NCBI RefSeq assembly: GCF_963675165.1
Contig: NC_087389.1
Coordinates: forward strand, 282,001 to 346,000
Length of the DNA stretch: 64,000 nucleotides
DNA from: Halichondria panicea
Taxonomy: Eukaryota; Porifera; Demospongiae; Suberitida; Halichondriidae
Reading direction: 5' to 3'
The translations under genes were made by a program, and so were the position numbers. Shown here piece after piece: positions 1 through 64,000 of the stretch; the first letter of the stretch is position 1; every line of letters starts with the position of its first letter. The notes beneath the pieces were generated by a model. The model ran no database searches, had not been told where the DNA came from, and saw only the letters and a list, made by a program, of their open reading frames with translations.

Positions 1-581
1 TCTTGTATCACATTTGACGTGCCCAGACCGTCTGTGGTGAATGTGATAATGCGTTCTCCAGTCACTGTTGCTGAACTCCTAATAAGGAGGTGAGTCATTA
101 TCAGTGAATGAATGGCTAAATCATGCAATCATGATGTCATGTGATGTCATGTAGCATCATACATACTCAACAGTGAGCAGTACTGGCATGTGATTACAAT
201 AATGAACTATTGTTATTACACGTTGCATTCAAGCCAGATAAATATCTGCACACTGTATTTGTCTGTGTAGTGTTTTACCCTCACAACACATGACCCACAC
301 ACACACACAGTTTGTCGCGGATTCTTCGCTCCATCTCCTCTACCAAATTGTCTGCTGCCCTACACAAGAGCCTCAGACCCCCCACAAAGAACCAGACCAC
401 ATGGTGAGTCACTAGTATATAGCCTCAAGGAATTAAATGTTATGTGACAGCTCTTAGCTCCAATTTCAGCTTAATTCACATCTTTATTTCTTTCTCCAGG
501 GAGAATCAACTGTGTGAGGGTCACTCTGGCTTACTGGGGGGCGTGCTGACTGCCATGACAACCTCTGTGCTCACATTCTGA
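1..581 (+). CDS. 3' end of an unrecognised protein-coding gene (last three exons)
   Basis: Exons 1-89 (cut by the window edge), 311-403 and 500-581 join in one frame through AG/GTGAGT and CACAG/ or CCAG/ borders, ending TGA at 579-581. The visible 87 residues begin SCITFDVPRPSVVNV and end GVLTAMTTSVLTF. A basic middle part (RSLSRILRSISSTKL) precedes a small, glycine-rich, mildly hydrophobic tail. I do not recognise the family. The gene converges on the ANKS1-like gene, whose stop lies 275 bp downstream on the other strand. Matching phases and a polyadenylation hexamer support a real gene end. Confidence 0.6.
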
Positions 582-586
582 ATAAA
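581..586 (+). promoter_or_regulatory. polyadenylation signal AATAAA
   Basis: The canonical hexamer starts on the last base of the stop codon of the gene ending at 581. It is very early for a 3' UTR, but compact genomes allow this. Confidence 0.45.
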
Positions 587-855
587 CTATTATTATTTAA
601 TCTCTGTTGAAGAAAGGAGAGGAGTCTGTCCATATAATTATATATAACACAACATTTAATATTCCATGTAGTTTATAGATCACATCACGCTATTTATACA
701 CAACTTTGTATTACAAAATTCAAATTGTTGAAATGTCATTCTGCTATTATTAATGTGCACATTATATAGAAGCAATTTACAAAACACGGTCATAATTACA
801 TAACTTGGTTGGGGTATAGTATAGGGATGATTCACAAAGTGCTCTGATTCATTAA

Positions 856-3800
856 CTAAGACTCTGCCAGTACTGAGTTGGTATGATTGTTTTTAGTTAT
901 TGATTTGTAGGTTGTCGTGACTTTACTGCGCGCCTTCATCACTTTCTGATAGCAGATCTCAAATGCTTGGGCAATGGTCATCCTCACGTCTTCAGCCGTC
1001 TCCTGTACAGGGCAGAGGGGGGGGGGGGGGGGGGGGGTGAGGTCACACACAGAAACACAATAGGACTTGTATACAAAAAAGCTATAATGTATATGGACGA
1101 ACACCATGTAGCAAGAACTATGTACAATCACACATTAAATGCTTTTTTGTGTGTCAAAAAATATAGGAAAGGGATTGCTACAAATGCCCAGGCCAGCTGT
1201 ATACCTGAGTGTCTGCCATGAAGACGTGAGAGTAGTGCTTCCCAGTCAGTTTGTCCTTGGTGATGTATGCAAATATCCTCCTGTCCTCCAGGTCAGGGGA
1301 GCAGCACGAGATGTCCTTGATAGCGTGGGTGCTCACAACCATCTGTAGGGGTACGGGGGAGCAATATAAATATGTGTCACTAAATTGCATAGTATAAGCC
1401 ACTTAGGAAAATGTAGTTCTATACCTATTACATGATATGCGGACAAAAAACAGCCTGTGGGCTAGCTATTATTTTAACTTTGGTAAACTACTTTTGTAAG
1501 GTCATAACTTCACTAAAAGCAAAACTAAGAGATGCAATCTGTAGTTCTTTAATTACAAGCCCCATCAGATAAAAGTTCTGGGAAGGTCAAAAAACAGCTT
1601 ATTCGGCAAAAGACCATGGCCTTATATTTGTCTGAAAAACGAACTACAGTGGGTAATTTTCGAGGGTCTAAATTTTCGCTGACTGGCTATTTTATTTTCG
1701 AGGATAGCATTTTTTTATTTTCGCGGTTGAAAAATTTTCAGCTTGGTGAAATCCGTAAAATCTGCAAAAATTTGCTACCGTATTACTAGAATATTTTGCG
1801 GGTAAAAAACCTTTGCGAATGAGCCAAATCAGCAGAAATTTTGACCCTTTGTGATCTCGTTCTGGCAAGGATCGTGTGTATTTACTAGTAATAATTTAGG
1901 TTTTGCAGATTTTATTGTTGCGAATTGATCAACCATCGCAAAGTTTGCATATGTTTGATGCTCGCAAAACATTCTAGTAATACGGTATATGGCAAGCTAC
2001 TTTCATGAGGGCATAACTTCACTAAGTAAACACACGCTCATCCCACAATGTTGTACATTCTCCTTGTTATTTTACTCAACCTCTGAATTTCTTGGAGGTA
2101 CCGACGCATGCGCAGATAATGTGTTCCAGGCCGTTTATCTTGTTCCTTGCGGCCTGCTACTGCATTGTTCAATCCTGATAATTGATCTCATATAAAACAG
2201 GTTTTTCATTCATGATGACAATCATAAAAATAGCACGTGTAGATACACGTGCTATTTTTATAATTGTCATCATGATGATAACCCGGTATATAAATCATTA
2301 CGTCTAGCAGAAATCACGCCCTAACAGATGTTGGTGTTATTTAGTGTATGACGACTTCACAGATGCACTAAAACAGTAATAGCTATAATTCTATAGTAGA
2401 GTTATAAGTTTCAAGTGAGAGTGTAATCTATTGTAATCTGATGGCTACTAAAGCAGACCCCGGCCCCACAGGTGTTAAAGTCCATCTTATCAATGTAGGG
2501 CAGGGAGATGCAATATTGCTAGAGGTTATATATGCTGATGGTACATGTAAGTGATTATGGAAATGCACATTTCGTGATGCGTATATACCATTGAACATTG
2601 TCTTAGAGCTTTTGATTATTCAGTGAGGTTTGGAATCCAATTAACTTGTTCAATAATGCAGTATTGTTTTTCATGCAGCACCCAAAAGGTACCTTATCGA
2701 TGGTGGCGTGAAGCGACAAAAAAATAACCTAATAAAGGCCCTGAAGTGTAACGAATGCATACATTCAAAATCTTCAGTAGAAAAAACATCGAAAGATTGT
2801 ATAGAGCTTGACTTGATTGTCAATACTCATCCGGATGCTGACCATTGTGGGGGAATTAATGCACTTTTAGATGGAACGTACAATTTCTGCTGTCCTATCA
2901 TAACCACCAAAGACGCGAAAGTGCAAGTAAGTCCTAAGGACCAAAGCATTGAAAAAGACTATGATACAAGTGCAGAAGGTGATTGCCTTCATTTTTGGTT
3001 TCAGCAACCTGGAAAAATTTACAAAGATTTAAAAGGATCAACCGTAACAATTTCGAAAAAAGACACAAACAAGGATTGTAATGAAGAAAGTATTCTGACA
3101 ACTGTAAAACTACCAGAGAGCAAAATTTACAATTACGATGTGGTGTTGACTGGCGACTCATATGCTGTGACCATCCTTAAAACACTTGGACTCTCACCAA
3201 CGCCTGCAAGTCCACTAAAGATTCCAAGAGTTTGTATTTTTCAAGTGCCTCATCATGGAAGCAAGAGTGCATATGCCAAGAAAAAAGGTCAAGCTGCTAT
3301 CGATTATAAGGAATTCTATATGAAATTTGATGCAGACATCTACTTAATCAGTCATGGCGAACGCTACAAACATCCGCATGAGGAAGTTATCACAGGCATT
3401 CTCTCTGCAGCTGTCGATAAAAAAAAAAAGTGTAACATAGTAGTCACGGCAACATATTTTGACAAACAATTGAAAATCAAAGACAAAAATGTATCCGACA
3501 ACTGGAGTGGTTATGTTACCATCTACCACTTCAAAAAAGACATTTCGTATGTCACCCTACTCGGTACCGAGGGTCTATCCAGTATCGAGGGTCTATCCAG
3601 TATCGAGGGTCTACAGCTGTACACTGGAAAAGAGGTGAGCCTGCGAATTTATTGAGTAATTGTCATTATAATGTATGGTTGTGTTCAAGATCAAACGGTA
3701 TATAGAAAAGGTACATTATATTAGTTAGCTTTGTATTATAATTGTTGTTTGCAATTGTTGACAATGAACCCACACAGTCATTACAAGAGGAGCTTAATGA

Positions 3801-6800
3801 AACAGAAGTCTATCTGATGGCTTGATGAATGATAGCAGCATGTAGATCTATACTATTACAACACTCTAAGACTAATGCCTGATACTTTTTGAACAAAGCA
3901 AAACATGGCGAGAGCCATTAGCACAGCGTAGCTTATATCACTCTCTAATAAAATTATTGCTGATTCAGCAAAGCAAGTTAGAGTGCGCATGTGCAGTAGT
4001 CTATGCCCCTCCTCTTTTTCATTCTGTCCGGATTTGCGAGGTTTTGGACTAAAGGGGTCCGGATTAGTGAGGGTCTACTGTATTGCGCAAGCACATGCGT
4101 AGAATGTCTGATTGTAGCCTGCCTGCCTAGCCATACATGGTCATGTCAACCCACACAGTTTACATTACTACAAGTGTTTGTGACATAGGTAAGTGACCCC
4201 CCACGAGGAAAACCCCTCGTTAGAGGGCGCTCAAGCTCCGAGGTGAGAATGAGAATGTAAAAGTCCTAGAGAGACAATAACGTATTTATATGGTGTGTAT
4301 AGTAGTTGCTTACTCCCCTTCATGTACTCCTGGTTTTAGGTATTTAAGCCCCTCGAATCCGAATTAAATCCGGATCAGATTTTTTTGAGTAGTGGGGATA
4401 GTAAAACGACTACTAATTGCATTTGCGCTGATAGGAAGCTACAGGAACATCCACAAACATGTATAACCCCTCAGAATTGTATTTACTCAAAGCTAAACCG
4501 CTTCTGACACAACCGGATTAGGCCCGTTTACACGAACGCGGTTAGGTTTAATTATACGGTATATAAAATGAGAAGCAGCTGGCAAGATCAAGAATAGCTA
4601 GCTGACTAGCCACTATAGTCAATTATTAGTTAATCCATCCACTTCCTCTAATCTTGTAATGATACTTTACTCCAAAATGTGGGTAGAATCTATTTTAAAA
4701 TTATGATTTATACCAGGAGCATATTATGAGGGGATGGAGCGTCTTACTATGTAGATTCTGTATCGTCTAGCTATGTACAAATTATGCCATATATATGTCA
4801 AACCGCTAAGTGCTGCTAACATTATTCACTATTATTAGATCAAACGCATTATCAGCCAGAGGAGGTCAGACACGCGTGCCTCAATTCAGCAATTAGCCTC
4901 TGCGTTAATTGCAGAGGTGGCTAATCCGCCCATGTTCAATGTTAATTGCAGAGGCTAATTGCTAAATTGAGGCACGCGTGTCGACCTCCTCTGGTTATCA
5001 GCCACACATGTACAGAGAGCACTTAGCACATTACAAACAAGGAAATGTGGCATAGACGATAGTGAATCCGCAATACTATGCATATAGTAAGATGCTCCAT
5101 ACTGTATTGCGCAAGCACATGCGTAGAATGTCTGATTGTAGCCTACCTACCTAGCCATACATGGTCATGTCAAACTACACAGTTTACATTACTACAAGTG
5201 TTTGTGACGTACAGAGATAACAACGTATTTATATGGTGTGTATAGTAAAGTCTATTTGTGTTGAGTTTGACCTTCATAAAGTTGTCATAACTTTGTCATA
5301 CTTCACTGAAATTCAAAGTTTCATATACCATTGGATTCCTTGTTAAAAAGCGCTTCTATCTATATGCTGTAGAGCTGGTAAGCTCCAACCAGCTAAAAGT
5401 TAGCATTTTCCATGTAGAAGTCCCAGGCAAACTTGTCAACCACATAAAACATTAATGAGCCCTTTGTGCTTACTCAGAGCTAAACTAGCTTCTGACACAA
5501 CCGGATTAGGCCCGTTTACACGAACACGGATAGCCAGATTTCAACCGGTAGCTTTTGAAAACGGGGCTTATATTAGAAATCCACTTCCTCTAATCTTTTA
5601 ACGATAACTTTAAAGGGCCTCCAAAATTTGGGTAGAATCAATCTTAAATTATGATATTAACTTATATACATAAAGTTCTAACAACACTTATTATATATAA
5701 ACCAAGCTATATAGCAGACATGCAATAATTTGATATCCTTTTTGGACATTGCAAAAAGACTTAGAATCATATGGCATGTTTAACCAATGATCTGAGACAG
5801 GTGGAATGAAGGCGTTGTGCTATTTCCTTTGTTGTTTCAGAAAGGTGACATTGTTGATAAATCTGGGGAAACACAACACAAACGCGGTACTAAGACTCAC
5901 AAAGCCTCAATTCAGTAAGCCACTACAAGTTAATCAATTCCTGTGGATTTAATGCGCATGCGCGCTCATCCCACATGTTAGTATCCATGATCCAGTGGCA
6001 ACTTACTTCTTTTTCTTGAGGTTCTGGTATACCAGTAAGCCACAATGATATACTAGATAACAATAGATGCATGTACACAAGTCTTTTCTCTGCTTGTTAG
6101 ATATACTGTACTGTCTGTGCTATACTGTTTGGCTACAGGCCATTTAAATAACATGCAGTTGCTTCAGTATCGTTGAAGATTATTCATCAAGCCATCATAG
6201 GTTTCTGCCATTCACTGAGCTCCTCTCTTATAAATGACTGTCTGTAATTCAATTCTGTCAACAATTGCAATCAACAATAATAACATAAACATATAATTAT
6301 ACCTCTTCACTTCTTCTACAATGTAATAGTTTTTGAGCGAAAGCAAAACAACGGTGAGAGGCATTAGCACAGCGCAGTATGCACCACTCGTTGTTGTTGC
6401 AATTGTTGACAATGAACCAACACATTCATTATAGAAGAGAAGCTTAGGAAACAGAAGTCTATCTGATGGCTTAATAAATGATAGCAGTATATAGATCTAT
6501 ACTATTACAACACTCTAAGACTAATGCATGATACTTTTTAAGCAAAGCATAGCACAGTGCAGCTTATATCACTCTCTAATAAAATTATTGCTGATTCAGC
6601 AAAGCAAGTTAGAGTGCATGCGCAGTAGTTTATTCTACTGACAGTCCCTCCTCTTTTTCATTTTGTCCGGATTTGCGAGGTTTCGGACTAAAGGGGTCCG
6701 GATTAGTGAGGGTCTACTGTATTGCGCAAGCACATGCGTAGAATGTCTGATTGTAGCCTGCCTGCCTAACCATACATGGTCATGTCAACCCACACAGTTT

Positions 6801-9800
6801 ACATTACTACAAGCGTTTGTGACATAGGTATTGGACCCTTGGGAGAGGTCAAGCTCAGGAAGACTCGTTAAAGGGTGCTCAAGCTCCAAGGTGAGAATGA
6901 GAATGTAAAAGTCCTAGAGAGACAATAACGTATTTATATGGTGTGTATAGTAGTTGCTTACTCCCCTTCATGTACTCCTGGTTTTAAGTATTTAAGCCCG
7001 GGTCGAATCCGAATTAAATCCGGATCAGATTTTTTTGAGTAGTGGGCATAGTAAAACGACTACTAATTGCATTTGCGCTGATAGGAAGCTACAGGAACAT
7101 CCACAAACATGTACAACCCCTCAGAATTGTATTTACTCAAAGCTAAACCGCTTCTGACACAACCGGATTAGGCCCGTTTACACGAACGCGGTTAGGTTTA
7201 ATTATACGGTATATAAAATGAGAAGCAGCTGGCAAGATCAAGAATAGCTAGCTGACTAGCCACTATAGTCAATTATTAGTTAATCCATCCACTTCCTCTA
7301 ATCTTGTAACAATACTTTACTCCAAAATGTGGGTAGAATCTATTTTAAAATTATGATTTATACCAGGAGCATATTATGAGGGGATGGAGCGTCTTACTAT
7401 GTAGATTCTGTATCGTCTAGCTATGTACAAATTATGCCACGTATATGTCAAACCGCTAAGTGCTGCTAACATTATTCACTATTATTAGATCAAACGCATT
7501 ATCAGCCAGAGGAGGTCAGACACGCGTGCCTCAATTCAGCAATTAGCCTCTGCGTTAATTGCAGAGGTGGCTAATCCGCCCATGTTCAATGTTAATTGCA
7601 GAGGCTAATTGCTAAATTGAGGCACGCGTGTCGACCTCCTCTGGTTATCAGCCACACATGTACAGAGAGCACTTAGCACATTACAAACAAGGAAATGTGG
7701 CATAGACGATAGTGAATCCGCAATACTATGCATATAGTAAGATGCTCCATACTGTATTGCGCAAGCACATGCGTAGAATGTCTGATTGTAGCCTACCTAC
7801 CTAGCCATACATGGTCATGTCAAACTACACAGTTTACATTACTACAAGTGTTTGTGACGTACAGAGATAACAACGTATTTATATGGTGTGTATAGTAAAG
7901 TCTATTTGTGTTGAGTTTGACCTTCATAAAGTTGTCATAACTTTGTCATACTTCACTGAAATTCAAAGTTTCATATACCATTGGATTCCTTGTTAAAAAG
8001 CGCTTCTATCTATATGCTGTAGAGCTGGTAAGCTCCAACCAGCTAAAAGTTAGCATTTTCCATGTAGAAGTCCCAGGCAAACTTGTCAACCACATAAAAC
8101 ATTAATGAGCCCTTTGTGCTTACTCAGAGCTAAACTAGCTTCTGACACAACCGGATTAGGCCCGTTTACACGAACACGGATAGCCAGATTTCAACCGGTA
8201 GCTTTTGAAAACGGGGCTTATATTAGAAATCCACTTCCTCTAATCTTTTAACGATAACTTTAAAGGGCCTCCAAAATTTGGGTAGAATCAATCTTAAATT
8301 ATGATATTAACTTATATACATAAAGTTCTAACAACACTTATTATATATAAACCAAGCTATATAGCAGACATGCAATAATTTGATATCCTTTTTGGACATT
8401 GCAAAAAGACTTAAGGGAATTGTTCATATGGCATGTTTAACCGATAAAGGCGTTGTGTTTGTTTTCTTCAGAAACAAGACAAGCATGATGGAAGAAAATT
8501 CAAACAACGTAAACGTGCAACAGCTATGTAAGCCACTATTTGACATTATAAGGCAATAGTGCATGTACACGGCATGCGTGCGTATAATTATGACCTTATT
8601 AGTTATAGTCTCATACATGACATTCTTTGCAGGCATCCAAATCCTCCAACTCCATCCAGAAAGGTTAGTTTAGCCGTAGTAATTTTCTAATAGCGGCCAC
8701 CTCGCTATATAATGCAACTGTACTTAATGCGGATACACGTTAGTGCCGTCTGATGCCAGTTAGCAGATACATAGATCTATAGTCAATTATTAGTCAATCC
8801 ATCCACTTCCTCTAATCTTGTAACGATAACTTTAAAGAGCCTCCAAAATTTGGGTAGAATCAATCTTAAATTATGATATTAACTTATATACATAAAGTTC
8901 TAACAACACTTATTATATATAAACCAAGCTATATAGCAGACATGCAATAATTTGATATCCTTTTTGGACATTGCAAAAAGACTTAGAATCATATGGCATG
9001 TTTAACCAATGATCTGAGACAGGTGGAATGAAGGCGTTGTGCTATTTCCTTTGTTGTTTCAGAAAGGTGACATTGTTGATAAATCTGGGGAAACACAACA
9101 CAAACGCGGTACTAAGACTCACAAAGCCTCAATTCAGTAAGCCACTACAAGTTAATCAATTCCTGTGGATTTAATGCGCATGCGCGCTCATCCCACATGT
9201 TAGTATCCATGATCCAGTGGCAACTTACTTCTTTTTCTTGAGGTTCTGGTATACCAGTAAGCCACAATGATATACTAGATAACAATAGATGCATGTACAC
9301 AAGTCTTTTCTCTGCTTGTTAGATATACTGTACTGTCTGTGCTATACTGTTTGGCTACAGGCCATTTAAATAACATGCAGTTGCTTCAGTATCGTTGAAG
9401 ATTATTCATCAAGCCATCATAGGTTTCTGCCATTCACTGAGCTCCTCTCTTATAAATGACTGTCTGTAATTCAATTCTGTCAACAATTGCAATCAACAAT
9501 AATAACATAAACATATAATTATACCTCTTCACTTCTTCTACAATGTAATAGTTTTTGAGCGAAAGCAAAACAACGGTGAGAGGCATTAGCACAGCGCAGT
9601 ATGCACCACTCGTTGTTGTTGCAATTGTTGACAATGAACCAACACATTCATTATAGAAGAGAAGCTTAGGAAACAGAAGTCTATCTGATGGCTTAATAAA
9701 TGATAGCAGTATATAGATCTATACTATTACAACACTCTAAGACTAATGCATGATACTTTTTAAGCAAAGCATAGCACAGTGCAGCTTATATCACTCTCTA

Positions 9801-12800
9801 ATAAAATTATTGCTGATTCAGCAAAGCAAGTTAGAGTGCATGCGCAGTAGTTTATTCTACTGACAGTCCCTCCTCTTTTTCATTTTGTCCGGATTTGCGA
9901 GGTTTCGGACTAAAGGGGTCCGGATTAGTGAGGGTCTACTGTATTGCGCAAGCACATGCGTAGAATGTCTGATTGTAGCCTGCCTGCCTAACCATACATG
10001 GTCATGTCAACCCACACAGTTTACATTACTACAAGCGTTTGTGACATAGGTATTGGACCCTTGGGAGAGGTCAAGCTCAGGAAGACTCGTTAAAGGGCGC
10101 TCAAGCTCCAAGGTGAGAATGAGAATGTAAAAGTCCTAGAGAGACAATAACGTATTTATATGGTGTGTATAGTAGTTGCTTACTCCCCTTCATGTACTCC
10201 TGGTTTTAAGTATTTAAGCCCGGGTCGAATCCGAATTAAATCCGGATCAGATTTTTTTGAGTAGTGGGCATAGTAAAACGACTACTAATTGCATTTGCGC
10301 TGATAGGAAGCTACAGGAACATCCACAAACATGTACAACCCCTCAGAATTGTATTTACTCAAAGCTAAACCGCTTCTGACACAACCGGATTAGGCCCGTT
10401 TACACGAACGCGGTTAGGTTTAATTATACGGTATATAAAATGAGAAGCAGCTGGCAAGATCAAGAATAGCTAGCTGACTAGCCACTATAGTCAATTATTA
10501 GTTAATCCATCCACTTCCTCTAATCTTGTAACAATACTTTACTCCAAAATGTGGGTAGAATCTATTTTAAAATTATGATTTATACCAGGAGCATATTATG
10601 AGGGGATGGAGCGTCTTACTATGTAGATTCTGTATCGTCTAGCTATGTACAAATTATGCCACGTATATGTCAAACCGCTAAGTGCTGCTAACATTATTCA
10701 CTATTATTAGATCAAACGCATTATCAGCCAGAGGAGGTCCGACTCGCGTGCCTCAATTCAGCAATTAGCCTCTGCGTTAATTGCAGAGGCGGCTAATCCG
10801 CCCACGCTCAATGTTAATTGCAGAGGCTAATTGCTAAATTGAGGCACGCGTGTCGGACCTCCTTTGGTTATCAGCCACACATGTACAGAGAGCACTTAGC
10901 ACATTACAAACAAGGAAGTGTGGCATAGACGATAGTGAATCCGCAATACTATGCATACTGTATTGCGCAAGCACATGCGTAGAATGTCTGATTGTAGCCT
11001 GCCTGCCTAACCATACATGGTCATGTCAACCCACACAGTTTACATTACTACAAGTGTTTGTGACGTACAGAGATAACAACGTATTTATATGGTGTGTATA
11101 GTAAAGTCTATTTGTGTTGAGTTTGACCTTCATAAAGTTGTCATAACTTTGTCATACTTCACTGAAATTCAAAGTTTCATATACCATTGGATTCCTTGTT
11201 AAAAAGCGCTTCTATCTATATGCTGTAGAGCTGGTAAGTTCCAACCAGCTAAAAGTTAGCATTTTCCATGTAGAAGTCCCAGGCAAACTTGTCAACCACA
11301 TAAAACATAAATGAGCCCTTTGTGCTTACTCAGAGCTAAACCAGCTTCTGACACAACCGGATTAGGCCCGTTTACACAAACACGGATAGCCAGATTTCAA
11401 CCTGTGGCTTATATTAGAAATCCACTTCCTCTAATCTTCTAACGATAATTTTAAAGAGCCTCCAAAATTTGGGTAGAATCAATCTTAAATTATGATACTA
11501 ACTTATATACATAAAGTTCTAACAATACTAAACCAAGCTATATAGCAGACATGCAATAATTTGATATCCTTTTTGGACATTGCAAAAAGACTTAAGGGAA
11601 TTGTTCATATGGCATGTTTAACCAATGAAGGCGTTGTGTTTGTTTTCTTCAGAAACAAGACAAGCGTCAGCGTATTGATGATGATAAAACTGGGGAAAGA
11701 AAACCCAAACAACGTAAACATGCAACAGCTAAGTAAGCCACTATTTGACATTATAAGGCAATAGTGCATGTACACGGCATGCGTGCGTATAATTATGACC
11801 TTATTAGTTATAGTCTCATACATGACATTCTTTGCACAGGGAATTTGAACGAGATGTTTCGATACGGCATTCAAATCCTCCAACTCCATCCAGAAAGGTT
11901 AGTTTAGCCGTAGTAATTTTCTAATAGCGGCCACCTCGCTATATAATGTAACTGTACTTAATGCGGATACACGTTAGTGCCGTCTGATGCCAGTTAGCAG
12001 ATACATAGATCTATAGTCAATTATTAGTCAATCCATCCACTTCCTCTAATCTTGTAATGATAACTTTAAAGAGCCTCCAAAATTTGGGTAGAATCAATCT
12101 TAAATTATGATACTAACTTATATACATAAAGTTCTAACAATACTAATTATATATACACCAAGCTATATAGCAGACATGCAATGTCCTTTTTGGACATTGC
12201 GAAAAGACTTAGAAGAATTGTTGTCCTTTTTGGACATTGCGAAAAGACTTAGAAGAATTGTTTCATATGGCATGATTGATTCTTCAATAATTATGATATA
12301 ATTATACTGCTACACCTACACAATATTGCGTCTGCAATACATAATTAATAACACGATTCATCTAGCTAGCTAGCTCAGTATCAATGGTATTTTTAAATTG
12401 GAATTTTACAACATTTTATGTACTACCATGCATGTACAAACTACCAACTACCAACTGCCATTGCATGCATGACTAGCAAGTATAAACTCTTAAGTACCGC
12501 ATAGCAGGTAATTTTCGTTGATGTAAATTATCGTAAGAACTGTCCAATTAAATATTTCGTATTTTAAATATTTGTACAGCTCAGGATAGTGACGTTGATT
12601 GTAATGCAGTAGAATAATTTCGTAGTTTAAATTTTCGTATAACCCGCTATACGGTATCATGTTTGAACTAAGTCTCAACTGTGAACTATATGAGTGCACC
12701 TTGCGTGTGTTAATTAATGCACTCATGCAGCCAGCCACCACGGCTCAGCTCTGGGTATATTCACTTTCTATATACTAGGACCTTTGCTATAGGATGTTTG

Positions 12801-15800
12801 TACAATCCAACAATGAGGTTGAGCATTCGTTATATGTATACATCTGTGTGAGTAATGTTGCGATTCCATGCAAAGCGTATCATATTTAGGGAACGCTCAA
12901 CCCTCAACGCTCTTCCTGTGCTTATATGGGGATATGCGTGATTGTACTATTATCTATTCAATACAGCACACTACTGTAAATACCCTATTATCAAGCAATG
13001 GCTTGGGGTTCGAAGACGTAAATACAGAGTGCAGATATGACCATTTATATGAGATTTCAAAGCAGCTGGAAAACTGGGAGCAGGTAGTAATGCGGCTGGG
13101 ATTAACACAAGATGATATTGATCTCATCAAACGTAACACATCAAGTATGAGGAGGAGGAGATTGGACAGTCTTAATAAATGGACATCTATGACTGGAACA
13201 GCTACGTATCGAGTTCTACTACAAGCTTTGTTGGGCTGTGGCTACAATGACCAAGCAACACAAGTGTGCTCACTACTCAAGAAATCACTACTGTATCAAG
13301 AGAGAAGTCTGATGGCTACAGTTGATCTTTAAGGATAGAAGCATAGATCTATGATATTTAGTGTTATACCGTATAGCGGGTAAATTTAGCGAATGAGGCA
13401 ATTAAACTACTATTAACGATTTCTAATTTGACGATTATGCTGCACAAAATTATTGATCTCGTGCGATATACCAGGTCTGAGTTCAAGCTAACGCGGTTTT
13501 TAATTTTGTGATTCCCAAATTTATCCACTATACGGTACATGACTACTCCTGATATGACATTGTGCATTTCCTGTAATTGAATAATAGGGTGGATCTGCAA
13601 AGAGGTCAAAGTTTACAATGGCTACATGCTTCTGGCAGCCTATAGAAGCTGTTAGTTGTACTCGCATTACCATCACAGCAGTTACAGCTGGAACACACGC
13701 ACACGCACACGCACACGCACACACACGCGCACACACACACACACACACACACACAACTAAGAGGTGCAATCTGTAGCTGTTTGATCTAAGCTATCACACT
13801 TAAATCAAAGTTTCGGGAGGGACAAAAAACAGCCTATCTCGACAAAAGACCATGAGAGCCTTGAAATTTTATTTGGCAAGCTACTTTCGTGAGGTTGTAA
13901 CTTCACTAAAAAGCAAACTAAGAGATGCAATCTGTAGCTGTTGACAAGCCCCTATCACTAGCCTATCCCCTATGCCTCACTTTAGATTGGCCGTCCACAA
14001 ATTTGACTCCTTTCCACGAGATGGCCAGAATGATCTCTGGCTTCTTGAGCGTGCTCTCTGTGGTATTCTTGAGTCGTAGACACGCCTCCTCTGCTGACTG
14101 GTTCCCATGTAACTGTTTGATGATCACACTCCCAAGATACTGCATAACAAAAAGAGACACCATGTCAATATACAAGCGTAAATCTAGAATACATACGTAC
14201 AGGCTTAGTATCACGAGGCTGCCCACCTTAACTTTGTACTGGATGCAGCCACTGGTGAGTGCCTCATGAGAGTGTTTCCATACGACTGGTGAGAGCCTGG
14301 CCGTGCGAATGCCCTCACCCACTGCCTGAGCTAGCGAGGGGGAGCACACCACCTCAGACTTGACAGACAGTGGGAGTGTCGTGTGCGTAGTCGTTGTGGT
14401 TGGTGGTACACTACCAGAAGTAGGGAGAGTCTGGGTCTGTGACTGTGCAAGAGACAATGATTAGTGGCAATCCTTGCAGGCTACAACGTATATGATGATT
14501 ATCTCAATAGAAGTTACACTGTATACACTCACACTTCTCCACTCTGGGTGGGCAGACCTCAACTCAGAGATGCCGTACTGGAGTCTCTTACGATATCCAA
14601 GCTCCTCAACACCAATCACCTGGGCAATCAAACAGTATCAATCAAAATCAGGAATTAACCTCCTACACAGACTCACGGCAGCTAGCTCCACTTCCCAGAA
14701 CCCAGACAGTCTCTCCAAAGAGTAGTCGCTGAACTTTGCCTCCAAGTGACTCAGTTCCAACAGCTCCAGCCATTGGGCGACGGATGTCACATGATCAAGA
14801 TGGTGAGGTGGTGGAAGGAGCGAGACTGCTGCCATCAGGTTGCTATGAGGAAGGGGAACATCAACAAAGTTAAAGGTATAAAACAATGAAAGGAAAAACG
14901 ATGGAATAATAACTATGACCAGTCATACATTAATAGTTATAGAGAGTAGACGTACAACTGGTCGTCAGGTGAGGTTATGCCGATGTCCTCGAGATCATCC
15001 ATGACCAGGATGTTCCCGCTAAGGAAGAGGAGACTGTCATAGCCATTGGTCTGCAGTGCACCCTGACAAGCCTCCAGATCATAGAGTAAGAGCCATGAGG
15101 CCAGTGTCTGGGTGACGGGGGGAGGGGACCCAGGTTGTTGTGGTACACTAATGTCCCTCAGGAGTGTGTCAATCTGCAGAGGGGGCAATAAATGCTCAAC
15201 ATGATGGTACATGCAAGGAACAGCTACATGTGTAACACATCATCGTATAGCGGGTAATTTTTGTATGAACTACCTAATTAAATATTTTGTAGTGCAATAT
15301 TCGTACAGCTCAGGATAGCTACGTTGAACGTATTGCGGTAGAATAATTTCGTACTTTTAATTATGAAAAATATACGAAAATTTCCACCGTACGAAAATAA
15401 CCCGCTATACATGTATTTAGGGTATACATTGTACTTAATCTGTATTACCTGACTCCATTCCATTTCAACCCTCTCGTTATCCCACACTGTCTCTGTTCTG
15501 TTCCGAAACTTTTCTCCGTCTGTGGGAGGTGAAGACCCCACAGTACTGGCTGACATCACCAGCCCTGCAAACGGGTCACTAGATGTACTGATTCGTTTCA
15601 AACTAGCAGAATCAGACTTAGTCGAAGCTCGATCCGATTCTGGTTCTGGAACAGGAGAAGTGCAGTTTGTAGGAGAGGAATTGCTGCTGCTGTTGGTAGA
15701 TTTTTTACCTATGTTTATAGGTTCGTAGACCATTTTCCTATGTCGAAGGGAGGAGCGTTTCTCGTCATTGCTGACTGTTTTTGTTGTCTCGGGAGCTGTT

Positions 15801-17400
15801 TTTGAGCGAACTTTCTTCGGGACCGGAGGAGGCAGCTCTTCACTGAACAATAAGATGTTCTCATACATGGGTCGGGCGGATTCACGATGTGTGTCAGTTG
15901 ATGTCGGTTTCTGAGGTACACTGTCAACAGTTGGTTGTGGGGAAGCATTCTCGTCAGCTCTCGTGAAGTTTGTTATATTCTCGTACTGTTGTGGAGAGTC
16001 AGTTCGAGACTCAGATCTTAATGGCTGCTCGGTCTTGCTAAAGTTGTGTATATCGAGCATGTAGTATCCAGGCTGCAGGGGGTCTGTTGGTACCTCCACG
16101 GGGGGTGACACTTGTACCCGAGAGCTGCGGTCAAAATTTCCCACCTCGAGCACATAATAGGAGCCCTGAAACTGAGGCTCATCTGGTGGAAGTGAACATT
16201 ACATGCAAGCATTAGGTACACTGACTCCACACTGTACAAAACACACACTGTATAACACACACTGTACAACACACACACTGTACAACACACAGCGAGCACA
16301 CACTGTACAACACACACTGTACAACACACACTGTACAACACACACACTGTACAACACACAGCGAGCACACACTGTACAAAACACACACTGTACAACACAC
16401 ACTGTACAACACACACTGTACAACACACACACTGTACAACACACACTGTACAACACACAGCGAGCACACACAGTACAAAACACACACTGTACAACACACA
16501 CTGTACAACACACACACTGTACAACACACACACTGTACAACACACACTGTACAACACACACACTGTACAACACACACTGTACAACACACACACTGTACAA
16601 CACACACACTGTACAACACACACACTGTACAACACACACTGTACAACACACGCTGTACACACACACTGTACAACACACTGTACAACACACACACTGTACA
16701 ACACACACACTGTACAACACACACATACAACACACAGCGAGCACACACGTACAACACACACACTAAGCACACACGCACTAAGCACACACGCACTAAGCAC
16801 ACACTGTACAACACACAACGAGCACACACCTACATCAACAAGTAGCTGCATAGGCATACACAAGTAATGACCAGACCATTCACCTTGGCTGGGTGGTGGG
16901 GGTGTGGCATTATGGGTGGTGACCACTTGACCCTCCTCCGCTAGTACACCAAATGCAGGACCCACGGGGTTAAGCTTCAAAGTGTTGCCAAATTCTTTCT
17001 TGGCTTCCATGGGGTTAATCGGGGATAGCTCAGCGTAAGCACCAGTGTCTTTGGATAGCTGAAATTTTTTGTCTTTTTTTGACAAACGCTTTTTGTCAAT
17101 TCGAGATTGTCCTGCTACTGCATTCGGATCAGGAACTAGTGAGACGTAGGGAGCGCTGGAATTTGATTCGTCGATGCTCTCAGTAGCCGAGGGTGATGGA
17201 CTGGTACTTTCATTGCTGGTGGGCGTGCCAGTGGTAGTTGTGGCAACTCTTTCGGGTGAGTTTGGTGTCGGGAATGCGGGAATGTCCTCATAAGGGTCAT
17301 TGGTAGAAATGGCCATTTTCTGTGTGTGGGCGGGCATGGTTAATAGATGCTGCAACAGTAACTGAATATCATGCTACACAATGATGATACATACATGCAT

Positions 17401-17476
<76 letters not shown>

Positions 17477-20400
17477 TACATGTATCTAGATACTAGTAGC
17501 TGACCATAGCTCCATCTGGACTGTTCTCATCTGCTCTGATGAAGGGGTCGGAAGTCAGAGATGTCACATCAGTTTTCACTAGTTCACCATTGTGCTCTAA
17601 AGAGAGGAGTCAAGAGTTAGTGCAGAAAGCTTCACCCAGTATGTCAGGAGATACATGTGCTGTATAATAATAATGAGACTTTAGAGGGCTACAGTATAGT
17701 ATCTATGGCTACAGTGTTGTACATGCTACCAGCACTCACCACAATAGAAGGTGACATCTTCTGCCAGAAATGAGCCAGTTTTCCCGTGACAGGTTCCAGT
17801 GAAGAGAGCATCTCCCTTCCTCTCCAGCACGACAATGGTGTCCCCTCTCTTGAAGGCCAGTGCACTGCTCTCCTCAACCACAGGCAGACAGTTGGTACCC
17901 GCCACAGCAACAATATTCTGGTGGCGTATACTAGGGGGAGGGGGGCTCACAGAGACACGCCCACTGCTCTTGTGATCTGGAGGGGAGAACAAGCTATTAT
18001 AGTGATCTGTATCTTTTCTATACTTAGAAGTTACAGTGTGACTTAAACAAAGGAACTGTATCATCATTGTCTGCACTCAAAATTGCTTGCTGACATTGCA
18101 TTCTGCTTATCACACAAATTTCACCACAGTATAATTTTATTGCCACAGTAAATTTTCCCCTCACCTTGAATCATGGTCTTGATTTTGACAGCCTTTTCAG
18201 CCGTATACTCGTTCAAGATGTCTAGCACTGTTCGACCACGACCGTCATTAAGGTCAAGGTTCACTCCCTTGTCTAGAAGTAGCTCTACAGTCTCGTCCTT
18301 CCCACACACGGCAGCCTCGTGGAGTGCTGACCCACTGTCACACTGGGTGGGGGGCATATCAGATAGATAGTGCACAGTGTAGGAGGTATACATAGCAACA
18401 GCATAGCAACAGTATGAACATAATTATGTATAGTAATTAACGTATATAGCAACAGCATAGCAACGGTATGAACACAGTACAAATGTTTATAGTGGGAGGT
18501 TAGTGTCTTGCAAAGGCTTCTTCAGGTAGTGTTCTAGGATTCCTCAAGTTTACACCATAAAGAGAAGAGGGCATGCAGCTACAATCTAACACCATACAGA
18601 GAAGAGGGCATGCAGCTACAATCTAACACCATACAGAGAAGAGGGCATGCAGCTACACCATACAGAGAAGAGGGCATGCAGCTACACCATACAGAGAAGA
18701 GGGCATGCAGCTACAATCTAACACCATAAAGAGAAGAGGGCATGCAGCTACAATCCACCATAAAGAGAAGAGGGCATGCAGCTACAATCTAGAAGAGGGC
18801 ATGCAGCTACAATCTATCACCATACAGAGAAGAGGGCATGCAGCTACACCATACAGAGAAGAGGGCATGCAGCTACACCATACAGAGAAGAGGGCATGCA
18901 GCTACAATCTAACACCATAAAGAGAAGAGGGCATGCAGCTACAATCCACCATAAAGAGAAGAGGGCATGCAGCTACAATCTAGAAGAGGGCATGCAGCTA
19001 CAATCTATCACCATACAGAGAAGAGGGCATGCAGCTACACCATACAGAGAAGAGGGCATGCAGCTACACCATACAGAGAAGAGGGCATGCAGCTACAATC
19101 CACCATACAGAGAAGAGGGCATGCAGCTACACCATACAGAGAAGAGGGCATGCAGCTACACCATACAGAGAAGAGGGCATGCAGCTACACCATACAGAGA
19201 AGAGGGCATGCAGCTACACCATACAGAGAAGAGGGCATGCAGCTACACCATACAGAGAAGAGGGCATGCAGCTACACCATACAGAGAAGAGGGCATGCAG
19301 CTACACCATACAGAGAAGAGGGCATGCAGCTACACCATACAGAGAAGAGGGCATGCAGCTACACCATACAGAGAAGAGGGCATGCAGCTAGAAGAGGGCA
19401 TGCAGCTACAATCCACCATACAGAGAAGAGGGCATGCAGCTACACCATACAGAGAAGAGGGCATGCAGCTACACCATACAGAGAAGAGGGCATGCAGCTA
19501 CACCATACAGAGAAGAGGGCATGCAGCTACACCATACAGAGAAGAGGGCATGCAGCTACACCATACAGAGAAGAGGGCATGCAGCTAGAAGAGGGCATGC
19601 AGCTACAATCCACCATACAGAGAAGAGGGCATGCAGCTACACCATACAGAGAAGAGGGCATGCAGCTACACCATACAGAGAAGAGGGCATGCAGCTACAC
19701 CATACAGAGAAGAGGGCATGCAGCTACACCATACAGAGAAGAGGGCATGCAGCTACACCATACAGAGAAGAGGGCATGCAGCTACACCATACAGAGAAGA
19801 GGGCATGCAGCTACACCATACAGAGAAGAGGGCATGCAGCTACACCATACAGAGAAGAGGGCATGCAGCTACAATCTGCTACAATCTATCGTATTACAAA
19901 TGTACATGTATGTCTAGAATTTATTGCATGTGCACTTTGAACTCTAGCAGAGCATGATTCTCTAGTAGTGGGCGGTTGATTGGCTAAATATAGCATATCC
20001 TGCTGACTCATCAGTAATATGACGCATACACAGTATACATTGCGAGCCCTCTTCTCTTTATACGCCCATGTATTTATATACTGACCACAGTGAGTGTTAA
20101 CAGAGATGCCAGTTATACTATCTTTATACACCACCCTCTACTCACCACAGTGTTAACAGAGATGCCAGCGTTGATGAGGGACAGAGCCACGACAGTGTGA
20201 CCATTCCTAGCGGCGAGGTGGAGGGGTGAGAACTGGGCCCGTTGGATAAAGAGCATCTCAGGACAGTGGGAGATGAGCAAGTGGACAGTGTCAATGTGCC
20301 CGTACTGTGCGGCAAGGTCCAGTGCTGACTCCGACTTGCAATTAAGTAGGAGGGGGTCAGCGTGCCTCTGTGTGTGTGTGTGGCGGGGGAAGGGGTTACA

Positions 20401-21836
20401 GTTTGGATACACTGAACTTGAGATTGCCAGTGAAACAGCCTATCACTACACATGATGTGATGTTATAGTCTATAATTATACTGATACCAAGGATAATTCA
20501 CGAGAAAAAAAACGTTACGTAACTTGTTAGTAGTTACATTTAGAGGTGGTATGAGTTTTCATAACAGCTTATAAAAAGCTATCATACTGGAGAGAAAGAA
20601 AACATTCACTTTGCAGTTTATCTTGCTTAGTTATAGTGACCAAAATGACCACAAAAGCATTGGCAATTAGCATAAAAATGCCATATATAGAATCCCACAC
20701 ACACACACACCTGTAGCAGGAACTCGACAACCTCAGAGAACCCATACTGAGAGGCAAGGTGTAATGCAGAGTCTTCAGCATCGTTTTGCTGATTGACGTT
20801 GGCACGAGAGGGCCCTTGGGTAACGAGCATCTTAACGATATCCAGATCCCCCTTCCATGCGGCCAGGTGCAGGGGACAGCTGCCTGAGTTGTCAGAGATT
20901 GTGGTGGAAGCTCCACAGCGGAGGAGAAGGTTCACCGTGTCTCTGTGAGGTGTGTGGGAGGGTAGTGTGAGGGTGGTGGGAGGGTAGTGTGAGGATGGTG
21001 GGAGGGGTGTGTGATGTGTGTGGGAGGGTAGTGTGAGGATGGTGGGAGGGGTGTGTGATACAGTAAAGACAAGACTCAGTAGTAGCTGAGCTTACCTATG
21101 GCTCTGCAATGTGGCGTGGTGAAGGAGAGTGTAGCCCTGGTCATCCTGAATGTTGGGATGGGTCTTGCCACGAGCACTACAGGGGGTTAACAGCCATTAG
21201 TAACATGACCAGGTGGAGGTATCACAATTAAGTGATTACATGTAACAATAATGAATGCCAAGAATGCCAAGAATGCCAAATATGGAACTATAGCAACTCT
21301 AAGCATTTACTCCTACCAGGCCCAGAGAATTATTAAAGCTGACAGAGCAATCTAATGGGGGCCTGGAAATCCCCATACCAGGATATGGTAGTAACCTTGG
21401 GAGACAATGTAACCAGGGGTATATTTTCAATGAAGGTTGTCAGGTAGTGTGGACAAACCACCCCAAGTTAGGATTGCTGACTGCTGCTCTACTCTGAGTA
21501 CTCTCTCTAATAACACCCCAAGTTAGGATTGCTGACTGCTGCTCTACTCTGAGCACTCTCTCTAATAAACCCTACTATTGAAATCTATGTATGGTATATC
21601 TGATAGAGTGTTGTGCAAACAAGTGTTCCCTTTTCCTCTCACCCCCTCACACAATACACACCCACACAACACACGCCCACACAACAATACACACACCTCC
21701 CAAATGAATGCCCTCCGCCTCCTCCTCCTCCTGATCCTGCGGTTGAGTTCTTCTTGAGGAAAGAAGCGAAAGCTCTCTCAAGGACTGCATTGTTCCCTGA
21801 CTGAGCCGCCTTGAACAGCTCTGAATCCTTACCCAT
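856..21836 (-). CDS. ANKS1: ANKS1-like (Odin/Caskin-related) adaptor: ankyrin repeats, SH3, two SAM, PTB
   Basis: Sixteen exons, 5' to 3': 21836-21697, 21176-21096, 20942-20711, 20367-20146, 18342-18165, 17976-17740, 17596-17505, 17349-16884, 16182-15449, 15173-14956, 14842-14677, 14619-14533, 14442-14227, 14139-13981, 1342-1205, 1002-856. All phases agree, giving about 1170 residues. The start MGKDSELFKAAQSG plus a glycine run resembles vertebrate ANKS1 and Caskin starts. Order: ankyrin repeats about 55-285 (e.g. CPLHLAAWKGDLDIVKMLV), SH3-like fold about 305-365 (LAFKRGDTIVVLE, GKTGSFLAEDV), a disordered tyrosine-motif linker to about 800, SAM1 about 815-880, SAM2 about 885-955, PTB about 1017-1150 (YLGSVIIKQLHG, GVKFVDGQSK, DRRIFAYITKD). 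Family knowledge: ANKS1 proteins are cytoplasmic adaptors for Eph and EGF receptor signalling. Known ANKS1 proteins lack SH3 and Caskins lack PTB, so this has both. Intron 14 (12,638 bp) splits the PTB domain and hosts an antisense gene. Confidence 0.93.
1777..1986. mobile_element. short inverted-repeat element (MITE), family 1
   Basis: About 210 bp bounded by accgtattactagaat and its complement (tctagtaatacggt). Internal arms (gcgggtaaaaaaccttt, ctcgcaaaacatt) are also partly inverted. It has no coding capacity. Related copies lie at 32727-32868, 39696-39905 and 54040-54185. Confidence 0.75.
2210..2275. repeat. near-perfect 32-bp inverted repeat (hairpin)
   Basis: The arms 2210-2241 and 2244-2275 are reverse complements with one mismatch and a 2-base loop; the central part is atagcacgtgta/tacacgtgctat. 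It lies 165 bp upstream of the MBL gene's ATG, so it may be in its promoter or 5' leader, or may simply be a small foldback element. Confidence 0.85.
2441..3655 (+). CDS. MBL-fold metallo-hydrolase part (ComEC/Rec2-like); read-through short form
   Basis: Exon 1 starts MATKADPGPTGVKVHL and has donor ACAT/GTAAGT at 2547. Exon 2 begins after CATGCAG at 2679. Read without further splicing it stops at TGA 3653-3655 (360 residues). The metal-binding set HxDxDH is near residue 85, the Asp of TGDS about 190 and the His pair of PHHGS about 225, so the catalytic site looks intact. There is no signal peptide or membrane segment, unlike full bacterial ComEC. An 18-bp tandem duplication (3565-3610) repeats the peptide GLSSIE just before a strong donor GAG/GTGAGC at 3635. 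This is a host gene, not bacterial contamination, because it has a spliceosomal intron. Confidence 0.85.
2441..13332 (+). CDS. MBL-fold hydrolase fused to a C-terminal Death domain (spliced model)
   Basis: Proposed exons: 2441-2546, 2679-3634, one A cassette (best 11653-11732), one B exon (best 11840-11897), 12967-13332. Junction phases are 1, 0, 2 and 0, and the frame stays open through all of them, giving about 521 residues. The N-terminal 350 residues are a ComEC-type MBL fold: INVGQGDAILLE, the metal motif THPDADH, later TGDS and VPHHGS. A basic linker follows (KPKQRKHATA, then PPTPSRK), then a Death domain (about residues 430-510) with a helix pattern such as LENWEQVVMRLGL. No splice evidence can be seen here. 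The alternative is a short MBL-only protein reading into the intron to TGA at 3655. It is nested antisense in the PTB-splitting intron of ANKS1. Family knowledge: ComEC-like MBL domains act on nucleic acids or phosphodiesters, and Death domains scaffold immune and apoptotic complexes. Confidence 0.6.
3745..5580. repeat. 3.2-kb tandem unit, partial copy 1
   Basis: It matches 6395-8230 at an offset of about 2650 bp with few differences. It lacks the first roughly 800 bp of the unit, including any A cassette. It contains a segment (about 4020-4082) with an inverted gtccggatt motif and the end cagtagaccctcact on the complement, reminiscent of pogo/Tigger-like termini, and a foldback at 4856-4994. 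Confidence 0.85.
4856..4994. mobile_element. foldback element, copy 1
   Basis: About 139 bp with arms of over 40 bp (ccagaggaggtc, cacgcgtgcctcaatt, agcaattagcctctgc and their complements) around a short centre. It is non-coding and is present once per tandem unit. Confidence 0.8.
5841..5914 (+). other. candidate cassette exon A1
   Basis: It has acceptor gttgtttcag and donor CA/GTAAGCC, 74 bp, phase 0 in and 2 out. It encodes KGDIVDKSGETQHKRGTKTH followed by KASIQ. It is open only in the frame the MBL exon needs. Confidence 0.5.
7506..7644. mobile_element. foldback element, copy 2
   Basis: Essentially the same sequence as 4856-4994, carried within tandem unit 2. Confidence 0.8.
8472..8527 (+). 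other. candidate cassette exon A2
   Basis: It has acceptor gttttcttcag and donor CTAT/GTAAGCC, 56 bp, phases 0 and 2. It encodes KQDKHDGRKFKQRKRATA, strongly basic. It is related to A4 but lacks an internal 24 bp. Confidence 0.5.
8633..8663 (+). other. candidate small exon B1
   Basis: A 31-bp exon with acceptor ttctttgcag and donor AAAG/GTTAGT, phase 2 in and 0 out. It continues any A cassette as HPNPPTPSRK and is a shortened form of B2. Confidence 0.45.
9063..9136 (+). other. candidate cassette exon A3
   Basis: Identical to A1, 3222 bp downstream, with the same splice borders and phases 0 and 2. Confidence 0.5.
10728..10870. mobile_element. foldback element, copy 3
   Basis: Same element as 4856-4994 with slightly better-matched arms (gaggtccgactcgcgtgcctc against gaggcacgcgtgtcggacctc), so its pairing is the closest to perfect. 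Confidence 0.8.
11653..11732 (+). other. candidate cassette exon A4
   Basis: 80 bp, acceptor gttttcttcag, donor GCTAA/GTAAGCC, phases 0 and 2. It encodes KQDKRQRIDDDKTGERKPKQ then RKHATA, a basic stretch that could act as a nuclear signal. It is nearest to the Death exon and followed by the longest B exon, so it is my choice for the constitutive model. Confidence 0.55.
11840..11897 (+). other. candidate exon B2
   Basis: 58 bp, acceptor ttctttgcacag, donor AAAG/GTTAGT, phase 2 in and 0 out. It encodes EFERDVSIRHSNPPTPSRK and joins in frame both to A4 and to the Death exon. Confidence 0.55.
12039..12290. repeat. 3.2-kb tandem unit, truncated copy 4
   Basis: It restarts with ccacttcctctaatctt and follows the unit for about 140 bp. 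It then contains a doubled segment (gtcctttttggacattgcg, twice) and breaks off before any A cassette. It marks the 3' end of the amplification. Confidence 0.8.
12495..12656. mobile_element. short inverted-repeat element (MITE), family 2
   Basis: Terminal repeats taccgcatagcaggtaattttcg and cccgctatacggta bound about 162 bp. It shares its core (ttgtacagctcaggatag) with copies at 15243-15410 and 40591-42692. Confidence 0.75.
12967..13332 (+). CDS. Death-domain terminal exon
   Basis: After acceptor ttcaatacag the frame HTTVNTLLSSNGLGFEDV runs to TAA at 13330-13332 (121 residues). The segment YDHLYEISKQLENWEQVVMR, then LGLTQDDIDLIK and a late helix (RVLLQALLGCGY) follow the Death-fold pattern, including the conserved Trp of helix 2 and the aliphatic LGL motif. 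It could be the last exon of the MBL gene 9.3 kb upstream (phases fit) or of an unseen local gene. It is the only Death domain in the window. Confidence 0.8.
   Translation, partial: HTTVNTLLSSNGLGFEDVNTECRYDHLYEISKQLENWEQVVMRLGLTQDDIDLIKRNTSSMRRRRLDSLNKWTSMTGTATYRVLLQALLGCGYNDQATQVCSLLKKSLLYQERSLMATVDL
13367..13537. mobile_element. family-2-like MITE, divergent interior
   Basis: It has termini taccgtatagcgggtaaat and tttatccactatacggta like family 2, with an unrelated middle. It lies just after the Death exon. Confidence 0.6.
13690..13755. repeat. CA/CG microsatellite
   Basis: A run of acacgcacac and acacac units within the long ANKS1 intron. Open frames read through it are artefacts. Confidence 0.9.
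15243..15410. mobile_element. family-2 MITE in ANKS1 intron 9
   Basis: It has termini cgtatagcgggtaattttt and aaaataacccgctatac, with the shared core tcgtacagctcaggatag. It lies just inside the intron downstream of exon 9 on the minus strand. Confidence 0.75.
16216..16845. repeat. (actgtacaacacac)n minisatellite
   Basis: About 630 bp of 12-16 bp units with core actgtacaacacac, interspersed with cagcgagcac. It fills ANKS1 intron 8. It is open in several frames on both strands (Cys/Val-rich or Thr/His-rich), which is low-complexity artefact. Confidence 0.95.
17402..17475. repeat. (CA)n microsatellite
   Basis: About 70 bp of uninterrupted CA in ANKS1 intron 7. Confidence 0.95.
18552..19884. 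repeat. 28-bp minisatellite
   Basis: About 45 head-to-tail copies of a unit containing agagaagagggcatgcag and ctacaccatac, with some units carrying an extra aatcta. It fills ANKS1 intron 5. Since 28 is not a multiple of 3, the frame cycles through peptides such as TIQRRGHAA, TPYREEGMQL and HHTEKRACSY. There is no unique spacer between units, so it is not CRISPR. Confidence 0.95.
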
Positions 21837-22635
21837 CTGATCACACCTACATGCAATGCACATATTACGAACCATTTCGTAGATATTATACTAGTGTGGA
21901 TACTGGCTCATTACCGTGGTGATAAATATATTAGGGAGTGCTTACAATATCCAGTCACTACACAGCATTAACTATAGGCCTATAATAACTCTCAGTGTGA
22001 GATCATTATGCAAGGGTGTGGTTCTTATGTCAACTGTATGCACTTAGATACCATCTACTTATATCTACATCTATAGCCACTCACCTACCGAGCTAGGAGT
22101 TACTCTGATACAGTCTCTATTGCAGCACAACGGTTGTCCTCATAGCAATGCTGCGCTGCTCGCAGATCCAATTTTATATCTTCTTGCACGTGAAGGAATG
22201 AGGTCCTAACTTAGATGGGCGTGGCTTGTTCGTTATACTGTAGAGGGCAGCCATTATTTTGAGGCTACAAACCAATGACAACCGCTCGATTCTTGGCCGC
22301 TTGAGTAAGGGCGTGGCCTGACCTCCTTTCCACAGAAGGTGTGGCAACGCCCACATACTGCTTAGCTAAGTGACCAAATACAATGCTGATCAAGTTTCTC
22401 TCCATTGAACAATTGCAGCCATCAACTGTCAGCCCCCTAGAGAGCAGGGATATATCCAGCCTCCAAGTGAGTGGTATCACTGATACCCTGCCAGTACTTA
22501 TATTAGCTTAGTCTTAGGTCTGATGCAGTTACTGTTAATGAATACAATGAATTACTACTCCATGCATAGTCATTGTTCCACTCCATTCTATAGTTATTAT
22601 TGGCTATTGAGAAACCATCAGCCTAGCCATCGACA
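21837..22635. promoter_or_regulatory. divergent intergenic region between ANKS1 and the RasGEF
   Basis: About 800 bp separate the two start codons. It presumably holds both promoters and 5' leaders. An attggc (CCAAT-type) motif occurs near 22596. I see no other gene or repeat in it. Confidence 0.5.
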
Positions 22636-25600
22636 ATGTCGAAAATTAGACATTTCACGAACAAGATGACCCGGACAAAACGCACCATCAGCAATGCTAG
22701 TCTGGACGCTGATACTCGACGAGGCTCCATTTCTGAGAGGGCTCGAAGTGTGTCTGAAATAATGGATTCCTCTAAAGTACCTCGTAACCATGAATACCTT
22801 CTCCTCTACCTGGGCTATGCGTGGGTGGGTGAACCTCGCTCCACTAAAGAGCTGCAAGCTGGAATAAGGAATGTTCAGACCAGTAGTCTCACGCAACGCA
22901 CAGTGTCTGTGACCCATAGCAACGGTGACTTAACTGTGATGGAGATCTCTGGAGACAAGCTGCTCGAGTCCCCACTACAGTACGTGGCACAGGTTGCTCC
23001 TGACGATATCAAGGGCTCTGGTCATTGTGTGGCTATTAGCTTCCATTCTGGACACAACGATAACCAGTGTCACGTGTTCCAGGCCAAGACTAACAGAGAG
23101 GTGAGCTCACACTCAGCTACTGGATGCCAGTCTTATTGTTTCTAGGACGACTGTTTGTTCTGATTGTCATTAGTTGGTAGCCTAAGAATGAGAATGGATA
23201 TAATTCCTATTTCAAGTGTTGCTATGGTGGCTTTGTGTGTGTGTGCATGTACTGCTGGGTGATAAGTGCCTGTCTGTTTTGATTTGCACATATGTCAAAA
23301 AGTTAATGTTTGTACTTAAAGTTGCCCACGTACCAACCGCACATTCATTCAACCTAGAGTATTACAAGGTGTTGTATTGCTGTAAGTCAGTGTAGCTATG
23401 TTGTAAACATGTACAGTAGCTTAATAGCATTTTGTGTACATGCCGTCTAACTTATCTGCACATTGTCAACATGATGTAGTGAACAGTGTGTGTACAGGGA
23501 ACAAACTTGTTGGTACAAGCTACATGTACTTAAAGTGGGTTGTTTGTATGCCGTGGGAGGAAAGGTGCTCACATTTGTCATAGTCTTAACAAATCTAGTA
23601 AATTATGCACTTATAATATTGGTCACATTTTGATTGCATTGGATTAGACATGTGCCATATATGTGCTCGCTTTGAATGCCCGTCCAATTAACTCAACAAT
23701 GTGTAATCCTCCTTATATCTACACTAACTTGCTGCACCTCCGCACACCCATACACATACTCAGCCATAGCATTGATCACTTCTTCCATTTCTAGCATTTT
23801 TGCTCCCTGTAGCTACTTATTAAATACTAGAGCTTATTAAATACTAGGTTGACCAAAAATTATAGGTAATTCAATCTACCTACAACTGGTTTGTACCAGA
23901 GAGTAATGTTGTGACTTGTAGTGGCCATATTAACCAGACAGTGTTGTGCACACATGGCTTATTAGTGGGTGTCACAGCTGGACACCCATGCCCTATTTAA
24001 CCTGAGGCCCTGGCTTTGAACTTTCAATCTCAGAGAAAGTGGCTAAGTCTGTCTGTGTCTAAACTAGGTAGGTGTGTGAGTTGATAGAGTGGTTGTAGTT
24101 GTATATAGTATAATTATAGTGATGTCACTGAGAGCTATTGTCTCGTATAGAAACTCCACCTACCCATTCTATTACAAGTCTGAAGTTGAAGTCAGTGGCA
24201 CTTTTGTAAGTCTCTGTGTTCTTTGTGAATAGCTTTCTATAGCGACCACTATGAGTCCTCTGTAGAGGCTACAAAGAAGGTGACTTTGCTGCAAGCATCA
24301 ACTTGTGGTGTGTTTAGCGCTAGTGTGAGTCGTAATTACACACTAAGTGCTGTGTGGGTGCTCAATGTAGTCTAAGAGCTTTTATCTCATCAACTACATT
24401 AGGTGGGTTAGTTTCAGCTGATGAAGTGTATAGCTGGTTGTCTAGGTGACTTTCTTCATTTGGATACTACTAATCACTCAAGTGCCTTCAATGGTCAACA
24501 ATTATTACTCCAATCAACTCTGAATGTGATATGATCCTCTCATATAATAGTACATGTACCTAAAAGGTGGAAGACAGCTGTGCAATTGAAACTATGTCCC
24601 CTACACTGTTCTGTTGTGGTTGGGTAGTCACCAGTTGGTATTGGTAATCTAATTAGTGTGGAATCACTCCAAATTACATGCTTCCTCTTCTTGTATACCT
24701 TTCCTGTACCACCACAACAACAGTGCTATATATCCCACTTTCACATGTACCTTATACAACTTTATACCACCCTCTCCCCACAGGCCGCAGACGTGGTACA
24801 AGCTATCCAAAAAGCGTGTCGAAGTGCGACCAAAGGTCTCAAAAGCCGTAAAACCTCAGACGCCACGTTCCCCCGTCCCAAGAGCTCTCAGTCCGAGGCC
24901 CAGCGTATGCCACGCCCCCGTATGTGCATGGAAGACGAGGACGAACTGCTAGAATTTAAAAAAGCGCCCTCTGCATTCAGTTCAAGTAAGAAGTCTCACA
25001 ATCGAGTTTCCAGTGAGTTACTCTCAAGTACGTCGCCCTCTTCGGCTAGTTCTCCTCGAGCAAGTATCAATTCATCAGATTCAATGGCCTCTCGCTCGAA
25101 GTCTAAACGTCGGAACATGTCGGGGATTCCTAGCGACGGTATGTTCACTAGGGAAGATCGGGTGAACCAGCTGTCCAGTGCTGTCTTTAAAATAAGGGAG
25201 AATAACAGTTTTCTGAAAGACAAGGCCAGGTATGTACACACTGGGGGGGTGGAAAATTACAGCAAATAAGATGATAATTACAAAGGTCAGCTCTGAAATT
25301 CTTTTCCCTGCATGGATTTGTTTGTTAGTTCCGTGCCATGTGTGACCCCACCTGGAGTTGTATGGGTTGTCTATTTGTGTACATTGTTCTCAGTTGGCTG
25401 GGTATCTAAGATCCAATTACCAGCTGCACGCTTCTTTATCATCCCGTATATGGGCATGTGTTCGTATCCAGTGCCAATACCACGAGCACCACTCATCCTG
25501 TGTGTTGTGTGCGTGCACTCTGTGTTAGGTTGGTACTTGATATTCGTCACTATACACGAGGCAAAACTGTGTTTTGTATAATTATACATGTATAGCATTA

Positions 25601-28600
25601 TTATGTTAACACCTTGGTTAATTAGCAACTCGGAACTTCTGTTAACATCTTGAGTTAATTAGCAACTGGTAACTTCTCTTGTTCTTGATTACATGTTTCT
25701 ACAATTGGCTGGCCTTGTTTAGTCCATGTATTCACAACAATCTGACCATATATATCTTTCTCCCCCCCCCCCCCCCCCCCCCGTAGTAAGGTAAAGAACC
25801 CGAGCACTCCATTTGAAGACGCCCTCTATGCTATGACAACTGAGAACTTGGAGCTGCTACGTAACTACTTGTCTTGTGGTCATGTGAGCTCCAATGACAC
25901 TGATGTGAATGGAAACACTCTCCTGCACTACTCCGTTGCTATGGGCAGAATTGATACTGTCAGGATAGTTTGTAATAGGTAAGTTATATAACACATACGT
26001 TCATACAGCACTGGTAGTGATGTCATTTTTACGGATTTAACTATCGTCTTTATTTGAGTTCTACGTAGGTTAATGTATTAACCCTTGCAGTAGTGGTACA
26101 TCACTGGAGGCACCTGGTTGGAATGATTGCCACGCCCTCCATCGAGCAGCTGCCGAGGGCAACATCCCCATCTTACAGCTGCTACTGCGGAGGGGAGTCA
26201 ACGTCAACGGCATGGACATCATGAGGTAGGCTTTCTGTCTAGTGTTATCATAAGCAGTTCGTATTTTGACTTGATTTTTATAGTAATTATTATTGATTAT
26301 GTAATCCCCCCCCCCTCCACTGCAGGCGGACCCCACTGCACATCACATGTGGTAAGATGGAACTGGTGGAGTGCTCTATTGCTCTACTTGAGTATGGCGC
26401 ACAGATCATGGCCACTGATGTTCTGGGACTCAGGCCATGTGACGTCAACCCTGTAAGCCACACCCCTCAGTTAATCACATGCATACACTATTGTGTGTAT
26501 CTTGACTGTTGTGGTTGATATACGTACACATATCATGTTACAATCACCCACCCCCTCATATCATGTGACAATCACCCACCCCCCTTATATAGGATCTCAA
26601 GGAGGTTCAGAACAGACTCATTAACTCGGCCTGTGAATCGTTTGTTTCCTCTCAAGTTCGAGACTCTGGTCTGGTATCCTCCCCATCTGCCACGCCCTTC
26701 TCCTCAAGCCCCACCTCCACGCGCCCCTCGTCAATTGCCAGTGCCAAGTCACATGACCTCTGTGCGGATGTAGACGGGCAATTATCTCACCTGCTGGACA
26801 CAGTGTCGCTGCGAGCTAGAGCACTACATAGAGTGTACGCTGACAAGACTAGACATTCCCTTACTCACAGGACAACTCGTAGTCATGACAATCTGTCAGA
26901 GCTACAAGAGAAAGACGAGGATGAGATGGCTAGGAAGGATCGACTTGAGCTCAAGTTCCCGTCAGAGTTGCAGCTGTACAGCACTGCGTATGCGGTGGAG
27001 GGTGACGCTAATGCCGTACTGAGTGCAATGGAGCGTCTTAAAACCAGAGCAGGAGATTTCAAGTGAGGGGGTGGTATTGTATGGATGGTGGTAGTGTTTC
27101 TCTTGAGTGTGGTATGTGATTGCTTACTCTTATCTGTGTGTGCACGTGCGTATGCTTGTTGTTTGTCAGGTAATGGATACAGTGATTGCTTACTCTTATC
27201 TGTGTGTGCACGTGCGTATGCTTGTTGTTTGTCAGGTAATGGATACAGTGATTGCTTACTCTTATCTGTGTGTGCACGTGCGTATGCTTGTTGTTTGTCA
27301 GGTAATGGATACAGTGATTGCTTACTCTTATCTGTGTGGGCACGTGCGTATGCTCGGGTAATGGATACATTTGCTATAGTTCAGAGTGTATACTTTGAGA
27401 AGTGTATGTTTCAATTTCAGAAACAAGAAGGGCCTCCGGGTAGACAGTGGGCGTGGCCTTTCCCTGGACCTGGATGTAGAGGACTGTGATAGCTCCCTCA
27501 GTGAACCAAACCTCGTTAGTGTGGGTGGGGCCAGGACTGACGAGATCCCTCCAGATGTTCCCCGACCTTTCTCCTCTACTGCCATACTAGATCGGACCAG
27601 ACATCACAAGGCAGAGACACACTCCACAGGTTAGATGCATGATTATGTGAGAGTCACATGATAGTCACATGATCATCACACGCAGGTACGCTGAGGAGTC
27701 AACCTGAGGATTTGGACAGTTTGGATCAAGCCTTCAATGACCTACAAGAAGAAGTCACATCAGTTAGTGCTTGTATACCTCCATACTTTAAGTCCAATTT
27801 TGATATTTTATCCTTACCCCCAGAGCCCCTCACCCACCGAGCGCCCCCCAGTGCGGAGAGCTCAGCGACCCCCTCATTTAAACACCAGGCTACCCAAATT
27901 ATCAACAGAAGAAACGCATGCCATCTTTGAAGATATCATTACTGATATGCGAACGTTCTCGGACAATATAGACAGTCCCCTCTCCTCCCCCCACACACCT
28001 CACACTCCACTCACGCCTAACGCCCACACACCTCACACTCCACTCACGCCTAACGCCCACTTCAGTCACATGCCAGAAACCAAGAGTGAAGTAACTGAGT
28101 CTAAAGATCCTCCAACGAATGGAACCAAAACTGAGACAGTGGAGCCTCCAAAGATGTTGGAATTGTCAGATACTGATACAATGAAGAAAATAAAGAAAAA
28201 GATGTCAGCTGTGAAGAGAATCAGCTCGCCACTTACCAAGGTACGAAGAAAGTCCGTCAGTGGGAAGGCAGAGGAGAAAGAAAAGCTGAAAGAGAAGCTT
28301 AGTATGATGAAACGACAAGTCACAATGCCTGAGATCCCATTGGACAGGGGCAAGATATCGGGCAACGCTGTTGCTCTGGGTTTGGTGGCGCTTGATCCGT
28401 TACCATCATGTGAGCCTGTGAACACGGCACTCAAACTCATGGTGACCCTGTCCTCCAACAAGGAGTGCACTGCCACCCTTATCTCCTACATCTGTCTGCC
28501 CAAGTGTGAAGCAAAGTGAGTGAACAGTTTGTTCAGCTGCAGCTGCTTACTGACCATTATAACTGATGAAAAATTGCCATGGTGTCTAATTTTGTATACA

Positions 28601-31436
28601 TGTACATTCTGTAATTTACCTACTATGCATTTGAATGTCATGTGACGTATCTCTGATAATATCTGTTCTTCTAAAGCCATTTCACCTCTGTTCCTCCACC
28701 CCCTCACTAGGTTGTTGAAGCTGGCGCAGGACAAGAGCACCACGCCAGATATGCTGACAGATATCGCCATGCTCCTCCAGAACATGTTTGCATCGGGAGG
28801 AGGTGAGGGACGGAAGAATGCTCTCAACTCAGGAGTGCTGGACCTCACCATCAAACTACTGAATGGCAGAAACCCTATTCCTGTGAGTGCATAATTATAT
28901 GTTATTGTGCTTATACTAAATCTGCCGTGTCTCAGTTGTTTTGTAATCGCTTGAATCTACTATGTGTATGCTTGTCTGTATTCTCTGTACACCCCCCCCC
29001 CCCTAATGCCACCCCCCACATTGTACCCCCCTCAGGGCACATGTCTCTCACTCCTTAACAGCCTATTGGTCAGCGAGGACGACACTGACTTCCTACGCAC
29101 AATCATACGCATTCCTACGGATCCCCTTCTACTGTACCTTGAACCCTGTGAACCTCCGGATGGTGACACATCTCGCCGAGGGACAACAGTCTCCGTGGCA
29201 ACATCGGACAGTGGGCTGAGCCGAGGGAAAGCGCGTGGTACTAGTATAGACTCGGAGATCAGTGAAACAAGCAGCGGGCGTCAGGCACTCAGGTAGGTGT
29301 AATCGTAGCTGTTCAATTGTTGCTTACATGTTCATCACAAGATGCAAAAGCCACACAGCTAGCTAATTATATACACGTACGTATGACTGATTGTATGATC
29401 AAAAACAAGACACGTAGTTAATAGCCTATGTACATGTACTCCATGCATACAATATTGTATATAATTATACACGTACTATCAAACAACAACAAAATGTATG
29501 TAGTTGATGGGCCCTTATACGTACATGCACTGTAGCACGTGCTCGTTAACCATGCATTTACAATCGTCCTTTGTTTTGTTCTTTAGTCCCTCCCTCCAAG
29601 GACCGGCAGTGACACACCTCGAGGCCAAGAGGATTGTCCTGAAGATGCTGGCAGTGGCAAGCAACCATCACAAGATGCAGAAGCAGCTGTCTAACGAAAG
29701 AGCTGTTGGTCTTGTTGCCGACTGTCTCCATGACCCTTCTCTAGAGAACGTCACCAACTCTGTCATCACACTGGCCAACGTGGCACAGCACACAGGCAGC
29801 CATAAACTGGTGAGCGTTATTCTGTGTAAGGCTTTCAGACTTCTTTCAATGGTGAACAAATTGTGATTTGGCAATGCGTTTAATAATAATGGCATCCTCA
29901 CGATCATGTAATAAAATTGTTCATATACTAGCGTTAAATTGAATAGCCTTAACTTTAGTTTCGTTGGTTCAATAACATGATTTTCTGAAAGCTTATAGAG
30001 AGAGGTTTACATCAGTGATAACTAGCCTAGAGATTGATTCTCTGAGAAAAGCCATGCAACCAAATCGTAGGAATTTGACCTGTTTTATTACTAACTTTGA
30101 GTCTTCATAACTTGAAGTATACCAGCGCAAATATAAATGATTTTGTAGCCTTTTGTAATGTCTATCTAATGGTGTGTTTAAATCAGTGACAACCTAGAGA
30201 TAGAGAAAGTTCTATTCTCTGAGAAAAGCCATGGCGAAACCAAATCGTAAGAATTCGTCCTGTTTTATTACTAACTTTGAGTCGTCATAACTTGAGTTTC
30301 GATAGTGTACCAGCGCAAATATATATGAATTTTGTAGCCCTTTGTAATGTCTATCTATAATGGTGTGTTTAAATCAGTAGAGATTGACTATTCTTTGACA
30401 AAGCCATGGCGGAACCAAATCGTAGGAATTTGGCCTGTTTTATTACTAATACCATTTTAAAAAATCCCATAAGCACCTCAGTACTTTGTGCTTTGATCAA
30501 AAAAGAGGAGCTTAATGAACAGAAGTGTGATGGCCTTCAAGAATAGTGGTGTGATATACACACACACAAGGAATGTTGTGTCCTGCAAATGTAACTGCAT
30601 GTTTTATAATAAATATTATTCATAGAAGTTTTTGAGAACCACAAAATATGGAAGCCTACCTTCACTATAAAACTAAGATCTTTTTCCCTTTTAAATTTTA
30701 GTGATTTTAAATACACAAAATTTTTGGGAGGCCAACAATTTCTTATAAGATTAGAGGTCTACAGAATAATAAAATTTCTTTATATGTAACATCTTCGAAT
30801 TTGTTGTTTATTAGACACTTTTCTGGGCAATTTTCTTTGCATTCATTTTATAAATATCTGGGCAATATCTTGAAAGGTTAAGATTCATTCCAAGCAAAGT
30901 CCACAAAAATTATTCTTTAATTAGAATTACCTGCTATAACGTGCCAAGATTTAAAGGCGTGGCTTTCGGTAAGCAGTCATTCCGCAAACATTGTGCAACG
31001 AAATGCTTTTTAGAGGCCAATCCACGAAATATAAGTGCCTCGAAAATTTCGCGCTATACGGTATACTGCATGTACATTAGTATGGATGCATTACTGTCTC
31101 CCACATCATCACAGCTAATTCAAATGGATCTGGTGGACAAGTTTGCTTTCCTCCTGTCCAACGGCCCGAGGCCTCGCTACCATGCTGCCCGGGCTCTCGT
31201 CTACCTGGGCAAGCTCAACCTCCTCCAGGACTTCAGCCTCTTTGAGCCCACAGCTACTGGTAGGTGTACCTGAAATAGTGCTGATCATGAGTGTATTATT
31301 TTGTATGTGTAGGATACGAAACTGATGTTGTGGTGACAACCACTGACGGAGATGGACATGTGTATGCTAGGTGAGGAACTGAGACCACAACTTGTATTAT
31401 TACCACCCTACACACATCCCACACACCCACTCCACA

Positions 31437-31477
<41 letters not shown>

Positions 31478-34400
31478 CCCACACACGCACACACACATCC
31501 CACACACCCACTCCACATACCACACACTACACACACTGCACACACACACACACACACACACAGAGGTGCGACTATTGAGAAGTGTGTAGAGTTCATCACA
31601 GGAGACGTGCTACAGCTGTGGGGAGGGTTCCATCTCTCCATAGGCCCCTCCTCCTCCCCCACCAACGACCACCCACTCTCACCAAAGGCAACTAAAGAGC
31701 AAATAATCAACTTCTTCCTGACAACATATCAGTCGTTTGTTCGTCCCATCATTCTCATGAGGCTCCTCCTACATCGCTTAGCCACACCCAGACACCCGCA
31801 AAACCCGTTCAACTGGTGTTTACCCACCGAGACCTCCACACTACCACACTCTCCACAACACATTGGCTACACAATCCCGTCCACTCAAATGTCTGTGTTG
31901 GCTCTGATTGGTCACTGGCTTGAATCGTTCCCCGATGATTTCCTGGATTTCTCTGAGCTCCAACCAGAGGTAAACAAGGTCGTGAAGAGGTTACGACTGA
32001 CGAGGGGTCCGTTCATCCCTCACACCCATCGTCTGCGCTCACTCATGCAAGACCTGGGACGCCCACGCAACGAGAAACACAGCACGAGTGTGGAGGAGGA
32101 GTTACGAGTACCTCACCATGACAACCTGTATCAGCTGGTAAGTGTGTGTGGGTGTGTCTTTGATGTATATTATACTGCTCTGTTGATTTGTTCACAGTGC
32201 AAGCAAATGGTGACTGGCGGGCACTTGCCGGTAACTTTGGATGAGGCTATCTATATATCAGCGCTACAGCTTCACATTGAAGTAAGTCAATCCGCTCGAA
32301 AACAGAGTCAGCAGAGCATTCTTCATTCTAATATTTTGACCCCCTGTAGGACGTCAATGACCCCTTCTCCCACATCGCCCCGTCCTCTCTTAGTTCAACT
32401 TTACCCAAGTCCAAGAAGGGGTTCACGATGCGAATGAAATCAGCTCTTCCGATTGGCTACACTAAAACCAAGACTCTCCTCAAGCGGGTCAAAGTACAGA
32501 TTGAACTATTTGAGGATCTCTCCGAGCGGAACTCCAAGCACCTGTACATTGAGCGTTGTCAGAGCAACCCTGGCTATGATTGTACATTCTTCAGTGTCAA
32601 AGTACCATCAGGGGGGCGCTTTAAGAAGGGAGTACAGAAACAGCTGCTCGGCATTAGTGGTAAGAGTGTCGTCTTTCTCGAGGAGAAGACCAAGGTCAGT
32701 TGAGTAGGCAACATTTTAGTGTTTGTACCGTATTACTAGAATGTTTTGCGAGTATCAAATTATACAAATTTTGCTAAGGTTGATCAATTCACAACAATAA
32801 TTTAATAGTTTATATATTTTTCTGCCTGATTCGCAAAGGTTTTTCACTAGCACAATATTCTCAGTAATTCCTGAAAAATCATATACATAAATTATTTTTC
32901 AAATTATCCCCCTCCCCCCATCAGGAGCTGGTGTCCTCCCACCCCCTCGCTGCAGTCCTGAGTGTCAGTAGAGAGAATGACCCCTGTCATCTCGTCCTTC
33001 ATCTCCGTGGTGACCCCACAGGGTGCAAAGTTCAAGCCGAGTCAGCAGCAGCTGCTCGTGAGATAGCCAATGTGCTGGAGCAGTGCCGAGAGGGAGAGGG
33101 AATGGTGAGATTCTAATATTACTCAAACAGTGCCGCCATTATTCATTCAACTTAGACCCCTGCACTAATTTCCACGCATAAAGCGAGCCATTTCCTAGCA
33201 TAGAGTTACGATACATGTACTTACTTCTGTATAAGTCTACGTTCATCAGTTTTGCAACCCTCGCAGTTGGAAGATAGCGTGATAAGAGATCGTTGGTCAG
33301 ATTCCATCCCCTCGTTGTTCACCATCTCGTGTGGTGCGGGAGAACTAGACGAGTCTATCTCCACGCCCACCTCCTCTCTTGAAAGAGGTGCCACGCCCCC
33401 ACTGACATCACATGACCTCGTTAAGAACATCCACTCCCCATTTGAGAGCCCCCTAGCCAATGGTGGCCTAACCCGCAAGTCTGACACCCTCAAGGCATTC
33501 ACACAGGACGATTCGTTGGTCACTGATCTCACTGATAATCGTATAGGAGGGGTTGGTCATGTACCATTCTGTGACTGCCCCCCTGATCCAGAGCTACCCG
33601 TTAACTCTAACCTGAAGCATCTAACGTGAGTAGTTGTGTGTATGTGTGTGTGTGTGTGTTTATGATTGTGCATTGTGTGTGGGATTAACTGTGTGTTAAC
33701 TTTCTTATGCAGTTTGACTGAAGTTCTGAGCTGCCCTATGGAGGTTGCCAGACAAATGACACTCATTGCTCACGGTGAGATCCTATCACACCACACCCAC
33801 TGTACTTACACCACACCCCCTCTCCCTATCATACACAGGCCACTTTTGTTCTGTGAAGCCAGCCGAGCTCCTACAGAAGGTCAGCCTCATTCCAAAGATA
33901 TCATCCACAAAGGGGGCTGTTTCCAAAGCAACGGATCGAGGCAGCCAGTCGTCCCCTGGTGAAGACAAAGCCACTGCCATTAAGAAACTGGCCGACAGGT
34001 TCAACCAGGTACACAGGAATGTCGTAACTTGAGCCACGCAAATAAGTACTGCTGACCCATACAATGTTGTTGAAAACGTATCACATTTGTTGAAATTTGG
34101 GCACATTCCAAATTAAAAATTGTCTGCTACACTAGACCATGCATGTTTTTATCCTAAAGATGGCTAAAATATTGTCAGATTGAGTATTAACAATTGTTCT
34201 GGCATGTAGGTTGGCAACTGGGTGGCTCACAGCATCTTACAGTATGAGTACCTGGACGAGAGGGTGGAAGCTGTGCAACAGTTCATCAAAATCTCCAAGG
34301 TAACCACGCTGTGTGTATTCCATACTGCTGTATCAGCACCTAGTTCTCCTCACAGCATTGTCTGGACATGGGCAACACGAGTAGTGTGATGGCCATCGTT

Positions 34401-35189
34401 GTGGCGGGACTAGGCTCCTCCCCCATACGACGACTGGCCGCCACCTGGGAAATGGTGCCCAAAGCAGACATGGAACTCTTCAAACGTATGGACTCCATTC
34501 TGGAAGAAAGGGTGAGTCTCTAGCTATGATTGGATTATCTGTTGTTAGTCATCAATGGTAGCTAGCTAGCACTCGGGTTTTAACTCTACATTTTTTTGCA
34601 GAATAATTATAAGTGCTACCGGGAGAACCTGAATAATACGGAGACGCCGTCTGTCCCTTATATCGGAGTGTTTCTCAAGGACCTCACTTTTATCTGTGAC
34701 GGTAACCCTGACTACCTCCGAGGGGGCCTCATCAACTTGCACAAGAGAAGACAGGTAAAAGACACACACCTACAATGTATAAGTTACTTCCTCTACACAC
34801 ATACCTGCACACATTCTCAGCACATTTGCCTCTATTAGCCATGATTGCAGCACTTTACAGTAATGCTTCATATTTGATTTTTCTCTCTGAGTTTGAATTG
34901 TGCTAATCATTACCCCCTCTCAATACAGGTTTACAAGACGTTGGAGGAGATCCACCATTTCCAACAAGATCACTACAAGCTTCACCACGTCCCAGAAGTA
35001 CAGGAATATCTGCTGAGTCATCAGCTCATGCCAGCAGACGACCTTCACTCTCTCTCACTCACTGTAGAGCCACGGATCACACGCTCAGCGTCCAATCACG
35101 GCACTCGATCGCTGTCTGCCAGTCAAAAGTCCTTTTTCAAATTGACAAGAGCTAGCTCAGCCAGTGCGAGTAACTTACACAAAACTTAG
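22636..35189 (+). CDS. multidomain Ras-family GEF: PTB, ankyrin, helical repeats, REM, FERM-like, CDC25
   Basis: Twenty-five exons in consistent phase: 22636-23100, 24784-25229, 25787-25978, 26091-26225, 26326-26452, 26593-27062, 27421-27629, 27686-27762, 27824-28515, 28711-28882, 29036-29292, 29587-29809, 31115-31259, 31313-31370, 31564-32137, 32198-32281, 32350-32694, 32925-33104, 33267-33625, 33713-33774, 33839-34008, 34210-34299, 34356-34511, 34602-34754, 34929-35189; about 2033 residues. Domains: PTB about 50-170 (YLLLYLGYAWVGEP); ankyrin about 305-455 (GNTLLHYSVAMGR, RTPLHITCGKMELVE); Ser/Lys-rich linker; armadillo-like helices about 900-1200; REM about 1225-1415 (TKEQIINFFLTTYQSFV); FERM F2/F3-like about 1415-1620 (LPVTLDEAIYISALQLH, then SNPGYDCTFFSVKV); CDC25 about 1735-2000 (VARQMTLIAHGHFCSV, NWVAHSILQYE, PYIGVFLKDLTFI). 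Family knowledge: REM plus CDC25 exchange GDP on Ras or Rap. The PTB and FERM parts suggest membrane-receptor recruitment. I recall no standard family with this order. Confidence 0.9.
23101..24783 (+). other. RasGEF intron 1, no further feature seen
   Basis: 1.7 kb with GTGAGC and CCCCACAG borders, interrupting the PTB domain. I saw no gene, tandem repeat or inverted-repeat element in it. Confidence 0.6.
27107..27360. repeat. 65-bp tandem repeat (about 4 copies)
   Basis: The unit contains gattgcttactcttatctg, tgcacgtgcgtatgcttg and ttgtcaggtaatggatac. It lies in RasGEF intron 6. Each unit carries an AG/GTAATG sequence. Confidence 0.9.
29960..30470. repeat. about 180-bp tandem repeat (three diverged units)
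   Basis: Shared blocks: gagaaaagccatg, accaaatcgtaggaatt, cctgttttattactaactt, gtaccagcgcaaatat, tgtaatgtctatct. It lies in the 1.3 kb RasGEF intron 12. The rest of that intron (30471-31114) is AT-rich and ends with a family-2-like terminus gcgctatacggtatac near 31058. Confidence 0.8.
31431..31563. repeat. CA-rich tract in RasGEF intron 14
   Basis: Runs of cacacac with catcccacacac blocks fill the intron up to the acceptor cacacacag/AGGTGCG. It is non-coding, although open frames cross it. Confidence 0.85.
32727..32868. mobile_element. family-1 MITE, diverged
   Basis: It begins accgtattactagaatgttttgcg and ends with a weakened complement (caatattctcagtaatt). It lies in RasGEF intron 17. Confidence 0.6.
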
Positions 35190-35347
35190 TACTATCTGAC
35201 GTTTATATCACATGTATAACTAATAACAAGAGAACTTCTCATCAAGTTGTTAATATTCAATCAGTTGTTTCAGCACTATTTCTTCATCATTAATGTTTGT
35301 AGAGTGACATCACAACAATAATATCTAATTTAAAGTGTTTGTCTCCG

Positions 35348-36036
35348 TTACCTTCGGGCTGCCTGTGTACGTGTGTGGTGGGTGTGTGCATGTAATAAAT
35401 ATACATAATTATATAGCAACACAATATTAATGGTACCAACCTGAGGTCCACAAATAGGACAGTAGGGACACTTCTGGGCACACCACTTGCAGAGATTGCT
35501 GTGAGCATTTCCACACTCAAACGTATCATCATTTGTATTGTAGAGCCTAGTTGCCCCCTCCCCCTTGCATCTCTTCTGATGCTGAGGCTGTAGCCTTTTG
35601 CACTGGCATCCTTTCGTAGGCCCTGGGTCAGCATCGGGTCCTCCATGGGAACACGAGAGGGTATGGTCATCACACAGGCACTTGGTACCTGAGCACTGAC
35701 AACTCAGGTCATTGTACACTGCATCTAGACTGTCTGCACCTTTGCCAAAGGATGGGAGTTTATCCTATACACAAACAATGTGAAACATTAATAGTCAAGT
35801 ACAGTAATGCATAATTATTATAATGCTCCAGCAAACAGTTACAAAAGCATCTAGCTAGCTCACATTGTTGAGGTTATCTGAGTCAGAATCTTCACCACAG
35901 CTGTCCAAGTTGACTCCAGGATCAAATGTCTGCACAATGTCAATGCAATGAGATACAATTAGCCACCTCACTGCACTCTAGATAGTAACAAGGACTAACC
36001 TACCTCATCTTTAGAGAGGAGCCTGAAGGCTGCCAT
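35348..36036 (-). CDS. small cysteine-rich protein, unrecognised
   Basis: Four exons in phase: 36036-36004, 35929-35864, 35764-35441 and 35362-35348; 145 residues, start MAAFRLLSKDE, end ICGPQAARR. An acidic N-terminus (SCGEDSDSDNLNN) precedes a Cys-rich half with DLSCQCSGTKCLCDDHTLSC, a basic GCQCKRLQPQHQKRCKG and a C-terminal NLCKWCAQKCPYCPICG that looks like a zinc-binding cluster. There is no signal peptide or membrane segment. The C-terminal cysteine spacing loosely recalls the ARL14EP domain, but I cannot establish that. It converges on the RasGEF (158 bp gap) and lies downstream of HPS5 on the same strand. Confidence 0.75.
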
Positions 36037-36389
36037 TCTGCAAGGCTAAGCTACCAGTTACACTGTTTGCTATGTCCTAAGTTTATTGGAACTATATTCA
36101 TAGGCTGCTTTGCACAGTTGCCTGTATGTGCATGCACATTCAGCCACTCCCCCAAAAGGCATGCAGCTGAAGTAATTCATTTACAGTGCAGTACAGTGGG
36201 GATACACATTTTCCAGTGTGGTATTTTAACTGTCACTGAAGCTGGATTAAGTTGCATGCCCAAAGGAATAGAGTGTTACTATAGTGAGCACAGCTGGATT
36301 TAAAGTGGGAATAACCAATAACCATACAACACAAAAAAGTTTCAATAACACACCACAATACAAAGCATAAAAAAACTAGATTACAAAAG

Positions 36390-37007
36390 TCAGTTAAGAA
36401 GTTTCTTTGAGTTAGTCTTTACATTCTCAGAGAAACACACCACGCAAGCTGACTCTGGTAGGCATCGTTTGTGGTAGGCATGACCTGCACGTGTGCATGA
36501 GTGGACAAGGTATAGTTAGCATAAACTATAGCAAGCATAAAGAAGGTACACAAGCATAATTAAGAAGGTACACAAGCATAATTAAGAAGGTACACAAGCA
36601 TAAAGAAGGTACATAATTATAGTACAATTTGAAACTTTGAAAGTGCTGACTAAAGCCTTTCAGTGCCAGTACATTGTATAAGCAACAAACCTACAACAAA
36701 AATAGGCTTACAAAAACCCAGCACACACAAAAACAAAAACACCTACAACGTTTGAAGCAGACAATAAAACTCACCACATAGCAGAGCGATGACTCCTGGC
36801 TCGAGGTCTGACACAGGAGAGAGCAGGGAGAGTCTACACAGGGGGCAGGTGGAGCCTGGCATTGTACGCACTCCCCAGTGTACTCCCGCATCCTCCAACC
36901 ATTCAGAGAGAGGGGTCACAGAGGTCATCATGAGGGGGGTGGGGTGATCCTGAATAGGCGTGTACATGAGAGGACATACTGTACAAGCTGACGGCATATG
37001 GCACACA

Positions 37008-37041
<34 letters not shown>

Positions 37042-40000
37042 TAGTGCGTACGGAGACACTTAACCAAACACAGTGATGCTACTAACTGACAGCCGGTTGT
37101 TGTACAGGTAGTGATCACCTACCTCTTGTCTTCCCGTCATCTCAGAGTTCTGCACAGTCAGAAGTTGTGGCGCTATGGCCGTGGGTCGTGGAGACCAAAG
37201 GTACTGGTCCACCCTCTCCAGTAGACTGTGTCCTAGTGACCTGTGTGTATGTGGGTGTGTGTGTGTGTGTGGTGTGTGGTGGGGTGGGGTACCTTAGAGA
37301 ACTAGACACGAATTTTTTGAATGTACTAATAGATCTAATGTGCATGCTAGTACATGTAGTCTCACAAGCAAGCAGCATAAAATTAGTTAGTCATTAACAC
37401 TGCCCTTACCTCTGTCTTGTCTGAATCTGTACCAGCTGAGTCAGCACTCCATGTAACTGCTCACAGAGAACACCTCCGAACCCTTTGCCATGGTTACCAG
37501 ACAGAAGCTTGAGGACAATCTCTGGAGGGAGTGCCCCTGTCATTAGCCTCAACACTCCCGCCCACGTAAGCTCAGCCACTGCATTGTGTTCTCCATCACA
37601 TGGCAGTGTTTTACTGACGTCGTCAGTTTCTGGTGATGTAACAGTTTGAGAGGGGTCTAGTATAACAGTAGCTTGTTTGGCTGAGGGACAGTCTGCCTCT
37701 GGTTGGACTGGTTTGTCCTGTACAGTGGCCTCGGGCAGAGTGGAGCTAGCCTGTGAGTGGGTGTCGTGAGTGGGTGTGGTCTCTATGTGGACATCAGGAG
37801 AGGAGAGCAATTCCAATAACAGTTGCCAGTCTTCAAGAGTGACAAGAAGGTCACCTGTGTGTGTGTGTGTGTGTAGGGGGGGGGCTAAGGAAATGCACTA
37901 AGTTGCAAAAAAAAACTCCAGCAGGTGCTGAACATTAACAGTGCCCGGAAAAACTTGGATACGTGCATGTACTTGTATTTCTCATTTTGTTATTTCACTA
38001 ATTCCAGAGGGGCGTTTAGTGCATTATGACTTTGCGTTAATGCATTATGACTTTGTGCTAAGTGTATATTGCACTTAGCAACAACGTAGCAACTGGATAT
38101 ACGATTTGAAGTATACAAATATCCATCTGGCATGTGTCTCACATACCCCATTTCTGGTTACTGGTGAACAATGAGAGGTCCTTCATGTGTACTAGCACAG
38201 AGAGAGCTCTTCTCTTGTCTCTCATGGCAACAGACAGTCGTACAACGCCCAACCAGTACCTAAACAGTAGCATACAGAATGTGAATGTATATCTACATGA
38301 TGATCGATGTACAAGTATTGCGCTGATATTACGGCACACACTGATAAGCTAACACAACATCTGCTGCATTGGGAAAGTATTCGGTTGTGTCAACACACGA
38401 TACATATTCGGATAATGTCCATGATGGCATGATTAACCCTCCTACCTGTGCTTGAGACAGAGGTCTCTAGCAGCTTGAGTGACACTCTCCCCTCTCAGCT
38501 GAGCACACACTTCCGTTAGCAACTCCAGCAATGAAGCAACTGGCCTAGCAAGGGACAAGTTATGTAAGGTTAAACATTATGTAAGGTAAAACTTTTTAAA
38601 ACAATATTTAGTTGGTTGCATGCTTCAAGTGTTTATCGTACCATCACTGTTAGATTCATTTTCACTTACTTGCTCTCAAGAGCTGCTCCCAGTGACTTCA
38701 GTAGCAATGCTGAGTCAGCACTCCACACAGCAGCCAGTTCGTCACGTTGTCTGCTCTCTACTAGCTGACTGAGGTAGTGGGTATAGGGGTGCCCATCACA
38801 TGACTCATTCTGGTGATCTGATTGGCCGACCTCGCACGCTACAGCCACCTCCCACATAGTCATAGTGGGGTAACAGCTCACACACTTCTCGACAAATGAG
38901 TGGGTGGAATCTGCATACAGCCTGTGGAGAAGAGGGGTCACATGAACGTCTAAAAATCACATGTGCACATCTACAACGAGGTAATCACTTTTAAATTTCT
39001 GGTGTTTCTGATTATTACCTCATCAAGAGAGATGGTAGTCGGTACAGTTGAGGGTGGTCAGGATCAGAGGTCACCTCTTGGAGGCTCCTCTCACCTGTGT
39101 AGCGAGGGAGTACATGCCATCAACAAGTAGGGATGTGCCCACACAGATCAGTTGCTTAGTAACCAACGGCTAATTTGTGTGTTGACGATTGAAATAGTCA
39201 CCACTTTGAACAGTCTAGGCATATCACTGGCTACAGCGTGGGTACGTACATTGCTGAACATGGCATAGTACATGTATTCTACAAATGAGAGGCGCTAATA
39301 TGCCAGCTCCACCCACCTGGATCCATACACGCTGCCAGCTGTCTCCAAACACTCACTCTCACGGTCCAGTCTTGCTGACTCAGCATAGTCCACACTCTCG
39401 ACATGTCCAGTACAGGGTAGTACTTGCACACAAACTCCGCCAGGCCTTGAGGTGAAAGGTCATCACTGTAGCAACCCATTTCGAGATACAGAGAAACTAG
39501 ATCGGAGACGATTTCCATAACAGTGGAATTAACATCAAGAGACCACCCTCGGTTAGTGGCCTCCCTCTCAGATCCTAAGAGGTGACTTCTATAGGTGTCT
39601 AGTTTAGACAGCCAATCTTGGAGAGGGCCAGCCATCGAGGCAGCAGCACAGTAGAGCAATGGGTCCTCCAGTAGGGCCCTAGGTAGTAGGGAGGTACCGT
39701 ATTACTAGAATAGTGTGCGGGTGAAAAACCTTTGAGAATGCATGAGCCAAATGAGCAGAAAAATGGACTCTTTGCGATCTAACTATTGTGTTCTGGCAAG
39801 GATCGTGTGTAATTACCAGCACTAGTTCAGGTTTTGCAATTGCAAAGTGATCAACGCTCGCAAAGTTTGCATAATTATTTTAATGCTCGCAAAACATTAA
39901 TACAATGTCAATAGCTGAGAATGCAATTGGTAAGGATACACACTCACCAAGTGGAGTTGGTGGCCTCGATAAACTCCTTAGTCTCTGGGTCCATAGTTGG

Positions 40001-43000
40001 TCCATCTGTTTGCTCCTCGCCCGTTACCGGAGGGGGAGTGGGTGAGAGTGCCATTTCCCCCTGTTCCAGGGGGGGTGAGGTGGGGGATGGGGTCGTTACG
40101 GAGGGTACAAAATTCTCGTTGGTGTAGAGTGTGGGTTGTGAGTCTTGTGAGGCGCTGGATAGTGACGAGAGAAGTTCTTTCACCATCTCGACAGGCCGTT
40201 GCAGTCTGTTGGACTCCACCACACCTTGCTTGGCTATATTCTTCATCTTGGACAGTAAAACCGATGGTTTCTGTAGCCCCACAAAGAGATTAGACTCAGA
40301 GAACCCTTCTGCTAGCGAGTTGACGGGACCATCAATGTACTTTGGTACGAAGCCATTTTGAACAATTGTGGAACTTGTGAGGACAGGTGGTGGTGTGTGG
40401 GGGCGTGAGGGGTACGGTGACACACTTTGACTGCTAAGAGCCGAGTTCTGGTGTGAGGGTGGAGTGGGCGGAGGAAAACCGGCCTCAGGGAAGGGAAGGG
40501 TCTCTTCAGGTATGTGGACGAGACTCAGTGAGCGTGACGGGGAGGAAGTCTTTGAGGAGAAAGATTCTGAGGGGATAATGGTAGTAGATAATACCGTATA
40601 GTGGGTTGTTTTTGTTATGGTGGAAATTTTTGTATATTTCGTATTGAAGAGCATCATACGAAAATAAAACTACGAAATTATTCTATCGCAATAGGTTCAA
40701 CGTCACTATCCTGAGCTGTACGAATATTTAAAATATGAAATATATATATAGCCCATGGTCCGAGGCCAGAAAATGACAAATTAGGCCGCGACAAAATTTT
40801 GAATTGAAACACATCATTTGAAACGAATTTTTCTAAGCTTTCAGAAAATTTTTGACATTGGATCAACTGTACTCAAGTTATGGCTGTTGAAAGACACCCC
40901 CCCTCCGTTTAATCAATGATTTTAGGAATCTTTCAGCTGTCATAACTTGAGTTCTGTGTATCGAAAATCCCAAATTTTAGGTTTTTCTGAAAGCTTAGAA
41001 AGAGACCTTTCAAATGGTACCATCAAAGTTGATATTCGAGAGATAAAAGTGTTTTCTAATTAAGCCGTACCATGGATTATAGCCCATGGTCCGAGGCCGG
41101 AAAATGACAAATTAGGCCGCGACAAAATTTTGAATTGAAACACATCATTTGAAACGAATTTTTCTAAGGTTTTAGAAAATCCTAAAGTTTTTGACATTGG
41201 ATCAACTGTACTCAAGTTATGGCTGTTGAAAGACACCCCCCCCCCCCTCTGTTTATAATCAATGATTTTGGGAATCTTTCAGCTGTCATAACTTGAGTTC
41301 TGTGCATCGAAAATCAAAAATTTTAGGTTTTTCTGAAAACTTAGAAAGAGACCTTTCAAATGGTACCATCAAAGTTGATATTCGAGAGATAAAAGTATTT
41401 TCTAATTAAGCCGTACCATGGATTATAGCCCATGGTCCGAGGCCGGAAAATGACAAATTAGGCCGCGACGAAATTTTGAATTGAAACACATCATTTGAAA
41501 CGAATTTTTCTAAGCTTTCAGAAAATTTTTGACATTGGATCAACTGTACTCAAGTTATGGCTGTTGAAAGACACCCCCCCTCCGTTTATAATCAATGATT
41601 TTGGGAATCTTTCAGCTGTCATAACTTGAGTTCTGTGGATCGAAAATCCAAAATTTTAGGTTTTTCTGAAAGCTTAGAAAGAGACCTTTCAAATGGTACC
41701 ATCAAAGTTGATATTCGAGAGATAAAAGTGTTTTCTAATTAAGCCGTACCATGGATTATAGCCCATGGTCCGAGGCCGGAAAATGACAAATTAGGCCGCG
41801 ACGAAATTTTGAATTGAAACACATCATTTGAAACGAATTTTTCTAAGCTTTCAGAAATCCTAAAGTTTTTGACATTGGATCAACTGTACTCAAGTTATGG
41901 CTGTTGAAAGACACCCCCCCCTCCGTTTATAATCAATGATTTTGGGAATCTTTCAGCTGTCATAACTTGAGTTCTGTGGATCGAAAATCCAAAATTTTAG
42001 GTTTTTCTGAAAGCTTAGAAAGAGACCTTTCAAATGGTACCATCAAAGTTGATATTCGAGAGATAAAAGTATTTTCTAATTAAGCCGTACCATGGATTAT
42101 AGCCCATGGTCCGAGGCCGGAAAATGACAAATTAGGCTGCGACGAAATTTTGGATTGAAACACATCATTTGAAACGAATTTTTAAGCTTTCAGAAAATCC
42201 TAAAGTTTTTGACATTGGATCAACTGTACTCAAGTTATGTGAATCGAAAATCCAAAATTTTATGTTTTTCTGAAAGCTTAGAAAGAGACCTTTCAAATGG
42301 TACCATCAAAGTTGATATTCGAGAGATAAAAGTATTTTCTAATTAAGCCGTACCATGGATTATAGCCCATGGTCCGAGGCCGGAAAATGACAAATTAGGC
42401 TGCGACGAAATTTTGGATTGAAACACATCATTTGAAACGAATTTTTAAGCTTTCAGAAAATCCTAAAGTTTTTGACATTGGATCAACTGTACTCAAGTTA
42501 TGTGAATCGAAAATCCAAAATTTTATGTTTTTCTGAAAGCTTAGAAAGAGACCTTTCAAATGGTACCATCAAAGTTGATATTCGAGAGATAAAAGTATTT
42601 TCTAATTAAGCCGTACCATGGATTTATATATAATATAAATGGGTAGTTCATACGAAAATGTGCACCAACGAAAATTACCCGCTATACGGTAATATAGAAT
42701 GTTATTGCCGTGGTACAACAATAGAATAACTAGGATGGCTTACCTGGCAGGTCAGGTGTGGACAGTCTCTTTCCTTGAGGACTGGCAGACTTCTTCTTAC
42801 GAGAGCCTTTCTTCTTGTTACTCCTCTTACCGCCATCTTTGGAGCTGGGAAAAAAATAAAACGTGGCTTAATAACACTACCATAAGTAAGATCTTATAAA
42901 AGTTCAAAACATACATCAAAGCTTCCATAACTCACATTCCTGAGATTCACCAGATTGCTATAAGCAAAAATTTTTTGGCAACCTTTCCCTTTCCTATACT

Positions 43001-46000
43001 TTGCCCCCTTGCTTAAATGATGGCCTGTATATGTACCTACATTTACATCTGTCATGCACACACACTGTACATACACACTGTACACACACTCACCCACCCA
43101 CCACACACCCACACCTCACACACACTCACTCACCTCCCACTATTACTCCTCACAGGAACGGCCACCACTACATCGTCATCGTCAGGGGAACAAGACGACA
43201 GTGCAGCTGCCACACGATTAGCAAAGTCCGGAGGAGGTCTCTTCTGTACTCTAGTCTCAATGTCAACCCCTTCAGGCTCGAAACTCAAACGATTCTCAAA
43301 ACTATGCGGCTCACTTATGGACACCCTCCCTCCAACGAGTGAAGAGGAGAGGACACTAGTGCCGTACTCCGGTGTTCCCTCCATGGATACCTCTGTCCGC
43401 GGAGCTACTCTACTGGGGATAGTCTGAGATTGGGAGCGGCTATAAAGAACGCTGCCTGCCTCTTCAGGAAATGCAGATATGGTGGATGATCGTCGTGAAT
43501 TTGATCTACTTGTTTCTTTGCTCGTGGATATCGTGTCATCATTATTGACTACCTGTGTTAGAGATGTTAGGCTGCTAGAAGCTAACGAATCACCTAGATC
43601 ATCTGGAATCAATGTTGAGTCAGCTTGATCGGATGGAATCAGCGTGGAGTCAAGGGTAGGTTCAGTTTGATTACTTGACAAGTTAAAAGCCAATGGAAAA
43701 TCAGCCTGAGGGTCTTTGTCAGAAGTCACATGAGTATCGGTAGAGGCTTCCTCAGAAGTCATGTGGTCGATATCGGAGATCACATGATCAACAGTGGCAG
43801 TATGGTCAGTCTCAATGTTACCATCAAGATGATCGTTTGAATACGCTGTGAGGTCAACTGTCTCATAACCATTGTCCAATTGAGCACTTTCCAATTGAGC
43901 GTCTTCTTCGATATTGCTCTCTTTGATATTACTCTCTTCACTAGATTTAGAATCGACAGGTTTTGCGTTTGTTAGATGACCGTATTTGTCCTCCAGCTCC
44001 GCCAATCGAGTTTTGAGGGCTTGTAGAGTGGGTGTGGCTTCATCTGGCCCCTCCATCAATGTACGTACATCATTGTAGAGTATTTCATTTGAGGCCATCT
44101 TGACAGATATCTCCTCACTGTGTGCAGCCAGTACCTGAAATAATGGACATCTTAATGCAACAAAATTAATCATCATTAAGCATCAATGCTATAAATGTAT
44201 CACCACGATCTTTACTAAAAGTGAAAACTTCATTGCAAAGGTTGTTATAAACATAGATTGTCCTGCATATGCAAGCAAATTGTATTATCGTTAACCAAAG
44301 TGACAAACAGACTTGACTGCAATACCTGTGTTGCTTGTTCTTGGAGCTCCAATCTAACCAGCCATTGTATACATGTCTCCATGCTCACAAAGCTCACGAC
44401 CCTCACACCGCCACCCTCACACAGCACAAACAGCTGATGACCATCGCAATAGAGGTCCAGAATTGGCCCCAAGTCAGTGGTCCACGCAGCCAGTCGATAC
44501 GCTCCCGGCTCAAACAAGAAGAGGTCCTTGTTCACCCATCCGACCATCAGAGAACCGTGGAGGAGTGTCAGACGAGCAAAGTTGAGAGAATGACTGAGTA
44601 TATATTCAGAAGAGCTTGAATAGTCCGGAGATAACCTGCGAGTGATGATATTGTGTTAAAGAGATTATTGTCTGGCGAAATTTCGACCCAAAGAATTATA
44701 GGAAAAAGTCAATCCACATTCTATCTATTGAGTGACTCACCCCACACCTAGTACAGGAGAGGGTGGTATGGACACCGCATCTTTGAGCTTTAGAGTAGAC
44801 ACCACTGTACCCTCCACGTCAGCCTGAGGGTTTACGTAAGAAAGTTAGCAACATCATAATTATAAACGTTAATTCCATTTGTACAGTATCCTAAAGTACA
44901 GAATGACATGTACCTGCCACAGACGACCCCCGGGTCTAGCAGAGAACACAATGGGGGGTTTCTCTGCCCCCCTCTCGTAGAAGCAAACTCCAAACATCCC
45001 GTCCCTGGGTCTAGTGCCAATCTGCACCGTCTCCTTGCTTAGCAGTCTGTGTATGAAGCAGCGTGTCTGTGTGGACACAAGCAGTAGCTCCTGGTGTACA
45101 TCCTGGAGGGGGTGTGGTGATGGGGGTTTTCCCTATATCAAAGGGGGCGTACTCACCAGCTGAACTATTGGGACCTTCTCTTGCAGTAGAAGCTCATCAG
45201 ATTTCTTGAACAACTTCTGTTGCTGTTAGGGATAGAATGAGAACTATAAAACTATACATGTAAAGGAAACTGTTTATGGAAGTCAGTCCGTGTTGTTTGC
45301 CCCACCTACCTTTGGTGCGTGGGTGACCGCCACTCTCCCTTGATCGTCACCGAAGAACACTCGTGTCCCCCGGCTGTCCCATACCAGGTCTCTGAGCACA
45401 CCCTCCTTCAGTAGAGAGCACACGTGGACACGCTGGGGGGGGGGATACTTTATTGGTGATGTTACACAAATTAAAAAAAGTAAATGCTGACTGAACACAC
45501 AGCTCAAGCTAATGTAATTTATCAACAATTAAAAAAGATAGTTGTCATTGAAACAGGCATATGTTACTAATGGTACCTTTGAGATGCCTTGCTCTTGGAG
45601 GTTGAGTTCCCACAGTCCAAGGTAGCCCCCTCCACTGCACACAGCCAGGTAGTCCCCAGTAGGAGAGAACCGAATCATCGACACACTACCTTCCTGCATG
45701 TACGTGAGTACAAGTCATGTGATAGCAGGGGGACTGTGCGTGCATGTATGTGTGTGATTTACCTTACTGGCCAGGATTCGGATATACTTGTAACTGTCTC
45801 TGTGGAAACAGTACACACCCCCAGTGTTGGCTCCCAGTGCCACATAACTCTGGGATGCTGCGATACAGGTGTACTGTATAGACAGAAAAGTAGGTGTGTG
45901 TGTGTTTACATGATGTATTTATAAGGCTCGTGATGAAACTATGGATACATGGGGTACTAGTAGATATGGGGGTTTGACTTACTTTAATCTTCTTAGAGCT

Positions 46001-46090
46001 CGCTATGGGTGCTGTGATGGTTCCCGTGGCTCTTATTGAGAGTAGACAACTGCTGAAGGAGCTAACATCTCCGTCAGCTTGCTGTGCCAT
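36390..46090 (-). CDS. HPS5: HPS5, BLOC-2 complex subunit, with C-terminal RING-like finger
   Basis: Twenty exons in phase: 46090-45983, 45873-45763, 45693-45577, 45432-45310, 45222-45157, 45102-44914, 44823-44741, 44635-44326, 44134-43134, 42844-42744, 40566-39948, 39678-39317, 39094-39019, 38921-38670, 38544-38446, 38259-38147, 37854-37410, 37240-37123, 36949-36775, 36484-36390; about 1520 residues (human about 1130). The N-terminal beta-propeller (1-370) has WD-like blades (SPTGDYLAVCSGGG, TRVFFGDDQGRVAV) and the HPS5-type segment CFYERGAEKPPIVFSARPG. A long disordered acidic/Ser stretch follows (about 370-940), then an alpha-solenoid with LLHRLYADSTHSFVEKCV. The end has CPLCRLSL, later CGHAYHKRCLPESACVVC, a RING-H2-like set. 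Known role: BLOC-2 directs cargo to lysosome-related organelles. It shares a short divergent promoter with CIMAP3. Confidence 0.92.
36536..36614. repeat. short tandem repeat aagaaggtacacaagcataatt
   Basis: Four imperfect copies of about 22 bp, within the last intron of HPS5. Confidence 0.8.
39696..39905. mobile_element. family-1 MITE in HPS5 intron 11
   Basis: It starts accgtattactagaata, and shares tctggcaaggatcgtgtgta and ctcgcaaaacatt with the copy at 1777-1986. It has lost the last bases of the right terminus. Confidence 0.75.
40591..42692. mobile_element. family-2 MITE interrupted by a satellite-like array
   Basis: The left half (40591 to about 40745) carries ataccgtatagtggg and the family core in reverse (ctatcctgagctgtacgaat). 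The right half (about 42618-42692) ends aaaattacccgctatacggt. Together they make one element of about 230 bp split by 1.87 kb of tandem repeats. Confidence 0.75.
40746..42617. repeat. 330-bp tandem array (six units)
   Basis: Units begin near 40752, 41084, 41429, 41761, 42102 and 42367 at cccatggtccgaggcc. The last two have an internal deletion of about 70 bp. Each unit ends with gccgtaccatggattatag, so unit borders form an imperfect palindrome (ccatgg-attatag-cccatgg). It is non-coding and lies in HPS5 intron 10. Confidence 0.92.
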
Positions 46091-46198
46091 TGTTAGCTTT
46101 TAGAGGTCAAAGAGCATTAAAATGGGCGTGGCTTGTCTGCAAAAAAGAGGGGAGGGGCTGGTAGCTAAGGATGTTGAGCTGAGAGCTGAGGTGGTACA
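46091..46198. promoter_or_regulatory. divergent promoter region between HPS5 and CIMAP3
   Basis: Only 108 bp separate the two start codons, so both 5' leaders and core promoters must overlap here or extend into the genes. I see no obvious TATA box. The tract ggggaggggctgg is GC-rich for this window. Confidence 0.55.
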
Positions 46199-46786
46199 AT
46201 GGCTGGAGAAATAGACCTGTTCAGCTTTGGGCAAGGTGAGACCAGTTGCACACACAGCTTGATGACACAGCCGCGCATCTATGACTCATACAATGCTGTA
46301 GCTATGGCCGGCTGCATGTAGCTACTGTAGATCTGATCTATTTGGCTATAATGCTAGCTTACACATAATTATATACATCTAGTTTATGCTGTGATTTTTT
46401 GCAGCTGTCCCTCCCAATAAAGTGGTGTTTGGATGTGCGGAGGAACGCAAGATGATACCCAACCACACCCTCCCGACAAGGATGGGTATAGAGATGGGTA
46501 TCAGGGGGGCGCCTGATAGGGGACCCGGCCGCTATGACCCTGATCCCGTCAGTCATACACTATAGTAGTATAGTACAGCTCTCTATGAGGCGTAATATTG
46601 TGTAGTATCACTGCAAAAAAATGTCAGATCTAGCTAATTATTACATTGTCGATTTTTATTTGTACAGGTGACACTGTTTCCAAAGCCTCTCGGTTCACGA
46701 GTGCACAGTACCAGGGGGTGGTATTTTGGAGCAACCTTGGCGAGCAGGCTACCAAAATACACCATGGTAATCATACTGCATGCATA

Positions 46787-46836
<50 letters not shown>

Positions 46837-47547
46837 TGACACCCCCACCACCCCTCAGGGTAGTCAACCTGGACCTGCCGACTACCAAAAGACGACGTAC
46901 ATTGATCCAAAAACAATGTACAAGCCGTTTGGCAGTGATCAATCAAGACTACCTGCTGACAGGAGGAGTCTTGGCAAGCTAGGACCTGGAAGGTACCAGC
47001 ACGACGTCCCAATGAGCAGACATGTGGAGTACAATGCAAGCTTTGGTGGGGAGAGAGCTCTGCGTGGGATTGTCACCGTCAAGTGTACTAAGGGGATACC
47101 AGACAAGGTATGTTCTAGTCTTGCACCACACTGCTGTGGTATGTTCTAGTCTTGCACCACACTGCTGCGGTATGTTCTAGTCTTGCACCACACTGCTGAG
47201 GTATCACTGCTTACATACATGTAGTGTAAGGAGTGTAAGAGAGAACCCGTGGGAGACTACTTCGAGAACAGCAACTTTGCACTGTGTCCAGACTGCTACA
47301 AACAGCTGCAGGAGTCCACTCCGATATCCAAGCAAGACAGTCTGCAAAGGTTCTATAAAGTGAGGGACTGTCGCACAGTACACAAGCACGAATTTCTCGG
47401 GAAGGACTCGAAGATTATTGTGAGTATATAGTTATCATGCGTGATGCATCAAATTATTGATATTTCATGCACGTACAGATCAAAACTGAGAAGGAACAGA
47501 AAAAGACACGCCTTAAAGAGGCTTATTTGAGACTGTACTATTCTTAA
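46199..47547 (+). CDS. CIMAP3: ciliary microtubule-associated protein 3 (pitchfork-like)
   Basis: Six exons in phase: 46199-46235, 46405-46547, 46668-46766, 46859-47107, 47225-47419, 47479-47547; 263 residues. It begins MAGEIDLFSFGQ and ends KEAYLRLYYS, close to the vertebrate pitchfork ending (..AYLSLYYN). GPGRYDP, QPGPADYQK and LGPGRYQHD are STPGR-type repeats typical of ciliary microtubule inner or associated proteins; FGCAEERKMIPNH and GAPDRGPGRY align with the pitchfork N-terminus. Between residues about 175 and 205 lies an extra CKECKREP...CPDCY pair that looks like a zinc ribbon. Known role of the family: primary-cilium disassembly and ciliary targeting. A CA repeat fills intron 3. It is head to head with HPS5. 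Confidence 0.88.
47108..47205. repeat. 30-bp tandem repeat containing a splice donor
   Basis: Three copies of ggtatgttctagtcttgcac plus cacactgctg follow exon 4 of CIMAP3. The first copy supplies the actual donor AAG/GTATGT and the others offer decoy GTATGT sites. Confidence 0.85.
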
Positions 47548-47729
47548 AGAGACAAACATTTTTTGTTTGTAAACTTTTTTAATTCTCTTTGTCAATTAAA
47601 TGGTGACTTTAGAAGTATATTGCCATTAATTTAATTCCATGCAAAAAACAAATGGATAAAATCATAATTAAAACACAATAAATTATGTAATTATAATGGG
47701 TCAACAAGCACACAGTTATGAGAATAAAC

Positions 47730-50234
47730 CTAGCTACTCTTGTACAAGCCAATATACATATAAATATAACTCAATTTGGTCATGGCCCTCCGATAGTGCG
47801 GCCCGATGATGGGCATGTGTTTGAAGGGAAGAGTGAAATGCCAGACCACCCATATCAGAAACACACCAGCTAGGGTGGTCCAAAACACCACAGCCGTGCG
47901 CGGCAGAGGGATGGTGACCACGTCCCAACCCATCTTGACAATAAGAAGGGCCTCACAGAAAATGGCGACAAAGGTCAGCCACACATAGCGTCCAACACGA
48001 GCATTCTTATCTCTGTAGTGTGTGTGTGTGGCCATGGGGGGGGGGGATAAGTGCATCATGTTAGTACATATGTATATTGGCTTGTACAATGTACATGTAT
48101 GTAGGTTGAGTGCACTTATGCCATTATAATTACATTATATATACAATGTCATGTATGATAGGTTAGGCCTTATTTCCACACACTTGGTGCTCAAGAACTC
48201 ATAGATCTCATGTGTAGCACACGCTCCTCCGAAACCGTAGATAATCTCACGAATGACGTTGATCATGTGCTCGGGAGGGTACCACAGAATAGCCTTGAGA
48301 TAAAACGTGTTCACCTCCTGCATCAAAAACTGTAGAGACAAAATTGAACGGTCAGGTGATGAATAATCGGATAAGATCACACAATGATGTACAACTGGCT
48401 ACAGATACACTGAATCAGGCATGTGAGGTATGAGAAAACTCACCCATATTGTCAGTAAACATATGGCACTGAATCGTCCGAATGATTCAGTGTAGGCCCA
48501 GCGATAGCTAGTCCAAGAGTAGGGCATGAACTGTCCAACAAATCTCTTCATTTTGCCTCTGTAAAGAAACACTCACGATTACAGTGCAATCACTATTACA
48601 GTATCCAGTACACACATCAGTCAGTATGTACTATGACATAGATATACAAAAACAATGAAACGAACACCCACTTAGCACACACAAACCACTCAGCAAACAA
48701 GACAGACTCTCTTACTTAAGTGTTGGCGTCTTCCAGAGCCCCCGCCATTGATAAGTCTTCATCTCCAGGTATTCACATGTGAGCATACCACAGAGGATGC
48801 CCAGAGAGTTACACACTAGAGCATCCATTATCCACTGCACATGATCAACCCCAAGCATACAGTGAAGCACTTCATGTTACTTTAAGATATGTATATACTG
48901 CGTGCTTTCTTAGCTAAACAATTAAAAGTATACAAATGGTATTGAAACGTTAGAAGTAGATATACAAAGACCGTACGTGCAATCTCCATGCCAACGTACG
49001 TGGTCCCACCAGCACTCCCCAAAGTTGGGCAGGTGCACCTCCAGAGTGTACTCGACTAGCTCAAAGCCTATACTGAGCACAGTCAGCAAGAACCAGTCCC
49101 TGATGATTACTGCCTACAGTAGGGTGGGTGCGGGGTTAGTTATAAGAACCAGTCTCTGATGATTACTGTCTACAGTAGGGTGGGTGCGGGGTTAGTTATA
49201 AGAACCAGTCTCTGATGATTACTGTCTACAGTAGGGTGGGTGCGGGGTTAGTTATATGAACCAGTCCCTGATGATTACTGTCTACAGTTATATATCAGAA
49301 AAGTATCTCCATAATTTGAATTGAGTGGCTTGAAAACAATGATCATGCAGTATAATGATGTATCAGTGCTGGCTTCATTACTCAAGATAGTAGAGAAACT
49401 GTTAATGTTAAGTATTTAGAACTTACTTTCCCCCACCATCCAAAGAAGTGACAGAGTACAAACACGTCCATTTTCTCCATTATGTTGGAAAACGGACCGT
49501 TTGGATGGTCAGGAGCATATACCCGACAGTCTACAGCATAGTTTGTCTCCTTCAGTGGTTTGCCTAGATTGGAGTCTATCAAAGTTAGGAAGCGTCTGCT
49601 ATCGTCAGTTGTCTATGGACAAGGGAGAGGGGTGAAATAGGTGAGAGCAAATCACATGTTATGAATCCTCTGTTTATTAGTCTGAGCAAAAACCATGGTT
49701 CCTAGGAGTCGTATGTCAATCCATTACAACTTTATTCACAGATCTGTTAATGATGTGTAGTAGTGCCAGTAATTGAGATCATAATGATGATAACAGACAG
49801 ACCTGAAACAACAGGAAGATGAGCAGTAGTACATAGAGGATGAGCACACACAGGACCAGTCTCCACAGGGCAGGGTGTGGCCTCACAAACGGACCATTGG
49901 GCATGTGGATCATCCCAATGAGAATGAACACGATCACCACGGCCACCACTCCTCGTTGGATGTTGAACATTGTGTCATTGTGAGGCTGCTCAAACAGAGC
50001 CACGTAGATGAGCCCCAGACCAATGAGGACCCCTGCACTGATAGTGTGGGCCTGCCTGTGAGGGGTAAGGGTGGGCGTGTCCATTAGATACTTCTCTGGA
50101 GGATGACTGTTTATAGCTCACCAGAAGAAGGTGTTGGTGCCATCATCATAGACCTGCTGGTGCTCTTCTTTCTCGACCCCCTTCCCTCCATTAGCCATCT
50201 GGTCAGCTACGAGACGGGTGTCCATGCTGGCCAT
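47730..50234 (-). CDS. PTDSS2: phosphatidylserine synthase (PTDSS2-like)
   Basis: Eight exons in phase: 50234-50122, 50055-49803, 49612-49427, 49113-49000, 48834-48716, 48558-48444, 48329-48184, 48012-47730; 442 residues. It is a polytopic ER membrane enzyme that makes phosphatidylserine by base exchange with serine. Family signatures: [11 protein letters not shown] at the first membrane segment, [43 protein letters not shown], and [28 protein letters not shown] fits both PTDSS1 and PTDSS2; the overall phrasing is nearer PTDSS2. It starts [13 protein letters not shown]; the second Met (codon 4) is also possible. It diverges from the first reticulocalbin gene across 288 bp. Confidence 0.9.
49091..49290. 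repeat. about 57-bp tandem repeat spanning a splice acceptor
   Basis: Four imperfect copies of agaaccagtctctgatgatt, actgtctacagtagggtggg and tgcggggttag. On the minus strand the innermost copy is the acceptor and first bases of PTDSS2 exon 4; the other three are intronic duplicates of it. Confidence 0.85.
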
Positions 50235-50522
50235 CAATTTAATTTTGTCTTCACCTCGCCTTTTTACTGAATCAAAGGTCAATAAAAGTGGGCGTATCTC
50301 GTTTCATTTCTTTCTCTTCTTTTCTGCCTCCGAACCACGTGGCCCAATGCAGTTGTGCCACACCAGCTCTCTGATTGTCAACAAAAACCTTTTGTCTGGA
50401 GCTGGCTAGTCGACAGACAAAACTCACACATTACATAAAGCAAAGCAGACCTTGCCGACAGACAAAGCTCATCCATAAGACAAGGCAAACACTGAGACAG
50501 TGACAACTCTGTGGCAAGAAAG

Positions 50523-52288
50523 ATGGCTCATCAGTTGATGTCTAGAGCCTTTGTGTTGGGGCTGCTTTGTACCTCTGTGCTAGCAGGACCTGCTCTGGGT
50601 AAGTGTGCTTGATACTTGATAGAACTTACAGTCATTACTTGATACAAAACTAGCTGCTCTTGCTGAAACTGGCTCAGATTTGGTAGAACATTAATAATTT
50701 GTACACAAACTGACCGTGCCTCTATTTATATGCAGATAAACGTGGAGCCAAGGAGCTGTCTGATGAAGATCACTACGATGGAGACGAGTATAAGCACAAT
50801 CCTGAGTACGACCACGAGGCTTTCCTGGGGAAGGAGGCGGCCAAGACCTTTGATCAGCTGCCTCACGAGGAGGCCAAGAGGAGACTCGGGTAAGCATGTA
50901 ACAGATTCATTAATCACTTGTATCATCTCACTACTGATTGTATTCTTCTTGCAGGATAATAGTTGACAAGATTGACAAGAATCGTGACCATCAGGTTAGC
51001 CAGGAGGAGCTCGAGGACTGGGTGAGACACGTTGCCAAGCGATACGTCTACGATGATGTCGACAGTGTGTGGGACTACCACGACCTCAACAGTGATGGCT
51101 ACATCGATCTAGAGGAGTATAAGAACGTCTCATTTGGTGTCATCGATGGTAAGTCCTCCATAGTTACTATCAGCAAGGGTTACAGATGGCACTCCATTAG
51201 ATAGTGCTTGAAAGTTGTTATGAAACCTTTTTTGTTGGCATCTGTTGCCAGCTGTGGTTGGCCGCGATGACCTTGTGGTTTCTAAGTGATACCTGCATGT
51301 ACTTTGCTGAGTTGATACACTGTCTCCAATCCTCCCACCAGATTTAGATATGGAGTATGACCACCACCGCCACCAGACCTACAGGCAGAGGATCGCCAGA
51401 GATGCCAAGAGGTTCGGAGTGGCCGATAAAAATGGAGACCAGAAACTGGACAGAGAGGACTTTGCAGACTTCCTGCACCCAGGTAATTCAATATCTAGAG
51501 ATTCAGTAAATTGAGATATGTCAGTATTAGTGTGTTATGTTGTGTTGCCCAGAGGAGGCCCCCCGGATGAGAGAGATTGTGATGGAGGAGACCATTAGGG
51601 ATATGGACACTAACAATGACGACTTTGTCACACTCGATGAGTACCTCAGTGAGTTAGTCTCTTAGTAGAAAATCATGTTAGGAAGGAAAAAAATAGTTGT
51701 TTTTGTGGTCAGGTTTTCAGAAGTAGGTCGTTGTGTTGAGCTTGAGGCGTTTGATTTGGCCCAAATAGCAACTCTATAATAGCCTTTTAAGTTCTCTCCC
51801 TAATTTCACACAACTGATACTGTGAAGTGTTATTATGTTGTACCTTTATTCATTGTTCCTTGCCCCTCACAGATGACCTGCTGCCAACGAGTGAGCGTCA
51901 GGGAGGGGAGGAGCCAGAATGGCTGCAGTCCGAGAGAGAACAGTTTAAGAATTACCGTGACAAAGACGGGAATGGACGACTGGATATCGAGGAGGTGGGG
52001 GACTGGATCATGCCCAAGGAGTATGACCACGCTCATGCTGAGGCTAACCATCTCATGCATCACGCTGACGCTAACAAGGTGAGGGTGGTGTGATAGTCAC
52101 ACAGAGTTGCATTCACTAGTGAGCTTTTTTGTACTGTACTGTGTGCCTTGTGTATTTTGTTATCCACATGTCTCCCCCCTCAGGACAAGATGCTGTCGAG
52201 GGATGAGATTCTTAACGATATGGATTTGTTCGTAGGCAGTCAAGCCACCGACTTTGGGGAGTACATGATGAGACACGATGAATTTTAA
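50523..52288 (+). CDS. reticulocalbin/calumenin-like ER calcium-binding protein, copy 1
   Basis: Seven exons: 50523-50598, 50736-50889, 50955-51148, 51342-51482, 51553-51648, 51873-52078, 52184-52288; 323 residues. A signal peptide ([17 protein letters not shown]) precedes six EF-hands. Loops include [48 protein letters not shown] and [12 protein letters not shown]. The last one ([12 protein letters not shown]) lacks a canonical Gly. It ends in HDEF, the ER-retrieval signal of the CREC family. Loop 1 has Arg/His at usual Ca-ligand-flanking positions, so it may bind weakly. It is the first of three tandem paralogues with the same intron phases. Confidence 0.93.
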
Positions 52289-52541
52289 AAGACACTATTA
52301 TGATAGGGACAATATTAAATCAGCTCATTTGTTTTTCAGATATAATTATATCAACATAAAAATTAATGTCAGATTAGAGATTAGATTAGTTTGATGCGCA
52401 TGTGCAGTAGTGGAGGCCACATGGAGTGATAAGGTTGAGCCACGTAAACCTCGACGTAAACAAAGGTCTTTGTTCCTGTCAGCTAGCTGTCTATAAGCGC
52501 AGCAGTGACCGAGTAAAGGTTAGAATCGTCATATTGAAGCA

Positions 52542-54249
52542 ATGGAGAGAGTGATACTGTTCCTACTGCTCGCGTGTGCCTCAGTACTGACTGTTGTTCA
52601 GGCAGGACCCGCTCCAGGGAGAAGTAATAAATTGCTGACATTGATATTAAAAAGCTCTGTCTTGACATATAAATTATAGCTGGAATAATATATGCAGTGC
52701 TTTCAATCAACATTTTTTATGTATAAACTATCCCCCCTCTCCTCAGCTGAGCGTGGTCAACGAGATCTCTCTGAGGAGGAGCATTACCCTGGCGACGGAC
52801 ATGATGATCACAACAGTGAGTACGACCACGATGCTTTCCTGGGGAAGGAGGAGGCGGAGCGTTTCGATCAGCTGCCCCCAGAGGAAGCCAAGAGGAGACT
52901 CGGGTGAGACTTTCAACACTATAGATGGAGTTGTATTGTGAAATGCTTAATTTTTACTATTGTGCATATATACTGTATAATATTACTGTGCAAAATTAGA
53001 CTTGATAGAGATAATTATGTTATCATTTTTTGTGTTACTTTTCTCTCTTCTGCAGTATAATAGTGGACAAGATAGACGTGAACAAGGACGGAGAGTTGAC
53101 AGAGGAGGAGCTCGAGGAGTGGATACGGATCGTAGGGAGGAGGTTCGTCTACGAGGACGTTGACAGGGTGTGGTCTTATCACGATAAAGATGGAGATGGT
53201 TTCATCTCTTTGGATGACTACAAACAGGCCTCCTATGGAACCATCGACAGTGAGTCGAGATTATGCTGATGTATTACAGTACAAAGTTAAAGTAGTGCAA
53301 AGCTTCATCACTCTTTTTCTCAGATATGGATGAGATTTTTGACCACCACCGTAATATGACGTACAAACAGAGGATAACAAAGGACGAGAGGAGGTTCAAG
53401 ACTGCCGATGAAGACGGTGATGGGAAAATGAATAGAGAGGAATTTGCAGACTTCCTGCATCCAGGTTAGCCTCAGGCAATGCCGCCACCATGGTTACACT
53501 TCAGTTCAACTATATTATTCACCTTGTGTTTTCTTACCGCAGAAGAGTCTCCTAAGATGTTTGATTTGTATATCCAAGAGACTCTCGAGGACATGGATAG
53601 AAATGAAGATGCTGTTGTCACTATCGAGGAGTACATTGGTGCGTCTATCATCGTAAATAATTAGGATTGAGAATTTCAATATCCAATTTTTTTAACTGTT
53701 TGAGGCTTCATGATCTACATTTTGGTCCATCCAGAGGACATATGGCCTCATTATGAGAGGGAAGAGTCAGAGGAGGAGCCAGACTGGGTGAGGGCAGAAC
53801 GTGAGGGGTTCGGACAGCATAGAGACAGGAATGGTGACGGACACCTCGACAAAGAGGAGATACGACACTGGCTACAACCCCAGGACTACGACCATGCTCG
53901 CTCAGAGGCAAAGCATCTCATCTACAATGCTGATGCCAACAAGGTCAGTGGATGGTGATTGGTGACTGTATAATGTATTGTTAGTGATGCGATGTGAAGC
54001 CTCCTACACTCGAGTTATACAGTCGGTTACTGTAGGTGAAAAACCTTTGTGAAAGAGCCAAATCAGCCAAAAAATTGACCCAACTATTGCATTCTGGCAG
54101 TTTAGGTTTTGCGATTTATTTTTGTGGTGATCAACACTCGCAAAGTTCTCATAGTTATGTGTTTGATGCTCACAAAGCATTCTTTTCAATTGGTACAATT
54201 ATTACCCCCACCCCCCCCCCCCCCCACGCACACACACACACACACACCC

Positions 54250-54316
<67 letters not shown>

Positions 54317-54422
54317 GGACAAGGTTCTCTCCAAAGAGGAGGTGTTGGACAATTACGACTTGTTTGTGGGCAGTCAAGCGACGGAGTGGGGAGGATACAT
54401 GATGAGACACGACGAGTTCTAG
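52542..54422 (+). CDS. reticulocalbin/calumenin-like ER calcium-binding protein, copy 2
   Basis: Seven exons: 52542-52623, 52747-52903, 53056-53249, 53324-53464, 53543-53638, 53735-53943, 54318-54422; 327 residues. The signal peptide is [22 protein letters not shown] loops include [36 protein letters not shown] and [12 protein letters not shown]; loop four ([12 protein letters not shown]) has Ala in place of Gly. It ends HDEF. It has the same exon plan as its neighbours 254 bp upstream and 377 bp downstream. The last intron has gained a family-1 MITE and a long CA tract. Confidence 0.93.
54040..54185. mobile_element. family-1 MITE remnant
   Basis: The interior blocks gtgaaaaacctttgtg, gagccaaatcagc, tctggcag and gatcaacactcgcaaagtt match family 1. 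Both outer ends are degraded. Confidence 0.6.
54202..54312. repeat. C-run and (CA)n microsatellite
   Basis: A cytosine run then over 70 bp of CA, ending directly at the acceptor cactgcag/GACAAGG of the copy-2 last exon. Confidence 0.95.
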
Positions 54423-54799
54423 TTATCACTGCAAACTGCAAACTCTATAGCAGCGTACTGTTATATTTCTTTTTTTTTTTTAGAGAAAGCTTTTTGCTCT
54501 ATGACATTATTTTGTGTGTGCTCATTGTTCGTTCTTGTGGTTCAATGGTAGATTCTCAGATGATATAATAAGGTGACGATCAGAGTGATAATGACCATAA
54601 TGAGAATGTCTGAGTAGGCATGCTCAGTTCGCAACACGTGGCCCAATAGAATTCTGGAACATCAGGTACCTTCTGGAAAATTAAGGAAGACAAAGACCTT
54701 TTGTTGAGTCTAGTGCTTATAATAGAGCCACTGAGCACACACCAAACCAAAAGAATAATCTTCTAAAATCATTTAAAGACAATCATTTTCAAGACCAAG

Positions 54800-56740
54800 A
54801 TGTCTTCAGGGAAGCTTCTCCTGGTGCTCATGATGACTGCCACAGCCATGGCTGGACCCTCAGGTATGCAGCTCATGCAATGCAAGCATTGTTAATTTTT
54901 AACTGCAAGCTATGGCATGCAAAACAAATGTGTTGTAGAAATCATGTAGCTATCTTGTAGAAACCAGGCATGCATGCAGCTAGCTAAAATAAATATTTTG
55001 CTGCACGTATTGAGGATGCACTTTTCTCCAGGTGTGAAGGACCTCTCTGATCAGGATCACTACAAGGAGGGAGTTCACAACTCTGAGTATGACCACGAAG
55101 CATTCCTGGGGAAGGCCGAGGCTAAAAAGTTCCACGACCTACCCCCAGAGGAGGCCAGGAGAAGACTGGGGTGAGGGAAACTCTGTGCTCAATTTTGCAT
55201 TATTTTGTGTCTTGAGATTTGTCACTGAAATTCTGTGTTTTTCCATTGTGCAGGATAATTGTTGACAAAATCGACACCAACAAGGACGGCAAAGTATCCA
55301 CGGATGAGCTATCCGCCTGGATCTCCAAGGTCTCTAAACGCTACGTGTGGGATGACGTGAACAGAATGTGGGACTTTCATGACACGGACCACGATGGATT
55401 CGTTAACCTGGACGAGCATAAGGAGGTCTACGGGGTGGTCAGTGGTGAGTTGGAGGGATCATTTGTACAGAGTGCATGTAGTGTTGCCCTTATTACATGT
55501 CCACCCATTCACTAGTGAGCATTTCTTTGCATGCTGTACGGTTCCCATATGTATGAAGGCTTCTGTTGGCCTCACCTGCTGATTATCACCAATCTCCACA
55601 CTTCTTTGTTTAGCTGAAATTGCCATTGTCTCTGCATGTCCCCTCCCCCCCCCCCCCATTGTAGATCCTGAAGCTATCTACGACACTAACAGGCAGATTA
55701 CTTACAAACAGAAGATTGAGAGGGACGTTCGCAAGTTCAAAGGCACTGACAAGAACAACGATGGCAGACTCAGCAAAGAAGAGTTTGCAGGATTTCTACA
55801 TCCAGGTTAAATAATTATGCTTAAAATTAATAATGATTGTCTAAATTTATAATCCTCTCCCCTTCCTTCTTTCCTTCTTTCCTTCCTTCCTTCCTTCCTT
55901 CCTTCCTGCAGAGGCTTTCCTTGAGCTGCGAGATGTGTACATTAATGAGATCATGGAGGACATGGACAAGAACAAGGATGGATTTGTTACCATGGAGGAA
56001 TACGTCAGTGAGTGGTGCACTTGTGGTAGCTATAATGACTTTTGAGACGTAACTAGCAAATAAACTCTGACCTATGCCTACTAATTATTTGTAGTTTATT
56101 GCATGTACAAAAGTAGCAAGTTACTGTACTGTCTTGCACGTTGTAATCAATATTGTTCTCTCTAGATGACCGTTGGCCGGTTAATAACCGTCCCAGCTCA
56201 GGGGAGGAGCCAGACTGGATCAAGGGTGACAAGGAACAGTTTAAAAGCCACCGAGACAAGAACCATGATGGCCGACTGAGCAGAGAGGAGCTGGCCAACT
56301 GGATGTCTCCCATTGACTATGACCCTGCCGTCGCTGAGGCCAGGCACCTCCTCAGCCATGCCGATGCTGACAAGGTGAGGCGTAAATCAGAAAAGGTCAC
56401 ATGATAACGCCCAGGCCAATGCACTGAACTTGTAGTGATTTGTGCACGCATGTCTGACCTGCACAAATATCCATTCAAAGTACCAGGAGTACATGTACAG
56501 CAAGGGCATATCTACAATATACTTATACCTTCCATGATTATATAGTTGTGTTGATTAAAAATGAGCACTTTAAAATACGTGATCTGCATTAACCCCCCCC
56601 CCACACACACACACACACACACACACTCCACACAGGACGGAGACTTGTCACGGGTTGAGATTATGGGCAATTTGGATCTGTTTGTTGGTAGCCAGGCAAC
56701 CGAATGGGGCAACTTCATGACCCGACATGACGAGTTCTGA
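54800..56740 (+). CDS. reticulocalbin/calumenin-like ER calcium-binding protein, copy 3
   Basis: Seven exons: 54800-54863, 55032-55170, 55254-55444, 55665-55805, 55912-56007, 56166-56374, 56636-56740; 314 residues. The signal peptide is MSSGKLLLVLMMTATAMAG. EF loops are DTNKDGKVSTDE, DTDHDGFVNLDE, DKNNDGRLSKEE, DKNKDGFVTMEE, DKNHDGRLSREE and DADKDGDLSRVE. All six keep the central Gly, so this copy looks the most complete calcium binder. It ends HDEF. The TTCC repeat at 55861-55908 serves as the polypyrimidine tract of exon 5. Confidence 0.93.
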
Positions 56741-57993
56741 GATAGAGGCTGGCAAACATTCTTTTAGGACGATTTATGTATTGTTTGTGACCATAATACA
56801 TCAGAACTGTGGTGTACTCGATGATTTACTTGTGTCTTTTTTTTTGTACATGCCAGTTATTCTTCATAGAAACAGTTGCGTTTACAATGAACAGGAATGC
56901 ATGGAATCATAAAGATCAGGTGTACAGATGTACCTATAATGTGTAAGATATTTTTCGAGGTACTATAAGTTTTCGCGGTTTACTTCCGGCCTCAGAGGGG
57001 TGTGTCTTAAGTCTCATTCATTTTTTCCAGAGGAGGTCCAGCTCAAGCAATTAGCCTCAGCAAAACATACAACGTGGGAGGAACGTGGGCGGATAATTAT
57101 TGCTCAATCAAAGGCTGCACAGCGCCTGTCCGTACCTCTGCATTTTTTCAAGCGGCTTGTAGAGTAGAAGAGAGTATTGTGAGACGCCACTAATTATGAG
57201 ACAGTTTTTTTTTTAAGGAGTCTTTTAGCTGTTCTTTCTGCAATTAATTATAGTAATAGCACTACCTCTCTAGTATTTTTCCAAAAGAAATTTGAATTTG
57301 TATGCTTGTGTTGACAGAGATACCACAATAGTTTGTTTAAGTAGTTTAAGTACAGAATTTAATTGGAGAAAACATTATTTTAATTGGGTGTAAAATAATT
57401 AATAGTAAGTTACCACAAGAGTAACTGTTTTTTGTAGACAGGAGAAGGACTGTCCTTCAATATAAAAAAGTCTAAGATATGCCAATTAGTGTTAATTGAA
57501 TGAATTTACAATGGTATCTCGTAATACCTCCCCTGTCTCATAGTATCCAAATCATCGCAATCACTAAAATCTAGCATTAGCTGCAAACAAAGCACTTTCA
57601 CTCGAAATTTTGCTTTCATGCAAAGCCTATTGACCATAGTTGTTAGTGAAGAGACTAGTTTGCTTCTTCAGGAACAGGGGGGTCCAAAATATAATAGCCC
57701 CTTGTAAGCTTACTCCATAATAATTATGCTCTAATCGAGGTTTCCTAGTGCGCATGCCTGAGCTAGCTAGCTGGCTAACCGCATAACCTCATAGATGATA
57801 ACCTGTACTGCGAGTGCAACTTGCTGATCAGGGTGAGCGAGAAAAACTTGAGGTGAGCAAGCGAAACTTGATGATCAAGATGAGCGAGTACTACTAATAT
57901 ATAAAGAGCAAGCATCTCTAGCAGGTAGTCTACAGTTGCTATTAAAAAAAGAATATTGTAAACCACTTCAGTATTCTTCATACAAAAGCAAAC
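56741..57993. other. intergenic stretch, no gene seen
   Basis: 1.25 kb between copy 3 of the reticulocalbins and the lysine-rich gene. Near 57027-57060 a sequence ccagaggaggtcca...caagcaattagcctc resembles one arm of the 4.9 kb foldback element. At 57825-57895 a short repeat (aacttgaggtgagcaagcg) recurs. The end presumably holds the next promoter. Confidence 0.6.
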
Positions 57994-58369
57994 ATGTCTG
58001 GAAAAGGTGAATGAAAAGTGTTAGTGTCTGTGTTGTTCATCAAATGTGATTCATGTGTAGGTGATAAGAAAAAGCCTGTTGAGAAAAAGGAAGAAGGAGA
58101 AGATGTGAGCCACTGTACACTATTATTTTGTTTGTTTTATAACATGGTTTTTTTTCAGGCTGCTGCTGGTCAAAAGTCGAAGCTACGGGAAACGAAGCCT
58201 GCAGAAGAAAAACCTGAAGAGCCAAAGAAGGGTGAGACAGAGTAGATATAGTTGTATGTGGAATAATGTAGACCCTGTGTTTATAGATTTTGCTTCACTG
58301 AGAACTGCATTAATTTTTTATGCTATCTCTGTAGGTGGTGGAAAAAAGAAGGGGAAAGGAAAGAAGTGA
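57994..58369 (+). CDS. 54-residue lysine-rich protein, unrecognised
   Basis: Four tiny exons in phase (57994-58006, 58061-58104, 58159-58231, 58335-58369) with good borders. The protein begins MSGKGDKKKPVEKKEEGED, passes through KPAEEKPEEPKK and ends GGGKKKGKGKK. About one third of residues are lysine, with acidic stretches between. There is no domain; it could bind nucleic acid or chromatin like HMGN-type small proteins, but this is only composition. The first exon encodes 4 codons plus one base. An unspliced reading stops after GETE at 58245. Confidence 0.6.
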
Positions 58370-58532
58370 TAATTTAATTTCTTCATCCAATGGAACTCTG
58401 CATTCATTTAATATTCTTTCTGTTTAATATGTTTGCAATGTCTGAGCCAATTAATTAAAATTCTTGTTGGATTATAATTATAAGGGAAATATTAACAGGA
58501 TAATAAAATATACATGGAAGTACTAATGAAGT

Positions 58533-61500
58533 TCACAGTTCAACTAGGTCTGTAATGTTCTGCCGGGGCTGTGTCATGTGATATGGGAAATAGGAAGAGA
58601 GTTGATTGTACAAACAGTACCGCTGGGTGGAGAACGATCGCTCACGGTTACCTACAGGGCAAGGAAACAGTGTGACAATCTTACAATAAACCTCTAAGAA
58701 CTACCAAGCTGATTTTGTTAATCAATTTTCAGAATTGGCAAGGCTTTGGGTCAATACAGCCCCCACCCATAGCAAATGTTGCTATGCACAGAGCTCGGGT
58801 ACTCACAGGCCATGATTTCCTCTGACATTGGTTTGAAGAGAGCACTTGCCAATTCACGGAACTATAGGTAGCACACAAGTTAATATTTAAACGTGTAGGA
58901 TAGATACTGCTCACCTCAGTACTCTCTCGCGTGTTGCCGTGATCAACCAACCCAGCCAGCTGTACTCGGAGGTAGGAGATGGCCTCAACGGGAGACTTTG
59001 CTGTCAGCTCTGAGAACCTGCACAGACCAATGTTAGAGAACGCAACACCATACTTGAGTGAAGGCTCACTGTTGCTTTCTTATTGCATACCGACACTGTC
59101 TCACAAGCTCTTCTTTTGACAAAGACACCAGCTGTAAATGCACAAAGATAAAAGATGACAAAAGTCGAAGTATTAGCTCTTTACCTTTAGCTCCCAGAAA
59201 TCGTCCATCCTCATGCTGGATGGGAGTGACTTTGAGGGGGGGCCAGGGTTTCCACCAAACATGTAGTAGACATCTTTAGAGTGGTTGTACAGGAACTGGT
59301 GAGCATAGCGAGGGAGTGGGTGTGTGGCACATGACTGATCACCCTGGGAGACGCACTTCCTGTACGAGTGAGGTAGGTGGGGATTATGACGGACAGGCAG
59401 TGACCTCACCATGAGGCTGTCTTAAAATGGTAGGTCCATAGAGAGTTGAAGGCACTCTTGGAGACCTGGCGGCTCTCCTTCTCCTCCAGCTGACTCAGAC
59501 TCTGCAGGGGGGAGATGTACATGCTGGGGGAGGGGGTCATTAGATCAATACTTACGGCAAAGAGACATATCTCAGACTTGTCTGATTTGAGAGCTGTTCT
59601 CACAGTGAAGCCAGACGCAGGGACTGCAGCAAGAATGCACACAGCATTTGAAACAAAATGTCATTTTCTTCGACAGAATTGCAAATTGAAACACATACGT
59701 ACTTTGAGAGGCCACTCCGTCCGCTAACACTGTGGTGATGTCAGACTGGAGGTCATACATAACCATATCACTGTGGGGGGTATGTATCAACCAACTAACG
59801 AACCAATAGCCATGCCTTCTGATGACATCACAGTGACATCATCTTGCTCACCTCAACTGGTCCTTGCCTCTTTGCCCACCCAGCACATACAGTAGACGGT
59901 TCTCCTGCAGACACACATGCATGTACACACATGCATGTACACACATGCATGTACACAGATGCATGCACACACATGCATGTACACACATGCATGTACACAC
60001 ATGCATGCACACACATGCATGCACACACATGCATGTACACAGATGCATGTACACACATGCATGTACACACATGCATGTACACAGATGCATGCACACACAT
60101 GCATGTACACAGATGCATGCACACAGATGCATGCACACACATGCATGCACACACATGCATGTACACACATGCATGTACACACATGCATGTACACAGATGT
60201 ACATTATAGATAATTGGTGCACTAAAATTCGGTAAGATGATCAAAAGTAGATAATTAATTTGTAAAGTGCAGGAAGTGGGAAAATACAACACTCATTTAG
60301 CAGACTGCCAAGTAGAACAATTCATTTTCCATGCACAGACAGACTAGAGACACACAACGCATATGCGTGCTTCTCGAGGGTGGGCCGTACTGTGAGAGCA
60401 GAGCCACTTACTGAGTCCAGGAGCATGGAGTGAGCCATCCGTGGCACGAGGGCGTAGCTGTAAGGCTGAGTGATGAGGTCCGGTTGTATGCATACCCACT
60501 GCTTCTCAGTTACAAAGTAAGCGTACAGTCCACTGTAGCGCACACCAGAGCCACGACCAGTGATGAAACTGAACACACATACACAACATATGACACACTT
60601 CTAAGTAGGGGAGGCTATCCAGAGCCCCAGAGTATACAGAGGTTATTTACCAAATGCACCATCATAACACCATGTACTTAAAGCACATATAATCATTATA
60701 GCTCACTCTGATAGGATCCTCCCTCCAAACACATACATAGTCTTGGTGCCCTCGTCAAAACACATCTACACAAGAGGTAAAGATAGCAAAATAAAAGAAT
60801 GCTGTACCTGGTGGTCAAAGATGAGTTTGGGCCCGTAGTCCCTGTAAGTGTCGCTGGAGAGGAGAGTCCACGAACCCTTACTGATTGAGTAGCTGTAGAA
60901 GTCAGCCTGTAGGGGAGGAACGGAAAGTACCAGCTCAATTCCAAACTTACTGCATTAATTAACAAACACAAAAATATTATATATTTTACATTCACAGGTT
61001 CGTCAGCATCGGTGGAGAGGTCAATGAGTGCACTGGTAGACTGCTCAAAGTACTGGCCCAACAGGTAGAGCACCCCCTCCTCACTGTCCAGGCACATCTT
61101 GTGACACGAGCGTGCACTCGGACCACCCTACGTGGCGGGAGATCATCTATACTTACTTACGACCTATCTTTGTTTACTCACTACTAGTGAAGTGTCCTGA
61201 CAGATACAAGTCCACACTCCTCTCTCAATGTCGTAGCTCCAAAGGTCAGAGAGGTCATTTGCTCCGTCCCAGCCACCGTGGAGGTATATGGTCTGTGATG
61301 TGAGGTCGAGACACATCTGATGACCCCCACGACCCACTGGACCACCACTGACCCTCTCACCAGCTGAGAAATCCAAACAAATATTACTGAGATAATAACG
61401 AAAGTAAATGTGAATGTGCCCATTAACTAAGTAAATAGGCAAATGCATTCAGTACAGTAAGAGTTGTTGTCACATAACTTGCATTGTAACTGCACATACC

Positions 61501-63486
61501 TTGATCTTTAGGGTGTAGTTGCTTCCATTGAGCATTGATGGGCTGCTCTGCTATGTACCCACCTAGGTGCCCATCTGTAGGGAAGGGGGTGGTGTGAGGT
61601 GAAACAATCCATAATAAGGTTTTTCTCACCTGCAGCTGCCTCCTCAATCAGCTGCTCTGCTGCCAAAAAGTCGCCCTTCACAACCTGTAGTCACGACAAT
61701 GCACGCTGGATGATACACACGCCTCTACACAGTATCTATGACAAAGCAGAGTTACTTACCAGTAGGCCGTGGAGACGTGATAACAGGGGGTGCTCCAGTG
61801 AGACCTTGGCCTTCTTCTGGAGAGCCTGGAATGCCTCACTGTAATCGTTCTCCCTCAAATGCTTGAGACAGATTCTCACGGCCTCGTGCTCGCAATGTCC
61901 CCTGAACTTATCCACAGCTGCAGACACCTTTGTCTTGTCCACTGAGCCACAAAGACTGACGTACCAGATACTGAAATTGAAGCTGTATCCCCACGACTGA
62001 AATGGAGCTGAGAAGCAAAATTGGTTATTATTATAGGCTCAGGATAATTAAATGTGTGTAATTAGTACGAAATTAGCTACAGTGTTGTTTTGCACTCCAT
62101 TTGTTGGTACCATGGATTATAGCCCATGGTCCGAGGCCTGAAAATGACAAATTAGGCCGCGACGAAATTTTGGATTGAAACACATCATTTGAAACGAATT
62201 TTTCTAAGCTTTCAGAAAATCCTAAAGTTTTTGACATTGGATCAACTGTACTCAAGTTATGGCTGTTGAAAGACACCCCCCCTCCCCCTCCGTTTAATCA
62301 CTGATTTTAGGAATCTTTCAGCTGTCATAACTTGAGTTCTGTGGATCGAAAATCAAAAATTTAGGTTTTTCTGAAAGCTTAGAAAGAGACCTTTCAAATG
62401 GTACCATCAAAGTTGATATTCGAGAGATAAAAGTATTTTCTAATTAAGCCGTACCATGGATTATAGCCCATGGTCCGAGGCCGGAAATGACAAATTAGGC
62501 CGCGATGAAATTTTGGATTGAAACACATCATTTGAAACGAATTTTTCTAAGCTTTCAGAAAATCCTAAAGTTTTTGACATTGGATCAACTGTACTCAAGT
62601 TATGGCTGTTGAAAGAAACCCCCCCCCCCCCCTCCGTTTAATCACTGATTTTAGGAATCTTTCAGCTGTCATAACTTGAGTTCTGTGTATCGAAAATCAA
62701 AAATTTTAGGTTTTTCTGAAAGCTTAGAAAGCGACCTTTCAAATGGTACCATCAAAGTTGATATTAGAGAGATAAAAGTATTTTCTAATTAAGCCGTACC
62801 CTCACCAATTTTGATGTACTGACAGGGGAAGACGTCTTGTTTCTGTTGGAAGTGAAGGCTGAAAGTTTCAGGTACAGGGTCGTTGCTGAGGCCGCTGCAA
62901 TACAAGAGCAGCCTAGTCATATATAGTGTACCAATCAACTAGAGGCCATCTCTCAACCCAAACAAACACGAAAAAACTGATTGTGTAAATAAAGGCACGG
63001 TTTTTCATAATATTGAGTGCACTCACTCCTCTAGGAGCAGGTGGAGGCGGTCAGGATTCATGCCTCCATAGACACGGAACTTTCGCAGGTTGCACGGATG
63101 GCTCTTGTCATACTTGCCAAACTGAATGCTGCTCACTATGGACGGTTGATGCAGCTTGAGGATGACAAACTGGGGGAGCTAGGATATTAAATGCAATTTT
63201 TGAGACGTTTCATTAAATTACCTGAGGCAATCTGTTGTCACAGGAGAGCCAACGCGACTTTGGATCCGAGGGATTGTCAGTTAAAATCTTCCTGCATCGG
63301 TATAAACAGTGTCATGTATGAGCCATGATTATGACTATATTAACATTAATAACATATATTCATATGCCATAATTATTATGGCATGTGAATGTATCCCAAA
63401 ACTCACTCTGGAGTGAAATCTCCTGAGAAGCTAGAGCAGCTGTGTATGGAGTAGTCCAATGCATCACCATCACTTGAGTTGGCCAT
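58533..63486 (-). CDS. MKLN1: muskelin, kelch-repeat component of the CTLH ubiquitin ligase
   Basis: Twenty-one exons in phase: 63486-63407, 63291-63222, 63169-63027, 62894-62806, 62007-61760, 61684-61630, 61574-61500, 61363-61182, 61127-60996, 60906-60808, 60765-60707, 60568-60412, 59904-59852, 59770-59703, 59623-59556, 59501-59410, 59359-59185, 59131-59091, 59017-58915, 58861-58807, 58651-58533; 720 residues (human about 735). Order: N-terminal discoidin-like domain (SIQFGKYDKSHPCNLRKF, IKIAPFQSWGYSFNFSIWYV), LisH/CTLH region (AVRICLKHLRENDYSEAFQA), kelch repeats (GGHQMCLDLTSQTIYLHGGW, SARSCHKMCLDSEEGVLYLL, RYAHQFLYNHSKD) and a short C-terminal helix region. Known role: substrate-recruiting subunit of the CTLH (GID-like) E3 ligase. 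Introns hold a 12-bp minisatellite and two 330-bp satellite units. Confidence 0.95.
59912..60200. repeat. (acacatgcatgt)n minisatellite
   Basis: About 24 copies of a 12-bp unit, with variants acagatgcatgc, in a muskelin intron. Because 12 is a multiple of 3 and the unit contains the palindrome atgcat, every frame on both strands stays open (His/Met/Thr/Cys repeats); none of these is a gene. Confidence 0.95.
62107..62798. repeat. 330-bp satellite-like repeat, two units
   Basis: Same family as the HPS5 intron array: it starts gtaccatggattatagccca and ends ttctaattaagccgtacc. It lies in muskelin intron 4, about 20 kb from the first array. Confidence 0.92.
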
Positions 63487-63752
63487 TACATGCTGTCTGA
63501 TTGCACACAACTAAAATTATGTATACAAAGCTGCTCAGCTTTATCAGTGTAGGTAAAGATCGACCCAAAAGAAATTTGATATTACTAATCACAATGTGTC
63601 TCAATGGTTGATGACCACTAGATACCTTGTACACATTTTACACAACCAAATTTAATTACACATCAACTAAATACACAGACAGCAAAAAAAAACACCAGTA
63701 TACACCTACACATAAATAACTAGAATGGTCTAGCAGTATCTAACAGTTCAAT

Positions 63753-64000
63753 CTAAACAGCTGCGGCCCCGGAGATAATCTCAATGAGCTCCCTAGTGAT
63801 GACTGCCTGCCTGGTCCTGTTGTAAGTGAGTGTCAGCTTTGAGATCATGTCACCTGGGAAGGAGAAGTGAAAACCAGTTTCAATAAATGCCTTTAATCAT
63901 GATAAAAAAATAAAAACGAAAGGGGGTGGAGACAAAAAGCTTACAGCACATGCACAACTGGAAATAGCTAGTGTACCTGCATTCTTGCTGGCTCCGTCCA
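63753..64000 (-). CDS. ATP5F1C: ATP synthase F1 gamma subunit, C-terminal end
   Basis: The last two exons are visible (64000-63977, cut by the window edge, and 63853-63753). They read DGASKNAG then [20 protein letters not shown] and [12 protein letters not shown] with stop TAG at 63753-63755. This is the highly conserved C-terminal helix of mitochondrial F1 gamma, which sits in the rotor. It is transcribed in the same direction as muskelin, 267 bp upstream of it. Confidence 0.93.

What the first reader, a model, noticed from the sequence alone, without database searches (positions are those of the whole stretch)
2441..13332. MBL-fold hydrolase joined to a Death domain in an animal gene
Seen: a ComEC-like MBL domain with intact HxDxDH, D and HH sites ends at a strong donor (GAG/GTGAGC, phase 0). 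Downstream, a Death-domain exon has a phase-0 acceptor, and two kinds of small exon between them (0 to 2, then 2 to 0) close the frame exactly. Known: Death domains scaffold innate-immune and apoptotic complexes; ComEC-type MBL domains act on nucleic acids or phosphodiesters in bacteria. Inference: a signalling protein that couples a hydrolase, perhaps acting on nucleic acid or cyclic nucleotide, to Death-fold assembly. I know of no described animal protein of this design.
Basis: partly seen in the sequence, partly recalled or inferred. Interest (0 to 1): 0.92.

Follow-up and report, generated by a model that had tools for sequence, protein, structure and literature searches.

The report
Sponge MBL hydrolase–Death domain gene
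In the breadcrumb sponge genome, an enzyme domain of the DNA-cutting type that bacteria use to take up DNA and fight viruses sits next to, and is probably spliced to, a Death domain used by animals for immune and cell-death signalling, although no transcript has yet been seen.

Summary
Observation confirmed. The window comes from Halichondria panicea. Exon 1 (2441-2546) and exon 2 (2679-3634) encode a ComEC-like MBL domain with a complete metal site. Its phase-0 donor at 3635, small 0-to-2 and 2-to-0 exons, and a phase-0 Death exon (12967-13332) are there, and the eight splice forms I built stay in frame. New anatomy: the unit lies on the opposite strand inside one 12.6-kb intron of an ANKS1-like gene; 15 distinct + strand frames between the two domains hold no Pfam domain. 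Two RefSeq paralogs use the same phase-0 donor, over introns of about 2.5 kb, to attach another C-terminal module (OTU-like). So the donor is a real module slot, and Death is the best candidate module. Against it: no transcript, no named protein found for this locus, small-exon counts near chance, Death dN/dS near 1, and only 1 of 15 MBL loci near a listed Death match. Catalytic residues match the ComEC nuclease; profiles also point to anti-phage MBL nucleases (Avs1a), but no family cut-off is met. Probable new domain combination in a lineage known for shuffling Death domains; fusion about 0.6, Death-scaffolded nuclease about 0.45.

The parts
2441..2546 (+). Exon 1: MATKADPGPTGVKVHLINVGQGDAILLEVIYADGT, first strands of the MBL domain (NVGQGD motif); donor GTAAGT
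   Evidence: same exon split in RefSeq paralog P0005/L032
2679..3634 (+). Exon 2: rest of the MBL domain, HxDxDH...D...HHGS...HPH; phase-0 donor GAG|GTGAGC at 3635
3635..3655 (+). In-frame read-through past the donor to a stop (EVSLRIY*), the alternative end if the intron is kept
   Evidence: relatives P0001 and P0002 end the same way
5841..5914 (+). Candidate linker exon A1, 0-to-2, basic (KGDIVDKSGETQHKRGTKTHKASI)
8472..8527 (+). Candidate linker exon A2, 0-to-2, basic
8633..8663 (+). Candidate linker exon B1, 2-to-0 (HPNPPTPSRK)
9063..9136 (+). Candidate linker exon A3, identical to A1 (tandem copy)
11653..11732 (+). Candidate linker exon A4, 0-to-2, diverged copy of A2 with a 24-nt length difference
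11840..11897 (+). Candidate linker exon B2, 2-to-0 (EFERDVSIRHSNPPTPSRK), 27 nt longer than B1
12967..13332 (+). Death exon with stop codon; phase-0 acceptor
4007..12334 (.). Tandem duplications (spacings about 2650 and 3222) that fill most of the putative intron and carry the linker exons
1343..13980 (-). Single intron of an antisense ANKS1-like gene (PTB exons at 13981-14139, 1205-1342 and 856-1002) in which the whole MBL-Death unit lies

Best explanation
A nested sponge gene encodes an N-terminal ComEC-type MBL hydrolase, a short basic linker of variable exon make-up, and a C-terminal Death domain. SHOWN: the exons, phases and intact catalytic residues; homologous donors joined to another C-terminal module in two RefSeq paralogs; the location inside one antisense intron. 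INFERRED: that MBL and Death are spliced together; that the MBL part is a metal-dependent nuclease (or other phosphodiesterase); and that homotypic Death-Death contacts recruit or cluster it on an immune or cell-death platform, so that it cuts nucleic acid near, or only in, the assembled complex. This is the logic of bacterial defence systems that couple an MBL nuclease to an oligomerising sensor.
Confidence: 0.45

Rival explanations
1. Two unlinked units: the MBL transcript ends by intron retention at 3655 or uses unrecognised 3' exons, and the Death exon is a separate small gene (start codon at 12868 in the same open frame, 154 aa).
For: The Death frame is open upstream to 12856, and relative P0062 keeps the whole 154-residue frame at 97%; no joint protein in the database; small-exon counts near chance.
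Against: The 12868 start has a weak context, T at -3 and C at +4 (consensus from memory; exon 1's own start, C at -3 and G at +4, is not strong either). Similarity to the C8 paralogs begins at about 12976, just inside the exon, apart from short 25-33-base stretches upstream. Two paralogs are spliced at the homologous donor.
Confidence: 0.27
2. The fusion is real, but the MBL part is not a nuclease: it hydrolyses another phosphodiester, a cyclic nucleotide or a phosphorylcholine-type substrate, or has become a binding domain.
Against: Sequence profile prefers ComEC over Pce by more than 30 orders of magnitude (2e-44 against 6e-10), although the profile held bacterial ComEC-like rows; the residues tested in ComEC are kept.
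Confidence: 0.18
3. A decaying copy: an MBL gene that moved away from the C4 cluster into an intron, with a captured Death exon, now not expressed.
For: No named protein found for it; Death dN/dS near 1; several C4 copies carry stops (L037, L045, L047), so decay happens in this family.
Against: MBL dN/dS 0.36-0.70 against five paralogs by two methods (a sixth, L043, could not be computed); active-site residues kept; Death exon open, with an in-frame 9-nt gap, when simulated neutral drift at 0.12-0.16 changes per base leaves 14-8% of exons stop-free (26% at 0.08, 3% at 0.24); open in a second assembly.
Confidence: 0.1

Closest known systems
[quoted passage not shown]
   Same: Fold, NVGQGD strand, HxDxDH, D, HHGS and HP motifs, short first loop (78 residues; 72-85 in the 9 presumed prokaryotic rows of A1)
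   Different: No OB fold or membrane channel recognised; 20.6 bits against a family cut-off of 190; sponge rows fall apart from ComEC rows in a rough tree
Anti-phage MBL pro-nucleases: Avs1a (AVAST type 1), HamM, CanC of canu (PMC12799240)
   Same: Stand-alone ComEC-like MBL; Avs1a is the best NCBIfam family for 6 of 8 sponge or sponge-like members scanned singly, the window's among them
   Different: 39.6 bits against a cut-off of 420; no long gating insertions; no partner protease recognised; in bacteria the nuclease is a separate gene, here a Death domain is (probably) fused
H. panicea MBL-OTU proteins LOC135334495 and LOC135334483 (RefSeq; P0005, P0080)
   Same: Exon 1, MBL exon, phase-0 donor
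   Different: C-terminal module is OTU-like (weak Pfam match), with Ser where OTU proteases carry Cys (motif from memory); no Death domain
Death genes on C8 of the same genome
   Same: Death exon, 53-62% identical in the 14 nearest (13 on C8, one on C1)
   Different: No MBL seen; a weak upstream Death-like frame and, in some, a downstream Roc-like GTPase region (both below Pfam cut-offs)
Amphimedon proteins with 1-3 Death-like domains, TRADD-N and variable effectors (PMC8195603)
   Same: Sponge-specific shuffling of Death domains with enzymes (caspase, PNPase, HD phosphodiesterase)
   Different: TRADD-N present, Death domains N-terminal; 'lactamase' does not occur in that paper's main text (supplements not searched)

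Membership tests
Death domain (PF00531) | Pfam gathering score | tested here: met
   37.3 bits against 22.6; profile of 19 sequences finds the RIPK1 Death domain, E 7e-6
Death domain (PF00531) | Six-helix fold and homotypic binding | not tested
MBL superfamily (PF00753) | Pfam gathering score for the window's exon 2 frame | tested here: not met
   20.8 against 22.7 bits; paralog P0005 reaches 22.9
MBL superfamily (PF00753) | Alpha-beta/beta-alpha fold with HxHxDH-type metal site | tested here: met
ComEC/Rec2 (TIGR00361) | Whole-family score | tested here: not met
   20.6 against 190 bits
ComEC/Rec2 (TIGR00361) | Metal-binding and catalytic residues of the nuclease domain | tested here: met
   mapping to H598, D600, D602, H603, D700, H725 and S728 read by me from the alignment
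Avs1a-type anti-phage MBL (NF041809) | Family score | tested here: not met
   39.6 against 420 bits
Avs1a-type anti-phage MBL (NF041809) | Long gating insertions | tested here: not met
   78 residues after HxDxDH to the next motif, as in ComEC-like rows; Avs1a-like L097 has 208 residues between HxDxDH and HHGS, two ComEC 119 and 122, the window 135 (positions 55 and 191)
H. panicea MBL-OTU family | OTU-like C-terminal exon | tested here: not met
   tblastn of P0005 and P0080 on the 64-kb window (E up to 1) finds the MBL part only

The most novel reading that the evidence does not exclude
An animal has wired a ComEC/anti-phage-type MBL nuclease into Death-domain signalling: Death assembly concentrates the enzyme on an immune or apoptotic platform, where it destroys foreign or own DNA. 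This would be a metazoan counterpart of bacterial systems in which oligomerising sensors or caspases switch on MBL nucleases, built by plugging modules (Death, OTU-like) into one phase-0 slot behind the MBL exon.
Probability: 0.2. Interest if true: 0.85.

Novelty: new variant of a known kind. Interest (0 to 1): 0.52.

Why it matters
If the fusion is real, it links two immune vocabularies: the MBL nucleases that bacteria repeatedly recruit into anti-phage systems and the Death domains with which animals build inflammatory and cell-death complexes. It would offer a directly testable animal case of a nuclease recruited by Death-domain assembly. Even without the Death fusion, I saw no description of the expanded sponge MBL family, with swappable C-terminal modules behind one exon, in the results of the open-paper searches that I made.

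Full report
WHERE IT IS. The window is C13:282001-346000 of a 131-Mb animal genome held as G000. RefSeq protein P0005 (uncharacterized protein LOC135334495 isoform X2, Halichondria panicea) matches locus L032 of this genome at 100% over 324 residues, and its contig length, 7,813,905, equals that of C4. I take the genome to be H. panicea.

WHAT IS THERE. On the + strand, exon 1 (2441-2546) and exon 2 (2679-3634) encode an MBL domain. Exon 2 ends at GAG|GTGAGC in phase 0; reading on gives a stop at 3655. A Death exon with a stop codon lies at 12967-13332 (PF00531, E 3e-9). Between them are four small exons of 0-to-2 type and two of 2-to-0 type, in tandem duplications with spacings of about 2650 and 3222 bases. 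All eight splice forms that I built close in frame. A 331-base query around one linker pair matches only this window in the genome (4 matches; that search skips very common words). The two 0-to-2 exon kinds of each repeat unit share phase, so only one of them can precede a 2-to-0 exon; this fits mutually exclusive exons, which is inference.

HOW MUCH IS CHANCE. A simple filter for acceptor, donor, length and frame finds 4 and 4 candidates in the region, 1 and 2 on its other strand, and means of 1.7 and 1.2 (maxima 4 and 3) in 18 overlapping control chunks that themselves hold genes. Frame closure is therefore weak evidence. Stronger is how the linker exons changed since the 3.2-kb duplication: 8 of 37 substitutions fall into the 56 aligned bases of one exon (P 1.4e-7, gap placement ambiguous), and the two length changes in linker exons are 24 and net 27 nt, whereas the other four indels are 1, 17, 15 and 10 nt.

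NESTED GENE. The minus strand carries a gene with SH3-like and SAM-like exons above 14.9 kb (both below Pfam's cut-offs). Its PTB domain is split: exon 14139-13981, then 1342-1205 and 1002-856. Joined, the pieces give PF00640 over positions 1-138 of 140, E 3.8e-21, against 0.022 and 3.8e-12 for the halves alone, and the best solved relative is the ANKS1B PTB domain, E 1.9e-36; I did not look for ankyrin repeats, so 'ANKS1-like' rests on PTB and SAM. The intron between, 13980-1343, is 12,638 bases and holds the complete MBL-Death unit on the other strand. Between the two domains, 15 distinct + strand frames of 50 aa or more gave no Pfam match over cut-off (best E 0.016).

THE FAMILY. Searching the genome with exon 2 gives 22 matches, which I group into 15 loci: this one, 13 in C4:5.33-5.59 Mb and one at C4:3.90 Mb. 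At least three of them (L037, L045, L047) carry several stops. Two RefSeq proteins show the family's gene plan. P0005 and P0080 have the same exon 1, then the MBL exon, then a phase-0 donor (AAG|GTACAC) spliced over about 2.5 kb to a phase-0 exon (CAG|GTGCCA) with an OTU-like domain (Pfam E 0.002-0.015, below cut-off). P0042 (LOC135334512) matches L038 to the end of its MBL exon and continues with sequence found lower in the same locus; that exon ends in GAAGAG|GTGAGC. The position behind the MBL exon is therefore a used module slot. No OTU part is found in the window.

THE DEATH EXON. Its 14 nearest paralogs (53-62% identity) are on C8 (13) and C1 (1). In the five C8 loci scanned, an upstream frame matches Death weakly (E 8e-4 to 0.02, below cut-off); some have a downstream GTPase-like region (L056, Roc E 0.006, below cut-off). 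The genome has at least 148 Death matches (150 of 503 candidates scored). DNA similarity to those paralogs begins at about 12976, the exon's edge, apart from 25-33-base stretches upstream. dN/dS is 0.98 against 12 paralogous exons, 0.66 among those: fast, relaxed or diversifying. Simulated neutral drift leaves 14% (at 0.12 changes per base) or 8% (at 0.16) of such exons stop-free, and the one internal length change shared against most paralogs is in frame, so I think that it is still coding.

HOW IT MOST LIKELY WORKS. Fusion by splicing (about 0.6): supported by the module slot, the shared intron, the lack of another recognised partner for Death, and the shared contig length; not shown by any read. 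Enzyme active on nucleic acid or another phosphodiester: likely from residues, substrate unknown. Death domain as recruiter to an immune or cell-death platform: established for Death domains generally, inferred here. Overall 0.45.

KNOWN OR NEW. Sponges are known for shuffling Death-like domains with enzymes: in Amphimedon up to half of 357 TRADD-N proteins have unique architectures, with caspase, PNPase or HD phosphodiesterase effectors (PMC8195603, section 10 read), and Sacsin-like proteins fused to DEATH domains are reported there too (PMC3710099, passage). Metallo-beta-lactamase is listed among the commonest domains of putatively transferred genes in Amphimedon (PMC4784904, passage). I saw no MBL-Death protein in the results (open PMC only). 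So this is a new combination of known kinds, more interesting for the MBL module slot than for Death shuffling itself.

AGAINST. No named RefSeq protein for this locus appears, whose candidates are bounded in length (about 175-556, 85-270 and 287-912 residues; only 7999 candidates were scored), although other H. panicea models do; a Death-only model could hide in P0062's cluster. Only 1 of 15 MBL loci is near a listed Death match, the next nearest being 92.8 kb away.

Noticed in passing
856-1342, 13981-14139 (minus strand) and exons to about 18 kb: Antisense ANKS1-like gene (SH3-like, SAM-like, PTB) whose PTB domain is split by the 12.6-kb intron that hosts the finding.
   Followed up: yes
L077:2663-3223; P0005, P0080, P0021: OTU-like domain fused to sponge MBL proteins reads NSFF where active OTU proteases have NC (motif recalled): perhaps a dead deubiquitinase used as a binding module.
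   Followed up: partly
C4:5.33-5.59 Mb (L032-L052): Cluster of about 13 MBL loci, several with stops, some near-identical (L035/L036): looks like a birth-and-death family.
   Followed up: partly
4856-4994, 7506-7644, 10728-10867: Long inverted repeats (AGAGGAGGTC...GACCTCCTCT type) inside the tandem units, MITE-like by eye.
   Followed up: no
12847-12879: A stretch of 29-33 nt 96-97% identical to DNA just upstream of Death exons in L061, L062 and L063 (25 nt in L060), of 17 loci compared; more conserved than the exon itself.
   Followed up: partly
8472-8527 against 11653-11732: Linker exon diverged far faster than its flanks after a recent duplication (8 of 56 bases against 29 of 3124), frame kept.
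   Followed up: yes
P0081, P0083: Other unnamed MBL relatives end in CXC (TCR, PF03638) cysteine-rich repeats, below Pfam's cut-off: perhaps a further C-terminal module.
   Followed up: no
L138:1097-7617: Bacterial MBL relative lies beside what read as type I restriction-modification genes, with a P-loop ATPase and a small membrane protein (by eye, no family search): a defence-island-like setting.
   Followed up: no
P0003, P0011, P0001: The loop between the TGD and HHGS motifs varies from 20 to 87 residues among the 47 rows of A1, right beside the active site.
   Followed up: partly
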